The translations under genes and the position numbers were made by a program. The notes under the pieces were generated by a model. It had not been told where the DNA came from and did not search any database. It saw nothing but the letters and a program-made list of their open reading frames with translations. This document shows, piece by piece, positions 1 through 64,000 of a stretch of 64,000 nucleotides of DNA (position 1 is its first letter; the number at the start of each line of letters is the position of its first letter). The stretch is taken from the NCBI GenBank assembly GCA_024958715.1, contig JANWUS010000006.1:1-64000 (forward strand), read 5' to 3'. Origin of the DNA: Cyanobium sp. FGCU52. Lineage in GTDB: Bacteria; Cyanobacteriota; Cyanobacteriia; PCC-6307; Cyanobiaceae.

Positions 1-166
1 AGGTGGCGAAGGTGGTGCCGGTCAGCCAGCCGCCCAGCGCCAGGTAGGCGGTGGGGAACAGCAGCAGACCGGACCACCCGACAAAAACGAAGCGGTCGCG
101 CTTGAGCCAGTCGTCGAGGACGTCGAACCATCCCCGCTGCGGCAGGCGACCTGCAGCGATCGTCAT
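1..166 (-). CDS. psbD: Photosystem II D2 protein (partial, 5' end only)
   Basis: The first 55 codons of the D2 reaction-centre protein are present; the gene runs off the left edge. The N-terminus ([19 protein letters not shown], then a W-L-K-R-D-R stretch) and the start of the first membrane helix are diagnostic of PsbD. D2 pairs with D1 in the PSII core of the thylakoid and binds pheophytin, QA and the special-pair chlorophylls. The start is the ATG at 166-164; no strong Shine-Dalgarno is visible, and a small hairpin-forming sequence (174-185) lies just upstream. psbC usually follows psbD and would lie outside the window. Confidence 0.95.
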
Positions 167-175
167 GAGGGTTGC

Positions 176-193
176 TTCACGAAGCTTTACAGG
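176..193 (+). promoter_or_regulatory. HLR1-like direct repeat upstream of psbD
   Basis: TTCACG at 176-181 and TTTACA at 186-191 are spaced exactly 10 bases apart, as in the HLR1 box bound by RpaB (two KTTACA-type half sites). The second half is perfect and the first carries two mismatches. It sits 10-27 bases before the psbD start codon, next to a possible -10 hexamer (TACAGT on the minus strand, 202-197). Function is inferred from motif likeness only. Confidence 0.3.
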
Positions 194-324
194 GCCACTG
201 TACGGAGATCGGCACCCTCCTGCGGGGCAACCCGGCATCCGCTGACGGGAAAATGAGCACAAGTGCCTAGGGCGTGGCCGGCGGGTCCGGTGAGCCAGAC
301 TCCCCTCTTCCCCAACCGCCTTCC

Positions 325-588
325 ATGTACGTCCTCGAGCTGTCCCTCCGGCTCAGCCCCATGCCCATCGCGGTGCAGCGCAAGGAGCTGGCCGGAGCTC
401 AGGAGCTCTACGGCGAGGTGCGCCGCGCCCTGGAGGGAGGGCATCCCAAGGTGCTGGAGCTGACCTGCGAGAAGGACGAGAACAAGCGCATCTCGCTGCT
501 CTCCAGCGAGATCGTGGCGGTGCAGATCTACGAAAAGACGGCCGGCGGCAGCGGCGCCCGGCGCCCTGGCTTCAGCTTCGAGGATTGA
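325..588 (+). CDS. UPF0367 family protein
   Basis: This is an 87-residue small cytosolic protein of unknown function, conserved in cyanobacteria. The reading starts [12 protein letters not shown] and contains the family-typical middle K-V-L-E-L-T-C-E-K followed by [15 protein letters not shown] 325 was chosen over the earlier start at 274 because the family begins with MYV and the upstream residues are unlike it. It overlaps the possible TTG start of the following ATPase gene, suggesting co-transcription. No function can be assigned. Confidence 0.8.
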
Positions 589-596
589 TCGCCGCC

Positions 597-1295
597 GTGC
601 CCCTCGCAGCGGTGGAACCACCCCTGCTGGTGGAAGACCTGAGCTTCGCCTGGGCCGACGGCCGGCTGGCCCTCGATGGCTGCGGTCTGCGCGTGCCCGG
701 GCCCGGGCTATGGATGCTGGTGGGCAGCAACGGAAGCGGCAAGAGCACCCTGCTGCGCCTGATCGCCGGCCTGATCTCCCCACGGTCCGGCCACATCCGC
801 ACCACGGCCAAACCTGCCCTGGTGTTCCAGAACCCCGACCACCAGCTGCTGCTGCCGAGCGTGGGCAGCGACCTGCAGCTGGGGATGCCTGCGGACCTCC
901 CGGCCGGCGAGGTTCGCGGACGCGTGGCCCGGGCCCTGGAGCAGGTGGGGCTGGCGGGCCTGGAGCGCCGCCCGATCCACACGCTCAGCGGCGGGCAGAA
1001 GCAGAGGCTGGCGATCGCCGGTGCCCTGGCCGGGGAAGCCGGCCTGCTGCTGCTGGATGAACCCACCGCGCTGCTGGATCCCGACAGCCAGCGCGACGTG
1101 CTGGCGCTGATCGGCCGCCTCTGCCACCGCCGGGAGAACCCCCTGACCGCCCTGTGGATCACCCACCGCCTGGAGGAACTGGAGGGCTGCGACGGAGCGG
1201 CCCGCATGGAGGGTGGCCGGATCGGCCCCTGGCAGAGCGGCAGCCAGCTTCGGCGGAGCCTGAACCCCTTGCCGGCGGGCAGGGCCGAAAGGTAG
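597..1295 (+). CDS. CbiO/ECF-type ABC transporter ATP-binding protein
   Basis: This is a single nucleotide-binding domain of about 232 residues. Visible motifs in order are Walker A (GSNGSGKST), a Q-loop reading F-Q-N-P-D-H-Q-L-L that is typical of cobalt/ECF ATPases, the signature L-S-G-G-Q-K-Q-R-L, Walker B (L-L-L-L-D-E-P-T) and the switch His in W-I-T-H-R. No permease or substrate-binding gene lies nearby, so the substrate is unknown. Related plastid proteins are stand-alone ABC-I ATPases. The start is either GTG 597 or TTG 585, the latter overlapping the previous stop codon. Confidence 0.85.
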   Translation: MPLAAVEPPLLVEDLSFAWADGRLALDGCGLRVPGPGLWMLVGSNGSGKSTLLRLIAGLISPRSGHIRTTAKPALVFQNPDHQLLLPSVGSDLQLGMPADLPAGEVRGRVARALEQVGLAGLERRPIHTLSGGQKQRLAIAGALAGEAGLLLLDEPTALLDPDSQRDVLALIGRLCHRRENPLTALWITHRLEELEGCDGAARMEGGRIGPWQSGSQLRRSLNPLPAGRAER

Positions 1296-1356
1296 GTTCT
1301 TGCGGTCGGTGAGGGAGACGCGTCTCCGGCTCCGACTGCCCGGAACACCGGCGCAT

Positions 1357-1428
1357 TCCTCGGTAGCTCAGCGGTAGAGCGGTCGGCTGTTAACCGATTG
1401 GTCGCAGGTTCGAATCCCGCCCGGGGAG
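1357..1428 (+). tRNA. tRNA-Asn (GTT anticodon)
   Basis: This is a 72-base cloverleaf. The acceptor arms are TCCTCGG (1357-1363) and CCGGGGA (1421-1427) with discriminator G1428. The D-arm contains AGCTCAGCGGTAGAGC, the anticodon loop is CTGTTAA with GTT at 1389-1391, and the T-arm contains GGTTCGAATCC. CCA is not encoded, so the terminus must be added by the CCA-adding enzyme (also in this window at 15337). A TTTT run follows directly. Confidence 0.97.
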
Positions 1429-1741
1429 TTTTCATCACAACCCCACCCCCAAGGGCCCGTGCCTGAGGGGTTCAGCCTTGGCGGGGAGATCGAGTTCAAG
1501 CGCGGATCAGCGAATTCCGCAACCGACACTCCCGAAGAAATCCTGAAGATGTCCGGGTGCTCCTTGTGGGCTTCCGGAGGCCCAGGGCAGTTCTGACAAG
1601 GGATCCGGGCCTCGGGGAGCCCCGTTCGCCCCCCTGCGGTGTCGGGGGACACCCTCCCGACGCCCCCTGCACGTCTGTGCGAAACCGGGGACAATGCGCC
1701 CATCGCCGTTCGTTCCTGCCGCAAGGAGCTGCCTCGCCGTC
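1429..1741 (+). other. Gap between tRNA-Asn and rpaA: probable structured rpaA leader
   Basis: There is no convincing gene in this stretch. It holds three short inverted repeats on the rpaA sense strand: 1568-1573 with 1578-1583 (loop CCGG), 1607-1613 with 1617-1622 (one bulged C), and a perfect six-base stem GGTGTC (1638-1643) with GACACC (1648-1653) around a GGGG loop. A GACAAT hexamer at 1690-1695 could be a -10 element, and AAGGAG just before 1730 could be the ribosome binding site. Confidence 0.45.
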
Positions 1742-2536
<795 letters not shown>

Positions 2537-2543
2537 ACCGCCG

Positions 2544-3560
2544 TCAGGCGAGGCCGGAGAGTTCGAGCAACGCCACCTCCCAGGCCAGGCGCGGCTGAAC
2601 GAAGGCCCGCAGCTGGGAGCGCAGGCGCTCCAGCCGCCGCAGGGGGCCGGGGTCGTGGTCGCGGCGCCAGAGGCTGAGCTGCCACCAGTCGAGCAGCCAC
2701 AGCTGCTGCTCCCCATCCAGTGCGTCCGTGAGATCGCGGGCGAGGGCCAGGGCTTCGAGGGGATCACGGCTGCGGGCGAGCAGGCGCTCGGCCACGCCCG
2801 GCGGCAGGCTGCGCCAGCACTGGCGATGGCGCAGCAGGGCGCCGGGGGAGCCGGCCGCCAGCTCCATCAGTTCGGGGGGCTCAGGGAGGAGTGGGTCCTG
2901 ACCCTGGGGGTCCTGGCCCTCCAGATCCTGCCCCTGGGGATCGGTCTCCTGGGCGGGCGGAAGGCGCTCCAGCACCTGCCGCACCGCTGCGGAGGAGAGA
3001 CGGGCGAAGGGAATCTGCTGGCAGCGGGAGCGGATCGTGCTCAGCAGCTGGGCGGGAGCGGCGCAGATCAGGATCAGCAGGCCGTCGCCCGGTTCCTCCA
3101 GGGTCTTGAGCAGGGCGTTGGCCGCGGCCTCGGCCATCGCCTCCGCCGCCTCGATCACCACCAGGCCGCGCTCGGCCTCCACCGGCCGGCGCCCCAGGAA
3201 GCGGGACACCTCACGCACCTGCTCCAGGCGCAGCTGGGGAGGCGTGCGGCGGCTCACCCCTTCCGCCTCGGCCACCGAGGCCGGCACCAGACGCCCCTGA
3301 TGCTGGTAGGTGGGCTCCACCCAGAGCAGGTCGGGGTGGTTGCCCGCCGCCAGCCGCCGGCGCACCCCCGGGTCGCCGACGAGGGCCCCGTCGTCGGCCA
3401 CCAGCACGCCCTCGAGGAAGCGCAGGGCGGCCAGCCGGCGACCCACACCGTCGGGACCGGCGAACAGGTAGGCCGGGGCCAGCCGGCGGCGGGCCAGGGC
3501 GGCCTCCAGCAGGGCCACCGCCGGCTCCTGGCCGACCAGATCAGCGAACAGCTCAGCCAT
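2544..3560 (-). CDS. holB: DNA polymerase III subunit delta'
   Basis: This is a clamp-loader subunit of 338 residues. It begins MAELFADLVGQEPAVALLEA and has a degenerate P-loop at about residues 35-42 (G-P-D-G-V-G-R-R) in which the Walker lysine is arginine, consistent with a non-hydrolysing delta' subunit. The S-R-C motif occurs in I-R-S-R-C-Q-Q-I-P-F. A Q-D-P/Q-D-L-E-rich linker (E-T-D-P-Q-G-Q-D) is inserted in the C-terminal half. It is the last gene of the block copper ATPase-tmk-holB, overlapping tmk by 8 bases, and converges with rpaA at 8 bases. Confidence 0.92.
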   Translation of the reverse strand: MAELFADLVGQEPAVALLEAALARRRLAPAYLFAGPDGVGRRLAALRFLEGVLVADDGALVGDPGVRRRLAAGNHPDLLWVEPTYQHQGRLVPASVAEAEGVSRRTPPQLRLEQVREVSRFLGRRPVEAERGLVVIEAAEAMAEAAANALLKTLEEPGDGLLILICAAPAQLLSTIRSRCQQIPFARLSSAAVRQVLERLPPAQETDPQGQDLEGQDPQGQDPLLPEPPELMELAAGSPGALLRHRQCWRSLPPGVAERLLARSRDPLEALALARDLTDALDGEQQLWLLDWWQLSLWRRDHDPGPLRRLERLRSQLRAFVQPRLAWEVALLELSGLA

Positions 3561-4215
3561 CGCCGAAGGCAGCCTGCAGAGCGTTCCGGCAGGCCGCGCT
3601 CACCTCGGTGGGCAGCGCGGCGGCGTCGATGCGGATCCACTGCCGCTCCGCGGCCAGCTGGGCGAAGCCGGCGGCCACCCGCGCCAGGAACGCATCGCCG
3701 GCGGCCTCGATCCGGTCCGCCGCCCTGTGGCCGCGCCGGCGGCGGGACTCCGCCAGGGACAGATCCAGCCAGAGGGTGGCATCGGCCCGCAGGCCGTCGG
3801 TGGCGATCACCTCGAGCTGCTCGATCAGGTCCAGGGGCAGGCCGCGGCCATGGCCCTGATAGGCGGCGGTGGAGCCGCTGAAGCGATCGGAGAGCACCCA
3901 GTGGCCGGCCGCCAGGGCCGGCCGGATGCGCTCCTGCACGTGCTGGGCGCGGTCGGCCGCATAGAGCAGCAGCTCGGCGCCGGTGGTGGCCGCCGCCCCC
4001 TCGGGCGGATGCAGCAGCAGCTCCCGCAGGGCGCGGCCCAGGGGCGTGCCCCCCGGTTCGCGGGTACAGAGCAGGCGCGCCCCTTGCGGCATCAGGCCGC
4101 TGGTGGGCAGCCAGGCGGCGAGATCCTGGAGCTGGGTGGTCTTGCCGCAGCCATCGATGCCCTCCAGCACCAGGAAGCGCCCGGGCGAGGCGGCGGAGGG
4201 GGCGGCCGCACTCAA
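3553..4215 (-). CDS. tmk: Thymidylate kinase
   Basis: Converts dTMP to dTDP for DNA synthesis. The 220-residue protein has a P-loop at about residues 18-27 (E-G-I-D-G-C-G-K-T-T), a dTMP-binding S-D-R-F motif followed by S-T-A-A-Y-Q-G, and a C-terminal LID region with R-R-R-R-G-H-R. The start appears to be TTG at 4215-4213, sharing bases with the stop codon of the upstream ATPase (TTGA). This implies translational coupling. holB follows with an 8-base overlap, the usual tmk-holB pairing. Confidence 0.93.
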   Translation of the reverse strand: MSAAAPSAASPGRFLVLEGIDGCGKTTQLQDLAAWLPTSGLMPQGARLLCTREPGGTPLGRALRELLLHPPEGAAATTGAELLLYAADRAQHVQERIRPALAAGHWVLSDRFSGSTAAYQGHGRGLPLDLIEQLEVIATDGLRADATLWLDLSLAESRRRRGHRAADRIEAAGDAFLARVAAGFAQLAAERQWIRIDAAALPTEVSAACRNALQAAFGDG

Positions 4216-6566
4216 GCGGCCGCCCTCCCCTGGGGGCGCAGGCCGTTGTGGAGCAGCAGGGCGTTGAGCACCACCGTGAGCGAACTGAGGGCCATCAGCA
4301 GGGCCGCCAGCGGCGGCGAGAGCACCAGGGAGAAGCGGGGCAGCAGGACACCGGCCGCGATCGGCAGGGCGATCAGGTTGTAGCCGAAGGCCCAGGCCAG
4401 ATTCCAGCGCACGGTGGCCATGGTGCGGCGGGCCAGGTCGAGGGCTTCTACCAGCCCGTCCAGCCGGTCGCCCAGCACCACCAGATCCGCCGACTCCTGA
4501 GCGATCTGGGTGCCGGTGCCGATCGCCACCCCCAGATCCGCGGCCGCCAGGGCCGGGGCGTCGTTGATACCGTCCCCCACCATCGCCAGCGGCCCCCGCT
4601 CCCGGGCCTCGAGCAGGCGGGCGAGCTTCTGCTCCGGCCGGAGCTGCCAGGCCAGTTCCGAAGCCTCAAGCCCCAGCCGCTCCCCCAGCCGCTGCACCGC
4701 CGCGCGGCGATCGCCGCTGAGCAGCCCCAGGCCCAGACCGCGGCGGCGCAGGGCCGCCAGGGTGGTGGCGGCATCGGCCCGCGGCCGGTCCTCGACCGCC
4801 ACCAGGCCCAGCAGTCGGGTGCCGGTGGCCACCGCCAGCAGGCTGGCCCCCTCGGCCTCCAGCTGCGCCTGCCGCGCCCGGATCTCCGGCGCCACGGGTA
4901 CCCCGGAGGCCGCCAGCCAGTCGAGCCGGCCCACCCGCAGCAGGTCGGGCTCGCCCTCCAGCCGCCCCTCCAGCCCTTCGCCGGGAACGGTGGTGCCTTC
5001 AAGGGCAGCCGGGAGCAGCAGCCCCCGGCGATCCGCCTCCTGCAGCAGGGCATGGGCCAGGGGATGGCGGCTCTGCTGCTCCAGACCGGCGGCCAGCTGA
5101 ACCAGGCGATCGGCGGCCCCAGGATCCAAGGGATCGAGGGGCTCGACCCCACTCACCAGGGGGCGGCCGAGGGTGAGGGTGCCGGTCTTGTCGAAGAACA
5201 CCTGCTGCAGCCGCGCCGCGGACTCGATCGCATCGCCGCCGCGGAACAGCAGACCGGCCCCGGCGGCGCGCCCGCAGGCCACGGTGATGGCGGCGGGTGT
5301 GGCCAGGCCGAGGGCGCAGGGACAGGCCACCACCAGAACGGCGATGGACAGCTGGACGGCCAGAGCCAGGGGGGAGAGGGCTGCCGGGTGAACAAGGGCG
5401 TGGCCATGGCCCTGGGCGGCCTCCAAGGCCATGCCCCCCAGGAAGCGGGAGCCCCAGCGCCACCAGAAGAGGAAGGTGGCCATCGCGAGCAGCAGCACCA
5501 CCACGGTGAAGCCCCCGGCGATCCGGTCGGCGAGGCTCTGGATCGGCGCCTTGCGCGCCTGGGCCCGCTCCACGAGCTGCACGATGCGGGCGATGGCGCT
5601 GTGGGCGCCACTGCGGCGCACCTCCAGATCCAGGGGCGAGGTGAGGTTGAGCATGCCGGCCGCCAGCTCGCTGCCGGGGGCAACCGCCTGGGGCAGGGGC
5701 TCGCCGGTGAGGCTGGCGGTATCCACTGCCGAGTGTCCCTCCTGCACCACGGCATCCACGGGAACCCGGTCGCCGGGAAGCAGGCGGATGCGATCCCCGG
5801 GGCGCAGCCCGCCCACCCGCACGGGCCGGGGCGGGTCGTCGCCCAGCAGCAGCAGGGCCTGGTCGGGCTGGAGCTCTGCCAGCTCCTCGATCGCCCGGCC
5901 CGTGCGCCAGCGGGCCCGCTCCTCCAGGAAGCGGCCGGTGAGCACGAAGCCCAGCAGCATCACCGGCTCGTTGAACCAGCAGGGGAGACCGCTGGCGGGC
6001 CAGAGCCAGCCCACCAGGCTGGCGAGCCAGGCGCTCACCACCCCGAGGCCCACCAGGGTGTCCATGGTGGGGACCCCGGCCAGGGCGGCCCGGGCCCCGG
6101 CGATCAGCAGGGGGCGACCCGGGCCGGCCAGGGCCAGGGTGGCCACCAGCGCATGGAACCAGGGGCGCCCCAGGGGGCTCCAGGGTCCGGCGACGGGCAG
6201 GGCACCGGCTTCGCTGAGATGGCCCAGCCCCGAAACGATCAGCAGCGCCAGGGCCACGATCAGGCCGCGCCAGCGCTGCCACCAGCCCTGTTCCCTCAAC
6301 TGCTCGCGCCGGCCCTCGCCCCAGGGCGCCTCCTCCCGCGGACGGGCCGCGAACCCCAGGGCGGCGAGGCTCTCCACCAGGGCCGGCAACGGGTCCTGGG
6401 CCGCGGCCGCCGGTTCCAGGTCGATCCAGGCGGTGCGGGTGAGCAGGTTGACGCTGGCCTGCCGCACCGCCGGCTGCTGCTGCAGCCGCTGCTCCACGGC
6501 CAGCACGCAGCCGCCGCATTTCATGCCCTCCACCTCGAGCAGCAGGGGGTCCGGCGCTGGAGGCAA
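4212..6566 (-). CDS. ctaA: Copper-transporting P1B-type ATPase
   Basis: This is a 784-residue membrane pump. An N-terminal metal-binding domain carries G-M-K-C-G-G-C (residues 14-20). It is followed by paired helices, the actuator T-G-E-P, the transmembrane C-P-C motif near residue 413, the phosphorylation site D-K-T-G-T-L-T near residue 459, an S-R-H-P-L-A nucleotide-binding motif and G-D-G-I-N-D-A-P. The C-G-G-C form of the binding site resembles cyanobacterial CtaA, which feeds copper toward plastocyanin and oxidase. PacS is the alternative. The likely start is TTG 6566, since an in-frame stop lies ten codons further upstream. It faces ycf3 divergently. Confidence 0.88.
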   Translation of the reverse strand: MPPAPDPLLLEVEGMKCGGCVLAVEQRLQQQPAVRQASVNLLTRTAWIDLEPAAAAQDPLPALVESLAALGFAARPREEAPWGEGRREQLREQGWWQRWRGLIVALALLIVSGLGHLSEAGALPVAGPWSPLGRPWFHALVATLALAGPGRPLLIAGARAALAGVPTMDTLVGLGVVSAWLASLVGWLWPASGLPCWFNEPVMLLGFVLTGRFLEERARWRTGRAIEELAELQPDQALLLLGDDPPRPVRVGGLRPGDRIRLLPGDRVPVDAVVQEGHSAVDTASLTGEPLPQAVAPGSELAAGMLNLTSPLDLEVRRSGAHSAIARIVQLVERAQARKAPIQSLADRIAGGFTVVVLLLAMATFLFWWRWGSRFLGGMALEAAQGHGHALVHPAALSPLALAVQLSIAVLVVACPCALGLATPAAITVACGRAAGAGLLFRGGDAIESAARLQQVFFDKTGTLTLGRPLVSGVEPLDPLDPGAADRLVQLAAGLEQQSRHPLAHALLQEADRRGLLLPAALEGTTVPGEGLEGRLEGEPDLLRVGRLDWLAASGVPVAPEIRARQAQLEAEGASLLAVATGTRLLGLVAVEDRPRADAATTLAALRRRGLGLGLLSGDRRAAVQRLGERLGLEASELAWQLRPEQKLARLLEARERGPLAMVGDGINDAPALAAADLGVAIGTGTQIAQESADLVVLGDRLDGLVEALDLARRTMATVRWNLAWAFGYNLIALPIAAGVLLPRFSLVLSPPLAALLMALSSLTVVLNALLLHNGLRPQGRAAA

Positions 6567-6681
6567 GGGGGTCGCAGGGGCGGGGTGCCAACGCTAGGGG
6601 CGACGGGGCCCTGCGGTTCACCGGGTTGGGCAGCCGGTGGCAGGTTCCGGGCAGGATGGGGCTCCGACAGCGAACCGTGCC

Positions 6682-7203
6682 GTGCCCCGCTCGCAGCGCA
6701 ACGACAACTTCATCGACAAGAGCTTCACGGTCATGGCCGACCTGATCCTCAAGGTCCTGCCCACCGACCGGCGTGCGAAGGAGGCCTTCGCCTACTACCG
6801 CGACGGCATGAGCGCCCAGGGCGATGGCGAGTACGCCGAGGCCCTGGAGAACTACGAGGAGGCCCTGCGGCTCGAGGAGGACCCGAACGACAAGGCCTTC
6901 ATCCTCTACAACATGGCCCTGGTGTTCACCAGCAACGGCGAGCACGACAAGGCGCTCGACTTCTACCGCCAGGCGCTCGAGCTCAACAGCCGCATGCCCC
7001 AGGCCCTCAACAACATGGCGGTGATCCACCACCATCTCGGCTCGATCGCCGAGGAGAAGGGCGATGCCGATGAAGCCGACCGCTGCTTCGACCAGGCCGC
7101 CGACTGCTGGGCGAAGGCGATCCGCATGGCCCCCAACAACTACATCGAGGCCCAGAACTGGCTCAAGACCAGCGGCCGCGGCAGCGTCGACGTTTATTTC
7201 TGA
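6682..7203 (+). CDS. ycf3: Photosystem I assembly protein Ycf3
   Basis: This is a 173-residue TPR protein, exactly the usual family length when started at GTG 6682 (the earlier start at 6637 adds an unrelated 15-residue prefix). It begins [17 protein letters not shown] and has three tandem TPR units, roughly residues 35-68, 72-105 and 120-153, ending [10 protein letters not shown]. Ycf3 is a thylakoid-associated chaperone for PSI assembly. The gene is divergent from the copper ATPase and convergent with radA. Confidence 0.95.
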
Positions 7204-7221
7204 CTCCCGGCCTCGCCCGGG

Positions 7222-8658
7222 TCAGTCCCCCCCGCCGGCCGGATCGGTGCCCAGGGCGGCCACCAGGGCCTCGGCCACCGAAGCGGCTTCCCGCAGCTCC
7301 AGGCCCAGACCGGCGGCAATCGGGCCCAGACCGCTGCCCTTCGGCACCACCGCCCGCACGAACCCCAGCCGGGCGGCCTCCTGCAGGCGCAGCTCCAACT
7401 GGCCCACCGGCCGCAGCTGGCCCCCGAGCCCCAGTTCCCCCACCAGCACCGTGCCCGCCGGCAGGGTGAGATCCCGGTGGCTGGCCACCACCGCCGCGGC
7501 CACCCCCAGGTCGGCCGCCGGCTCCTCCACCTCCAGGCCGCCGGCCACCGCCAGGTAGCAGTCGAAGCGCGACAGCGGCAGGCCCAGGTGCTTCTCCAGC
7601 ACCGCCAGGATCTGATGCAGCCGGTTGGCGGCGATGCCGGTGGCGGTGCGCCGCGGGCTGGCATAGCTGGTGGGACTCACCAGGGCCTGCAGTTCCACCA
7701 CCAGGGGGCGGGTGCCCTCGCAGGCCACGATCACGCCGCTCCCCGGCGACGGCCCGTCGCCGCCGAGGAACAGTTCGCTGGGGTTGCTCACCTCGGCAAG
7801 GCCCCGATCGCGCATCTCGAACACCCCGAGCTCGTGGGTGGCGCCGAAGCGGTTCTTCACGGCCCGCAGCAGGCGATGGCTGGCGAAGCGGTCGCCCTCG
7901 AAGGTGAGCACCGCATCCACCAGGTGCTCCAGCACCTTGGGACCGGCCAGCATCCCCTCCTTGGTGACGTGGCCCACCAGCAGCAGGGCGGTGTCCTGGC
8001 GCTTGGCGATGCGGGCCAGGGCGGCGGCGCAGTCCCGCACCTGGGACACCGAGCCGGGGGCGCTGCCGAGTTCGGCGTCGTGGAGGGCCTGGATGCTGTC
8101 GATCACGGCCACCGCCGGCCGCAGGCTCTCGAGTTCCTGGAGCACCAGCTCCAGGTCGGTTTCGGCCAGCAGCCGCAGCCCCGGGCCGCCTTCTCCATCC
8201 CCGGGGTCCTCGGCTTCGGCTCCATCACGCTCGGCAAGCCGACGCCAGCGCAGCTTCACCTGCTGCGCCGACTCCTCGGCGCTCACGTACAGCACCGGCA
8301 CCCGGGCGGCCATCGACCGGGCGCTCTGCAGCAGCAGGGTGCTCTTACCGATCCCCGGATCCCCTCCCAGCAGCACGAGCGAGCCGGGCACCAGGCCGCC
8401 GCCCAGCACCCTGTCGAGCTCGGCGTAGCCGCTCGCTAGCCGCTGCAGCGGGCGCTCCCCCACCGCCTGGATCGGTTCGGAGCGCCGCGCCCCCCCCGCC
8501 TCCGCGGGCGCCGCGGGCCGACGCCGACGGCTGTCGGCCACGGCCTCCTGCTGCTCCACCAAGGTGTTCCAGCCGCCGCAGCCGGCGCAGCGCCCGAAGA
8601 ACTGGCGGGTGCGGGCCCCGCAGGCCTGGCAGACGTAGTGGGAGGTGGCGCGGGGCAC
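7222..8658 (-). CDS. radA: DNA repair protein RadA
   Basis: This is a 478-residue RecA-like branch-migration factor. It has an N-terminal C4 zinc finger (C10, C13, C24, C27), Walker A near residue 98 (G-G-D-P-G-I-G-K-S-T), the family-specific K-N-R-F-G motif, and a C-terminal Lon-protease-like domain. The start is GTG 8658. It acts in homologous recombination. The gene is divergent from rpaB across 83 bases and convergent with ycf3 across 18 bases. Confidence 0.95.
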   Translation of the reverse strand: MPRATSHYVCQACGARTRQFFGRCAGCGGWNTLVEQQEAVADSRRRRPAAPAEAGGARRSEPIQAVGERPLQRLASGYAELDRVLGGGLVPGSLVLLGGDPGIGKSTLLLQSARSMAARVPVLYVSAEESAQQVKLRWRRLAERDGAEAEDPGDGEGGPGLRLLAETDLELVLQELESLRPAVAVIDSIQALHDAELGSAPGSVSQVRDCAAALARIAKRQDTALLLVGHVTKEGMLAGPKVLEHLVDAVLTFEGDRFASHRLLRAVKNRFGATHELGVFEMRDRGLAEVSNPSELFLGGDGPSPGSGVIVACEGTRPLVVELQALVSPTSYASPRRTATGIAANRLHQILAVLEKHLGLPLSRFDCYLAVAGGLEVEEPAADLGVAAAVVASHRDLTLPAGTVLVGELGLGGQLRPVGQLELRLQEAARLGFVRAVVPKGSGLGPIAAGLGLELREAASVAEALVAALGTDPAGGGD

Positions 8659-8710
8659 GGGCAGGCAGGAGGAAGCTTGTATGAAGAAAGGTGGCGTTCA
8701 GTGAATTCAT

Positions 8711-8726
8711 GGGCCTCGGCCCTTTT
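8711..8726 (+). promoter_or_regulatory. GC hairpin with T-run in the rpaB leader
   Basis: GGGC (8711-8714), CTCG loop, GCCC (8719-8722) and then TTTT (8723-8726) lie 16-31 bases before the first rpaB ATG. The layout resembles a short intrinsic terminator or attenuator read toward rpaB. The stem is only four pairs, so this is tentative. Confidence 0.3.
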
Positions 8727-8741
8727 CAGTGGGCCTGATCC

Positions 8742-9542
8742 ATGGGTACGCCGTCCGGCGTGATGACTGGCTCGATGACGGCCTCCGCCCCCAGCGCCAA
8801 CGGCGCCAACCACGGCAAAGAGACCATCCTCGTCGTGGATGACGAGGCCAGCATCCGCCGGATCCTCGAGACGCGCCTCTCGATGATCGGCTATCAGGTG
8901 ATCACCGCCAGCGATGGCGAGGAGGCCCTGGAGGCCTTCCACCGCAGCCACCCGGATCTGGTGGTGCTCGACGTGATGATGCCCAAGCTCGACGGCTACG
9001 GCGTCTGCCAGGAGCTGCGCAAGGAATCCGACGTGCCGATCGTGATGCTGACGGCCCTGGGCGATGTGGCCGACCGCATCACCGGCCTGGAGCTCGGCGC
9101 CGACGACTACGTGGTCAAGCCCTTCAGCCCCAAGGAGCTCGAAGCCCGCATCCGCTGCGTGCTGCGCCGGGTGGAGAAGGAGCAGGTGGCCGGCATCCCC
9201 AACTCCGGCGTGATCCAGGTTGGCGACCTGCGGATCGACACCAACAAGCGCCAGGTGTACCGGGGCGACGAGCGCATCCGGCTCACCGGCATGGAGTTCA
9301 GCCTGCTGGAGCTGCTGGTGAGCCGCTCCGGCGAACCCTTCAGCCGCGGCGAGATCCTCAAGGAGGTGTGGGGGTACACCCCCGAGCGTCACGTCGACAC
9401 CCGGGTGGTCGACGTCCACATCTCCCGGCTGCGTTCCAAACTGGAGGATGATCCTGCCAACCCCGAGCTGATCCTCACGGCCCGGGGCACCGGCTACCTC
9501 TTCCAGCGCATCGTTGAACCCGTTGCCTCCGAAGGAACCTGA
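8742..9542 (+). CDS. rpaB: OmpR-type response regulator RpaB (Ycf27)
   Basis: This is a 266-residue regulator. The receiver has D33/D34, phospho-acceptor D77 in V-V-L-D-V-M-M-P and K in V-V-K-P-F-S-P. The winged-helix output contains L-T-G-M-E-F-S-L-L-E-L-L and ends A-R-G-T-G-Y-L-F-Q-R. This combination is characteristic of RpaB, which binds HLR1 boxes and governs high-light and photosystem genes with the kinase NblS (not nearby). ATG 8742 gives about 25 non-conserved residues before K-E-T-I-L-V-V-D-D-E; ATG 8763 or 8775 are equally possible. The 3' end overlaps plsX by 29 bases. Confidence 0.93.
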   Translation: MGTPSGVMTGSMTASAPSANGANHGKETILVVDDEASIRRILETRLSMIGYQVITASDGEEALEAFHRSHPDLVVLDVMMPKLDGYGVCQELRKESDVPIVMLTALGDVADRITGLELGADDYVVKPFSPKELEARIRCVLRRVEKEQVAGIPNSGVIQVGDLRIDTNKRQVYRGDERIRLTGMEFSLLELLVSRSGEPFSRGEILKEVWGYTPERHVDTRVVDVHISRLRSKLEDDPANPELILTARGTGYLFQRIVEPVASEGT

Positions 9543-10926
9543 CTCCGGCGAGCGTCGCCCGGCTCCCTACCGGGCCCGCACCGGCCGCACCAAGCCGAGC
9601 CGCGCAATCCGCCGCCTGGTGATCTGGTACCGGCGCAACGCCGCGGTCACCACGATCGTGGACACCGCATCCGCCCTGGTGGACACCGCTTCGGCCGCCG
9701 GCAACGTGGCCGGCAGCGTGGCCGGCGTCGCGGGCAGCATGGCCGGGGCCGCCGGCACGGTGGCCGGGGCCGCCACCTCCGTGGCCGGATCGGTGCTCCA
9801 GCCCCTGGTGTTCGATCCCCTGCGGCGCCTGCAGCAGGGTCCCGGCGGCGTGGAGTCCCTGGCGGTGGGCGATGCCGAGCGGCTGTGGGTGGCGGTCGAC
9901 GGCATGGGCGGCGACCACGCCCCCGGGCCGATCCTCGAGGGCTGCCTGCGGGCGGTGGAGCTGCTGCCGATGCGCATCCGCTTCGTGGCCGAGACCGGCC
10001 CCCTGCAGCAGGCCATCCGCACCATGGGCCTCCAGGACGACCTCGATGAGGCGGTGGCCCTCGGGCTGATCCAGATCGTGCCCAGCGGCCCCTCGGTGGG
10101 CATGAACGAGGAGGCCACCGTGGTGCGGCGCAAGCGCGACGCCAGCATCAACCTGGCCATGGACCTGGTGAAGCAGGGTCAGGCCACCGCGGTGTACTCC
10201 GCCGGCAACTCCGGCGCGGTGATGGCCTCGGCCATCTTCCGCCTGGGCCGCCTGCCCGGCATCGACCGCCCCGCCATCGGCGCCCTCTTCCCCACCAAGG
10301 ACCCGGATCAGCAGGTGCTGGTGCTCGACGTGGGGGCCAACATGGACTGCAAGCCCGACTGGCTGCACCAGTTCGCCCTGCTCGGCAACATCTACAGCCG
10401 CGACGTGCTGCAGGTGAAGCGCCCCCGCATCGGCCTGCTCAACATCGGCGAGGAGGAGTGCAAGGGCAACGATCTGGCCCTGCGCACCCATCCACTGCTG
10501 GTGGCCGAGCCGCGCATCCGCTTCGCGGGCAACTGCGAAGGCCGCGACGTGCTCTCCGGCGACTTCGATGTGGTGGTGTGCGACGGCTTCACCGGCAACG
10601 TGCTGCTCAAGTTCCTGGAGTCGGTGGGCAGCGTTCTCCTCGACGTGCTGCGCGCGGAGCTGCCCCGCGGCCGCCGCGGCAAGGTGGGTTCCGCCTTCCT
10701 GCGCAGCAACCTGGTGCGCATCAAGAAGCGGCTCGACCATGCCGAGCACGGCGGCGCGCTGCTGCTCGGGGTCGACGGCGTGTGCGTGATCGGCCATGGC
10801 AGCAGCAAGGCCCTCTCGGTGGTGAGCGCCCTGCGCCTGGCCCATTCCGCCGCCAGCCACGGTGTGATGGACGACCTCCACGCCCTGCAGGGCAGCGGCG
10901 CCGATGCCGCGGCCGCCTGTGGTTGA
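9514..10926 (+). CDS. plsX: Phosphate acyltransferase PlsX with an N-terminal extension
   Basis: Makes acyl-phosphate from acyl-ACP for phospholipid synthesis. The catalytic body starts near residue 125 (L-W-V-A-V-D-G-M-G-G-D-H-A-P-G) and ends near 460; S-A-G-N-S-G-A and D-G-F-T-G-N-V are visible. The first ~120 residues are an extension with two V-D-T-A-S units and a Val/Ala/Gly-rich segment (residues about 64-93) with Gly spaced every three or four residues. The start is TTG 9514, inside the end of rpaB; GTG 9619 (residue 36) is an alternative. It is the first gene of the run plsX-fabH-fabD-plsC. Confidence 0.92.
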   Translation: MNPLPPKEPDSGERRPAPYRARTGRTKPSRAIRRLVIWYRRNAAVTTIVDTASALVDTASAAGNVAGSVAGVAGSMAGAAGTVAGAATSVAGSVLQPLVFDPLRRLQQGPGGVESLAVGDAERLWVAVDGMGGDHAPGPILEGCLRAVELLPMRIRFVAETGPLQQAIRTMGLQDDLDEAVALGLIQIVPSGPSVGMNEEATVVRRKRDASINLAMDLVKQGQATAVYSAGNSGAVMASAIFRLGRLPGIDRPAIGALFPTKDPDQQVLVLDVGANMDCKPDWLHQFALLGNIYSRDVLQVKRPRIGLLNIGEEECKGNDLALRTHPLLVAEPRIRFAGNCEGRDVLSGDFDVVVCDGFTGNVLLKFLESVGSVLLDVLRAELPRGRRGKVGSAFLRSNLVRIKKRLDHAEHGGALLLGVDGVCVIGHGSSKALSVVSALRLAHSAASHGVMDDLHALQGSGADAAAACG

Positions 10927-10952
10927 CTGAGCCCCAACCGCGGGCTGATCGA

Positions 10953-11987
10953 GTGGCGTCCGGCGCAGGCAACACGAGCCTCGGCTCACCGGGCATGCGG
11001 CTGGTGGGCTGCGGCAGCGCCCTTCCCGCCGCCTCGATCAGCAACGGCGCGCTGAGTGCCCGGGTGGACACCAGCGACGAATGGATCCGCAGCCGCACCG
11101 GCATCGGTGCGCGGCGGGTGGCCGGGCCGGGGGAAACGGTCACCACCCTGGCGGCGGGTGCCGCCAGGGCCTGCCTGGAGCATGCCGGCTGGGATCCGGA
11201 CGACGTGGACCTGATCCTGCTGGCCACCTCCAGCCCCGACGACCTGTTCGGCACGGCTCCCCGGGTTCAGGCGGCGCTCGGGGCGCGGCGCGCGGTGGCC
11301 TTCGATCTCACCGCGGCCTGCAGCGGTTTCCTGTTCGCCCTGATCACCGCCGCCCAGTACATCCGCGGCGGCACCTGCGAGCGGGTGCTCGTGATCGGCG
11401 CCGACCAGCTCAGCCGCTGGGTCGACTGGAACGACCGCCGCACCTGCGTGCTGTTCGGCGACGGCGCCGGCGCCGTGGCGGTGCAGGCCGACCCTGACGG
11501 CACCGACGACCTGCTGGGCTTCCGCATGCACTCCGACGGCAGCCGCAACGCCTGCCTCACCCTCGCCCAGACGGAGGAACACCGTCCGCTGATCGGCGAG
11601 CTCTCCTCCCAGAGCGGCGGCTTCGCCCCGATCCACATGAACGGGCAGGAGGTCTACAAGTTCGCCGTGCGCGAGGTGCCGGCGGTCCTGGCCGAGGTGC
11701 TTGAAGGCTGCGGGGTCACGGCGGCCGAGCTCGACTGGCTGCTGCTGCACCAGGCCAACCAGCGCATCCTCGATGCCGTGGCCGAGCGCTTCTCGGTGCC
11801 CGCCGAGCGGGTGCTCAGCAACCTCTCCGCCTACGGCAACACCTCCGCCGCCACCATCCCGCTGATGCTCGATGAGGCGGTGCGCGACGGCCGGATCCGG
11901 CCGGGTCAGCGGATCGCCAGCAGCGGCTTCGGCGCAGGCCTCAGCTGGGGTGGGGCCCTGCTGCGCTGGAGCGGCCCCGCCCTCTGA
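10953..11987 (+). CDS. fabH: Beta-ketoacyl-ACP synthase III
   Basis: Initiates fatty acid synthesis by condensing acetyl-CoA with malonyl-ACP. The catalytic triad is visible: Cys in L-T-A-A-C-S-G-F, His in L-L-H-Q-A-N-Q-R and Asn in Y-G-N-T-S-A-A-T. The N-terminus carries the usual T-S-D-E-W-I-R-S-R-T-G-I. The start is GTG 10953 (344 residues) or ATG 10995 (330 residues, nearer the family norm). It lies 26 bases after plsX and about 75 before fabD. Confidence 0.95.
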   Translation: MASGAGNTSLGSPGMRLVGCGSALPAASISNGALSARVDTSDEWIRSRTGIGARRVAGPGETVTTLAAGAARACLEHAGWDPDDVDLILLATSSPDDLFGTAPRVQAALGARRAVAFDLTAACSGFLFALITAAQYIRGGTCERVLVIGADQLSRWVDWNDRRTCVLFGDGAGAVAVQADPDGTDDLLGFRMHSDGSRNACLTLAQTEEHRPLIGELSSQSGGFAPIHMNGQEVYKFAVREVPAVLAEVLEGCGVTAAELDWLLLHQANQRILDAVAERFSVPAERVLSNLSAYGNTSAATIPLMLDEAVRDGRIRPGQRIASSGFGAGLSWGGALLRWSGPAL

Positions 11988-12029
11988 GGGGGGCAGGCTG
12001 TCGCACCGGTGGCCGATCCGGCCGCGGCG

Positions 12030-12035
12030 TAGCCT
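12030..12035 (+). promoter_or_regulatory. Possible -10 element for fabD
   Basis: TAGCCT lies 26 bases before the fabD ATG, matching the TAnnnT spacing seen before many genes in this window. There is no clear -35 element. It may allow fabD expression independent of plsX-fabH. Confidence 0.25.
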
Positions 12036-12061
12036 CGGACACCGCAACGACAACCGCATCG

Positions 12062-12973
12062 ATGGGCATCGCCTGGGTGTTTCCCGGTCAGGGTTCGCAG
12101 AAGGCCGGCATGGCCGCCGGTGTGCTCGACCTGCCGGGGGCCCGGGAGCGCTTCGCCCTCGCCTCGGAGCTGCTGGGCCGCGACCTGCTGGCGATCTGCC
12201 AGGGCGACGTACAGGGTGGCGAGGCAGAGGCTGGCGACGGGCCCACGGATCTGAACGACACCCGCAACACCCAGCCGGGCCTGTTCGTGGTGGAGAGCCT
12301 GCTGGTGGATGCCCTGCGGGCCCGAGGCCGCCAGGCCGATCGGGTGGCCGGCCACAGCCTGGGCGAACTGGTCGCCCTGTACGCCGCGGGCGTGTTCGAT
12401 GCCGAAACAGGGCTGCGGCTGATGCAGCGTCGCAGCGAACTGATGGCCGCCGCCGGCGGCGGGGCCATGACCGCGGTGATCGGCTTCGACCGCAACGCCC
12501 TGGAGGAGCAGGTGGCCGCCACCGAGGGTGTGGTGATCGCCAACGACAACAGCGAGGCCCAGGTGGTGCTCTCCGGCACCCCGGAGGCGGTGGCGGCGGT
12601 GTGCGGCGCCATCACCTGCAAGCGGGCGGTGCCGCTGCCGGTGAGCGGCGCCTTCCATTCCCCGTTCATGGCCGAGGCGGCGGAGGCCTTCGCCGCCGAA
12701 CTGGCGCCGATCCCCTTCGCCGATGCCGCAATCCCGGTGCTCAGCAACACCGACCCCACCCCCGAGACCTCCGGCGAGGCCCTCAAGCAGCGGCTCACCT
12801 CCCAGATGACCCGCGGTGTGCGCTGGTGGGAGATCATGGGGCGGCTGGCCGCCGATGGAGTGGACACGGCGGTGGAGATCGGACCGGGCAACGTGCTCAG
12901 CGGCCTGATCCGCCGCAGCTGCGACGGGGTGGCCACGGCCCAGGTGGCCGGCGCCGCCGACCTGGAGGCATGA
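12062..12973 (+). CDS. fabD: Malonyl-CoA:ACP acyltransferase
   Basis: Transfers malonyl from CoA to acyl carrier protein. The 303-residue protein has the oxyanion motif V-F-P-G-Q-G-S-Q at the N-terminus, the nucleophile Ser in G-H-S-L-G-E near residue 99, the R in L-M-Q-R-R-S-E-L-M and the catalytic His in S-G-A-F-H-S-P-F. The end overlaps plsC by four bases (ATGA), indicating coupled translation. Confidence 0.96.
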   Translation: MGIAWVFPGQGSQKAGMAAGVLDLPGARERFALASELLGRDLLAICQGDVQGGEAEAGDGPTDLNDTRNTQPGLFVVESLLVDALRARGRQADRVAGHSLGELVALYAAGVFDAETGLRLMQRRSELMAAAGGGAMTAVIGFDRNALEEQVAATEGVVIANDNSEAQVVLSGTPEAVAAVCGAITCKRAVPLPVSGAFHSPFMAEAAEAFAAELAPIPFADAAIPVLSNTDPTPETSGEALKQRLTSQMTRGVRWWEIMGRLAADGVDTAVEIGPGNVLSGLIRRSCDGVATAQVAGAADLEA

Positions 12974-13743
12974 GCCGCACCCCCATCGGACCGGTGCGGC
13001 GGGTGCTGCGCCGCCGCCGCCGGCCGGTGGAACCCCCGGCCCTGCTGAGGACCCCGCGGCCGAGCCTCACCTACCGGCTGATCAGCTACCTGCTGGTCTT
13101 CCCCCTCTACCGGCTGCTGTTCCGGGGGCGCACGGCCGGCAACGACAACGTGCCGCAGGAGGGGGCGGTGGTGGTGGTGGCCAACCATGGCTCCCACCTC
13201 GACCCCCCCTTGCTCGGCCACGCCCTCGGGCGCCCCGTGGCCTTCATGGCCAAAGCCGAGCTGTTCCGAGTGCCGCTGCTGGGGCCGATCATCCGGGCCT
13301 GTGGCGCCTATCCGGTGGCCCGGGGAGCCAGCGACCGCGAAGCGATACGCGTGGCCACCGACCGGCTGCTGCAGGGCTGGGCCACCGGCGTGTTCATCGA
13401 CGGCACCCGCCAGGGCAACGGCCGGGTCAACGATCCCCAGCCCGGTGCCGCCCTGCTGGCCGCCCGGGCGGGGGTGCCCCTGCTGCCGGTGGCGATCGTG
13501 AACAGCCACCGGGCCCTCGGCCCCGGTCAGTCCAGCCCCCGGCTGGTGCCGGTGCACATCCGCATCGGGACACCGATCCCTCCGCCGGCCTCCCGGCGCC
13601 GGGCCGATCTCGATGCCGCCACCCGCGCCTGCCAGGAGCAGATCAACCAGCTGCTGGATCTCGGCCTGATCAGCGGACGCCAGCTCGCTCCAGCCAGGGA
13701 GAGAGGTGCTCTGCCGCCCAGCGCCGCAGATCCCGGCCGCTGA
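12970..13743 (+). CDS. plsC: 1-acyl-sn-glycerol-3-phosphate acyltransferase
   Basis: Adds the second acyl chain to make phosphatidic acid at the membrane. The 257-residue protein has an Arg-rich N-terminus, a hydrophobic segment near residues 38-52, motif I N-H-G-S-H-L-D (the H-X4-D signature) and motif III as F-I-D-G-T-R, where most relatives have F-P-E-G-T-R. It starts at ATG 12970, overlapping the fabD stop. Its last 74 bases overlap the convergent YdcF-like gene. It closes the lipid run that begins at plsX. Confidence 0.92.
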   Translation: MSRTPIGPVRRVLRRRRRPVEPPALLRTPRPSLTYRLISYLLVFPLYRLLFRGRTAGNDNVPQEGAVVVVANHGSHLDPPLLGHALGRPVAFMAKAELFRVPLLGPIIRACGAYPVARGASDREAIRVATDRLLQGWATGVFIDGTRQGNGRVNDPQPGAALLAARAGVPLLPVAIVNSHRALGPGQSSPRLVPVHIRIGTPIPPPASRRRADLDAATRACQEQINQLLDLGLISGRQLAPARERGALPPSAADPGR

Positions 13744-14368
13744 TCACCCAGACCACCGCCCGGGCCGCATCCCCCCACAGCTTGCGCCGGCCTTCCTGCA
13801 CGCACAGATCGCCGCAGGGCACCGGCACCGGCGTGAGGTGGATGCCGCGGCTGCCTGCCACGATCCGGCCCACCAGCAGCGCTCGCTGCATGTGGTCGCT
13901 GCTGGTGACCAGCAGGGCATGGCGGATGCGAGCCCGGCGCAGGTCGTCGACCAGGGAGGTGAAGTTCGAGACCGTGTCCACCGCCCGGTAGTCGAGCCGC
14001 ACACGGTCGGCCGGCAGCCCCTGCTGCTCGCGGAACAGCCAGGTGGCGTACTCCGGGTTGGTGCCGCCGCTCACCACCACCGGCAGTCCGTCGGCGCGGG
14101 CCAGCCGGGCCGCGGCCCTCTCCCGGTCGACGTCGCCGCCCAGCACCAGGATCATCTGGGGCGGCGGCGGCGTGGGCCACCACCAGCCCCGCGACAGCCA
14201 GAGCAGGATGGAGCCGGCCAGCACCAGCCACCAGCGACCAAAGGAGCGTCGACGGCGCGGCCGCGGCGGCGGCCGCTTGCGTGGGGCTGGGGCGGCGGCC
14301 CGGGGGCGCGGCTCGCCGGCGTTGCGACGAAGCGAGCCCCGGGGGGGGACGGGACCGCGCACTCTCAC
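13670..14368 (-). CDS. YdcF/DUF218-family membrane-anchored protein
   Basis: This is a 232-residue protein with a very basic, Pro/Arg-rich N-terminus, one hydrophobic anchor (W-W-L-V-L-A-G-S-I-L-L-W-L), then a DUF218 domain starting M-I-L-V-L-G-G-D-V-D-R-E. The G-G-T-N-P and T-S-S-D-H-M-Q-R-A motifs are typical of YdcF/SanA-like proteins linked to the cell envelope. GTG 14368 overlaps the tsaB stop (GTGA), so it is probably coupled to tsaB. The 3' end overlaps plsC. Substrate unknown. Confidence 0.8.
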   Translation of the reverse strand: MRVRGPVPPRGSLRRNAGEPRPRAAAPAPRKRPPPRPRRRRSFGRWWLVLAGSILLWLSRGWWWPTPPPPQMILVLGGDVDRERAAARLARADGLPVVVSGGTNPEYATWLFREQQGLPADRVRLDYRAVDTVSNFTSLVDDLRRARIRHALLVTSSDHMQRALLVGRIVAGSRGIHLTPVPVPCGDLCVQEGRRKLWGDAARAVVWVISGRDLRRWAAEHLSPWLERAGVR

Positions 14369-15039
14369 ACTCCCGCTCCGACCGGACTGGTGGGATAGAG
14401 GGGCAGCACCGGCGCCCAGGGGGCGCTCAGGCGGCGGCGGGCCGCATCCTGGCCAAAGGCGAGCAGTTCTGCAGCATCCTGCGGCAGTTCCGGCGCCGCG
14501 ACGAAGCGCGGTGCCGCCTCGGCGCCGGCCTGGAGGGCTGCCGCCTCGAGGTCGTGGGGCTGGCGGTAGAGACGGGGGGGCAGAGCTTCGGCGATGCCGC
14601 CGAGGGCTTCGGGGTCGGCCGCGTACAGGCCGGCCACCTGGCCGTGGCGGGGGAGGTCCTGCACCAGCCAGAACGGGCCCACGGCCGGGGCCACCCCCTG
14701 GCGATGGAGGCGGCGGGCCATCAGCCGGAAGCTGCTGATGCCATCGAGGGGCAGGCCCAGCTGCTGGGCCAGGGTGCGGGCCACCACGATCGTGAGGCGC
14801 GTGCCGGTGAAGCCCCCAGGCCCCGTGGCCACCGCCAGGCGGGCCAGGCGGGGCCATTCGGAGGCGGGCAGCACGGATTCGATGCAGGTGAGGAGCTGGT
14901 TGGAGAGGCCCCGCCCCAGGGGGAAGGCCGCCAGCAGCGGAGCCTCCGGCTCTGGGGCGAGCCTCTGAACCGCCACACCGAGGGTGTCGCTCGAACTGTG
15001 CAGGGCCAGCAGCAGGGGGCCCGGCGGGGGAGAACTCAT
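14365..15039 (-). CDS. tsaB: tRNA threonylcarbamoyladenosine biosynthesis protein TsaB
   Basis: Non-catalytic partner of TsaD in making t6A37 on ANN-decoding tRNAs. The 224-residue ASKHA-fold protein shows the N-terminal L-L-A-L-H-S-S-S-D-T-L and the family signature G-P-G-G-F-T-G-T-R-L-T. The ATG at 15039 overlaps the ycf34 stop codon (ATGA), and its own stop overlaps the YdcF-like gene, so ycf34-tsaB-ydcF is a tightly packed minus-strand unit. Confidence 0.92.
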   Translation of the reverse strand: MSSPPPGPLLLALHSSSDTLGVAVQRLAPEPEAPLLAAFPLGRGLSNQLLTCIESVLPASEWPRLARLAVATGPGGFTGTRLTIVVARTLAQQLGLPLDGISSFRLMARRLHRQGVAPAVGPFWLVQDLPRHGQVAGLYAADPEALGGIAEALPPRLYRQPHDLEAAALQAGAEAAPRFVAAPELPQDAAELLAFGQDAARRRLSAPWAPVLPLYPTSPVGAGV

Positions 15040-15287
15040 GGGGGCAGGGGAGCGCCGGGTCTCAGCCGGGCCCAGCGTCCGGGGTCGGAGCGGAAGTCGT
15101 CACAGGCCCGCACATCCCATTCCACCCCCACCTGGCCCTCCGGCAGATCGCGCACCTGCACGTGGATGCGGGGGGAACGGGGTCGGAGATCAGGGGAGGC
15201 ACAGAGGTGGGGCACACCGTGCTGCCGCTCCACCGCGTGGTAGGCCTGACAGCGGTCGACCCAGTGGCAATCCACGCAGATGCACAT
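15036..15287 (-). CDS. ycf34: Ycf34 family iron-sulfur protein
   Basis: This is an 83-residue small protein starting M-C-I-C-V-D-C-H-W-V-D-R-C. Cysteines are at positions 2, 4, 7, 13, 29 and 62. Ycf34 of Synechocystis is reported to bind an Fe-S cluster and affect photosynthetic electron transport; the clustered N-terminal Cys fit this. Its start is only 28 to 49 bases from the divergent cca start. It is followed by tsaB with a four-base overlap. Confidence 0.88.
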   Translation of the reverse strand: MCICVDCHWVDRCQAYHAVERQHGVPHLCASPDLRPRSPRIHVQVRDLPEGQVGVEWDVRACDDFRSDPGRWARLRPGAPLPP

Positions 15288-15336
15288 GCCGCAGGGACGC
15301 TCGCGGACGCCCATTGTGACCTGCGACCGCCGGGAG

Positions 15337-16605
15337 ATGGCCCGCCGGCTGTGGGCGCGGCTGGAGCCCCAGCGGTGGCCGGTTCCGCCGGACGCCTTTC
15401 CCGCCGGCACGGCCCTGGTGGGTGGTGCCGTGCGCGACGGCCTGGTGGATCGGCTGGGGGAGCGGCCCGACCTGGATCTGGTGGTGGAGGGGGACGCGAT
15501 CGCCCTGACGCGGCGGCTGGCACGCGCCCACCAGGGCAGCTGCGTGGTGCTGGACGACGAGCGTTCGATCGCCCGGCTGGTGGTGCGCGGCTGGACGATC
15601 GACCTGGCCCGCCGGGTCGGCGACGACCTGGCCACGGATCTGGCCCGCCGCGACTACAGCGTGAACGCCATCGCCCTGCCCCTTGCGGGGCCGGATCAGC
15701 CGCTCGAGCTGGTGGATCCCCAGGGGGGCCTGCCGGATCTGGCGGCCGGGCGGTTGCGGGCGATCGGGGAGGCCAACCTGCTCGACGATCCGCTGCGGCT
15801 GCTGCGGGGCCTGCGCCTGGCCGCCGAGCTGGCGTTCGAGCTGGAGGGCGAAACCGCCTCCTGGATCCGCACCCACGCCGCCCGCTGCGGCTCCGTGGCC
15901 GGAGAGCGGGTGCTGGCGGAACTGGATCGGCTGGCCGCCGTGGCGGACGGGGGTGAACGCTGGCTGGGCAGGGCCGTGGATGCCCAGCTGCTTGCCCCCT
16001 GGGGCGCCCCGGCGCCGGCTCCCCGCGCCCTGGAGGGCCTCACACAGGAGGCAGCGGAGCTGCGGGGCCTGACCTGGCAGGAAGCGGAGTGGGCCCTGCC
16101 CCTGGCCCGGCTGGCGACCGTGCTGGATGCAGGGGCCCTGGCCGGCCTGCGGGCCAGTCGGCGCCTCCAGCAGCGCGCCGCCCAGCTGCGCCGCCACTGG
16201 GTGCTGGTGGAGGAGGCCGGCGAGGCGGAGGGTGGGGCCGATGGCCCGAGCTCCGAGGCCGATCCCCTCGCCCGGCTGGCGGAGCCCGAACGCCTCAGGC
16301 TGCAGCGGCAGCTGGAGGCGGATCTGCCGGCCTGGCTGCTGCGCCTGCCGATCGCGGCGGCCCGCTCCGCCTTGCAGCGCTGGCGGGATCCGGCCGACCC
16401 TCTGTTCCATCCCCGCCCGCCCCTGGACGGGCGAACCCTGCAGGAGGCGCTGGGGCTGGCCGCCGGGCCGGACCTGGGGCGCCTGATCGATCACCTGACC
16501 CGGGAGACGGCCTTCGGCCGCCTGGGCGGCGGAGAGGGCTCCGATGCGAGGACCTTGACCTGCGCGCGCCAGTGGCTGGCGGAGCGGGAGGGTCGCCATG
16601 GTTAA
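15337..16605 (+). CDS. cca: CCA tRNA nucleotidyltransferase / poly(A) polymerase family
   Basis: Adds or repairs the 3' CCA of tRNA, needed here because the window's tRNA-Asn lacks encoded CCA. The nucleotidyltransferase core has L-V-G-G-A-V-R-D and the metal-binding D-L-D-L-V-V, followed by R-R-D-Y-S-V-N-A and the helical D-D-P-L-R-L-L-R-G-L-R segment. A-adding, C-adding and full CCA enzymes cannot be separated by eye. The start may be ATG 15337 (422 residues) or GTG 15316. The C-terminal half is Ala/Leu-rich and poorly conserved. Confidence 0.88.
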   Translation: MARRLWARLEPQRWPVPPDAFPAGTALVGGAVRDGLVDRLGERPDLDLVVEGDAIALTRRLARAHQGSCVVLDDERSIARLVVRGWTIDLARRVGDDLATDLARRDYSVNAIALPLAGPDQPLELVDPQGGLPDLAAGRLRAIGEANLLDDPLRLLRGLRLAAELAFELEGETASWIRTHAARCGSVAGERVLAELDRLAAVADGGERWLGRAVDAQLLAPWGAPAPAPRALEGLTQEAAELRGLTWQEAEWALPLARLATVLDAGALAGLRASRRLQQRAAQLRRHWVLVEEAGEAEGGADGPSSEADPLARLAEPERLRLQRQLEADLPAWLLRLPIAAARSALQRWRDPADPLFHPRPPLDGRTLQEALGLAAGPDLGRLIDHLTRETAFGRLGGGEGSDARTLTCARQWLAEREGRHG

Positions 16606-16610
16606 CTTCA

Positions 16611-16647
16611 CAGGCAACGGCGTGTTCCTTCGCCTGCCAGATTTTTT
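16611..16647 (+). terminator. Possible hairpin plus T6 between cca and the RRM gene
   Basis: Two mutually exclusive stems are possible: CAGGC (16611-16615) with GCCTG (16632-16636), or GGCG (16619-16622) with CGCC (16631-16634). A run of six T follows at 16642-16647. It could terminate cca or act in the 5' leader of the RNA-binding protein gene, which starts 15 bases later. Confidence 0.3.
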
Positions 16648-16662
16648 CCTGCTTTCCCTCCC

Positions 16663-17091
16663 ATGAGCATTCGTCTCTACGTCGGCAACCTGCCGCAGTC
16701 TTTTGATGCCAAAGAGCTTGAAGCTCTGTTCACCAGCGTCGGGGAGGGGGTGCGCTTCAAGGCCGTCAACGACCGTGACACCGGTGTGTGCCGCGGTTTC
16801 GGCTTCGCGAACGTCGACGACCAGAAGCTCGCCGACACCGTGATCGAGCAGCTGAACGGCCGCGACTTCGGAGGCAACAGCCTGCGCATCGAGATCTCCG
16901 AGCGCCGTGACAGCCGCAGCGGCGGCCCCAGCGAGCGCCGCAACGGCATCGCTCCCACCAACGTCGCCCGCAAGGCCGTGAACAAGGTGGTGCACGCCGA
17001 CAGCGTCGACAGCGAAGCCCCCGATCCCCGCTGGGCCGGCGAGCTGGCCAAGCTCAAGAGCCTCCTGGCCGACCAGAAGGTCGGTGTCTGA
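16663..17091 (+). CDS. RRM-type RNA-binding protein (cyanobacterial Rbp)
   Basis: This is a 142-residue protein with one RNA recognition motif at about residues 1-80. RNP2 is L-Y-V-G-N-L (residues 5-10) and RNP1 is R-G-F-G-F-A-N-V. The C-terminal tail is Arg/Ser/Asn-rich and then acidic, and is not Gly-rich as in cold-induced Rbp proteins. Codon use at the 5' end is less GC-rich than its neighbours, as in highly expressed genes. The next gene starts eight bases before its stop. Confidence 0.92.
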   Translation: MSIRLYVGNLPQSFDAKELEALFTSVGEGVRFKAVNDRDTGVCRGFGFANVDDQKLADTVIEQLNGRDFGGNSLRIEISERRDSRSGGPSERRNGIAPTNVARKAVNKVVHADSVDSEAPDPRWAGELAKLKSLLADQKVGV

Positions 17092-18055
17092 AGCGGTGCC
17101 CGGCGACCCTGCGTCGCCGATCCCCCTGGCTTCGGATTCCCTGGCCCCGTCCAGCTGGTGCTGGCAGGGCCATCGCATCGTCTGGACCTGCAGCCCGAAT
17201 CCCGCTCCCGGAGCCGCGGCAACGGTGCTGATCCACGGCTTCGGCGCCTCGATCGGCCACTGGCGCCACAACCTGCCCGCCCTGGCTCCCCACTGCCAGG
17301 TCTATGCCCTCGATCTGCTGGGGTTCGGAGCCAGCGACAAACCCCGCTCCCAGCTCGCGGGCGAGGAGCCTGAGTCCGGGGCCGTCCGCTATTGCTTCGA
17401 CCTCTGGGGGGCCCAGGTGGCCGACTTCATCGAGGCGGTCGTGCTGGCCTCCGGGCCCCGTCCCGTGCACCTGATCGGCAACTCGATCGGCGGCGTGGTG
17501 GCTCTGGTGGCGGCACGCCTGCTGGTGGAACGGGGAAGTCCGCCGGCCCAGGTGGTGCTGATCGACTGCGCCCAGCGCACCCTCGACCAGAAGCGGGTGG
17601 CGGAGCTGCCGCCCTGGGAGCGGGCGGGCCGGCTGGTGCTGCGGGCCCTGGTGCGCGAACGCTGGCTGCTGACACCCCTGTTCCGTCTGCTGGCCCGGCC
17701 GCAGGTGGTGCGGGGAGTGCTGCGGCAGGCCTACCCCAGCGGCGCCCATGTCGACGACGACCTGGTGGCCCTGCTTCTGCGGCCGGCAGGCGATCCCGGG
17801 GCTGTGGAGAGTTTCCGCGGCTTCGTGAACCTGTTCGATGACCACCTCGCCCCCGACCTGATGGAGGAGCTGCCGGTGCCGGTGCGCATGATCTGGGGCG
17901 CCCGCGATCCCTGGGAGGATCCGGCCGAGGCGGCCCGCTGGCGCTCCCGGCTGCCCTGCATCCGGGAGCTGCGGGTGCTGCCGGGCCTGGGCCACTGTCC
18001 CCACGACGAGGCCCCCGAACTTGTGAACCCGATCCTGCTGAAGTGGCTGGGCTGA
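17084..18055 (+). CDS. Alpha/beta hydrolase, related to chlorophyll dephytylase/pheophytinase group
   Basis: This is a 323-residue alpha/beta hydrolase. The oxyanion region is L-I-H-G-F-G-A-S-I-G-H-W-R, the nucleophile elbow is G-N-S-I-G-G, a probable acid Asp follows in W-G-A-R-D-P-W, and the His is in G-L-G-H-C-P-H-D-E-A-P-E. These features match the group containing plant PPH and CLD1, which remove phytol from chlorophyll derivatives, but the substrate is not proven by sequence. GTG 17084 lies within the end of the RRM gene. It converges with crtB, nine bases away. Confidence 0.8.
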   Translation: MSEAVPGDPASPIPLASDSLAPSSWCWQGHRIVWTCSPNPAPGAAATVLIHGFGASIGHWRHNLPALAPHCQVYALDLLGFGASDKPRSQLAGEEPESGAVRYCFDLWGAQVADFIEAVVLASGPRPVHLIGNSIGGVVALVAARLLVERGSPPAQVVLIDCAQRTLDQKRVAELPPWERAGRLVLRALVRERWLLTPLFRLLARPQVVRGVLRQAYPSGAHVDDDLVALLLRPAGDPGAVESFRGFVNLFDDHLAPDLMEELPVPVRMIWGARDPWEDPAEAARWRSRLPCIRELRVLPGLGHCPHDEAPELVNPILLKWLG

Positions 18056-18064
18056 GCCTCCGGC

Positions 18065-20550
<2,486 letters not shown>

Positions 20551-20562
20551 TCACTCCAGGCC

Positions 20563-20910
20563 ATGGCCGACACGCTGCTGAAGTCGACGACCCGGCACAT
20601 CCGCCTGTTCACGGCCCGGGTCGAGGAGGGCGAGCTGATCGCCGACGCCTCCCGCCTCACCCTCGACGTGGATCCCGACAACGAATTCCTCTGGGATCCC
20701 GCAGCCCTCGAGAAGGTGCAGGCCGGTTTCCGCGCCCAGGTGGATGCCCACGCCGGTGCCGATCTCAACGACTACACCCTGCGCCGGATCGGCTCGGAAC
20801 TCGAGGGGCTGCTGCGCCAGATGCTCCAGGCCGGCGAACTCCGCTACAACCCCGACAGCCGGGTGCTCAACTATTCGATGGGCCTGCCCCGCACCCCCGA
20901 AACCCTGTGA
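20563..20910 (+). CDS. ndhM: NAD(P)H-quinone oxidoreductase subunit M
   Basis: This is a 115-residue peripheral-arm subunit specific to cyanobacterial and plastid NDH-1. It reads [14 protein letters not shown] near the start, then [11 protein letters not shown] and the C-terminal [12 protein letters not shown]. These are family hallmarks. It is divergent from crtP; the next gene overlaps its stop by four bases (GTGA). Confidence 0.95.
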
Positions 20911-21602
20911 CCCGCTCCCGCGGCCCCGGCCGCTACGACCGCAGCACCGACGAGCCCCCCGCCCGCTACGGGCGCGAGGACTACGGCACTCGAGGCCGTT
21001 CCGATCCTCGGGAAGACTGGGCTGCGGCGGGGCCGCGGCGTAACGGCGCCGGCCCCGGTGGCCGTTCCGGCGGCCCCGGCGGCGGCTCGGGAGGGGGAGC
21101 GGGCGGCATCCAGTTCAACGTGTCCACCGTGGCGGTGCTGGCGGGGGTGCTGGTGCTGGGCATCGGCATCGGCACGGCCGTCTCCAGCAACACCGCGGGC
21201 AACCAGGGCAACATCGCCTCGAGCCAGCAGCTCGACATGGCGGTTCCCGACCCCGAGTTCTGCAAACAGTGGGGGGCCAGCGCCTTCGTGATGGACATCG
21301 AGCTGTACACCACGATGAACCCCAGCAGCAGCTTCGTGACCCAGCCCACCCTGCAGCCGGGCTGCGTGATCCGCAGGGAGAACTGGGCCGTGCTGCAGAA
21401 GCAGGGGGCGGTGACCGCCGAGCAGATGCGCGAGTGCAAGCAGCGCATGAACACCTTCGCCTACATCGGCTCGATCCGCGACAGGCCGATCGTGCGCTGC
21501 GTCTACCAAACGGACATCAGCGGCAACAAGTTCCAGACCCCCGGCGTGGCCGGGGCCGCCGATGACAGCGTGGGGGTGACGCCGGAGGGCGATCAGTTCT
21601 GA
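20907..21602 (+). CDS. DUF3172 domain protein, single membrane anchor
   Basis: This is a 231-residue protein whose GTG start overlaps the ndhM stop. It has a basic Arg/Asp-rich N-terminus, a Gly-rich linker (about residues 46-68), one transmembrane helix ([18 protein letters not shown]) and a lumen- or periplasm-facing domain with four Cys (in [18 protein letters not shown] and V-R-C-V-Y-Q) that could form disulfides. The C-terminal part matches DUF3172. Function unknown; the link to ndhM is positional. Confidence 0.8.
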
Positions 21603-21639
21603 TCGCCTTCTGAGCAGGCACTCTCCCCGGGATCGTCGC

Positions 21640-22626
21640 TCAGGCGGTGGCCGCGGGGGCCTGGGTCTCAGCCCGGGCCGCAGCAGGCTGCCGCAGCGGG
21701 CTGTCCGGGCTGGCGAACACGGGAAGCACCTCGCGGCGGAAGGCCTCTGCGGCCCGGGAGCAGTAGCGCGCCGGGTGGGTGATCAACTTCAGCTGGCGGC
21801 GCACCATCAGATCGGCCACCTGGGGGCGATGCAGCGTGCCGGCCGCCAGTTCCCGCTCGATCGAGACCACCGGCAGGAAGGCGGCGCCCAGCCCGGCCTG
21901 CACGGCGTTCTTGATCGCCTCGAAGGAATTGAGCTCCATCTCGATCTTGATCCGCTGCACCTCGAGCTTGGAGCGGCCCAGCAGCTGGTCCACCATCTTG
22001 CGGGTGGTGGACTGGGCATCCAGGCAGACGAAGCCCAGGCGGTAGAGGTCGTCCTTGGTGAGTTCGGGCAGCCGGGCCAGCGGATGCTTGGGGGGCAGCA
22101 CCAGGGCCAGTTCGTCGTTGGCGTAGGGCACCACCTGGAGCAGGTCGTTGAGTTCTCCGGGGAGCTCGCCGCCGATGATCGCCAGATCGACCTGGCCGTT
22201 GGCCACGCTCCAGCCGGTGCGCCGGGTGCTGTGCACCTGCAGCTGCACCGCCACGTCGGGGTATTTCTGGCGGAACAGGCCGATCATCCGCGGCATCAGG
22301 TAGGTGCCGGTGGTCTGGCTGGCGCCCACGATCAGGGACCCGCCCCGGAGATTGTGCAGGTCGTCGAGGGCGCGGCAGGCCTCCTGGCACTGGCTGAGGA
22401 TCCGGTCGCAGTAGCTCAGCAGCAGGTGGCCGGCCTCCGTGAGCTGGGCCTTGCGGCCGCCCCGGTCGAACAGCGACACGTCGAGCTGCTTCTCCAGGTT
22501 CTGGATCTGCAGGCTCACCGCCGGCTGGGTGACGTAGAGGCTGTCGGCCGCCTTCTTGAAGCTGCCTTCGCTGGCGATGGCGCGAAGGATCCGCAGCTGA
22601 TCGAGGGTGAACGGCAGATCAGCCAT
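21640..22626 (-). CDS. rbcR: LysR-type regulator RbcR (Ycf30)
   Basis: This is a 328-residue LysR regulator. The winged HTH is at residues 1-65 ([22 protein letters not shown]) and is followed by a substrate-binding domain from about residue 95. The long conserved N-terminal part is typical of cyanobacterial RbcR/Ycf30, which controls RuBisCO and carbon-concentrating genes. NdhR/CcmR is the main alternative. ATG 22626 fits the family start. It is divergent from the zeta-carotene isomerase gene; a possible -10 (TAGAGT, minus strand 22694-22689) lies upstream. Confidence 0.88.
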
Positions 22627-22745
22627 GGGAGCAGGCAGCGACCGGGGTCGGGGCATCGGCCCGCCGGAGCGGGCTGGGGCCTGATCGGACTCTAGGGGGG
22701 ACGCAACGGTGGCGAGAATCGGCCCTTCACAACCCCGCGAAACCC

Positions 22746-23495
22746 ATGCCCGCCACGGCCACCACCCCCGGCCTGCATCACAGCAGCTGGGTGATGCTCG
22801 GGCTGCTGCTGATGTTCGCCGTGCTGCACAGCGGCGGCGCTTCGCTGCGGGCCTGGGGGGCCGAGCGCATCGGGGAGCGGGCCTGGCGGCTGCTGTTCGC
22901 CGCCGTGAGCATCCCCTCGGCCGTGGTGGTGATCGCCTACTTCCTCGCCCACCGCTACGACGGGCTGCGGCTGTGGAACCTCCAGGACCAGCCCTGGATC
23001 GTGCCGCTGGTGTGGGTGGGCACGGCCATCAGCTTCCTGTTCCTCTACCCGGCCACCTACAACCTGCTGGAGATCCCGGCGGTGCTGAAGCCGCAGGTGC
23101 GGCTCTACGCCACCGGCATCATCCGGGTGAGCCGCCATCCCCAGGCGGTGGGGCAGATCCTCTGGTGTGCCACCCACCTGCTCTGGATCGGCAGCAGCTT
23201 CATGGTGGTCACCTGCGCCGGCCTGATCGCCCACCACCTGTTCGCCGTCTGGAACGGCGACCGCCGCCTGCGCCACCGCTTCGGAGAGGCCTTCGAGGAG
23301 CTCAGGGCCAGCACCTCCGTGATTCCCTTCAGGGCCGTGCTGGACGGTCGTCAGCAGCTGGTGGCTGCCGAGTTCCTGCGTCCCGCCCAGCTGGGGATCG
23401 CCATCGCCGTGGGGGTGTTCTGGTGGGCCCACCGCTTCATCGGCCTAGGGGCCACCGCCTTCTCCCGCACCGCCCTGGCTCACTGGCTGGGGTAA
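22746..23495 (+). CDS. Probable 15-cis-zeta-carotene isomerase (NnrU family)
   Basis: This is a 249-residue integral membrane protein with about six hydrophobic segments, often labelled NnrU. The pattern matches plant and cyanobacterial Z-ISO: H-S-G near the N-terminus, [29 protein letters not shown], then [16 protein letters not shown] and S-V-I-P-F. His residues are candidate haem ligands. Z-ISO isomerises 9,15,9'-tri-cis-zeta-carotene between phytoene and zeta-carotene desaturation, fitting crtB-crtP about 2.3 kb away. Confidence 0.82.
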
Positions 23496-23545
23496 AGGGC
23501 GTGGGTAGCCCAGAACAGGGGCCAGGACCGCCCCGGCGGTCTGCC

Positions 23546-23551
23546 TACACT
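23546..23551 (+). promoter_or_regulatory. Possible -10 element for ndhF
   Basis: TACACT within CTACACTCCGC lies 23 bases before the ndhF ATG. The same 11-base string occurs before ndhD at 25672-25682, which supports a shared promoter core. No clear -35 element. Confidence 0.4.
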
Positions 23552-23574
23552 CCGCGAGAGTCTGCCCCTGCCGG

Positions 23575-25590
23575 ATGCCCTCCGCCGCCGAACTCGCCTG
23601 GTTGATCCCGGTGCTGCCCCTGGTGGGGGCCTGCCTCACCGGCCTGGGACTGATCAGCTTCAACCGCACGGTCAACCGCCTGCGCAAACCGGTGGCCGTG
23701 CTTCTTCTCACCTGCGTGGGCGCCGCCGCCGTGCTCAGCTTCGCCGTGCTGGCGGAGCAGCTGGCCGGCGCCGGGCCGCGGGAGGTGCTGTTCGACTGGG
23801 CGTCGGCCGGCACATTCAACCTGCAGATGGGCTTCCGGGTGGATGCCCTCGGCGCCGTGATGCTGTCGCTGGTCACCACCATCGCCCTGCTGGTGATGGT
23901 GTACTCCGATGGCTACATGGCCCATGACAAGGGCTACGTGCGCTTCTTCACCTACCTGGCCCTGTTCAGCAGCTCAATGCTGGGCCTGGTGATCAGCCCC
24001 AACCTGCTCGAGATCTATGTGTTCTGGGAGCTCGTGGGGATGTGCTCCTACCTGCTGGTGGGCTTCTGGTACGACCGCGATGGCGCCGCCAACGCCGCCC
24101 AGAAGGCCTTCGTGGTGAACCGGGTGGGCGACTTCGGCCTGCTGCTGGGGATCCTGGGCCTGTTCTGGGCCACCGGCAGCTTCGGCTTCGAGGAGATCGG
24201 CACCCGCCTCAGCGAGGCGGTGGCCGGCGGCAGCGTGTCCAACGGCGTGGCGGTGCTGCTCTGCCTGCTGGTGTTCATGGGGCCGATGGCCAAGTCGGCC
24301 CAGTTCCCGCTGCACGTGTGGCTGCCGGATGCGATGGAGGGTCCGACCCCCATCTCCGCCCTGATCCACGCGGCCACGATGGTGGCCGCCGGCGTGTTCC
24401 TGGTGGCCCGGCTGCAGCCGGTCTACGCCCCCTTCCCGGCGGTGCAGGTGGTGATCGCCGTGATCGGCACCATCACCCTGTTCCTTGGGGCCTCGATCGC
24501 CCTCACCCAGCAGGACCTCAAGAAGGGCCTGGCCTACAGCACCGTGTCCCAGCTGGGCTACATGATGCTGGCGATGGGCTGCGGCGCCCCGGTGGCCGGC
24601 ATGTTCCATCTCGTCACCCACGCCTTCTTCAAGGCGATGCTTTTCCTCGGCTCGGGCTCGGTGATCCATGCCATGGAGGAGGTGGTGGGCCACGAACCCG
24701 TGCTCGCCCAGGACATGCGCCTGATGGGGGGCCTGCGCAGGTTCATGCCGGTCACGGCCATCACCTTCCTGATCGGCTGCATCGCCATCGCCGGCATCCC
24801 GCCCCTGGCGGGCTTCTGGAGCAAGGACGAGATCCTCGGCCAGGCCTTCGCCACCTATCCCCTGCTCTGGGGGATGGGCTTCGTGACCGCCGGCATGACC
24901 GCCTTCTACATGTTCCGCCTCTACTTCCTCACCTTCGAGGGCGAGTTCCGCGGCAACGACAAGGCGATCGCCGCCCAGCTCCTGGCGGCCGCGGGCAAGG
25001 CGCCTGGCGGCGATGAGGAGCACGGCCATGGTCATGCCCACGCCGACCATCCGCACGAATCCGCCTGGCAGATGACCATGCCCCTGGCGGTGCTGGCGGT
25101 TCCCTCCGTGCTGATCGGCCTGCTGGGCACCCCCTGGAACAGCCGCTTCGCCGGCCTGCTCGATCCGCACGAAGCCGCTGAGATGGCCGAACACTTCTCC
25201 TGGAGCGAGTTCCTGCCCCTGGCCGGTGCCTCGGTGGCGATCTCGCTCACCGGCATCGCCGTGGCGGTGGCGGCCTACGCCCTGCGCCGCATCGACCTGG
25301 GCCAGGCCGTGGCGGCCCGCTTCCCGGCCGTGAACGCCTTCCTGGCCAACAAGTGGTATCTCGATGCCATCAACGAGCGCCTGTTCGTGCAGGGCAGCCG
25401 CCGCCTCGCCCGCCAGGTGCTGGAGGTGGACGCGAAGGTGGTGGATGGGGTGGTGAACCTCACCGGTCTGCTCACCCTCGGCAGCGGCGAGGGCCTGAAG
25501 TACTTCGAAACCGGCCGGGCCCAGTTCTATGCCTTGATCGTATTCGGCGGCGTGATCGCCCTGGTGGTGCTGTTCGGGGCCTTCGGCTGA
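23575..25590 (+). CDS. ndhF: NAD(P)H-quinone oxidoreductase subunit 5 (NdhF1-type)
   Basis: This is a 671-residue antiporter-like membrane subunit of NDH-1. The core [21 protein letters not shown] and the lysine-containing D-L-K-K-G-L-A-Y-S motifs are present. Pairing with the downstream ndhD suggests the respiratory NDH-1L module (NdhF1/NdhD1). A cytosolic or lumenal loop at residues 483-494 is His-rich (H at 483, 485, 487, 489, 492 and 494), unusual for the family. ATG 23575. Confidence 0.94.
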
Positions 25591-25672
25591 GCCGTTCGGC
25601 GCCAGCCCCCTGTTCTCACCACAGTCTGTGTGACATCGCCCATGCGCTCAGGGGCGGCAGGGCTGGGATTTC

Positions 25673-25678
25673 TACACT
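25673..25678 (+). promoter_or_regulatory. Possible -10 element for ndhD
   Basis: TACACT lies 25 bases before the GTG start of ndhD, in the same CTACACTCCGC context as the ndhF element. It suggests ndhD can be transcribed separately although only 113 bases separate it from ndhF. Confidence 0.4.
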
Positions 25679-25703
25679 CCGCCCAGATGGTCCCCCACGA
25701 CCT

Positions 25704-27311
25704 GTGCCCTTTCCCTGGCTGAGCGCAGCGATCCTGTTCCCGATCGCCGCCTCCCTGCTGATTCCCTTCGTTCCCGATGCCGGCGACGGCCGTCGCGTGC
25801 GCTGGTATGCCCTGGGGGTGGCCCTGATCACCTTCCTCTTCACGGTGGGCGGCTACCTCAACGGCTACGACCCGGCGGATCCGGGCCTGCAGCTGGTGGA
25901 GCGGGTCTCCTGGCTGCCGGACCTGGGCCTGGCCTGGTCGGTCGGCGCCGACGGCCTGTCGATGCCGCTGATCCTGCTCACCAGCTTCATCACCGCCCTG
26001 GCCTGCCTGGCCGCCTGGCCGGTGACCTTCAAGCCCCGGCTCTTCTACTTCCTGCTGCTGGCCATGGATGGCGGCCAGATCGCCGTCTTCGCGGTGCAGG
26101 ACATGCTGCTGTTCTTCCTGGCCTGGGAGCTGGAGCTGATCCCGGTGTACCTGCTGCTGGCCATCTGGGGCGGCAAGAAGCGGCAGTACGCCGCCACCAA
26201 GTTCATCCTCTACACCGCCGGCAGCTCCCTGTTCATCCTGCTGGCGGCCCTGGCCATGGGCTTCTTCGGCGGTGGCGCCCCGAGCTTCGAGTACACCGCC
26301 CTGGCGGCCAAGGGCTTTCCGGTGGGCTTCCAGGTGCTCTGCTATGCCGCCCTGCTGATCGCCTTCGGCGTGAAGCTGCCGATCGTGCCGCTGCACACCT
26401 GGCTGCCGGATGCCCACGGCGAGGCCACCGCGCCGGTGCACATGCTGCTGGCAGGGATCCTGCTGAAGATGGGCGGCTATGCCCTGCTGCGCTTCAACGT
26501 GCAGATCCTGCCGGAAGCACACGTGCAGTTCGCCCCGCTGCTGGTGGTGCTCGGGGTGGTGAACATCATCTACGCCGCCCTCACCTCCTTCGCCCAGCGC
26601 AACCTCAAGCGCAAGATCGCCTACAGCTCCATCAGCCACATGGGCTTCGTGCTGATCGGCATTGGCAGCCTCAGCGCCCTGGCCACCAGCGGGGCGATGC
26701 TGCAGATGATCAGCCACGGCCTGATCGGCGCCAGCCTGTTCTTCCTGGTGGGTGCCACCTACGACCGCACCCACACCCTGCAGCTCGATGAGATGGGCGG
26801 GGTGGGGCAGAAGATGCGCAAAATGTTTGCCCTCTGGACGATCTGCTCATTGGCGTCGCTCGCCCTGCCCGGCATGAGCGGCTTCGTGAGCGAGCTGATG
26901 GTGTTCGTGGGCTTCGCCACCAGTGAGGCCTACAGCCTCAGCTTCCGCATCGTGATCGCGGTGCTGGCGGCGGTGGGGGTGATCCTGACCCCGATCTACC
27001 TGCTGTCGATGCTGCGGGAGATCTTCTTCGGCAAGGAGAATGCGGAACTGGCCTCCCACACCCATCTGGTGGATGCCGAGCCCCGCGAGATCTACGTGAT
27101 CAGCTGTCTGCTGGTGCCGATCATCGGCATCGGCCTCTACCCCCGGATCATGACCGACAGCTACCGCGCCTCGATCGAGGCCCTCGTCGACCGCGAGGCC
27201 GGGGCCCTGGGCCGGATCGCCTCCCCACCGGGGCGTGCCGTGATGCGGCCCGCCGCCGTGCCCGCGGGCATGCCTGCCACAGCACCGCTGCAGGCACCGT
27301 CACTGGCCTGA
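25704..27311 (+). CDS. ndhD: NAD(P)H-quinone oxidoreductase subunit 4 (NdhD1-type)
   Basis: This is a 535-residue antiporter-like membrane subunit of NDH-1. Visible hallmarks are [13 protein letters not shown] (conserved Glu), [18 protein letters not shown] and [18 protein letters not shown] 25704 fits the NdhD N-terminus ([12 protein letters not shown]); the longer open frame upstream overlaps ndhF. The last 30 residues are Pro/Ala-rich and not conserved. Confidence 0.94.
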
Positions 27312-27411
27312 ACCGCGGGTAACGAACCTCTGCACAGCGGCCCCGGCGGTGACCTCTCCCGGCCGCCGCGCCTACGCTCCGGGTCCGAAACCCTGCCCGC
27401 CCGCTCCGACG

Positions 27412-27792
27412 ATGCGTCAGCTGAACTTTCTGCTGATCTTCAGCTTCGCCCTGGCGATGGTGATGTTCACCCTGGAGAACACGGCCGCCACCACCGTGCA
27501 CTTTCTGCCTGGTGTCAGCAGCACCCTGCCCCTGGCGGTGCTGCTGCTGATCGTGGGTGGCATCGGGGCCACCGCCGCCTGGATCTTCGCCGTCTGGACC
27601 GGGGTGGTGAAGAAGGTGGAGACCCTGCAGGACGAAGGGGAACGGGAAGCTCAGCAGGTTCGCATCCGCGAGCTCGAGAACGACCTGCAGCGCTACCGCG
27701 CCACCGTCGATGCCCAGCTGGGCCTCCTGCCCGCCGCCGGGGAATCCTCTGGCAAACCGGCCACCGAGACGGTGTCCGTCACGGTGGACTGA
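27412..27792 (+). CDS. LapA/DUF1049-like membrane protein
   Basis: This is a 126-residue protein with two transmembrane helices (about residues 4-20 and 38-62), containing F-T-L-E-N-T-A and P-L-A-V-L-L-L-I-V-G-G, followed by a charged coiled-coil (about residues 68-100) and an acidic tail. This is the LapA/DUF1049 layout, a family linked in proteobacteria to lipopolysaccharide assembly. Its role in cyanobacteria is unknown. ATG 27412; a TACGCT hexamer 33 bases upstream may be the -10. Confidence 0.72.
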   Translation: MRQLNFLLIFSFALAMVMFTLENTAATTVHFLPGVSSTLPLAVLLLIVGGIGATAAWIFAVWTGVVKKVETLQDEGEREAQQVRIRELENDLQRYRATVDAQLGLLPAAGESSGKPATETVSVTVD

Positions 27793-27897
27793 TCCCCGCA
27801 CGGAAACGCATCGATTCTCCGGGCTTGCCGCCATCCCGGCTGGCGGCCACGCTGCGCCGCCGGTACCGTTCCAGGACCCAGTCGTTGCCGGGGGCGA

Positions 27898-28785
27898 GTG
27901 GCGGACACAGGGGCAAGACTGGCGATCCGGTTGCTGCAGGATGCGGCGATGCGGGGGGAGATCGACCCCTGGGACGTGGATGTGATCGGCGTGATCGACG
28001 GTTTCCTCGATCAGCTGCGCCAGCGGATCGAGCGGCCCCGGCTCGCCGCCGTGGTGGGCGGCAGCTACGAGCAGGATCTGGCCGAGAGCAGCGAGGCCTT
28101 TCTGGCGGCGTCGGTGCTGGTGGGACTGAAGGCGGAAGTGCTGGAGGCCTCCACCTTCCCTCCGGAGCCCCTGTTCGATGACGGCGAGGAAGGCTTCGAG
28201 GCCCCCGACGATGGCAGCGGGGCGGTGGTGATGCTGCCGCCACGGCCGGAGCGTCACCTGCGCCGACGCCCGGTGGCGCCTCCACCGCTGCAGCGGCCCG
28301 TGACCCTGGGGGAGCTGATCCGCCAGCTGGAGGACATCGCCGAACGGCTGGAGAACGACGAGGGAAGCGCGCGCCATCGCCCCCGGACCCGTCGCTACAG
28401 CGAGCGGGCCGCCATCGCCCAGGTGGCAGGGCTCGCCCACCGCGAGAAGCTGCCCGAAACCACCGCCGCCCTCAGCCTGTTCCTCGCCGCCGGGAATGGA
28501 GCGGCCCGGGGGGGTGATTGGCTGAGGTTCGACGATCTTGTCCGTCTCTGGCAGGAGGAGGCGCCAGCCGGCGACGCGGACGACCTTGACCGCGACCGCG
28601 TGGGCGTGTTCTGGGCCCTGCTCTTCCTCTGTGCCCAGGGCCGGGTGGACCTGGATCAGGAGGGGGGGCTCTACGGTCCGCTGCGCCTGCGCACGAGGCA
28701 GGAGGCGGCGGAGGCGGTCGTCTCCGGCTGGGGGGACGATCAGGGGTCAGCTCGGGGGCCGGCTCGCGAACTGCTGGCCGCCTGA
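27898..28785 (+). CDS. scpA: Segregation and condensation protein A
   Basis: This is a 295-residue kleisin-like protein. The N-terminal segment A-I-R-L-L-Q-D-A-A-M-R-G-E-I-D-P-W-D-V-D matches ScpA, as does the helical F-L-A-A-S-V-L-V-G-L-K-A-E region. The middle is variable, with Pro/Arg- and acid-rich stretches, and a winged-helix-like C-terminus follows. ScpA bridges SMC heads in chromosome condensation. No scpB or smc is nearby. GTG 27898 gives the best N-terminus. Confidence 0.82.
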   Translation: MADTGARLAIRLLQDAAMRGEIDPWDVDVIGVIDGFLDQLRQRIERPRLAAVVGGSYEQDLAESSEAFLAASVLVGLKAEVLEASTFPPEPLFDDGEEGFEAPDDGSGAVVMLPPRPERHLRRRPVAPPPLQRPVTLGELIRQLEDIAERLENDEGSARHRPRTRRYSERAAIAQVAGLAHREKLPETTAALSLFLAAGNGAARGGDWLRFDDLVRLWQEEAPAGDADDLDRDRVGVFWALLFLCAQGRVDLDQEGGLYGPLRLRTRQEAAEAVVSGWGDDQGSARGPARELLAA

Positions 28786-28795
28786 GGGAAGTCCC

Positions 28796-28801
28796 TAGGC
28801 T
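28796..28801 (+). promoter_or_regulatory. Possible -10 element for the sugar nucleotidyltransferase gene
   Basis: TAGGCT lies 30 bases before the ATG at 28832, just after the scpA stop. No -35 element is obvious. Confidence 0.25.
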
Positions 28802-28831
28802 TGCCCCACTGATGGTGGATGCACGCTGCCT

Positions 28832-30010
28832 ATGAAGGCAATGATCCTGGCGGCAGGCAAGGGAACGAGGGTGCGCCCGATCACGCACACCACCCCGAAG
28901 CCCATGATCCCCATCCTGCAGAAGCCGGTGATGGAGTTCCTGCTCGAGCTGCTGCGCCAGCACGGCTTCAACGAGATCATGGTGAACGTCTCCCACCTGG
29001 CCGAGGAGATCGAGAGCTATTTCCGCGATGGCCAGCGTTTCGGGGTTCAGATCGCGTACAGCTTCGAAGGCCGGATCGAGGACGGGGAACTGATCGGCGA
29101 GGCCCTCGGCTCCGCGGGCGGACTGCGTCGGATCCAGGATTTCAACCACTTCTTCGACGACACCTTCGTGGTGCTCTGCGGCGATGCCCTGATCGATCTC
29201 GACCTCACCGAGGCCGTGCGGCGCCACAAGGAGAAGGGGGCGATGGCCAGCCTGATCACCAAGCGGGTCCCCCACGATCAGGTGAGCAGCTACGGCGTCG
29301 TGGTGACCGACTCCGACGGCCGTGTGCTCTCCTTCCAGGAGAAGCCGGCGGTGGAGGAAGCCGCCAGCGACATGATCAACACCGGCATCTACATCTTCGA
29401 GCCGGAGGTGCTCGATTTCATCCCCAGCGGCACCGCCTTCGACATCGGCTCCGATCTTTTTCCCAAGCTCGTGGAGGCCGGGGCTCCCTTCTATGCCCTG
29501 CCGATGGAGTTCGAATGGGTGGACATCGGCAAGGTGCCCGATTACTGGCAGGCGATCCGCAGCGTGCTTCAGGGTCATGTGCGCCAGGTTCAGATTCCCG
29601 GCAAGCAGGTGCGCCCCGGCATCTACACCGGTCTGAACGTGGCCGCCGACTGGGACAAGATCGATGTGAAGGGCCCGATCTACGTGGGCGGCATGACCCG
29701 GATCGACGACGGTGCCACGATCATCGGCCCGGCGATGATCGGGCCTAGCTGCCACATCTGTGCCGGCGCCACGATCGACAACTCGATCATCTTCGATTAC
29801 TCACGCATCGGCCCGGGCGTGCGGCTGGTGGAGAAGCTGGTCTTCGGCCGTTACTGCGTCGACCGCAACGGCGACCACTTCGACCTGCAGGAGGCTGCCC
29901 TCGACTGGCTGATCACCGATGCCCGCCGCCAGGATGTGGTGTCGCCGTCACCGCAGCAGAAGGCCATGGCTGAACTGCTGGGCACCGATCTCGCCCTCAA
30001 GGCGAACTAG
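28832..30010 (+). CDS. Sugar-1-phosphate nucleotidyltransferase (CugP-like)
   Basis: This is a 392-residue enzyme. An N-terminal nucleotidyltransferase domain has M-I-L-A-A-G-K-G-T-R-V-R-P-I-T and K-P-M-I-P-I. The sugar-binding loops are C-G-D-A-L-I-D and W-V-D-I-G, and the second half is a left-handed beta-helix (T-I-I-G-P-A-M-I-G-P-S). Length and layout fit the cyanobacterial non-GalU UDP-glucose pyrophosphorylase CugP, but GDP-mannose or other activity cannot be excluded. Its 3' end overlaps metF by 63 bases on the opposite strand. Confidence 0.85.
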   Translation: MKAMILAAGKGTRVRPITHTTPKPMIPILQKPVMEFLLELLRQHGFNEIMVNVSHLAEEIESYFRDGQRFGVQIAYSFEGRIEDGELIGEALGSAGGLRRIQDFNHFFDDTFVVLCGDALIDLDLTEAVRRHKEKGAMASLITKRVPHDQVSSYGVVVTDSDGRVLSFQEKPAVEEAASDMINTGIYIFEPEVLDFIPSGTAFDIGSDLFPKLVEAGAPFYALPMEFEWVDIGKVPDYWQAIRSVLQGHVRQVQIPGKQVRPGIYTGLNVAADWDKIDVKGPIYVGGMTRIDDGATIIGPAMIGPSCHICAGATIDNSIIFDYSRIGPGVRLVEKLVFGRYCVDRNGDHFDLQEAALDWLITDARRQDVVSPSPQQKAMAELLGTDLALKAN

Positions 30011-30904
30011 CCCGGCCTGGCGCAGGATCTCCGGGATCCGCTCCTCCGCCTTGACCGCCATGAGGTGCACCCCCTGGGCGATCTGCCGGTAGGTCGCCAC
30101 CTGCTCCGCTGCGATCCCCACCCCCTCGGCCGCAGGATCGGCAGCGGCCTCCAGTCTCGCGATCACCGCCTCGGGGATCGACGCCCCGGGCACCACGCGG
30201 TTGATGAAACGGGCGTTCCTGGCGGACTTGAGCAGGAACACACCCGCCAGCACCGGCAGACCCATGGGGCCGGTGATCTCCTCGACGAACCGGCGCAGGC
30301 ACGCCGCATCCATCACCATCTGGGTCTGCAGGAAACGGGCGCCAGCGGCGTGCTTGCGTTTCACCCGGGCCACCAGTCCGCTCCAGCTGGGGGACTGGGG
30401 ATCGGCGGCCGCTCCGGCGAACAGGTCGGTGGGTCCATCGGGGAGGGGACCATCCACCGGATCCCGGCCGTCGTTGAAGGCACTCACCAGCTGCAGCAGG
30501 CGCACGGCCTCCAGGTCATTGACGGGACGGGCCCCGGGCTGATCCCCGGCGCGCACCGGATCGCCGGTGAGGCAGAGCACGTTGCGCAGGCCGAGGGCGT
30601 GGGCCCCCAGAAGCTCGGCCTGGAGGGCGATGCGGTTGCGGTCCCGGCAGGTGAGCTGAAGCACCGGCTCGATGCCCGCCTCCAGCAGCAGCCGGCCCAC
30701 CGCCAGACTGCTCATGCGCATCACCGCCCGGCTGCCATCGGTGACATTCACCGCGTCGACCCAGCCGCGAAGGGCCTCGGCGGCTTCCAGGGTCCGGCAC
30801 ACCTCGGCGCCGCGGGGAGGCGTGACCTCGGCGGTGACGGCGAAGCGTCCCACCGTCAGAGCCTGTCGTAACCCCACCGCGTCGTCGCATCGTGTGGCCA
30901 TCAT
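29948..30904 (-). CDS. metF: Methylenetetrahydrofolate reductase
   Basis: Reduces 5,10-methylene-THF to 5-methyl-THF for methionine synthesis, using FAD. The 318-residue TIM-barrel shows T-A-E-V-T-P-P-R-G, V-N-V-T-D-G, L-Q-L-T-C-R-D-R-N, N-V-L-C-L-T-G-D-P and F-L-Q-T-Q-M-V-M-D. The start is at the tandem ATG-ATG (30904 or 30901). It is divergent from pedR with a 45-base gap and convergent with, and overlapping, the nucleotidyltransferase gene. Confidence 0.92.
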   Translation of the reverse strand: MMATRCDDAVGLRQALTVGRFAVTAEVTPPRGAEVCRTLEAAEALRGWVDAVNVTDGSRAVMRMSSLAVGRLLLEAGIEPVLQLTCRDRNRIALQAELLGAHALGLRNVLCLTGDPVRAGDQPGARPVNDLEAVRLLQLVSAFNDGRDPVDGPLPDGPTDLFAGAAADPQSPSWSGLVARVKRKHAAGARFLQTQMVMDAACLRRFVEEITGPMGLPVLAGVFLLKSARNARFINRVVPGASIPEAVIARLEAAADPAAEGVGIAAEQVATYRQIAQGVHLMAVKAEERIPEILRQAGLVRLEGEIGAQQFSHGLLLR

Positions 30905-30920
30905 GAAGCACAACCCTGCC

Positions 30921-30926
30921 TACAGT
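30921..30926 (+). promoter_or_regulatory. Possible -10 element for pedR
   Basis: TACAGT lies 23 bases before the pedR ATG in the short region shared with metF. The spacing matches the elements before crtP, ndhF and gltA. Confidence 0.35.
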
Positions 30927-30949
30927 GAGGTCTCGCCGCCAGCCATCCA

Positions 30950-31225
30950 ATGTCCGAGCGGGACTCTCCCCGCCACGACCTCTCGGAGCGGGAGCTGGAG
31001 ATCATCGAACTGGTGGCCACCGGACTCACCAATCAGGAGATCGCCGGGCGCCTGACGATCAGCAAGCGCACGGTCGACAACCACGTGAGCAACATCTTCA
31101 CCAAGACCGGCGCCAAGAACCGCGTGGCGCTGCTCAACTGGGCAATGGACAACGGCAAGATCTGCCGGGATGGCTTCAACTGCTGCTCCCTGGATGCCCA
31201 CACTCCCGGTCGGGAGGCGGGTTGA
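30950..31225 (+). CDS. pedR: Small LuxR-type redox regulator PedR
   Basis: This is a 91-residue protein that is almost only a GerE/LuxR helix-turn-helix: L-S-E-R-E-L-E-I-I-E-L-V-A-T-G-L-T-N-Q-E-I-A then S-K-R-T-V-D-N-H-V-S-N-I. Size and the C-terminal Cys cluster (C72, C78, C79) match PedR of Synechocystis, which loses activity in light when thioredoxin acts on a C-terminal Cys. There is no receiver domain. It is immediately followed by a convergent small gene with no gap. Confidence 0.87.
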   Translation: MSERDSPRHDLSERELEIIELVATGLTNQEIAGRLTISKRTVDNHVSNIFTKTGAKNRVALLNWAMDNGKICRDGFNCCSLDAHTPGREAG

Positions 31226-31465
31226 CTAGGCGGCGACCAGCGCTCCGCTCCGTTCGGGCGTGCGTTCGCAACCCACCCCCTTCTCCAGGCTCACCAGGGT
31301 GAAGCTGCCGGCCGGCAGGGCGAACAGTTCGGCGTAGGCCAGGCAATCCGATGCGCAGGAGCCTGCGAAGCGAAGTATGCCCTGATGGTCGTAGAGGCCG
31401 GTCACGGTGGCGGGACGAGGAGAAGGGGGAAGGAGAAGGCCGGTGGGGGCAAGAACGGGACCCAT
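31226..31465 (-). CDS. Conserved small protein of unknown function
   Basis: This is a 79-residue reading frame. The first ~17 residues are Pro/Leu-rich; from V-T-G-L-Y-D-H-Q-G-I-L-R-F onward it looks folded, with C-A-S-D-C-L-A-Y-A-E-L-F-A-L-P. Two Cys are three apart. I do not recognise the family. It is the last gene of the minus-strand block after the CYTH gene (37-base gap). ATG 31465 was chosen; a later GTG inside V-T-G-L-Y is possible. Confidence 0.55.
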   Translation of the reverse strand: MGPVLAPTGLLLPPSPRPATVTGLYDHQGILRFAGSCASDCLAYAELFALPAGSFTLVSLEKGVGCERTPERSGALVAA

Positions 31466-31502
31466 CCCATGGGGGACGCGGCTCTTCCGATTTCCTTCAA
31501 CT

Positions 31503-32063
31503 TTATCCCGGCAGCGGCCCCGCTGAGGCGCCCGCCCTGAACAGCTCCTCCCGTTCGGCGGCACTCCAGAGCGCCAGGGGGCGACGGGCCAGCGACGCAT
31601 TGCTGAGCTCATGGCGGCCGCTGATCTCCCGGCCACACCAGGCAGGGAGCTCCAGGGGACTGTCGACCGACGTCAGCTCCACCTCCACCACCACAAGGGG
31701 AGCGTTGGCCCCCTCGAACACATCGAGCACCCACTCGCCACCGGGCAGATCGAGCCGGTAGCGCCGCTTGGCCAGCTCATGGGGGGCCAGACGCAGCAGG
31801 TCCCGGGCATCGTCCACGGGAATCGGATACTCGAACTCCAGCCGGGCGAGGGCCCCATCCCCCTCGCCGTCACCGGAAGGCTGGGGAGCCTTGAGGGTCA
31901 GCCAGGCCCGCGCTTCCCCGTCCCCGTCACTCAGACGCACCCGCACCGTGCGGCCCTGGCCATCGGCCAGGAGATAGCCCTGGCGCAGCTCCGCCTGCCC
32001 GCACACGTGGGCGCGCCAGTCGTCGCTGCGCACCAGGAACCGCCGCTCGATCTCCAGGGCCAT
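31503..32063 (-). CDS. CYTH domain protein (triphosphate tunnel enzyme family)
   Basis: This is a 186-residue protein beginning M-A-L-E-I-E-R-R-F-L-V, the E-x-E-x-K/R signature of CYTH enzymes. Further Arg/Lys/Glu pairs are in G-R-T-V-R-V-R-L, W-L-T-L-K, L-E-F-E-Y-P-I-P, K-R-R-Y and V-V-V-E-V-E-L. Bacterial members hydrolyse inorganic triphosphate or similar. It lies behind nadK; ATG 32108 would add 15 residues and reduce the gap to 32 bases. Confidence 0.83.
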   Translation of the reverse strand: MALEIERRFLVRSDDWRAHVCGQAELRQGYLLADGQGRTVRVRLSDGDGEARAWLTLKAPQPSGDGEGDGALARLEFEYPIPVDDARDLLRLAPHELAKRRYRLDLPGGEWVLDVFEGANAPLVVVEVELTSVDSPLELPAWCGREISGRHELSNASLARRPLALWSAAEREELFRAGASAGPLPG

Positions 32064-32140
32064 CGCCGCCACACCGGGGGAAGGCCCCGCAAGCGACGCC
32101 CGATCCATTGTGACCGCGGGCCGGTGCCGCCGTCGCAGGT

Positions 32141-33073
32141 TCAGTTCTCGCCCGGGGTGCCGGCGGTGATGCTGCCGGCCCAGTGGAGCTTGTGGGTGAG
32201 GGTGCGGTAGTACGACGGGCTCTGATCCAGCACCACCAGCAGGGCCGGATCGGCGGAGCGCTGCACGATGCAGCGGTCGCCCGGTTCCAGGTCGGTCGCC
32301 GGGGCCCCGTCCTGCCACAGCCTGACCCGGCGCCCGCTCGGCCCCAGGGGCCAGACGCTCAGGCGGGAGCGGGGCGGCACCACCACCGCCCGGCTGGAAA
32401 GGCTCATCGGGCAGATGGGGCTCACCACGATCGCCTCGATGCCGGGATGGAGGATCGGGCCGCCGGCGGCCATGGCATAGCCCGTGGAGCCGGTGGGGGT
32501 GGCGAAGATCAGGCCGTCGCCGCGGTACTGGTCGACGATCTCGCCGTCGATCTCGAGCTCCAGCACGCAGGTGGTGGCATTGGCCTCCAGGCAGGGGCGC
32601 AGATACAGATCGTTGAGGGCGACATGGGCCAGTTCGTGCTCCTCGAGGCCGTCGCCCCGGTCGACCCGGGCCTCGAGCATCATGCGGCGCTCCAGGGCGA
32701 AGCGATCCTCCACCAGGCGCCGCCAGAGGGAGGCACCGCCGGCCTCGGCCGCCTCCTCGCCCCGCAGCAGGCGGGGGTCGTGGGTGAGGAAGCCGAGATG
32801 GCCGCCCACGTTGAAACTCAGGAGCGGGACACCATGACAGGCGAGATGGCGCGCGGCCCCCAGAACCGTTCCGTCGCCACCCAGAACCACTGCCAGATCG
32901 GGAAGCTCGGCCTCAGTGGCCAGCAGGCCGGGGAAAGGATCGGCGGAGGGTCCGCTGGCCGCGATCGCCACGTGCACCCCCTGATCCCGCAGTTCGGAGG
33001 CACAGAGTGCCGCCTGACGCTGGGCCGCAGGGCTGGCACTGCGGACGATCAGCCAGACGCGGCGGAGTTTCAC
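32141..33073 (-). CDS. nadK: NAD kinase
   Basis: Phosphorylates NAD to NADP. The 310-residue protein carries [10 protein letters not shown] (catalytic Asp in GGDG), the A-L-N-D segment, and [12 protein letters not shown]. The start is GTG 33073. It is 13 bases after ndhE and in the same strand as ndhA-I-G-E, so NADP supply and the NDH-1 complex are probably co-expressed. Confidence 0.94.
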
Positions 33074-33086
33074 GGAGGCCCGGGCG

Positions 33087-33407
33087 CTACCAGCGCAGCA
33101 GGTTGAAGCGCTCCATGTCGACCGTTTCGCGGTTGCGGTAGAGGGAGAGAAGGATCGCCAGACCGACCGCCGCCTCTGCGGCAGCCACGGTGATCACGAA
33201 GATGGCGAAGACCTGGCCGCGGATCAGCTGGCCATCCACATAGCTGGAGAAGGCCATCAGGTTGATGTTCACGGCATTGAGCATCAGTTCGATGCTCATC
33301 AGCACCCGCACGGCGTTGCGGCTGTTGATCAGACCCCAGACCCCCGTGCAGAACAGCACGGCGGCCACAGTAAGGAAGGCCTGCAGGGGGATGGCGGAGG
33401 CGGACAT
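33087..33407 (-). CDS. ndhE: NAD(P)H-quinone oxidoreductase subunit 4L
   Basis: This is a 106-residue membrane subunit with three helices, homologous to NuoK. Conserved Glu residues are visible in [10 protein letters not shown] and A-A-A-E-A-A-V-G. The ATG shares one base with the ndhG stop (TGATG). It is part of ndhA-ndhI-ndhG-ndhE. Confidence 0.95.
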
Positions 33408-34027
33408 CAGCGGGTCTCCTGGAGCTGGGGGTCGGGAGTGTCGATCAGCAGGGGGGTGCGGGCCTTCTCGATCAGACCCTGATCCACCGGCTCGCCGGTG
33501 ATCACGTCGCTGGCGAACACGTCGCGGCGGGCCAGCACGATCGCACCGATCATGGCCATCAGCAGCAGCACCGAAGCCAGCTCGAACGGCAGCAGATAGT
33601 CGCTGAAGAGGTGCTCGCCGATGCGGATCGTGGCCTCCTCGCCCACCGGCACGGGGCCGGGCAGGGCCCAGGGGGTGGTGAAGGCCACCCGCATCAGCAG
33701 ACCGAACAGGCCGGCGCAGACCAGGCCGGAGAGGATGCGGCGCAGCGGCAGACCGGGAATGGCCGAGAGGTTCTCCTTCTTGTTCACGAGCATGATCGCG
33801 AACAGGATCAGCACGTTCACCGCTCCCACGTACACCAGGATCTGGGCAGCGGCCACGAAGCTGGCATTGAGCAGCAGGTAGAGCCCGCTCACGGAGAGGA
33901 ACACCCCGCCCAGCAGGAAGGCGGAATACACGATGTTGGGCAGCAGCACCACGCCCAGCGATCCGAGCACGACGGCAGCCGAGAGCAGGACGAAACAGAC
34001 CTGCTGGGTGGTGGAGGCGATCGTCAT
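33407..34027 (-). CDS. ndhG: NAD(P)H-quinone oxidoreductase subunit 6
   Basis: This is a 206-residue NuoJ-like membrane subunit with five hydrophobic segments. The conserved [20 protein letters not shown] is present. The C-terminal ~50 residues are hydrophilic. The ATG at 34027 overlaps the ndhI stop by one base, so translation of I, G and E is likely coupled. Confidence 0.94.
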
Positions 34028-34629
34028 CAGGAGGGTTCTCCGTTGGAGGAGGCGCTGGAGGTGGCGGCGGTCTCGGGCAGTTTGCCTGCCCGGCGATCGG
34101 TGTCGGGGACCCCATGGGGATCCATGACTCCCTTGGGCAGGTAGGCCAGCTCGCGCAGGGGGAACACGGCGGGATCGCTGGTGACGCTGGTGGGCAGTCG
34201 ACCGAGGGCGATGTTGTCGTAGTTGAGGCTGTGGCGATCGAAGGCCGCCAGCTCGTACTCCTCGGTCATCGAGAGGCAGTTGGTGGGGCAGTACTCCACG
34301 CAGTTGCCACAGAAGATGCACACCCCGAAATCGATCGAATAGTTGCGCAGCTCCTTCTTCTTGGTGGCCTTGTTCATCACCCAATCCACCACCGGCAGAT
34401 TGATGGGGCAGACGCGCACACACACCTCACAGGCAATGCACTTATCGAACTCGTAATGGATGCGGCCCCGATAGCGCTCCGACGGAATCAGCTTCTCGTA
34501 GGGATACTGCACCGTGATCGGCCGGCGGCGCAGATGGTCGAAGGTGACCGAAAGCCCCTGGGTGAGGTACTGGGCCGCACCCACGGCATCCTTGGTGTAA
34601 TCACCGACTTTCTTGAGGAACCCGAACAT
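34027..34629 (-). CDS. ndhI: NAD(P)H-quinone oxidoreductase subunit I
   Basis: This is a 200-residue peripheral subunit with two 4Fe-4S clusters: [12 protein letters not shown] and [12 protein letters not shown]. It carries electrons toward the plastoquinone site. The C-terminal tail (last ~40 residues) is longer and Ser/Pro-rich compared with the core. It sits 67 bases after ndhA. Confidence 0.96.
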
Positions 34630-34696
34630 CGGGGCAACAGGCGGGGAACGGGAGTGGGACCATGATGGCCCCTGAAACGGGAAAGCGACGAAGGGC

Positions 34697-35833
34697 TCAG
34701 CCGCCGAAGACGGCCGGGAAGGCCAGCTTGAGCGCCGCGGTGACGAGCAGGTTGACCAGAGCGATCGGCAGCAGGAATTTCCAGCCCAGATCGAGCAGCT
34801 GGTCGATCCGCACCCGGGGGACGGTCCAGCGCAGCAGGATGGCGAAGAACACCAGCAGGTAGGCCTTCAGCACGGTCATCACGATGCCCAGGCTGCCGGT
34901 GACGACCTGAAGCACCGGGGAGTCGATCGGGATGTTCAGCCAGCCGGCGATCCACTCCACCGGCACGGGGAAGCTCCAGCCGCCGAGATAGAGAACCGCC
35001 ACCAGCAGGGCCGAGAGCACCAGGTTGATGTAGCTGCCCAGATAGAACAGGGCGAACTTCATGCCGGAATATTCCGTCTGGTATCCGGCGACAAGCTCCT
35101 CCTCGGCCTCGGGAAGGTCGAAGGGAAGGCGCTCACATTCGGCGAGGGCGCAGATCCAGAAGATCACGAAGCCCACGGGCTGGCGCCAGATGTTCCAGCT
35201 GAGGATGCCGGCACCCGACTGCTGGTTGACGATGTCGACGGTGCTGAGCGAGTTGCTCATCATCACCACGGCCAGCACGGCCAGGGCCAGGGGGATCTCG
35301 TAGCTGATCGACTGAGCGGCCGCCCGCAGGCCCCCGAGCAGGGAGTATTTGTTGTTGCTGGAATAGCCGCTCATCAGCAGGCCGATGGGCTGGATCGAAC
35401 TCAGGGCGATCCAGAGGAAGATCCCCACACCCACGTTGCTGATCAGCAGGTTCTGGCCGAAGGGCACCACCAGCCAGGAGAGGATCACCGGCACCAGCAC
35501 CAGCACCGGGCCGAGGGTGAACAGCAGGCCGTCGGCCCGGGCCGGGATGATGTCCTCCTTGAACACCAGCTTGAGGCCATCGGCCATCGGCTGCAGCACG
35601 CCGAGGGGACCGGCGTACTCGGGACCGATCCGCTGCTGGACGGCGGCGGAGATCTTGCGCTCCAGCCAGACGTTCACCAGCACGCCCACCACCGCGGCCA
35701 CCAGCACGGTGACCATCGGCAGGGGCAGCCAGAGCAGACGGGCAACGCCCGGGCCGACGCCCAGACCGGACAGGGCCTCCACGAAGCTGGCCTGCAGATC
35801 GAGGCCGGAACTCAAGGCCGGGTTCGTCACCAT
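34697..35833 (-). CDS. ndhA: NAD(P)H-quinone oxidoreductase subunit 1
   Basis: This is a 378-residue NuoH-like membrane subunit that forms part of the quinone pocket. Hallmarks are [23 protein letters not shown] and [20 protein letters not shown]. It is the first NDH gene after gltA, with a gap of 24 bases. Confidence 0.96.
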
Positions 35834-35857
35834 CGGGGGGGCAGCGCGGGGGGCAAC

Positions 35858-37084
35858 TTAGGCGGGAACGGGCGCCATCGGACGGCTCTCCAGTGGCAGC
35901 CAGTCGCGCGGGGGAGAGCCGGTGTAGATCTGGGTGGGCCGGAAGATGCGGTTGGCACCGATCTGCTCGCGCCAGTGGGCCAGCCAACCGGCGGTGCGGG
36001 CGATGGCGAAGATCGGTGTGAACAGATCGCGCGGGATGCCGAGCTTCCGGTAGACGAGCCCGGAGTAGAAGTCGACGTTGGGATAGATGCCCTTGGGGCC
36101 GAGCCTGTCGGCGGCGACCTCCTCGAGCCGGAGCGCCACGTCATACATCTCGTCGTGGCCGAAGCGCAGGAACAGGTCTTCGGCCAGGCCCTGGAGAATC
36201 ACCGCCCGCGGGTCCTTGACCCGGTACTCGCGATGGCCGAAGCCCATGATCTTCTGCTTCGAGGCGATCGCCGCATCCAGCCAGGCCTCCACCCGGTCGA
36301 CGCTGCCGATCTGATCGAGCATGTCGAGCACGTCCTCGTTGGCGCCGCCGTGCAGGGGGCCCGCCAGGGTGCCGACCGCCGAGGCGACCACGGCATAGGG
36401 ATCGGTGAGGGTGCTGGCCGTCACCCGGGCGCTGAAGGTGCTGGCGTTGAGGCTGTGCTCCGCGTGCAGGATCAGGCAGGCATCGAACAGCCGGGCCGCC
36501 ATCGGATCGGGCTCGCGCTCGGTGAGCATGTAGAGGAAGTTGGCCGCGTAGGGCAGGTCGTCGCGGGGCTGGATCGGATCCTGGCCTTTGCGGATCAGCT
36601 GGAACGCCGCCACCATCGTGGGGATCTTGGCGATCAGCCGCACCACCGCATCGAAGATGTAGTGGGGGTCGTTGAGGGCCCGGCGCGAATAGAAGAGGCC
36701 GAGGGAGGCGGCGCTGGCCTGCAGCGCATCCATCGGGTGTCCCGTGGCCGGGAAGCACTTCATCATGTCGCGGATGCGGAAGCTCACACGCCGGTGCATC
36801 TGCACCTCCTGCTCGAACTCCCGCAGCTGGAAGATGGTGGGGAGCTCGCCCCAGATGAGCAGGTAGGCCGTTTCCAGGAAGCTGCTGCGCTGGGCCAGCT
36901 GCTCCAGCGGGTAGCCGCGGTAGGTGAGCAGGCCCCGCTGGCCATCGATGTCACACACCGCCGACTGGGTGGCCGGCACCCCCTCCAGACCGGGGCGGAA
37001 GGGGAAGACCGGGGCGGACTCGCCGCCGCGGCTGGCGGACCCATCCGCTCCGGGGGTTGCCGCTCCGGGGGTTGCCGCGTCCAT
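35858..37084 (-). CDS. gltA: Citrate synthase
   Basis: Condenses acetyl-CoA and oxaloacetate for the open or modified TCA pathway that yields 2-oxoglutarate. The 408-residue type II enzyme has the catalytic His regions H-S-L-N-A-S-T, G-G-A-N-E-D and G-F-G-H-R-E-Y, and Asp near the C-terminus (Y-P-N-V-D-F-Y-S-G). The N-terminal ~25 residues are a low-complexity leader containing a perfect 15-base tandem duplication. ATG 37084 is set 23 bases after a TAGGTT hexamer. Confidence 0.94.
   Translation of the reverse strand: MDAATPGAATPGADGSASRGGESAPVFPFRPGLEGVPATQSAVCDIDGQRGLLTYRGYPLEQLAQRSSFLETAYLLIWGELPTIFQLREFEQEVQMHRRVSFRIRDMMKCFPATGHPMDALQASAASLGLFYSRRALNDPHYIFDAVVRLIAKIPTMVAAFQLIRKGQDPIQPRDDLPYAANFLYMLTEREPDPMAARLFDACLILHAEHSLNASTFSARVTASTLTDPYAVVASAVGTLAGPLHGGANEDVLDMLDQIGSVDRVEAWLDAAIASKQKIMGFGHREYRVKDPRAVILQGLAEDLFLRFGHDEMYDVALRLEEVAADRLGPKGIYPNVDFYSGLVYRKLGIPRDLFTPIFAIARTAGWLAHWREQIGANRIFRPTQIYTGSPPRDWLPLESRPMAPVPA
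37046..37075 (-). repeat. Tandem 15-base duplication at the start of gltA
   Basis: CGCTCCGGGGGTTGC occurs twice back to back (37046-37060 and 37061-37075). In the gltA frame it encodes a repeated A-T-P-G-A unit, so it is an in-frame length change in a probably disordered leader. Confidence 0.9.
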
Positions 37085-37107
37085 ACCGATGGCTGTGAGC
37101 TCCCGGA

Positions 37108-37113
37108 AACCTA
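37108..37113 (-). promoter_or_regulatory. Possible -10 element for gltA
   Basis: On the minus strand this reads TAGGTT, 23 bases before the gltA ATG. It would also serve the downstream ndhA-I-G-E-nadK genes. No -35 element is clear. Confidence 0.35.
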
Positions 37114-37212
37114 GGTGGGCGCCTTCCCCCGCGCCGTAGCGCTGGCTGCCGGGGCCGGTGAGCGTCCGCAGCGACAGCCGCCTCCCTGAGCCGCCTCCGC
37201 AAGCCGCCGCCC

Positions 37213-37731
37213 TCAGCCTCCGGCCAGAAGCAGGCGAGGCGCCAGCAGCAGCCGCAGCCGGGCCCTCCCCTCCAGCCCCGCGGTGGCCGGACCAGGGAGG
37301 CGCAGCACGGCCACGCCCGCCTTGCGCAGATCGATCGATCCCGGCACCGCCCCGATCAGCCGGGCCACCAGCAGACCGAGATCCGGCTCGTGGCCCACCA
37401 GCGCCAGACGTCGCCGAGCGCCCCCGGGGGTGCCCAGTTCCGCCAGCCAGGTGCCGATCAGGGGCAGGGGATCCCCACCGGGGGCCAGGGCCTCCGCCAG
37501 CTCCAGCCGGGGGGCCAGGCCGGCAGCCACCGCCAGCTCGGCGGTCTGCCGGGCACGGGCGAGCGGGCTGGCCAGCAGACGGTCGGCCCGCAACCCCACC
37601 TCCACCAGCCGATCGAGAACGGCCCGCGTGCGCCGCCGGCCGGCCTCGGTGAGTTCGCGGCCGTCGTCGGGCCGGGCGGGACTGCGTTCCTCGGCGATGC
37701 CGTGGCGCAGGATCAGCAGGTCGGCGGCCAT
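37213..37731 (-). CDS. sixA: Phosphohistidine phosphatase SixA
   Basis: This is a 172-residue histidine phosphatase with the N-terminal L-L-I-L-R-H-G-I-A-E-E (catalytic His) and a second active-site His in L-V-G-H-E-P-D-L-G. SixA removes phosphate from phosphohistidine, for example on HPt or PTS proteins. It lies 14 bases after the DUF3352 gene, likely in one transcript. A gap of 128 bases with a probable promoter separates it from gltA. Confidence 0.88.
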   Translation of the reverse strand: MAADLLILRHGIAEERSPARPDDGRELTEAGRRRTRAVLDRLVEVGLRADRLLASPLARARQTAELAVAAGLAPRLELAEALAPGGDPLPLIGTWLAELGTPGGARRRLALVGHEPDLGLLVARLIGAVPGSIDLRKAGVAVLRLPGPATAGLEGRARLRLLLAPRLLLAGG

Positions 37732-37745
37732 GGGTGGGAAGGGCG

Positions 37746-39359
37746 TCAGTCGAAATCGATCCGGGCATCGAGGCCCAGCCCTCCGGCCCCGGGCTGCAGG
37801 GCGAGGGCCAGCCCCTCGACCGGCTGATCGAGGCTGCCGCCGGCCAGGCCGGCGAGCAGTCGCCAGGGGGGAAGATCGTGGAGCAGGGCACGCGCCGGGG
37901 CGGCGCCCAGGGCCCACTGGAACGGGGCCGAGGGGGTGGCCAGGGCTTCGAGCTGGTGCTCGCGGCGGGCACCTTCACCGCCGCTGCGGGCCTCCAGGAG
38001 ATCGAGTCGCCCCCCCCACCAGGCCAGATCGTTCTCCACGGCTCGCCAGCCGGCGAGGGAGGCCTGCAACCCGTCCTCGCTGCCGCGACGGGTGCCGCGG
38101 CCGGCCGCCGCCAGGCGGGTCCAGACGAGCAGGGAGCGATCCGCAAGCTCGAGGGGCGCCGGAATCAGGCCCTCGGCCGCAAGCGGCGCCTCCAGGGAGG
38201 CGGGATCGGGCTGATCGGCCGCGGTGCCCAGCAGCCAGCCATCGCTGCCGTCGGCCGCCAGCAGGGCACCGCCATCGGCGGCGGCCACCAGAGCCGGCAG
38301 CGGCCCCGCCTCCGCGGTGGCGACCGGGGTCAGGGAACGAGAAAGGAGAGGGGCCAGCAGCGGCACCTGCTCCAGAGCGGCCGGGTCCTGCAGCAGCGCC
38401 AGGCTGGCGGCGTCGCCGCGGCGGCCGGCCAGCAGGGCCTCCCGCCGGCCCTGGGCCAGGGGGGAGGCGGCGGACAGTGGGGCGGTCAACTCCAACTGAC
38501 CCCGCAGCAGCAGCGCCCTGCCCTCCGGGCGGAGGGCGGCGATCAGCCGGCTGGGCCGATCCTCCCTGGCCTGCGGCAGGGCCAGGCCCAGCCAGCGCTC
38601 CATCGCCTGGGGCCGGGCCAGAAGCAGGGCGGCCGCCGGCCCCAGGCGATCCAGGCTGCCAGCGAAGCCGGGCTGGCCCGCCTGGTTGAGCTCATCGATC
38701 TGGGAGACATCGAGCGCCTGCTCGAGGATGCCGCGGCCCGAGGCGATCAGAACCAGGTCGTCGTCGACCAGGGCGGTGGCCAGGGGGATCGCCTCCTGGC
38801 CCACCAGGGCGCCGCGGCCGCTGATCAGGCCCATGCCGCGATAGCTGCTCACCTGCAGGTCGGTGCCGGCCAGGCTGCGGGTCTGCCAGAAGCGCTGCAG
38901 GAAGCGCCGGGCCCCTTCCTCGTCGCGGCTGCCGAGCACCAGCAGCCAGCCCCCGGCCGAAGCCGAGGCCTCGGCCTGGTCCTCCGTGGGGGCGGGAGCG
39001 TCGAACAGGGCCAGGCCCACCGGCGCGTCGAGCCAGCCCGCCAGCTCGTTGCGGTAATCGAGGCCCGCGGCGGCGAAAGCCCCGTCCCGCAGCCTGCCGA
39101 TCACGTCGGCGGCCTCACGGCGCCGGCGTCCTTCGGCCACGGCCCGGGCATAGGCCACCGGCTCCTCGCCATCGGTGAAGACATAGAGGGCCAGGGGGGC
39201 CTGGCGGGGCACGAAGCGGGCGGCGCGCGGCACCTCCAGGGGACGGTGGGACAGCTGCAGGGGGCTGCGCTGCCAGACCAGCCACCAGGCGCCGAGACCG
39301 AGACCGAGAACGGCCAGCACCACCGCCAGCACCACCGCGAGGAACGGGCGGGCCTTCAT
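37746..39359 (-). CDS. DUF3352 domain protein, membrane anchored
   Basis: This is a 537-residue protein with one N-terminal helix (about residues 6-29: A-V-V-L-A-V-V-L-A-V-L-G-L-G-L-G) that may be a signal anchor. The rest is a large Ala/Leu/Gly-rich soluble domain placed outside the cytoplasm. Segments such as L-A-L-Y-V-F-T and L-L-V-L-G-S-R-D-E-E match DUF3352 proteins, whose function is unknown. It is divergent from the rhodanese gene. Confidence 0.8.
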   Translation of the reverse strand: MKARPFLAVVLAVVLAVLGLGLGAWWLVWQRSPLQLSHRPLEVPRAARFVPRQAPLALYVFTDGEEPVAYARAVAEGRRRREAADVIGRLRDGAFAAAGLDYRNELAGWLDAPVGLALFDAPAPTEDQAEASASAGGWLLVLGSRDEEGARRFLQRFWQTRSLAGTDLQVSSYRGMGLISGRGALVGQEAIPLATALVDDDLVLIASGRGILEQALDVSQIDELNQAGQPGFAGSLDRLGPAAALLLARPQAMERWLGLALPQAREDRPSRLIAALRPEGRALLLRGQLELTAPLSAASPLAQGRREALLAGRRGDAASLALLQDPAALEQVPLLAPLLSRSLTPVATAEAGPLPALVAAADGGALLAADGSDGWLLGTAADQPDPASLEAPLAAEGLIPAPLELADRSLLVWTRLAAAGRGTRRGSEDGLQASLAGWRAVENDLAWWGGRLDLLEARSGGEGARREHQLEALATPSAPFQWALGAAPARALLHDLPPWRLLAGLAGGSLDQPVEGLALALQPGAGGLGLDARIDFD

Positions 39360-39414
39360 GCGTTTCCATCAGGATGGGTCCCATCCTGCCCCCGCTCCTG
39401 CTGCAGCGCCTCCC

Positions 39415-39759
39415 ATGAGCCAGCCCGCACCGATCAGCGCCCTCGACCTCCAGCAGCGGCTGGAGCGGGGCGAGCCGATCCAGCTGGTGGACGTGCGCGA
39501 GGATCCGGAGCTGGCGATGGCCCAGCTGCCCCATCCCGTGGTGCATCTGCCCCTGAGCCGTTCCGGCGACTGGATGGCGACGGTGGAGGAGCGGCTGGAC
39601 CGCGACCGCCCCGTGGCGGTGTTCTGCCATGCCGGGGTGCGCAGCTGGAACTTCGCCTGCTGGCTGATGCAGGAGCACGGCTACGGGCAGGTGTGGAACC
39701 TCCGGGGCGGCATCGACGCCTGGAGCGTGGAGGTGGACCCGGCGGTGCCCCGCTACTGA
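39415..39759 (+). CDS. Rhodanese-like protein
   Basis: This is a 114-residue single rhodanese domain. It has L-V-D-V-R-E-D-P-E at the start and the catalytic loop F-C-H-A-G-V-R-S, with the active Cys in F-C-H, then N-L-R-G-G-I-D-A-W. It may carry persulfide sulfur. ATG 39415 was chosen over 39358 because the family N-terminus follows it. hrcA begins 86 bases downstream. Confidence 0.9.
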   Translation: MSQPAPISALDLQQRLERGEPIQLVDVREDPELAMAQLPHPVVHLPLSRSGDWMATVEERLDRDRPVAVFCHAGVRSWNFACWLMQEHGYGQVWNLRGGIDAWSVEVDPAVPRY

Positions 39760-39845
39760 ACCGGCGCACGGGGCGGCCTCCCCCCCTGCGATGCCCCTGA
39801 GCTTGTCCCTACGATCCGGCTACTTTCCGCGACCCGGCCACCCCC

Positions 39846-40832
39846 GTGGACTCCCTGCCGCGCCGACAACAGGAGGTGCTCCAGGCCACGGTCCGGCACT
39901 ACGTCGACACCATGGAGCCGGTGGGGAGCACCACGTTGGTGCGCCGGTTCGGCCTGCCCGCCAGCCCTGCCACCGTGCGCTCGGCCATGGGGGCCCTGGA
40001 GCTGCGGGGTCTGCTCACCCAGCCCCACACCTCCGCCGGCCGGATCCCCAGCCAGCAGGGTTACCGCCACTACGTGGACCGGCTGCTGCCGGCCCCCGGC
40101 TCGGCGGCCCTCCAGCTCGACCGGGAGCTGGCGGGGCTGAGCCTGCAGTGGGCTGCCCTCGATGATCTGCTGCTGCACCTCGCCCGCCGCCTGGCGGACT
40201 TCACCGGCCTTCTGAGCCTGATCACCCGGCCGCGTCGCCAGCGGCCGGAGCTCCAGGAGATCCGGCTGGTGGCCAGCGCCGAGCGGCTGCTGGTGTTCCT
40301 GGTGCAGGGGCCTGCGCTCACCACCAGCCTCAACCTGCGGCTGCCCCACGGCGGGCTCGACACCCTGCCGGTGCTGGAGCGCTGGGCGAACAGCCAGCTT
40401 CGCCAGGGCCGGGTGGGGGCGATTCCCTGGGAGCGGATGCCGGCGGAGCTCCGGGGCAGCGGCGACCTGCTGCGCCAGGCCCTCGACAACCACGCCAGGA
40501 ACGGCCAGCAGGGTGCCGATGGCGTGGTGGCCGCGGGGCTGGGGGGCCTGCTGGGCCAACCGGAGTTCGGCCGCACCTCCACCCTGCTGCCGCTGGTGCA
40601 GCTGGTGGAGAATCGCCCCGAACAGGTGCTCGGGCCCGGCGAGGCGATCTGGATCGGCACGGAACATCCCGAGCCCGCCCTCGGCCAGTGCAGCGTGGTG
40701 CAGGCCAGCTACCGCACCGGCGATGGCGGTGAGGGTCAGGTGGCGCTGGTGGGCCCGATGCGCATGGCCTATGCCACCGCCCGCTCGGCGGTGCGCTCGG
40801 TGGCCACAATCCTGCAGCGCCTGCTGAGCTGA
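39846..40832 (+). CDS. hrcA: Heat-inducible transcription repressor HrcA
   Basis: This is a 328-residue regulator. The winged HTH at residues 1-75 has L-P-R-R-Q-Q-E-V-L-Q-A-T-V and S-P-A-T-V-R-S-A-M, then H-T-S-A-G-R-I-P-S-Q-Q-G-Y-R-H-Y-V-D. A GAF-like and dimerisation region follows, ending G-P-M-R-M-A-Y-A-T-A. HrcA binds CIRCE boxes in front of groESL; none is seen in this window. The start is GTG 39846. An Anbu-type gene starts seven bases after its stop. Confidence 0.93.
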   Translation: MDSLPRRQQEVLQATVRHYVDTMEPVGSTTLVRRFGLPASPATVRSAMGALELRGLLTQPHTSAGRIPSQQGYRHYVDRLLPAPGSAALQLDRELAGLSLQWAALDDLLLHLARRLADFTGLLSLITRPRRQRPELQEIRLVASAERLLVFLVQGPALTTSLNLRLPHGGLDTLPVLERWANSQLRQGRVGAIPWERMPAELRGSGDLLRQALDNHARNGQQGADGVVAAGLGGLLGQPEFGRTSTLLPLVQLVENRPEQVLGPGEAIWIGTEHPEPALGQCSVVQASYRTGDGGEGQVALVGPMRMAYATARSAVRSVATILQRLLS

Positions 40833-40839
40833 TCCGACG

Positions 40840-41628
40840 ATGACCTACTGCGTTGGATTCCTGCTCAAGGCAGGCATAGTCTTCGCTTCCGATTCGCGCA
40901 CCAATGCGGGCGTGGATTACATCTCCACCTATTCGAAGATGCACGTGTTTCAGCCGGCGGAGGACCGGCTGTTCGTGCTGATGGCCGCCGGCAACCTGGC
41001 CACCACCCAGGCCGTGCTCAACCGCATCCGCCGCGATCTCGAGGTGCGCCGCGATGGCGAGCGGCTCCCCGCCGGGACGCCGGGAGCCGGCGGCGCGGAG
41101 GGTCCGGATCTGCTCGACGCCCGCTATCTGTTCGAGGCCGCCGACTATGTGGGGCGGCACAGTGTGGCTGTGCAGCAGGCCTATGCGGCCTCCCTTCAGC
41201 AGGCCGGCGCCAGCGGCGAAGCCAGCTTCATCCTCGGCGGCCAGATCGCCGGCCAGCCCCACGGACTCTGCCTGATCTACCCCCAGGGCAACGCGGTGAT
41301 GGCCACCCAGGACACCCCCTTCCTGCAGATCGGCGAGAGCAAGTACGGCAAGCCGCCGCTCGACTACATCGGCCACACCGATCTCTCGCTCGAGGATGCG
41401 GCCCGCCTCTGCCTGGTGTCCCAGATCATCACGCGCCGCTCCAACCTCACCGTGGGCCCACCCTTCGAGATCGCCCTGGTTCCGGCGAACGAACTGCGGG
41501 TGTCCCGCCGCCTCAAGCTCACCAAGGGAATGCCGGAGATCAACCGCACGATGGAGGTCTGGTCGCGGGCGATGCAGGAGGTGATCGGCCGCCTGCCCCG
41601 CTTCCCCTGGGAGGAGGATCCGCTGTAG
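40840..41628 (+). CDS. Anbu-type proteasome homologue (Ntn-hydrolase peptidase)
   Basis: This is a 262-residue protein beginning M-T-Y-C-V-G-F. Removal of Met would expose Thr as the N-terminal nucleophile. The proteasome-like partners D18 (A-S-D-S-R-T-N-A-G) and K33 (Y-S-K-M) are in place. This matches the ancestral beta-subunit (Anbu) family rather than HslV. The usual Anbu partners reported elsewhere (alpha-E, ATP-grasp, transglutaminase-like genes) are absent. The seven-base gap to hrcA implies one transcript. Substrates unknown. Confidence 0.87.
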   Translation: MTYCVGFLLKAGIVFASDSRTNAGVDYISTYSKMHVFQPAEDRLFVLMAAGNLATTQAVLNRIRRDLEVRRDGERLPAGTPGAGGAEGPDLLDARYLFEAADYVGRHSVAVQQAYAASLQQAGASGEASFILGGQIAGQPHGLCLIYPQGNAVMATQDTPFLQIGESKYGKPPLDYIGHTDLSLEDAARLCLVSQIITRRSNLTVGPPFEIALVPANELRVSRRLKLTKGMPEINRTMEVWSRAMQEVIGRLPRFPWEEDPL

Positions 41629-41650
41629 CGGCGGGCCCGAAGGGGCTGGT

Positions 41651-42931
<1,281 letters not shown>

Positions 42932-43065
42932 CAGCGGCTGGGCGGGGTAGGCCCAGCGTAGGCAGAGCCCCTCCCCGCTCAAAGCAATCCGCCGATCGCA
43001 GCGAGCGGCGCCCCGGAGCCCGATGGGCGCACAATGTCAGCAACGCTGTCGCCCTTCGCCCGGCC

Positions 43066-43317
43066 ATGACGTCTCCGATCTCAGTCCCCGATGCCGCGGC
43101 GGAAGCCCCAGCCCTGTCCGCCCGGATCGCGGCGGCCGCGGCCCATGCGGGACTCGAAGAGGCCACGCTCCGCGAGAGGTGGCTGCTGGAGGGGGTCGAG
43201 CGCTTCGAAGCCCAGCACGGGTTGGAGGGGTCCGGCCGCTGCTCGGTGCGCACCGGGACCTGCACCGCGGGACCTGTGCCGCTGCCGGTGCAGCAATCAG
43301 CTGCCGGAGGCAGCTGA
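43066..43317 (+). CDS. Small Ala-rich protein of unknown function
   Basis: This is an 83-residue reading frame with codon use like its neighbours. Residues 15-55 look helical (L-S-A-R-I-A-A-A-A-A-H-A-G-L then L-R-E-R-W-L-L-E-G-V-E-R-F-E-A-Q-H-G-L) and a Gly/Thr-rich tail with two Cys follows. I do not recognise it. It is divergent from trpB; ATG 43066. Confidence 0.5.
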   Translation: MTSPISVPDAAAEAPALSARIAAAAAHAGLEEATLRERWLLEGVERFEAQHGLEGSGRCSVRTGTCTAGPVPLPVQQSAAGGS

Positions 43318-43719
43318 GCTCACCCGGTGGGCGAGTGGCGGAGAGCGAAGATGATCGGAGAGGACACCACCAGGGGGGCGCGGGATCAGGCAGGACTGGT
43401 TCTTTCCCACCCGATCACCGTGAGCACGGTTCCAGCTGGAGCCGAATCAGCTCAGCGCTCTCTCCAGGGGTGTTGTTGGTCCTTTATGAAAGGGTCCCTG
43501 CGGCTGGCGCGCGACGACGCCGGGGGGCCCACCGCCAGGGGTGGAGAACGAATTCCCCCTGCCGGGCCACTTCGCAGGGCCCAGAGCCCAAACCAGCCCA
43601 CCCTCGGCAGTCACTGTGGCCGCAGGTGAAGGGACCAGACGAATCGGTGGCTGCAGGAACTGAATCCAGCGCTTCAACCATTCCAGGCCGCTTACCATGT
43701 TGACGGCAACGAAAATCTG
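43318..43719. other. 402-base stretch without a confident gene
   Basis: Open frames exist on both strands but none has a convincing start, codon pattern and family match together. Base composition drops in GC toward the right, continuing into the dioxygenase gene. The left part is GC-rich like the host. It may be the left junction of an acquired segment or contain a decayed gene. No tRNA, inverted terminal repeat or integrase was seen. Confidence 0.5.
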
Positions 43720-44712
43720 ATGCTTGCGGACGAATACCTCTCTTCTCTCACTCTGTCTGAGCGACTCCATCGGGAGCAACCGGAAATTCCTCCGAAGATT
43801 TACTCGTCTCACATTCTCGACTTCCTGCGAGATGGTGTGGTCATTCTGCCGCAAGTGATTGATCCAGGCCTGCTGAATCGGTACAACGCCGATCTCAATG
43901 AACTGCCGATGCTTGCGGAAACCTCGCCGCTTCACGGGTTGATCGGAGTCGACGGCAAAGCGGAGCACTATCAAGCCAGAGTGCTTCGCAATCTCACGAG
44001 CCTTGGAATCACCGACTTCCGCCACGCCCCTCCCGGCCTGAAGCTCAACGACCTCCACCGCTACTTTGCCTCTGCACGGGCCCTTGCATTCTCCGCGCCG
44101 ATCATCCGCTTTCTGGATGAACTCTTCGGATCTGAACCCGCCTTGATTCAGAGCCTCACCTTCTGGAAGAGCAGTGAACAGGGACTGCATCAGGACTTTT
44201 CCTTCGTCCACCACCACAGCAGGCTGGGCCATCTGGCAGCGGCCTGGATCCCACTGGAAGACATCAGCGCTGATGCGTGCCCGCTGGTCTACTACAAGGG
44301 GTCCCATCTCCTGAGCGAGCAGCAGTTCTATGACTGGGGCGCCGGCAACGTGCTCGCCAGTCGCGACTGCGACGGTCAGACCATGAGCAACTACGGCAGC
44401 TATCTCGAGGAACTGATCCACACCCAGGGATGGGAGCCGAGTGTTTTCCTTCCTCGCCGCGGCGATCTGCTCATCTGGCACGGCGCCCTGATCCACGGAG
44501 GCACGCCCATGCGCGACACGGCCCTGACGCGCCGCTCCTACGTATGTCACTACACGGCCGCCGGCGCCCATCGCGCGATGGCGCCCTACCGCGTCGGCGT
44601 GGGTCTGGATTTCTCCGAACCCCCTTCCCTTCCGGCCGAGGAGCAGCCCAGACCCCTGCCGGAGCGGCTCGTCAACGCCGCCCGACGACGCCTGGGAGGG
44701 CTGCTGTCCTGA
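43720..44712 (+). CDS. Phytanoyl-CoA dioxygenase (PhyH) family protein
   Basis: This is a 330-residue Fe(II)/2-oxoglutarate oxygenase. The metal-binding H-x-D is in G-L-H-Q-D-F-S-F, the distal His is in W-H-G-A-L-I-H-G-G and the 2-oxoglutarate Arg probably lies in T-R-R-S-Y-V-C-H-Y. The 5' half is clearly less GC-rich than the surrounding genes (many A/T-ending codons), suggesting horizontal gain. The substrate is unknown: PhyH members act on lipids, sugars or peptides. Start at ATG 43720. Confidence 0.85.
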   Translation: MLADEYLSSLTLSERLHREQPEIPPKIYSSHILDFLRDGVVILPQVIDPGLLNRYNADLNELPMLAETSPLHGLIGVDGKAEHYQARVLRNLTSLGITDFRHAPPGLKLNDLHRYFASARALAFSAPIIRFLDELFGSEPALIQSLTFWKSSEQGLHQDFSFVHHHSRLGHLAAAWIPLEDISADACPLVYYKGSHLLSEQQFYDWGAGNVLASRDCDGQTMSNYGSYLEELIHTQGWEPSVFLPRRGDLLIWHGALIHGGTPMRDTALTRRSYVCHYTAAGAHRAMAPYRVGVGLDFSEPPSLPAEEQPRPLPERLVNAARRRLGGLLS

Positions 44713-44813
44713 GTGAAGTGTCAGCACGCAGGGGGCGCTCGTAGGTTGGCTCCCGCACGGACCAGCGCTCCGGATTCGGATCGGGCCGGGCGGCCCGATC
44801 GCCTTCGTTCCCC

Positions 44814-46091
44814 GTGACCCGCCCGTTCGAGCCGCCGCAGCCGTCAGCCCGCGGGATCCAGGCCATGGAACGGGCGGTCCGGGGAGTGCCGGCGGTGGTC
44901 GGGTGGAGCTGGCTGATCAGCCGGCTGCTGTTCTTCCTGCCCCTGGCCCTCTCGGTGCAGCTCCGGGCCCCCGGGGAACTGGCGGAGCGGCTGCGCCAGT
45001 GGGATGCCGCCCACTACCTCCAGATCGTGGCCGAGGGGTACTCCGGCGACAACTTCGCCTTCTTCCCGTTCTTCCCCGCCGTCACGAAGGCCGTGGCCGC
45101 GGTGTTGCAGCTGGCGCCGCTGCCGGTGGCGCTGGTGCTCACCAATGGCGCCTTTCTGATGGCCCTGGTGGTGCTCGAGCGACTGAGCAGGCGTTGCCTG
45201 GGTGAGCAGGCGGCCCGGGCCGTGGTGCTGCTCACCTGTTTCAACCCGATGAGCATCTTCTTCGCGATCCCCTACACCGAAGCCTTCTATCTGCTGCTCA
45301 CCGGCCTCACGCTGCTTGTCCTGCTGGGCTCACCCCTGCGGGTTCCCGGGGTCGCGGTGCTCGGTGCCCTCAGCAGCGCCACCCGCCCCACCGGCGTGGT
45401 GATCCTGCCCTCGATCCTGATCGCCTTCGCAAGACAGCGCGGCCCTGCGGCCGGTCTGGTGCCCAGCCTGGGGGCCCTGGGGGGGCTGGGGGCGGTCGCC
45501 CTGCTCAACTGGCGGCTCAGCGGCGACCCGCTGGCCTTTCTGCATGCCCAGAAAGCCTGGGAGGTGAACCCCGGCTTCAACCTTTCCGGTCTGCCGTTCT
45601 GGCTCGAACGGCTGTCGAAGGTGTTCCTCGGCCCGGCCAACACCAAAGCGAGCGCCCTGATCGACGGTGTCTATCCGGCCCAGTTCAGCGCGGTGCTGGC
45701 AGTGGCTGCCGTGTCCGTGGGTCTGCGGCGGCGCCATCCGGGCACCAGCTTCGCGCTCTCCCTGGTGGCCTTCCTGGCCTACTGGCTGGTGGCCGGCATG
45801 TCGGGCCTGAACCTGCTGGTGGTGGTGGGCGCCCTGCTCCTGTGCGGCTGGGGCCTGGGGCGCCTGCCTCTGGAGGTGTGGGCGTTCGGCGTCGCCAGCC
45901 TGCTGGCCTATCTGATGAAGCAGCACACCATGAGCCTGGAGCGGCACATCTTCGCCACGGTGCCGCTGCTGATGCTCCAGGGCGCCTGGTTCAGGGAACA
46001 CCCGCGCTGGCTGCGCTTCCTGGTGGGTTTCGGGGCCCTGCTGCTGGTGATCTACGCCCTGCGCTTCGCCGACGGCCAGTGGATCGGCTGA
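44814..46091 (+). CDS. PIG-V-like polytopic mannosyltransferase family protein
   Basis: This is a 425-residue membrane protein with around ten hydrophobic segments. The early loop W-D-A-A-H-Y-L-Q-I-V-A-E-G-Y followed by A-F-F-P-F-F-P matches the GT76/PIG-V family, which in eukaryotes adds the second mannose of GPI anchors. In bacteria these are lipid-linked-sugar glycosyltransferases of unknown specificity. The start is GTG 44814, 101 bases after the dioxygenase gene. Confidence 0.78.
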   Translation: MTRPFEPPQPSARGIQAMERAVRGVPAVVGWSWLISRLLFFLPLALSVQLRAPGELAERLRQWDAAHYLQIVAEGYSGDNFAFFPFFPAVTKAVAAVLQLAPLPVALVLTNGAFLMALVVLERLSRRCLGEQAARAVVLLTCFNPMSIFFAIPYTEAFYLLLTGLTLLVLLGSPLRVPGVAVLGALSSATRPTGVVILPSILIAFARQRGPAAGLVPSLGALGGLGAVALLNWRLSGDPLAFLHAQKAWEVNPGFNLSGLPFWLERLSKVFLGPANTKASALIDGVYPAQFSAVLAVAAVSVGLRRRHPGTSFALSLVAFLAYWLVAGMSGLNLLVVVGALLLCGWGLGRLPLEVWAFGVASLLAYLMKQHTMSLERHIFATVPLLMLQGAWFREHPRWLRFLVGFGALLLVIYALRFADGQWIG

Positions 46092-46146
46092 CGTCCTGGC
46101 TGCACCGACGGCGGCCAGAATCCCCACCAGGTATGCGGAAGCGGCC

Positions 46147-46473
46147 ATGGCCCCCAAAGGCGGCTGGCAGGAATTCAGCAGTCCCGCGAGCACGGCCCGC
46201 CCGGTCCCGGCGGCAGCAGCCCCAGCGAAGGCCCAGCAGCGGGTGCGGGTGCAGCGCACCAAGTCGGGCAAGGGCGGAAAGATGGTGACGGCGATCACGG
46301 GCCTGGAGATCCCGGAAACCGAGGCCCGGGCGCTGCTCAAGGCCCTCAAGGCCGCCGCCGGCACGGGCGGCACCCTCAAGGACGGCGTGATCGAACTGCA
46401 GGGCGACCAGGTCGCCCCGGCCCTGACGGCTCTGGAGAAGGAGGGTTTCCGGCCGAAGCAGGCAGGGGGCTGA
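46147..46473 (+). CDS. SUI1/YciH-type translation factor
   Basis: This is a 108-residue protein. A disordered Ala/Pro-rich N-terminus is followed by the SUI1 domain from about residue 32: R-V-R-V-Q-R-T-K-S-G-K-G-G-K then G-T-G-G-T-L-K-D-G-V-I-E-L-Q-G-D-Q. It is the bacterial homologue of eIF1, affecting start-site fidelity. ATG 46147; a CAGAAT hexamer lies 25 bases upstream. Confidence 0.92.
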   Translation: MAPKGGWQEFSSPASTARPVPAAAAPAKAQQRVRVQRTKSGKGGKMVTAITGLEIPETEARALLKALKAAAGTGGTLKDGVIELQGDQVAPALTALEKEGFRPKQAGG

Positions 46474-46522
46474 GGCAGACGGGGTGGTCGTTGCTAGATA
46501 TCCATCAACCCACCCGCAGCCC

Positions 46523-47557
46523 ATGTCCGCCGAGGCTCCCCGTTCCCCCGCCGGTTCGGATCCGGTGCTGTTCGATCGTCTGATCGCCATGGCCAGCGGA
46601 GCCTGGGTCACCCAGATGATCCATGTGGCGGCAGAGCTGGGCCTGGCGGATCAGCTTGCCGGCGGCGAGCGGGAGGTGAACGATCTTGCGGCCGCCTGCG
46701 GCGCTGAGGCCGACGGGCTGTTCCGGCTGCTGCGCGGCCTGGCCAGCCTGGGGATCTTCCAGGAGAGCTCGCCGCGGCACTTTGCCCTCACTCCCCTGGC
46801 CGAGCTGCTGCGCAGCGACCATCCCCAGTCGCTGCGCCAGTTCGCCCGCATGCTGGGCGATGAGCACTACCTCAGCTGGAACGACCTGCTCCACAGCGTG
46901 CGCACAGGCGAGGGCGCCTTCCACCATCGCTATGGCGAGTCGGTGTTCGCGTGGTATCAGAAGAATCCACGCCGCGCCGAGATCTTCGATGGCGCCATGG
47001 GCGACTTCTCCCGGCTCCAGATCGAGGCGGTGCTGGCCGCCTACGACTTCAGCGGCATCGACCATCTGGTGGATGTGGGCGGCGGCCGGGGCCTGTTGCT
47101 GCAGCGGGTGCTCACCCAACACGGCCACCTGCGCGGCACCCTGTTCGACCAGCCCCAGGTGGTGGCACCGGTGGTGGTGCCCGCCGCGCTGGAGGGCCGG
47201 ATGCAGGTGCACGGCGGCGACTTCTTCCGCGAGGTGCCGGCCGGCGCCGATGCCTACCTCCTCAAGCACATCATCCACGACTGGAACGATGGCGCCTGCC
47301 TCACGATCCTGGGCCACATCCGCAGCGCCATGGCCCCGGGCGGCAGGGTGCTGCTGGTGGAGCAGGTGATCCCTGAAGGCAACGATCCCTTCCCCGGCAA
47401 GCTTCTCGACCTCAACATGCTGGTGATGACCGAAGGCGGCCGGGAGCGCACCCCCGCCGAGTACGCCAGCCTGCTGGGCCGGGCGGGTCTGGAGCTGCAG
47501 CGGATCGTGCCGACCCCCGCCCCTGTGAGCGTGGTGGAGGCGGTGGCTGCCGGCTGA
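46523..47557 (+). CDS. SAM-dependent O-methyltransferase (family 2)
   Basis: This is a 344-residue enzyme with an N-terminal winged-helix dimerisation domain (M-I-H-V-A-A-E-L-G-L-A-D-Q-L) and a Rossmann domain with L-V-D-V-G-G-G-R-G-L-L-L. The catalytic region reads L-L-K-H-I-I-H-D-W-N-D with the base His. This is the plant-type caffeate/hydroxyneurosporene methyltransferase layout; CrtF-like enzymes belong here. The substrate is not identifiable. It lies between the SUI1 and cysC genes. Confidence 0.85.
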   Translation: MSAEAPRSPAGSDPVLFDRLIAMASGAWVTQMIHVAAELGLADQLAGGEREVNDLAAACGAEADGLFRLLRGLASLGIFQESSPRHFALTPLAELLRSDHPQSLRQFARMLGDEHYLSWNDLLHSVRTGEGAFHHRYGESVFAWYQKNPRRAEIFDGAMGDFSRLQIEAVLAAYDFSGIDHLVDVGGGRGLLLQRVLTQHGHLRGTLFDQPQVVAPVVVPAALEGRMQVHGGDFFREVPAGADAYLLKHIIHDWNDGACLTILGHIRSAMAPGGRVLLVEQVIPEGNDPFPGKLLDLNMLVMTEGGRERTPAEYASLLGRAGLELQRIVPTPAPVSVVEAVAAG

Positions 47558-47631
47558 GGACCTGAGGCGATGCCCTGGCTTCAGGTCGATGGCGACAATG
47601 GGAGCCATCGCCCGACCTTCGCCGAGACGTC

Positions 47632-48297
47632 ATGACCGCCACACCCGCCTCCGGCGCCCCGGTTCCAGTCCCCACCACGGTGGGCAGGGCCACCAACATC
47701 GTGTGGCATCACTCCACCGTGACCCGCGCGGCCCGGGCCCACCAGCGCGGCCACCGCAGCGCCATCCTCTGGTTCACGGGTCTGAGCGGCGCCGGCAAGA
47801 GCACCCTGGCCAATGCGGTGAATTCGGCCCTGTTCGAGCAGGGCCTGGCCTGCTACGTGCTTGACGGCGACAACATCCGCCATGGTCTCTGCAACGACCT
47901 GGGCTTCTCCGACGCCGACCGGGAGGAGAACATCCGGCGGATCGGCGAGGTGGCCAAGCTGTTCCTCGATGCCGGCGTGGTGGTGCTGACGGCCTTCGTC
48001 TCGCCGTTCCGTGCCGACCGCGAGCGGGCCCGGGCCCTGGTGGAACCCGGCGACTTCATCGAGATCCACTGCGCCGCCGATCTGGAGGTGTGCGAGAGCC
48101 GCGACACCAAGGGGCTCTACGCCAAGGCGCGGGCCGGCGAGATCAAGGAGTTCACCGGCATCTCCAGCCCCTATGAGGCACCGGAGAACCCGGAACTGCG
48201 GGTGGACACCGGCTCTGGAGATCTGGAGGCCTGCGTGGCCCAGGTGCTGGCCCACCTCGAGCAGGCGGGCATCATCCCGGCGCCGACGGACGTCTGA
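47632..48297 (+). CDS. cysC: Adenylyl-sulfate kinase
   Basis: Phosphorylates APS to PAPS for sulfate assimilation. The 221-residue protein has the P-loop G-L-S-G-A-G-K-S-T (residues 50-58), then V-L-D-G-D-N-I-R-H-G-L-C, the F-S-D-A-D-R-E-E-N-I-R-R-I-G-E motif and L-Y-A-K-A-R-A-G-E-I-K-E-F-T-G-I. The N-terminal extension contains the usual N-I-V-W-H. Its 3' end overlaps the convergent transporter gene by 26 bases. Confidence 0.95.
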   Translation: MTATPASGAPVPVPTTVGRATNIVWHHSTVTRAARAHQRGHRSAILWFTGLSGAGKSTLANAVNSALFEQGLACYVLDGDNIRHGLCNDLGFSDADREENIRRIGEVAKLFLDAGVVVLTAFVSPFRADRERARALVEPGDFIEIHCAADLEVCESRDTKGLYAKARAGEIKEFTGISSPYEAPENPELRVDTGSGDLEACVAQVLAHLEQAGIIPAPTDV

Positions 48298-49378
48298 GCA
48301 CCTCGCCTGTGACCTCGGCATCCCCGGCCCGCAGCCGCAGGGCCCAGGCATCGAGGAAGGTCTTGCCGCAGCTGGCGAGGGGCACGGCCAGCAGCAGGCC
48401 CAGCAGTTCCCCCAGCCCCATCAGGCTGCCCAGCCGGGCGCCGATCGGCAGGCTGATCAGCAACCAGGCGGGCTGAAGGCCCACGATGCTGCCCATCAGG
48501 CGGGGCTGGATCACCTGGTCCACCACCTGGCCCACGGTGATCGCGGTGACGAGCACCTCCAGCCCCGTGCGCGGATCCTCCAGGGCCAGCAGCACGCTCA
48601 CCAGCACGATCGTGAGGGCGCTGGCATAGGGAATCAGGGTGGTGAAGCCGATCGCCACGGCGAACAGCACGCCGTAGGGAATGCCCAGCAGGGTGAACAC
48701 CACCATCTGCAGGCCGCTGAGGATCAGGGCCAGCACCACCTGGCCGCCGAAGTAGCCGCGGAAGGTGCGGAACAGGGTGCCGGTGACCAGGGGGCGCACC
48801 GAAGCCGGCAGCCATTCGGCCAGCCCCGCGGCGATCCGTTCACCCCCCAGCAGCAGGAACACCGTGAGCACCAGCACGATCACCGCATTCACCGTGATGC
48901 CCACGGTGGCCCCGAGGATCCCGAGCACCTGCTGACTCATCTGGGTGACGAGCTTGCTGGTGCGGGTGATCAGTTCACTGCTCAGATCGCCGAAATCCGA
49001 GGGCAGGCCGCGCTGGGTCGCCCACTCCTGCAGCTGAGCCAGCAGGGTCTCCCCCTCCGCCAACCAGGTGGGCAGGGCGGTGACCAGATCGTCGAGCTGC
49101 TGCAGTAGCCGCGGCACCAGCCACAGCACCGCCAGCACCGTGAGCCCCAGACCGAAGCCCAGCACCAGCAGCAGGGCCAGGGGCCGTGGCATCCCCTGCT
49201 CGGTGAGCCAGCGGGTCGGGATGTCGAGCAGGAAGGCGATCAGCGCGGCCGTGAGGAACAGGGCCGGGAAGGGAGCGAGCGGCACCAGCAACTGGCGCAG
49301 CACCCAGAGGTTGAGCACCAGCAGCGGCAGGGCCAGGCTGAACCGCAGCCAGGGAGGCAGGACCAGCCGCTCGAGCAT
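48272..49378 (-). CDS. AI-2E/PerM family transporter
   Basis: This is a 368-residue polytopic protein with a hydrophobic N-terminal pair of helices, a long soluble loop (about residues 85-150), and a C-terminal group of helices with the typical Q-P-R-L-M-G-S-I-V-G-L and P-T-R-W-L motifs. The family exports diverse small molecules or ions; the name AI-2E does not imply autoinducer transport here. It converges with cysC. Confidence 0.87.
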   Translation of the reverse strand: MLERLVLPPWLRFSLALPLLVLNLWVLRQLLVPLAPFPALFLTAALIAFLLDIPTRWLTEQGMPRPLALLLVLGFGLGLTVLAVLWLVPRLLQQLDDLVTALPTWLAEGETLLAQLQEWATQRGLPSDFGDLSSELITRTSKLVTQMSQQVLGILGATVGITVNAVIVLVLTVFLLLGGERIAAGLAEWLPASVRPLVTGTLFRTFRGYFGGQVVLALILSGLQMVVFTLLGIPYGVLFAVAIGFTTLIPYASALTIVLVSVLLALEDPRTGLEVLVTAITVGQVVDQVIQPRLMGSIVGLQPAWLLISLPIGARLGSLMGLGELLGLLLAVPLASCGKTFLDAWALRLRAGDAEVTGEVLRRPSAPG

Positions 49379-49399
49379 GGGGCGAAGACCGGAAGGGAG

Positions 49400-50020
49400 T
49401 CAGGAACCGGGCTTCAGCTTGGCGGCCGCCGCGGAGGCCTGCCACCAGAAGCCCAGCCAGCAGGCGATGCCGAGGAACTTGAGCCCCTCCTCCACCAGCT
49501 GCACATCGTTGTAGCTCCAGGGAAGAAAATCCTGGATCTTGTCGAGCAGGATCGATCCGCCCAGCAGCGCCACCGCGGCCGGGAAGGTGGGACCCCCCAG
49601 CCACACCACCAGATCGCGGTAGCGGAACAGGATCAGCAGCGCAAAGATCGCGTAGGTGATGTAGAGGAAGTCGGCGCCGATGTACTTGTCGTGCAGCAGG
49701 AACATGTCGTCGAGGCAGAGCAGCAGCGAGAACACACCGCCGCACAGCAGCAGCTCCCGCACCCGTCGCCCGCCTGCGACCAGCCCCGAGAACACGCTGA
49801 AGAAGCACACCGTGGCGGCCGCCATCCAGAGCAGGTAGCCGAGATTGGAGATCAGGCCCACGGCCAGGGGCCGTTCGCAGGTCTGGGCCAGGTCGCGGAT
49901 CACCAGCTCCAGATCGTCGATGCCGGCGGCCCGGCTCAGAACCAGCGCGGCCACGTAGACCACCAGCGCCGGAACCACCGCATAACCCAGCAGACGGCCA
50001 AGGGGAGAGCGGAGGGGCAC
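49400..50020 (-). CDS. Polytopic membrane protein of unknown function
   Basis: This is a 206-residue protein with about six transmembrane segments, started at GTG 50020. A conserved-looking intramembrane stretch L-L-C-L-D-D-M-F-L-L-H-D-K-Y and a later E-E-G-L-K-F-L-G contain buried acidic and His residues, as seen in membrane hydrolases or metal sites, but I cannot name the family. It is the gene before the AI-2E transporter with a 21-base gap. Confidence 0.65.
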   Translation of the reverse strand: MPLRSPLGRLLGYAVVPALVVYVAALVLSRAAGIDDLELVIRDLAQTCERPLAVGLISNLGYLLWMAAATVCFFSVFSGLVAGGRRVRELLLCGGVFSLLLCLDDMFLLHDKYIGADFLYITYAIFALLILFRYRDLVVWLGGPTFPAAVALLGGSILLDKIQDFLPWSYNDVQLVEEGLKFLGIACWLGFWWQASAAAAKLKPGS

Positions 50021-50093
50021 GGGCAGGGGTCAGACCGCCCGGATCCTAGGGATGTCGTCTCGGACACACCACGGCAGCGGCGGCGGCCGGCCG

Positions 50094-50681
50094 TCAGGTG
50101 CCCATCCCGGCCAGGTAAGCGGCACTGCCAAGCTCCTGGAGCCGGGCGTCCTTGGCCACCACCTGATCGTGCAGGCCATCGGCATGGGCCTGCAACCTGG
50201 CGGCCAGGGCCGGATCGGCGATCGCCAGGATCCGCGCCGCCAGCAGGCCCGCATTCGTGCCGCCGCCGATCGCCACCGTGGCCACGGGAATGCCGGCCGG
50301 CATCTGCACGATCGAGTGCAGCGAGTCGACGCCGGAGAGGGCCCGGCTCTGCACCGGCACCCCGATCACCGGCAGGGTGGTGAGCGAGGCCACCATGCCC
50401 GGCAGGTGGGCGGCCCCACCGGCGCCGGCGATGATCACCCGCAGCCCCCGGTCGGCGGCGGCCCGGGCGAACGCCACCATCTCCAGCGGCGTGCGATGGG
50501 CCGAGAGCACCCGCACCTCGCTGGCCACGCCCAGCTCGGCCAGGATCCGCACCGCCGGCTCCATCGTGGGCAGGTCGGAGTCGCTGCCCATGATCACCGC
50601 CACGGCCACAGGAGCAGGGGCCTGGGCTCCGGCTGCGGAGGGGCCTGAGGAGGTGGCGGTCGCCGGGGGAACGTCGGCCAT
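50094..50681 (-). CDS. purE: N5-carboxyaminoimidazole ribonucleotide mutase
   Basis: Purine biosynthesis enzyme, 195 residues. Hallmarks are [17 protein letters not shown] and [10 protein letters not shown]. The first ~25 residues are an Ala/Pro-rich leader. It is divergent from nagA with a 29-base gap. Confidence 0.95.
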
Positions 50682-50710
50682 GGCGGCAGGGCACGGGCGT
50701 AGAGGATGGC

Positions 50711-51910
50711 ATGGTCATCCCCCCGCCGCCTGCTGCCGTGCGCTGGCTCCGCAACGTCCGCCTGCCCGAACCTGAACCCGGCAGCCACGGCAGCAGCCGG
50801 CGCTGGCGCGTGGGCGTGGGCGTGGGCGACAACGACCATGTCGCTGCGGTGGCCCCGATCCCCGCCGGCAGCCACGCCTCCGGCGAGGACTGGCGCGGCG
50901 ACTGGCTCTCGCCCGCGGGGGTGGATCTGCAGATCAACGGCGGGCTCGGCCTGGCCTTCCCCGAACTGGTGCCCGACGACCTGCCCCGGCTGCGGGAGCT
51001 GCTGGCCCTGCTCTGGGACGACGGAGTCGAGGCGATCTGCCCCACCCTGGTCACCTGTGCGGTGGCGCCACTGCGCCAGGCCCTCGAGGTGCTGGCGCTG
51101 GCCCGGGCGGAGCACCGCCCCGGGCGCTGCCGGCTGCTGGGCGCCCATCTGGAAGGGCCGTTCCTGGCGCCCGAGCGGCGGGGGGCCCATCCCCTCGAAC
51201 ACCTGGCGGCTCCGGACCCGGCGGCGCTCGAGCAGCGGATCGGCGGCTTCCGCGGCGGCCCGGAGGCCGATATCGCCCTGATGACCCTCGCTCCGGAACT
51301 GGAGGGGGCCAATGCCGTGATCGCCGCCCTGGGGGAGCGGAACGTGGTGGTGAGCCTGGGCCACAGCACCGCCGATGAAGCCCAGGCGGCCCAGGCCTAT
51401 GCCTCCGGGGTGGCGATGGTGACGCATGCCTTCAACGCCATGCCGGACATGCACCGGCGCGCCCCGGGCCCGGTGGCCGCGGCGGCCTTCCGCGGCGACG
51501 TGGCCCTGGGTCTGATCGCCGACGGCGTCCACGTGGCGCCCACCATGGCGGTGCTGCTGCAGCGGCTGGCCCCCGAGCAGGTGGTGATCGTCAGCGACGC
51601 CCTGGCGCCCTACGGCCTGGCGGAGGGGGTGCACCGCTGGGACCAGCGCCCCCTGATCGTGAAGGGCGGCAGCTGCCGGCTGGAGGACGGCACCCTGGCC
51701 GGCGTCACCCTGCCGCTGCTGGAAGGGGTGGTGCGGCTGGCCCGCTGGAGCGGCGCACCTGGGCGGGCCATCGCCGCGGCCACCGTGCTGCCGCGGCGCG
51801 TGCTGGGGGAACGGCGAGCCGTGCCCGACCTGCTGATCGGCCGCCCGCTGGGCGAGCTGCTGCGCTGGCACGAAGGCCCCGATGGCCTGCGCTGGCAGCG
51901 GGCGGCCTGA
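50711..51910 (+). CDS. nagA: N-acetylglucosamine-6-phosphate deacetylase
   Basis: Hydrolyses GlcNAc-6-P in amino-sugar recycling. The 399-residue amidohydrolase shows V-D-L-Q-I-N-G-G, the metal Glu in H-L-E-G-P-F, His in L-G-H-S-T-A and T-H-A-F-N-A-M, and the catalytic Asp in V-S-D-A-L. The start is ATG 50711. chlM follows after 44 bases. Confidence 0.92.
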
Positions 51911-51926
51911 GCCCCTGCCCCGCCCC

Positions 51927-51932
51927 TAGGAT
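51927..51932 (+). promoter_or_regulatory. Possible -10 element for chlM
   Basis: TAGGAT lies 22 bases before the chlM ATG and after the nagA stop, so chlM may have its own promoter. No -35 element is clear. Confidence 0.3.
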
Positions 51933-51954
51933 CCGCCGCATCCGTTCCGCCCCG

Positions 51955-52686
51955 ATGCCCGCCGACCTGCAGCCGTCCACCGCCGCGGCCGACTGCCCGA
52001 AGGCGGCCGAGAAGGCCGAGGTGAAGGGCTACTTCGAAACCACCGGCTTCGAGCGCTGGAAGCGCATCTACAGCGAGAGCGACGAGGTCAACAACGTTCA
52101 GCGCAATATCCGCATCGGCCACCAGAAGACGGTGGACGAGGTGCTGCGCTGGGTGCAGGAGCAGGGCGACCTGGCCGGCCGCAGCTTCTGCGACGCGGGC
52201 TGCGGTGTGGGCAGTCTGGCGATCCCCCTGGCGGCCATGGGCGCCGGCTCGGTGGAGGCCAGCGACCTCTCGGAAGCGATGGTGAGCGAGGCCGATCGCC
52301 GGGCCCGGGAGGCGGGCATCCCGGCGGAGCGGCTGCGCTTCAGCCCCTCCGATCTGGAAAGCCTTCAGGGACGGTTCGACACCGTGATCTGCCTGGATGT
52401 CTTCATCCACTACCCGCAGCCGGCGGCCGAGGAGATGGTGCGCCACCTGGCGGGCCTGGCCGAGCGCCACCTGATCGTGAGCTTCGCCCCTTACACCCCG
52501 CTACTGGCGATCCTGAAGGGGATCGGCCAGCTGTTCCCAGGCCCCAGCCGCACCACCCGCGCCTACACCCTCCGGGAGGAGGGGATCGTGGCCGCGGCGG
52601 CCGCCTGTGGCTTCCGGCCGGTGCGCCGCAGCCTCAACCAGGCCCCCTTCTACTTCTCCCGCCTGATCGCCTTCGAACGGGGCTGA
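51955..52686 (+). CDS. chlM: Magnesium-protoporphyrin IX methyltransferase
   Basis: Methylates Mg-protoporphyrin IX in chlorophyll synthesis, using SAM. The 243-residue protein reads V-K-G-Y-F-E-T-T-G-F-E-R-W near the start, a signature of ChlM/BchM, then the SAM site F-C-D-A-G-C-G-V-G-S-L and later F-A-P-Y-T-P. It converges with the RluA-like gene, eight bases apart. Confidence 0.95.
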   Translation: MPADLQPSTAAADCPKAAEKAEVKGYFETTGFERWKRIYSESDEVNNVQRNIRIGHQKTVDEVLRWVQEQGDLAGRSFCDAGCGVGSLAIPLAAMGAGSVEASDLSEAMVSEADRRAREAGIPAERLRFSPSDLESLQGRFDTVICLDVFIHYPQPAAEEMVRHLAGLAERHLIVSFAPYTPLLAILKGIGQLFPGPSRTTRAYTLREEGIVAAAAACGFRPVRRSLNQAPFYFSRLIAFERG

Positions 52687-52694
52687 GCGGCCCT

Positions 52695-53696
52695 TCAGCC
52701 ATCCCCGGGCCCCCGCAGCGGCGGCGGCAGCGGCGCCTCCAGCAGCAGCTCCCTCCCATGGGGCAGCGGCAGGCTGAGCCGGTGGGCATGCAGGCGATAG
52801 CCGCCCTCCCCGGGCAGGGCCTCGTCCCGGGCCAGGCCCCCGGGGAGATAGAGCGGATCGCCCAGCAGGGGGGCCCCGAAGGCGGCGGTGTGGATGCGGA
52901 TCTGGTGGGGGCGGCCGCTGGCGATGGCCACCTCCACCAGGGCGCCCTCCGGCCGGGACTCCAGCAGGGTGAGGGTGCTCAGGGCCGGCAGGGCGTACGG
53001 ATCGTCCGGTGCGGCCGCACACCAGAGGCGGCCCAGCAGCGGGTGCGCACGGCGCCCGATCGGCGTGCGGATCCGCACCGCTTCGCCGGGAGCCAGGCGC
53101 AGGTGGGAGGGGAGCGGAGCGGCAAGAGCGCGATACAGCTTGCGGCAGCTCCCCGCGCCCGCGCTGCCGTCGCCGCCGCGGCTCCCGGTGCTCTCGCGCA
53201 GCAGGGCGCTGAGCCAGGCCCGGGAGGCCGGCCGGCGGGCGCAGACCAGCAGACCGGAGGTGAAGCGGCCGAGGCGGTGCACCGGCCGCGGCAGACCTGC
53301 CGGATCACCGGCATGCCGCCGCTCCAGCAGGCGCAGCACGGTGTGCTCCAGCCAGCCGCCGGCGGGCAGGACGGGCAGGCCGGAGGGCTTGGCCAGCACC
53401 AGCAGGTCGCCGTCGTCGTGCAGGGGTTGGGGCAGGGCCGGCACGGCGCCCTCCCGCCAGGGGGGCCGATGCCAGGCCAGGCGATCCCCCGCCGCCAGCA
53501 CCGCGTCCTGCCGCAACGGCCGGCCATTGCGCTCGATCTCGCCGGCCTCCAGACGCCGCAGCCATACCGCCGGCGGCGAATGGTGATAGCGGCTGGCGTA
53601 GAAGACGGTGACCGGCACGCCGCCCGAGGAGGCATCGATGCGGTCGCGGTAGATCCAGCCGCCGTTGAGGGCGGGGGGGAGCCAGCCCTCGGCCAT
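52695..53696 (-). CDS. RluA-family pseudouridine synthase-like protein with altered active site
   Basis: This is a 333-residue protein with an S4-like N-terminal region (R-R-L-E-A-G-E-I-E-R-N-G) and a RluA core. In the usual H-R-L-D-x-x-T-S-G motif the catalytic Asp is Gly: it reads V-H-R-L-G-R-F-T-S-G-L-L-V, with G143 encoded at 53268-53270. The C-terminal G-R-P-H-Q-I-R-I-H motif is intact. Either it is inactive, uses another residue, or belongs to a divergent subfamily. The start is ATG 53696. Confidence 0.85.
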   Translation of the reverse strand: MAEGWLPPALNGGWIYRDRIDASSGGVPVTVFYASRYHHSPPAVWLRRLEAGEIERNGRPLRQDAVLAAGDRLAWHRPPWREGAVPALPQPLHDDGDLLVLAKPSGLPVLPAGGWLEHTVLRLLERRHAGDPAGLPRPVHRLGRFTSGLLVCARRPASRAWLSALLRESTGSRGGDGSAGAGSCRKLYRALAAPLPSHLRLAPGEAVRIRTPIGRRAHPLLGRLWCAAAPDDPYALPALSTLTLLESRPEGALVEVAIASGRPHQIRIHTAAFGAPLLGDPLYLPGGLARDEALPGEGGYRLHAHRLSLPLPHGRELLLEAPLPPPLRGPGDG

Positions 53697-53718
53697 CAAC
53701 CCACCAGGGTGGGAGGCG

Positions 53719-54192
53719 TCAGGTGCATCCCTGCACGGAGATGCGGTAACTGAACCCCAGGGCGGCGGGTTGGCTGCTGGAACCCACCCGGAAATTCATC
53801 AGCTTGGTGCGCTTGCCCGGAACGGCAGCAAACGGACCGAACATGCGGCCGCCACCCGGTTCGAAGGTGGGTGTTTCGTTGATCACCTGCAGGCTGGTGC
53901 CATCCGTGAAGCGCATGAAGCCCGCCACCGGGAAAGTGGCACGCTCGCTGGAGGCGGAGGTGAAGAAGAAGCGATAGCTGGTGAAGGGCTGGTCGACGAT
54001 GAAATCGGTGTTCCAGTTGGTTCGGCCCAGCAGGCGATCGGGCCCGATGCGCTTGGAGACCACCGGTTCACCACCGCCGCCGAGGGGCATCAGGAAGCGG
54101 CAGTTCGCCTGGGCCTCAGCCCGGGGTATCCCGATGGCGAACAGGGCAGCGGAGGCAGCAAGGGCTCCGGCGGCGGCAAACCTGATGGCCAT
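53719..54192 (-). CDS. Secreted protein of unknown function
   Basis: This is a 157-residue protein with a signal peptide (residues 1-29, ending A-R-A-E-A-Q-A). The mature part is beta-rich, with two Cys (near the start of the mature chain and at the penultimate residue) that could pair. I do not recognise the family. The ATG shares bases with the stop of the response regulator upstream (TGATG), suggesting coupling. Confidence 0.65.
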   Translation of the reverse strand: MAIRFAAAGALAASAALFAIGIPRAEAQANCRFLMPLGGGGEPVVSKRIGPDRLLGRTNWNTDFIVDQPFTSYRFFFTSASSERATFPVAGFMRFTDGTSLQVINETPTFEPGGGRMFGPFAAVPGKRTKLMNFRVGSSSQPAALGFSYRISVQGCT

Positions 54193-54989
54193 CACTCCAC
54201 CAGCCCGTGCTCGAGGGCGTAGCGCACCAGTTCGGTACGGCTGGAGGTGCCGGTCTTGATGAACAGCCGGCTCACGTACTTCTCCACGTTGCGGATCGAG
54301 GTTTCCAGCCGGCGGGCGATCTCCTTGTTCATCATCCCCTCGGCCACCAGCTGCAGCACCGAGGCCTCGCGGGGGGTGAAGTCGAGCTTGACGTCGGGCG
54401 CCGCCTTCTTGACGCCACCGGTGCCGAGCATCGAGCGGATCTCGGTGATCTGCTTGGCCATCGCCCCGATGTCGGCGTCGGCGAAGCGGGCCGCCTCCGC
54501 CAGCAGCCTCTCCTGGCGACGCACCACGTTGTTGACGCGGGCCACCAGCTCGTCGGGATCGAACGGCTTGGGGATGTAGTCGTCGGCGCCCGCCTGGAAG
54601 CCGGCGATGCGATCGGCTGTCATGCCCTTGGCGGTGAGGAAGATCACCGGCGTGCCCCCCAGCCGCTCATCGGCCCGCAGCCGCTTGAGCAGGCCGTAGC
54701 CGTCGCAGCGGGGCATCATCACGTCGGTGATCACCACATCGGGGATGAGCTCCTGGGCCACCGTCCAGCCCTCCTCGCCGTCGTTGGCGGTGGTGACCAC
54801 GAAGCCCTCGTCCTCGAGGTAGGCCTTTACGGCGGTGCGAAGACCCGGCTCGTCATCCACGAGCAGCAGGCGCACGGGCGGCTTGGGAGCCTCGACGGCC
54901 TCAAGGGCCGCATCGGAGGTGGCCGCTTCGGAGGTGGCCGCATCGGCGGCGGTGGAGCCGGCAGAGCCGGACCCGGGATCGGATGCCAT
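54192..54989 (-). CDS. rre1: NarL/LuxR-type response regulator, Rre1/Ycf29-like
   Basis: This is a 265-residue protein. A low-complexity N-terminus (1-37) precedes a receiver with D45/D46 and phospho-acceptor D89 in V-I-T-D-V-M-M-P, K in I-P-K-P-F and a LuxR HTH (L-T-P-R-E-like F-T-P-R-E-A-S-V-L-Q-L-V then M-N-K-E-I-A-R-R-L). This fits cyanobacterial Rre1 (plastid Ycf29), which controls heat and stress genes with the kinase Hik2 or Hik34; no kinase is nearby. A TAGATT box at 55001-54996 is close to the ATG. Confidence 0.82.
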   Translation of the reverse strand: MASDPGSGSAGSTAADAATSEAATSDAALEAVEAPKPPVRLLLVDDEPGLRTAVKAYLEDEGFVVTTANDGEEGWTVAQELIPDVVITDVMMPRCDGYGLLKRLRADERLGGTPVIFLTAKGMTADRIAGFQAGADDYIPKPFDPDELVARVNNVVRRQERLLAEAARFADADIGAMAKQITEIRSMLGTGGVKKAAPDVKLDFTPREASVLQLVAEGMMNKEIARRLETSIRNVEKYVSRLFIKTGTSSRTELVRYALEHGLVE

Positions 54990-55059
54990 GGGCGAAATCT
55001 ATCCACGATCAGCCGGTCGGCCAGCCCGTGGGGGCGGACTCCGGTCGATCAGCGGCTGA

Positions 55060-55599
55060 TCAGCGCCCCGGCAGGATCTGCGCGCGCTCCGGCAGGGTGC
55101 CGGGATAGCCGAGGCTGCGGGCCAGCGCCGAGAGGCCGGCCGGATCGCGCCCGGCCTGCTCGGGATGGCACACGGCCCACCAGATCAGGTGATCGAGACG
55201 GTTGGCGCTGGTGATCGGCCCGCCGGGATTGAGTTCCCGCATGAACACCTGCCCCCCCTGACCGGTGATGCGCATCGGGGCATCGGTGGAGCAGCGCACC
55301 CTGTCGGTGGCCACGAACACCTGATCGCGGCGCTCGTCCCACACCCGCACGCTCCAGAGCCCGGGAACGGCCGGATCGGGGGTGGCCCCGAACACGCCGA
55401 TCACCTGAGTCCCCTCGAGGCTCACCTTCTCCTGCAGCACCACCAGCCCGGGCGGCCGTGGCTTGCGGCTGTCCTCGGCCGGGGCGGCGGCGGGCGCCTG
55501 GGCCTGGGCGCGGACCAGCGCCGGCAGGGAGGCCGCCAGGGCCAGCACCAGCGGCAGCAGCCTCCTGGGCCGGAAGGTGAGTGTGGGAGGGATCAGCAT
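55060..55599 (-). CDS. Secreted protein of unknown function
   Basis: This is a 179-residue protein with an Arg-containing signal peptide (residues 1-31, L-V-L-A-L-A-A-S-L-P-A-L-V-R-A-Q-A). The mature domain has a single region with two Cys (V-R-C-S and A-V-C-H) and ends with a Pro/Gly tail. I do not recognise it. Its ATG is only six bases from the divergent desulfurase start. Confidence 0.6.
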   Translation of the reverse strand: MLIPPTLTFRPRRLLPLVLALAASLPALVRAQAQAPAAAPAEDSRKPRPPGLVVLQEKVSLEGTQVIGVFGATPDPAVPGLWSVRVWDERRDQVFVATDRVRCSTDAPMRITGQGGQVFMRELNPGGPITSANRLDHLIWWAVCHPEQAGRDPAGLSALARSLGYPGTLPERAQILPGR

Positions 55600-55605
55600 G
55601 CGGTC

Positions 55606-56748
55606 ATGCTGGCCTACCTCGACCACCACGCCACCACCCCTTGTGACGCCGCCGTTCTGGCGGCGATGGAACCCTGGTGGCGACAGCACTTCGCCAACCC
55701 CTCCAGTCGCCAGTACCGCCCCGGGCTGGAGGCCGCGGCGGCGGTGGAGCAGGCCCGGGGCCGGGTGGCGGCCGCCCTGGCGATGCCCCCGGAGTCGGTG
55801 GTGTTCACCAGCGGAGCCACGGAAGCCAGCAACCTGGCGCTGAAGGGTGTGGCGGAGGCCGCCCTCGAACGGGGGGATCCGCGGCGGGGCCTGGTGACCC
55901 TGGCCACCGAACACCGGGCCGTTCTCGACCCGCTGGCCTGGCTGGCCCGCCACGGCTTTCCGCTCACGGTGCTGCCGGTGGAACCCGACGGTCTGGTGGA
56001 TCCGGCCCGGCTGGAGGCTGCCCTTGGAGCCGACACCCTGCTGGTGTCGGTGATGGCGGCCAATAACGAGATCGGGGTGCTGCAGCCCCTGGAGACCATC
56101 GGTGCGCTCTGCCGCGCCAGGGGCATCCACTTCCACTGCGACGCCGCCCAGGCGGTGGGTCAGATCCCCCTCGAGCCCGCCGGCCTGGGCATCGACCTGC
56201 TCAGCCTGAGCGGCCACAAGCTCTACGGCCCCAAGGGCATCGGCGCCCTGGTGGTGGCGGAGGGGGTGCACCTGGCGCCCCAGATGCACGGCGGCGGCCA
56301 GGAGGGTGGGCGCCGGGCCGGCACCCTGGCGGTGCCGCTGATCGTGGGCCTGGGGGCGGCGATCCAGGGGGCCATGGCCGACCGGGACAGCCGCGCCGAG
56401 CGCCTGAGCGGTCTGCGGGAGCGGCTCTGGCACGACCTGGAGGTCCTGGGTGGGATCAGCCGCAACGGCCATGCCGGGCGCTGCCTGCCCCACAACCTCA
56501 ACGTCACGGTGGGCGGCGTGGATGGCGGTGAGCTGCACCGGCGCCTGCGGCGAAGGATCGCGGTGAGCAGCGGCTCGGCCTGCAGCCAGGGCAGTCCCTC
56601 CCACGTGCTGGCGGCCCTGGGGCGCAGTCGGGAGGAGGCCGCGGCCTCGATCCGCTTCGGCCTGGGGCGGGAGACCAGCGCGGCGGAGATCGAGACGGCC
56701 GTGGCGGCGGTGGCGGAGACGCTGGCCGAGATCCGCCGCCCTGCCTAA
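55606..56748 (+). CDS. Cysteine desulfurase (NifS/IscS class)
   Basis: Releases sulfur from cysteine for Fe-S clusters and thiocofactors. The 380-residue PLP enzyme has A-T-E-H-R-A-V-L, D-A-A-Q-A-V-G-Q, the PLP lysine in L-S-G-H-K-L-Y-G-P-K-G and the active Cys in S-S-G-S-A-C-S-Q-G. The start MLAYLDHHATTP is canonical. It is head-to-head with a secreted protein gene, six bases between start codons. Confidence 0.93.
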   Translation: MLAYLDHHATTPCDAAVLAAMEPWWRQHFANPSSRQYRPGLEAAAAVEQARGRVAAALAMPPESVVFTSGATEASNLALKGVAEAALERGDPRRGLVTLATEHRAVLDPLAWLARHGFPLTVLPVEPDGLVDPARLEAALGADTLLVSVMAANNEIGVLQPLETIGALCRARGIHFHCDAAQAVGQIPLEPAGLGIDLLSLSGHKLYGPKGIGALVVAEGVHLAPQMHGGGQEGGRRAGTLAVPLIVGLGAAIQGAMADRDSRAERLSGLRERLWHDLEVLGGISRNGHAGRCLPHNLNVTVGGVDGGELHRRLRRRIAVSSGSACSQGSPSHVLAALGRSREEAAASIRFGLGRETSAAEIETAVAAVAETLAEIRRPA

Positions 56749-56776
56749 CTTTCGGACCAGCGGGGGCCACGAGGTC

Positions 56777-57556
56777 ATGGGTGAGCTTCGCGTCGGTCGG
56801 GCGCTGCGGGAGGGGTGGGATGCCTTCCGGAGGGCACCTGTGCCCTTCGTGGCCTTCAGCCTGCTGGTGGCCCTGCTGCAGCTGCCGATCAACGTGCTCC
56901 AGGACAGCGTGACCGTGGCGCGCAGCCAGGGGGCGGCCCCCTCGTCGCTGCTGGTGTCCCTTCTGCTCTCCCTGCTGGCCACCGTGGTCAACCTCTGGGG
57001 CATCGCCGGCCTCGTGCGCGGCTCGTGGATCGCCCTGGAGGGGGGCCGGCCCCGCCTGGCCACCTTCCTGCACTGGGACGGCGCCGCCCTCTGGCGCCTG
57101 CTGCTGGCGACGCTGCTGCTGGCCCTGCTGCTGGCCCTGCTGCTCCTGCCCCTGGGACCGGTGCTGCAGCCGATCGCGACCGCCCTGGAGGAGTCGGCCA
57201 CCAGCGGCCTGCCTGCCACGCTCCCGGTCACCCCGCTGGGGGCCCTGGCGCTCGCCGCGGGTGTGGGCATCGGGCTCTACCTGGCGGTGAACCAGAGCTT
57301 CCTGGGTCAGATCGCCCTGCTGGAGGGGCCGGGTCCCTGGCGCACGCTGCTGCGCGGCCGGGCGGTGGTGGACCCCCAGTGGCTGCAGGTGCTGCTGCTG
57401 CATCTGCTGCAGGCGCTGCTGATCCTGATCGGGGTGCTGGCCTGCCTGGTGGGGGTGTTCGTGGCCCTGGCGGTGGTCACCTGCATGTCCACCGCCGCCT
57501 GGCGGCAGCTGGCCGGCACGGCCGACCCGAGGGGATTCGCCCGGGTGCCGGGCTGA
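56777..57556 (+). CDS. Polytopic membrane protein of unknown function
   Basis: This is a 259-residue protein with about six hydrophobic segments and the motif R-A-L-R-E-G-W-D-A-F-R-R-A-P at the start. The same general layout (helical N-terminal loop then helices with an internal W-R-T-L-L-R) occurs in the gene at 62877-63614, so the two may be distant relatives. No family is assigned. It lies 28 bases after the desulfurase gene and converges with the DUF456 gene. Confidence 0.65.
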   Translation: MGELRVGRALREGWDAFRRAPVPFVAFSLLVALLQLPINVLQDSVTVARSQGAAPSSLLVSLLLSLLATVVNLWGIAGLVRGSWIALEGGRPRLATFLHWDGAALWRLLLATLLLALLLALLLLPLGPVLQPIATALEESATSGLPATLPVTPLGALALAAGVGIGLYLAVNQSFLGQIALLEGPGPWRTLLRGRAVVDPQWLQVLLLHLLQALLILIGVLACLVGVFVALAVVTCMSTAAWRQLAGTADPRGFARVPG

Positions 57557-57575
57557 GGTGCCCTCAGGAGAGGGT

Positions 57576-58145
57576 TCAGGAGCGGGTGCTGAGGATCAGA
57601 AAGCCGAGGATTCCCACCAGCGAGAGCAGGAACTGGGCCACCCGGCTCACCAGCATCCCCGCCACCACCGCCAGGCCCACCAGCAGGGAGCGGCGCAGGC
57701 GCAGCAGACCGAACGGGCCGAGGGAGGTGGGGGCGGTGAGCAGCTCGCCGAGGGAGGCCCCCAGCAGCGGGCCGAGCAGGGCTCCCACCAGGGGCCCGCC
57801 CACCGGCAGGGCCGGCAGCAGGCCCAGAAGCCCCACCAGCAGACCGATCCCCGAGCCGATGTAGGCCCAGCGGGTGGCCTGCATCCGGGCCGCCCCCAGC
57901 ACCAGGCCGAGGGCATCGGCCCCCCACCCCAGCAGCAGGATTCCCCCCGCCAGGGCCAGCACCGGCCAGCCGGCGCTCCAGCCCACCGCCCACACCCAGA
58001 TCAGGGCGCCGAGGGGCAGCAGGGCGAGCCCCGGCAGCACCGGCAGGAGGGTGCCCGGCACCGCGAGCAGCTGAACCACCAGGGACGACCACCAGAGGAT
58101 GTCGGTGCGACCGATCTCCGGCAGGGAGGGAAGGGCGAGGGTCAT
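57576..58145 (-). CDS. DUF456 family membrane protein
   Basis: This is a 189-residue hydrophobic protein with about five helices, rich in Leu and Gly. The [15 protein letters not shown] motif near residues 35-49 and [14 protein letters not shown] are typical of DUF456. Function unknown. Its start overlaps the rsmH stop by four bases (ATGA). Confidence 0.85.
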
Positions 58146-59050
58146 GGCAGACGGCGGGCCACCCGCAGCTTGGCGGAGCGGCTGCGGGGATTCGCCTCCA
58201 CCTCGGCCTCGCCTGCCACCAGGGGCTTGCGGGTGAGCCGCTCCAGCCGGGGGTCGCTCAGGAAGGCGGTCTTCACGCGGCGGTCCTCGAGCGAATGGAA
58301 GCTGATGATCGCCAGGATGCCGCCGGGCACCAGCCAGTCGGGGGCGCGCTCCAGCAGGCGCTCCAGGGACCCGAGCTCGTCGTTCACGGCGATCCGCAGA
58401 GCCTGGAAGGTGCGGGTGGCGGGATGGATGCGGCCATGGCGGGCCCGCGGCGGGTAGCAGCCGGCCACCGCATAAGCCAGATCGGCGGTGCCTCGGGCGT
58501 GAGCCGGATCCCCCCAGGGCCCCTGCTCCTTGAGGCGGCGGGCGATGCGGCGGGAGAGGCGCTCCTCGCCATAGGCGTAGATCAGATCGGCCAGGTCGGT
58601 CTCCGCGAGGCGATCGATCAGGGCGCCGGCGGTCTCACCGGCAGCGGGGTTCATGCGCATGTCGAGCGGGCCATCGGCCCGGAAGCTGAAGCCCCGGTCC
58701 GCCCCATCGAGCTGGGGGCTGCTCACCCCCAGGTCGGCCAGCACCGCCAGGGCCGGCTCGGCGGGCACGTGATCGGCGAAGTTGGTGGCCTCGATGCGCA
58801 CGCGATCGCCGAAGCCGGCCAGGTTTGCGGCGGCCGCCGCCCGGGCGCTGGGGTCGCGGTCGAGGCCCACCAGCCGCAGGCTTGGATAGGCCTCCAGCAA
58901 AAGGGCGCTGTGGCCACCACCGCCGAGGGTGCAGTCGATCAGCACACCGCCAGCAGGCCTGTCCGCCAGCAGCGCGGCCAGCGGCGCCAGGGCCTCCAGC
59001 ACCGCATCCGCCAGAACGGGCACGTGCTCGAAGGATCCCGCAGCCGTCAT
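58142..59050 (-). CDS. rsmH: 16S rRNA (cytosine-1402-N4)-methyltransferase
   Basis: This is a 302-residue SAM enzyme (formerly MraW). It shows [36 protein letters not shown] and I-S-F-H-S-L-E-D-R. It methylates C1402 of the ribosomal P site. It overlaps the FUSC-type gene upstream by one base and DUF456 downstream by four. Confidence 0.95.
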
Positions 59051-60177
59051 CAGGCCATCCTGCCCTGCAGCGCAGGAGGCTGCCGCCGCCTCGCCTCGGA
59101 GCCCAGGCTGAAGGTGCGCCAGCCGCGCTCGGCGGTCTCGATCGCCTCGTGCAGCATGCGGCCCAGGGTGTAACCGGCTGCCAGCCGCTCAAGAACCGGA
59201 GGCGGCAGCTGATCGAGCCGCGGGTCGCTGAACACCTCCTCCAGCGCCAGCCAGTCCGGCGGCAACCGCAGCGGGGTGGCGGGCGGCGGCGGCAGGAGCC
59301 CCCGCTCGCGGCCGAGCAGGCGACTCCAGAGCGAAAGCCGCTCCGCCAGCACCCGCAGCAACTCCGCCTGATCGGCCTGGAGGATCGTCAGAAGCGACCC
59401 TGATCCTTGCTCCAGCAGAGGCTGCTCAGCCAGCTCGCGGCTGGCGCTCAGGAGCCTCGAGGCAGCCCACTCCAGAGTTTCCACCAGCCGGTGGAGGGGA
59501 TGGCGGAGGGGCTGGGTTCCGAGTTCAAGATCGAGGGCCGGCCGCTGCGCGCGCAGCTTCTGAAGCGTCGCCTGACGGGCCCGCAGGCGGGCGACGGCTT
59601 CCTCAGGGGCTGATCCGGTGGGGGCCGCTGCGGGAGCCCCAGCGGGCGCCAGGGCCGTGGCCTCCAGCTCCAGATCCTCAGCCAGGCCGCTGAACAGATC
59701 AGCCAGGGTGGCCAGCACGGTCCTCTGACTGCGGCTCGGCCAGAACAGGCGCAGGCTGAGCAACGTGATCAGAAGGCCGACGACGGTCCAGAACAACCGC
59801 AGCGGCAACCAGTCGCCGAGCTCCTCGTGGTGCACCAGCCAGCCCATCACCATGACGATGCCGCCCACCTTGTAACCGACCTTCAGCCCCAGGGCGCCTC
59901 CGATCAGACGCAGCGAGCCGAGAGCGATCGCCAGGCCCACGGGCATCGGCAGCCCCTGCAGGCCGTGCAGGCCCACCTCGAGCAGAACCCCGCCCAGCAG
60001 CGAACCCAGAATCCTCTGGCGTCCCAGCTCCAGGGAGGATCCGTAGGTTCCGCTGCAGGCCGCCAGCACCGCCAGAGGGGCGTAATAGCCGTAGGCGAGG
60101 CCGCTGATGCTGCTGAAGCCGTTCACCAGCCCGGTGGTGAGGGCGAGCCGCAGATCGGCCCGGGTGATCAGGGGCAT
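59050..60177 (-). CDS. FUSC/aromatic-acid-exporter-like membrane protein, second of a pair
   Basis: This is a 375-residue protein with five or six helices in residues 1-155 ([19 protein letters not shown] and L-G-S-L-L-G-G-V) and a long helical cytosolic domain after residue 160. This is the half-unit layout of FUSC/ArAE proteins. It overlaps the upstream FUSC gene by ten bases and rsmH by one, so the products may work together. Substrate unknown. Confidence 0.78.
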
Positions 60178-61145
60178 GGGGCTGCACCACGCAGGCGGGC
60201 GAGTTCCCGGGCGCTTTCCAGCAGCGGGCGCTGCTCCTGGGCCAGGGCGAGCAGGGTGAACAGCGAACGGCCGCTGCCGGCGGCCAGGGCCGTCCAGTCC
60301 TCCAGCGGGATGACGGGGAGATCGACACCGCCCACCCCCTCGCACTGGGCCGCCAGCGCCTCGATGGCGAGGCCCAGGGGATCGGAGCCGGCCGGATCCG
60401 GACGCGGCGGGTCGCTGGCCACGAGCAGCCTCTCCCACTGCAGCCAGTGCAGGCGCAGACGTTGCCAGAGCTGGACCCGGCGGCGCCATGCCCCCGCCTG
60501 AAGGCGACGCCAGCGCGGCCCGCCGAGCTCCTGGTGCAGCAGGGTCTCCATCCGCTCCAGGGCAGCGCCCAGGGAAGCGGGCGGCAACGGAGCGGGACGG
60601 GCGGCCTCCCCCACCAGCCAGCGGCGGTAGCCGGCCAACTGGCCGCGCAGCATCGCCATGAGCCCATGCTCCGCCTCCTCGAGCTGCCGAACGCCATCTC
60701 TGGGCCAGAAGAGGAGCCCCACGGCGATGGCCACGGCGCAGCCGATCGAGGTATCGAGGGCACGGTTGAACGCGTACTCCCAGTTGAGGGCGGCATGGCC
60801 GGGGATCATCAGAAACATCACCGGGATCAGCGCGGCGGTGCTCAGGGAGCTCTGCCAGCCCAGCAGGCGCAGCGTCGGCACGATCACCAGCAGCGACAGG
60901 AGCACCCCGGGCCAGCCGGCGGCGATGCCATGGACCAGGAACGTGATCAGCCCTCCGGCCACGGTGCCGAGGATGCGGATGGTGGCTGCCTTGAGCGTCA
61001 GATCGTCGTTGTCATCCACCACGATCACCACCGCCAGCAGGGGGTACCAGGCAAAGGCGATGCGATCGAAGCGCTCCACCAGCGCGGCGGTGATCAGAGC
61101 CGCCACCGCCAGCTTGAGGCTGTTGCGCAGCAGCTGGGCCTTCAT
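60168..61145 (-). CDS. FUSC/aromatic-acid-exporter-like membrane protein, first of a pair
   Basis: This is a 325-residue protein with about six helices in residues 1-150 (F-A-W-Y-P-L-L-A-V-V-I-V-V-D-D-N-D, R-I-L-G-T-V-A-G-G) followed by a helical Trp/Arg-rich cytosolic domain. The D-D-N-D-D-L-T segment and R-I-L-G-T motif are typical of FUSC-like exporters. It is divergent from ndhH. The two FUSC genes are non-identical and look like separate halves of one transporter. Confidence 0.8.
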   Translation of the reverse strand: MKAQLLRNSLKLAVAALITAALVERFDRIAFAWYPLLAVVIVVDDNDDLTLKAATIRILGTVAGGLITFLVHGIAAGWPGVLLSLLVIVPTLRLLGWQSSLSTAALIPVMFLMIPGHAALNWEYAFNRALDTSIGCAVAIAVGLLFWPRDGVRQLEEAEHGLMAMLRGQLAGYRRWLVGEAARPAPLPPASLGAALERMETLLHQELGGPRWRRLQAGAWRRRVQLWQRLRLHWLQWERLLVASDPPRPDPAGSDPLGLAIEALAAQCEGVGGVDLPVIPLEDWTALAAGSGRSLFTLLALAQEQRPLLESARELARLRGAAPCP

Positions 61146-61231
61146 GCGGGTCGCCTGGGGTGAGGGCCATGATGGCGCCGGCGCGCCAGTGCGGCAGCGC
61201 AGCAGCCGGGCCCAGACGCCCTTCCGCTACC

Positions 61232-61237
61232 TAGAAT
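61232..61237 (+). promoter_or_regulatory. Possible -10 element for ndhH
   Basis: TAGAAT, a near-consensus -10, lies 37 bases before the ndhH ATG in the region divergent from the FUSC gene. No -35 element is clear. Confidence 0.4.
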
Positions 61238-61274
61238 CGCCCCCACCCCGGCCCCGGCCTGCCGCCATCCCCCC

Positions 61275-62459
61275 ATGACCCAGCTGGAAACGCGCACCGA
61301 GCCGATGGTGGTCAATTTCGGCCCCCATCACCCGTCGATGCACGGGGTGCTGCGGCTGGTGGTCACCCTCGATGGCGAGGACGTGGTGGACTGCGAGCCG
61401 GTGATCGGCTATCTCCACCGCGGCATGGAAAAGATCGCCGAAAACCGCACGAACATCATGTTCGTGCCCTACGTGAGCCGCATGGATTATGCGGCGGGCA
61501 TGTTCTACGAGGCGATCGTGGTTAACGCCCCCGAGCGGCTGGCCGATGTGCCGGTGCCGAAGCGTGCCAGCTACATCCGGGTGCTGATGCTGGAGCTCAA
61601 CCGGATCGCCAACCACCTGCTCTGGCTCGGCCCCTTCCTGGCGGATGTGGGCGCCCAGACGCCGTTCTTCTACATCTTCCGCGAACGGGAGATGATCTAC
61701 GACCTGTGGGAGGCGGCCACCGGTCAGCGGCTGATCAACAACAACTATTTCCGCATCGGCGGGGTGGCGGTGGATCTGCCCTACGGCTGGATCGACAAGT
61801 GCCTCGACTTCTGCGACTGGTTCGGCCCGAAGATCGACGAATACGAGAAGCTGATCACCAACAACCCCGTCTTCCGCAAGCGGATCGAGGGACTGGGCAC
61901 CATCAGCCGCGAACAGGCGATCAACTGGAGCCTCTCCGGTCCGATGCTGCGGGCCTCCGGGGTGCCCTGGGACCTGCGGAAGGTCGATCACTACGAGTGC
62001 TACGACGACTTCGACTGGAACGTGGCCTGGGAGAAGGAGGGCGACTGCTACGCCCGCTATCGCGTGCGCATCCAGGAGATGCGCGAGTCGCTGAGCATCC
62101 TGCGCCAGGCCTGCCGCATGATCCCCGGCGGCCCCTTCGAGAACCTGGAGGCCCGCCGGCTGGCGGAGGGCAAGCAGAGCGAGTTCTTCGGCTTCGACTA
62201 CCAGTACGTGGCCAAGAAGGTGGCGCCCACCTTCAAGATTCCCAGCGGCGAGCTCTATACCCGCCTGGAATCGGGCAAGGGCGAGATCGGCGTGTTCATC
62301 CAGGGCAACGACGACGTCACCCCCTGGCGCTTCAAGATCCGCGCCGCCGACCTCAACAACCTCCAGATCCTGCCCCACATCCTCAAGGGGGCCAAGGTGG
62401 CCGACATCATGGCGATCCTCGGCTCGATCGACGTGATCATGGGCTCGGTGGATCGATGA
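61275..62459 (+). CDS. ndhH: NAD(P)H-quinone oxidoreductase subunit H
   Basis: This is a 394-residue subunit, the NuoD-like 49-kDa protein of the peripheral arm near the quinone site. Hallmarks are [26 protein letters not shown] and the C-terminal [14 protein letters not shown]. The next gene starts one base after its stop. Confidence 0.96.
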
Positions 62460-62460
62460 G

Positions 62461-62874
62461 ATGAGCCGCCGCCGGCCGGCTCGCCTGTCCGCCCTGCCCC
62501 GGTACGGGTTCCTCCTGCCACCGGCCCTCACCAGCTACCTGTGGCTCAAGGGCCTGCATCCGCTCCTGCCCGGTTTCTCCTGCCCGTTGCGGGCCCTCAC
62601 CGGCATCCCCTGCCCTACCTGCTTCCTCACCCGGGCCACCACGCTGGCTCTTCACGGTCACCTTGCCGATTCGGTGCGCTGGCATGCCTTCGGCCCGCTG
62701 GCGGCGGGGGCCCTGCTGGCCTGGTCGGTGATGGCGATCCGCCGAGGCCGCCTCTTCCCCGTTGGGCTGAAGGCCTGGCATCTGGGCGTGGCCGCCGTAG
62801 GGCTGGTGGCCTACTGGGTTGGGCGCCTGGTCCTGAGCTACGGCATGGGCATCGCCGCCTTCCCCACCGGCTGA
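62461..62874 (+). CDS. DUF2752 family membrane protein
   Basis: This is a 137-residue protein with three hydrophobic segments. The family signature is F-S-C-P-L-R-A-L-T-G-I-P-C-P-T-C-F-L-T-R, with Cys at positions 41, 51 and 54. Function unknown. The reading begins one base after the ndhH stop, so it is probably co-transcribed with ndhH. Confidence 0.83.
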   Translation: MSRRRPARLSALPRYGFLLPPALTSYLWLKGLHPLLPGFSCPLRALTGIPCPTCFLTRATTLALHGHLADSVRWHAFGPLAAGALLAWSVMAIRRGRLFPVGLKAWHLGVAAVGLVAYWVGRLVLSYGMGIAAFPTG

Positions 62875-62876
62875 GC

Positions 62877-63614
62877 TCAGCTCAGAACACCTTTGTGATA
62901 GGCGGCGTTCTGGAGATAGAAGGTGGACACCGGTACGGCCACCAGCGCCCCCAGGCCGCAGGTGCAGACCGCCACCGCGAGCACCACCAGGAAGACCAGC
63001 ACCTGAATGCCGACGAACTCCCACCCCTTGGAGGAGCCGTAGACGGCCTGGAACGAGCCGGTGAAGGCCTGGAGCACGGGGATGTCCGTGGTGAAGATCC
63101 GGTTCACGTAAACCGGTCCCACCAGGGACACCGCCACGCCGGGAAGGATGCAGAGGATCAGGCCCAGGGCGCCCACCACCGAGAACAGCAGGCCCGCCAG
63201 CAGATAGCGCCAGGGGCGCTGGACAAGTGTGCGGAAGGCCTGCTCCACGCCGATCGTCTCGCCGGTGGCGTAGTGCAGGGCGGGCACCGCCAGGAACAGC
63301 ACGCCCACCAGGCTGGAGAGCACCATGAACGGCAGCTGGACGATCGAGCCCAGCAGGTCGGCGAGGCCTGAGACGGTGTCGCTGCCGGCGGCGCCGCTGG
63401 TGAGCGCGATGCCGACGGCCGTGAATCCCAGACTCACGACAACGCCCAGGCCACTGATCACGGCGCAGGCCACCCAGATCAGCAGGATCGTGGGCAGATG
63501 GGCCAGAAACGCCTGCCAGGCCCTCTCCACACTGGGCGGCTCGTAGGCAGCGGAAGAGGCCAAGGAGAGGCGGCCGACTCGGCCGAATGTACGGGCGGCG
63601 TTGGCGACCAGCAA
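62877..63614 (-). CDS. Polytopic membrane protein of unknown function
   Basis: This is a 245-residue protein with about six helices and a Cys-pair (V-C-T-C-G-L-G-A). The internal A-F-R-T-L-V-Q-R-P-W-R and repeated small-residue helices resemble DUF975-like or glycerophosphodiesterase-associated membrane domains. TTG 63614 is the longest start; GTG 63530 (V-E-R-A-W-Q-A-F) is a good alternative. It converges with DUF2752, two bases apart. Confidence 0.65.
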   Translation of the reverse strand: MLVANAARTFGRVGRLSLASSAAYEPPSVERAWQAFLAHLPTILLIWVACAVISGLGVVVSLGFTAVGIALTSGAAGSDTVSGLADLLGSIVQLPFMVLSSLVGVLFLAVPALHYATGETIGVEQAFRTLVQRPWRYLLAGLLFSVVGALGLILCILPGVAVSLVGPVYVNRIFTTDIPVLQAFTGSFQAVYGSSKGWEFVGIQVLVFLVVLAVAVCTCGLGALVAVPVSTFYLQNAAYHKGVLS

Positions 63615-63634
63615 GGGCGGCGGCGGGTGCCAGC

Positions 63635-64000
63635 ATGGCTCGGATGGATCCCTCCGACTGGCTGCTGCTCTGCCGAACGGTGCGCTTCGGCGAGACGGAC
63701 GCCGCCGGGGTGATGCATTTCCACCAGCTGCTGCGCTGGTGCCACGAGGCCTACGAGGAGAGCCTGGAGCGCTTCGGCATCCCGGCGGCCGAGGTGTTTC
63801 CCACGGGGGGCGAGCCCCCCGCGGTGGCGCTGCCGATCGTGCACTGCAGCGCCACTTTCCTGGCGCCGCTGGTCTGCGGCGATCCCCTCGCCATCCAGCT
63901 GGAGCCGCAGCGGCTCGATCCAGGCGGCTTCGAGGTGGGATACCGCTTCCGCAGCGGCGAGCGCGAGGTGGCCCGCGGGCTCACCCGCCACCTGGCGATC
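63635..64000 (+). CDS. menI: 1,4-dihydroxy-2-naphthoyl-CoA thioesterase (partial, 3' end missing)
   Basis: The first 122 codons of a hotdog-fold thioesterase of the 4HBT class. The active-site Asp is in F-G-E-T-D-A-A-G-V-M-H-F (D22). The subfamily likeness suggests the MenI step of phylloquinone synthesis for photosystem I, but other acyl-CoA substrates remain possible. It runs off the right edge. ATG 63635 follows 20 bases after the divergent membrane-protein start. Confidence 0.82.
   Translation, partial: MARMDPSDWLLLCRTVRFGETDAAGVMHFHQLLRWCHEAYEESLERFGIPAAEVFPTGGEPPAVALPIVHCSATFLAPLVCGDPLAIQLEPQRLDPGGFEVGYRFRSGEREVARGLTRHLAI

Follow-up and report, generated by a model that had tools for sequence, protein, structure and literature searches.

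Pseudouridine synthases are described, in the available part of PMC8910892, as sharing a universally conserved catalytic Asp. The roles of the Asp, of a Tyr and of an Arg have been set out for RluB, with remarks on RluA, and the Arg of motif I is assigned a role in base flipping (PMC3919597, available part). Plants and algae carry XXHRLG-type RluAs (AtRLUA7, AT3G52260, and ZmRLUA7) that range from alga to spermatophyte, and the accessible text of the 2022 study describes them as apparently catalytically defective and 'not found in other organisms' (PMC8910892). The same text gives SVR1 and Maa2 as precedents for roles without catalysis, while the need for SVR1 activity is called unclear in what is available of a review (PMC8394491). 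A truB deletion has a co-culture defect that is corrected by TruB in a catalytically inactive form (PMC11301382), mt-LAF3 does not need its catalytic function according to a review (PMC11469412), and RsuA, an S4-domain synthase, prefers an assembly intermediate, with its S4-like domain being of importance (PMC7356742), each as far as the accessible text of these sources goes. In the literature, searched by titles and the beginnings of abstracts, we recognised no description of an HRLG type beyond PMC8910892; the letters HRLG turned up in one other pseudouridine paper, where they belong to an unrelated human sequence.

The window analysed here, a stretch of 64,000 nucleotides from Cyanobium sp. 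FGCU52 (contig JANWUS010000006.1), encodes an RluA-fold protein with Gly in the place of this Asp. On the sequences compared here, the exchange is the defining and selected feature of a bacterial family that is related to the RluA synthases and distinct from them. The gene and its surroundings comprise:

51955..52686, plus strand: chlM, Mg-protoporphyrin IX methyltransferase (TIGR02021, 220.7 bits against a cut-off of 158.9)
52695..53696, minus strand: HRLG-type RluA-fold protein P0001, 333 aa, intact open reading frame
52893..52916, minus strand: motif III, G-R-P-H-Q-I-R-I, Gly261 to Ile268, retained, with Arg267 corresponding to RluA R165
53268..53270, minus strand: GGC codon of Gly143, where RluA synthases have the catalytic Asp
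53451..53453, minus strand: codon of Glu82, in the linker motif R-P-P-W-x-E
53719..54195, minus strand: 158-aa open reading frame between the response regulator and the HRLG gene
54192..54989, minus strand: response regulator with receiver and GerE/LuxR-type domains (PF00072, PF00196), upstream of the HRLG gene

By open reading frame analysis the HRLG gene is uninterrupted from the ATG at 53696 to the stop at 52695. Positions 53262-53281 read TGCACCGCCTCGGCCGCTTC on the minus strand, with the translation V-H-R-L-G-R-F-T-S-G. In an alignment with the E. coli K-12 proteins (NC_000913), the column of Gly143 holds D64 of RluA, D144 of RluC and D139 of RluD, which we take to be the catalytic residues. 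The protein matches Pfam PF00849 (PseudoU_synth_2) with 57.2 bits against a cut-off of 26.8, and this domain is found in 67/67 aligned orthologs at E <= 0.01. Its score against the NCBIfam model TIGR00005 (rluA_subfam), 128.3 bits, falls under the cut-off of 192.7; the model matches all 67 members, the best at E 4.1e-79. The H-R-L-G motif is the one that defines the plant XXHRLG type in the available part of PMC8910892. Because the defining feature of RluA-type membership, the catalytic Asp of H-R-L-D, was tested for and Gly was found instead, we advise against annotating this protein as an active RluA synthase. Its layout comprises a probable S4-like N-terminal part (about residues 14-77) followed by a catalytic-type domain (about 87-331). 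The Pfam search of the window protein found no added domain, and among the 67 members Pfam recognised S4 in only four, with a weak KIX match in one.

Orthologs were found in 68 of 386 genomes of the window's phylum through a protein search and a profile search, with profile scores of at least 386 bits for 67 full-length copies, 232 bits for a split copy (genome G181) and 177.5 bits for the next match. By hand count, 35 of the 58 genomes in the window's own family carry the gene and all 23 without it are of 1.9 Mb or less; in total the profile search did not find the gene in 318 of the 386 genomes, these 23 included. The remaining 33 carriers belong to the same class as the window, and the profile search placed none among the genomes that share only its phylum.

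Relatives were also collected from genome contigs, of which the best 80 of at least 537 encoding stretches were kept as named loci, so that further phyla may be missed. Two of these 80, L125 and L131, come from metagenome-assembled genomes (MAGs) named Gemmatimonadetes and Candidatus Latescibacterota. In both the genes run in the order aldehyde dehydrogenase-like, HRLG, phosphotriesterase-like, topA, and neither has the response regulator or chlM beside the HRLG gene. Their genomes (G386 and G387) fall in one phylum, in which 24 of 64 genomes carry the HRLG family. We call this second phylum Latescibacterota from the name of the L131 MAG alone, and presume that it is not photosynthetic. The profile was run against the 386 genomes of the window's phylum, six genomes behind the loci and the 64 genomes of the phylum of G386. 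A family restricted to cyanobacteria and plants is ruled out by the gene order of L125 and L131 together with the 24 carriers. The initial annotation had suggested that plants share H-R-L-G, which agrees with the available text of PMC8910892, and that some cyanobacteria do so as well; this second suggestion stands for 68 of 386 genomes, but was incomplete in that the second phylum carries the family too. The bacterial members also contradict the clause 'not found in other organisms', as worded in the accessible part of PMC8910892.

Two further loci, L078 and L145, come from MAGs named Bifidobacterium breve and Phycisphaerae, yet their contigs look cyanobacterial, since the response regulator (plus chlM in L078) flanks the HRLG gene; they look like mislabelled or mixed bins. 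Mobile DNA was considered as a source of the gene and rejected: 30 pattern matches in viral contigs included none confirmed as a relative, and the one match of a plasmid search (E limit 1e-10) and the four of a phage search (E limit 1e-5) were all below 32% identity.

Collecting the HRLG members and checking their conservation, a step suggested with the initial annotation, gave Gly at the catalytic column in all 68 cyanobacterial orthologs, which were gathered with no motif requirement, and in all 24 second-phylum members, which were found by profile. It is also present in 80/80 named loci (the best 80 of at least 537 stretches), a sample that is biased because one of the two peptide patterns used for fetching contains the motif. 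Orthologs and named loci together (the latter again the best 80 of at least 537) have Gly in 148/148, with 145 distinct proteins, encoded by GGG in 63, GGA in 33, GGC in 31 and GGT in 21; among the 24 second-phylum members the counts, in the same order, are 11, 6, 4 and 3. With all four GGN codons in use, silent changes must have built up while the Gly stayed. The dN/dS ratio has a median of 0.26 and a range of 0.12-0.49 (Nei-Gojobori, 127 non-independent pairs of 80-97% identity), which shows the family to be under purifying selection. All sets together hold 172 sequences and about 167 after removal of duplicates, which come from two genomes of the second phylum and three cyanobacterial sequences that were each included twice. 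Among the 148, one sequence has Gly for Asp at D280 and one is gapped in motif III.

The copy in G181 (locus L066, positions 2998-3913) is split over two frames at a variable insert, at about query residues 172 to 204, through either a frameshift or a sequence error. Only its first piece entered the Gly count of the 68 orthologs, and it was left out of alignment A1, which holds 67 of the 68 ortholog rows.

An AlphaFold2 model of the window protein, built from 47 sequences, reached a mean pLDDT of 93.5 and a pTM of 0.88; the underlying alignment took in 46 of the 80 named loci (the best 80 of at least 537). With this model as the query, Foldseek returned RluD (2ist, E 2.5e-19), RluD in a pre-50S particle (7bl5) and mt-LAF3 (7aoi and 6yxx), in this order. 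In VIA-align, where rows cover mainly residues 84-331 and the N-terminal part is thus barely included, the closest structure is RluA (2i82, Z 21.0, rmsd 2.6 over 205 residues), with RluC and RluD also close, and the catalytic domain therefore has the expected fold; mt-LAF3 (6yxx) gives Z 18.8 and an rmsd of 14.4 over 280 residues.

The pocket was compared in 55 aligned HRLG rows, made up of 31 of the 68 cyanobacterial orthologs and the 24 second-phylum members. Arg141, Tyr188, Arg262, His264, Gln265 and Arg267 are kept in all 55; by alignment with RluA, Arg141 corresponds to R62, Tyr188 to Y96, Gln265 to Q163 and Arg267 to R165. The initial annotation had reported V-H-R-L-G-R-F-T-S-G instead of H-R-L-D, an intact C-terminal H-Q-I-R and an otherwise intact fold. 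The first is borne out by the minus-strand reading and the E. coli alignment, the second is contained in the kept G-R-P-H-Q-I-R, and the third agrees with the pocket residues, the PF00849 match and the resemblance of the model to RluA.

Moreover, the family has residues of its own that are invariant or nearly so when set against the HRLD rows, namely N11, Y16, H39, W45, R48, R77, W80, E82, P138, G143, R144, K186 and Y300, many of which fall in the N-terminal part and the linker. All 24 second-phylum members keep N11, G13, H39, W45, R77, W80, E82, Y188, R262 and R267, whereas at D280 17 of them have D and seven have E, and P263 is P in 19; of these rows, L202 covers the profile only in part and L184 has one unreadable residue. 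Glu82 is the sole acidic position that is invariant in the 55 aligned rows, and Glu stands there in 148/148 sequences (including the best 80 of at least 537 stretches) and 24/24 second-phylum members.

The paralogs do not share the exchange. Of 24 PF00849 paralogs tried, 22 were aligned (L003 and L005 from the window's own genome, with no match to the HRLG profile, were left out), and these RluA-type proteins of the phylum have Asp in 22/22 rows, as do E. coli RluA, RluC and RluD in 3/3. Identity between the window protein and HRLD paralogs from the same phylum is 25-34%. Two IQ-TREE trees, one with 31 HRLG rows and one with 31 plus 24, split HRLG from HRLD rows at 100/100 support; both drew on 31 of the 68 orthologs from cyanobacteria, and the second was built without EcRluA, EcRluC, par_L002 and par_L173. 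Within the HRLG rows, second-phylum members L179-L181 form a group with the window's own family (nine rows) at 99/100, from which the remaining cyanobacterial sequences are separate. The window protein is 56-59% identical to these three, 40-48% to the 22 cyanobacterial rows outside its own family and 43-67% to the eight inside it. Placement and identities together imply a transfer of the gene between the two phyla, in either direction.

In 30/30 loci of the window's family (L006-L035) the HRLG gene is preceded on its own strand by a GerE-type response regulator, which usually abuts or overlaps it, with a median gap of -4 nt and a largest one of 492 nt; the gaps use the longest open reading frames within 1.5 kb flanks, so overlaps may be overstated. 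It is likewise upstream, on the same strand and within 915 nt, in 70 of 79 named loci (from the best 80 of at least 537), and was not found in 33 loci of other families with flanks of about 3 kb. The 158-aa frame between the two genes has no Pfam or NCBIfam match, and its start looks signal-peptide-like by eye. It is rare in relatives: L006-L035 have it in one locus, that of the window itself, and the 79 named loci (from the best 80 of at least 537) in three, L076, L078 and, partially, L074. On the other side chlM is convergent with the HRLG gene and is not thought to be a functional part of the finding. In other families dnaK, recognised like dnaJ by eye from sequence, adjoins the HRLG gene in eight of 34 loci: the order is dnaK-dnaJ-HRLG in L052, L058 and L062 (one genus), with 0 to 9 nt between dnaJ and HRLG, while in L042-L045 and L050 (another genus) dnaK comes 144 to 682 nt downstream of HRLG. 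Seen in two genera only, this arrangement is weak evidence.

What might such a protein do? The initial annotation had proposed a binding-only protein or a divergent chemistry. We consider it somewhat probable that the HRLG protein belongs to a widespread bacterial family of conserved pseudo-synthases, and that it binds and remodels RNA without pseudouridylation. It would still recognise structured RNA and could flip a base out but not isomerise it; its work would then lie in the binding and remodelling itself, which would make the protein an RNA chaperone or an assembly factor. The target would most likely be rRNA during ribosome assembly and less likely tRNA, a proposal that draws on the RluD-like architecture and on the precedents of TruB, mt-LAF3 and RsuA. 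That the gene was not found in 318 of 386 genomes, including 23 of 58 in the window's own family, weighs against an assembly factor needed everywhere. What speaks against a pseudo-synthase is that a mere loss of catalysis gives no obvious need for an unchanged pocket or for an invariant Glu82.

These same residues lead to the alternative that survives best, though we hold it to be unlikely: a pseudouridine synthase that still works, with Glu82 or some other acid standing in for the Asp. As the only invariant acid of the 55 rows, in a column where Pro stands in 16 of 25 HRLD rows, Glu82 is the obvious candidate for a displaced carboxylate, and Arg267, Tyr188 and Arg141 are kept as though the active site were still used. 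However, Glu82 is not unique to the family, since four of the 25 HRLD rows, including E. coli RluD, have Glu there beside their Asp; the alignment of the linker is uncertain, and Glu82 sits before the catalytic domain. The wider claim, that HRLG proteins are active RNA-modifying enzymes using Glu82 or another group in place of Asp in at least two bacterial phyla, and in plants and algae if these are orthologs, strikes us as improbable. If it were true, the Asp described as universal for pseudouridine synthases would be dispensable.

Rather unlikely, too, is an inactive HRLG protein acting in a complex with an active RluA-type synthase, which it would direct or enhance. The genome of the window encodes four other PF00849 proteins, of which L001 and L002 are alignable as RluA-type with Asp, and a catalytically active partner is named as a possibility in the available part of PMC8910892. 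Yet flanking sequence of 1.5 to 8 kb showed either a response regulator or dnaK/dnaJ as the conserved neighbor. A divergent chemistry, in which the Asp-free pocket performs some other reaction on a flipped base or a free nucleoside, appears very unlikely. It could account for K186 in place of R, P263 for T, S240 for T and Y300 for Q beside conserved RNA-binding residues, their closeness to the pocket being predicted from sequence; but Pfam shows no added domain in the 67 members beyond the few S4 matches and the weak KIX match, and both P263 and D280 vary within the second phylum. Finally, a Gly due to sequencing error or to early pseudogenisation, either of which the initial annotation had named as a refuter (the latter for this strain only), is barely conceivable: the split copy in G181 and the many genomes with no gene would fit, but Gly in every ortholog and second-phylum member, the four codons and the low dN/dS refute it.

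With its fixed Gly and retained pocket, the candidate pseudo-synthase offers a direct test of RNA remodelling versus catalysis in such proteins, and through the bacterial members this question can be addressed in cultured cyanobacteria, with Synechococcus WH7803 (L141) as one carrier. Among known systems, TruB as a tRNA chaperone is a precedent in that its inactive form keeps a cellular role; it differs in belonging to another family, in having an active wild type and in that the inactive form is a laboratory mutant. Trypanosome mt-LAF3 (6yxx, 7aoi) and a Leishmania protein (7am2) present an RluA-type fold within a large-subunit assembly intermediate. Compared with the HRLG model they give Z 18.8-19.4 with an rmsd of 14.3-14.4, so that their domains are placed differently, and these proteins are mitochondrial, longer and only 21-22% identical. 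The plant XXHRLG type has the same Asp-to-Gly swap in H-R-L-D and comprises plant and algal proteins, of 416 and 415 aa in the accessible text of PMC8910892. Closest in structure are E. coli RluD, RluC and RluA, pseudouridine synthases of 23S rRNA and tRNA, with which the HRLG protein has the fold, the pocket residues and an RluD-like two-part architecture in common, and all three of which, unlike HRLG, keep the Asp.
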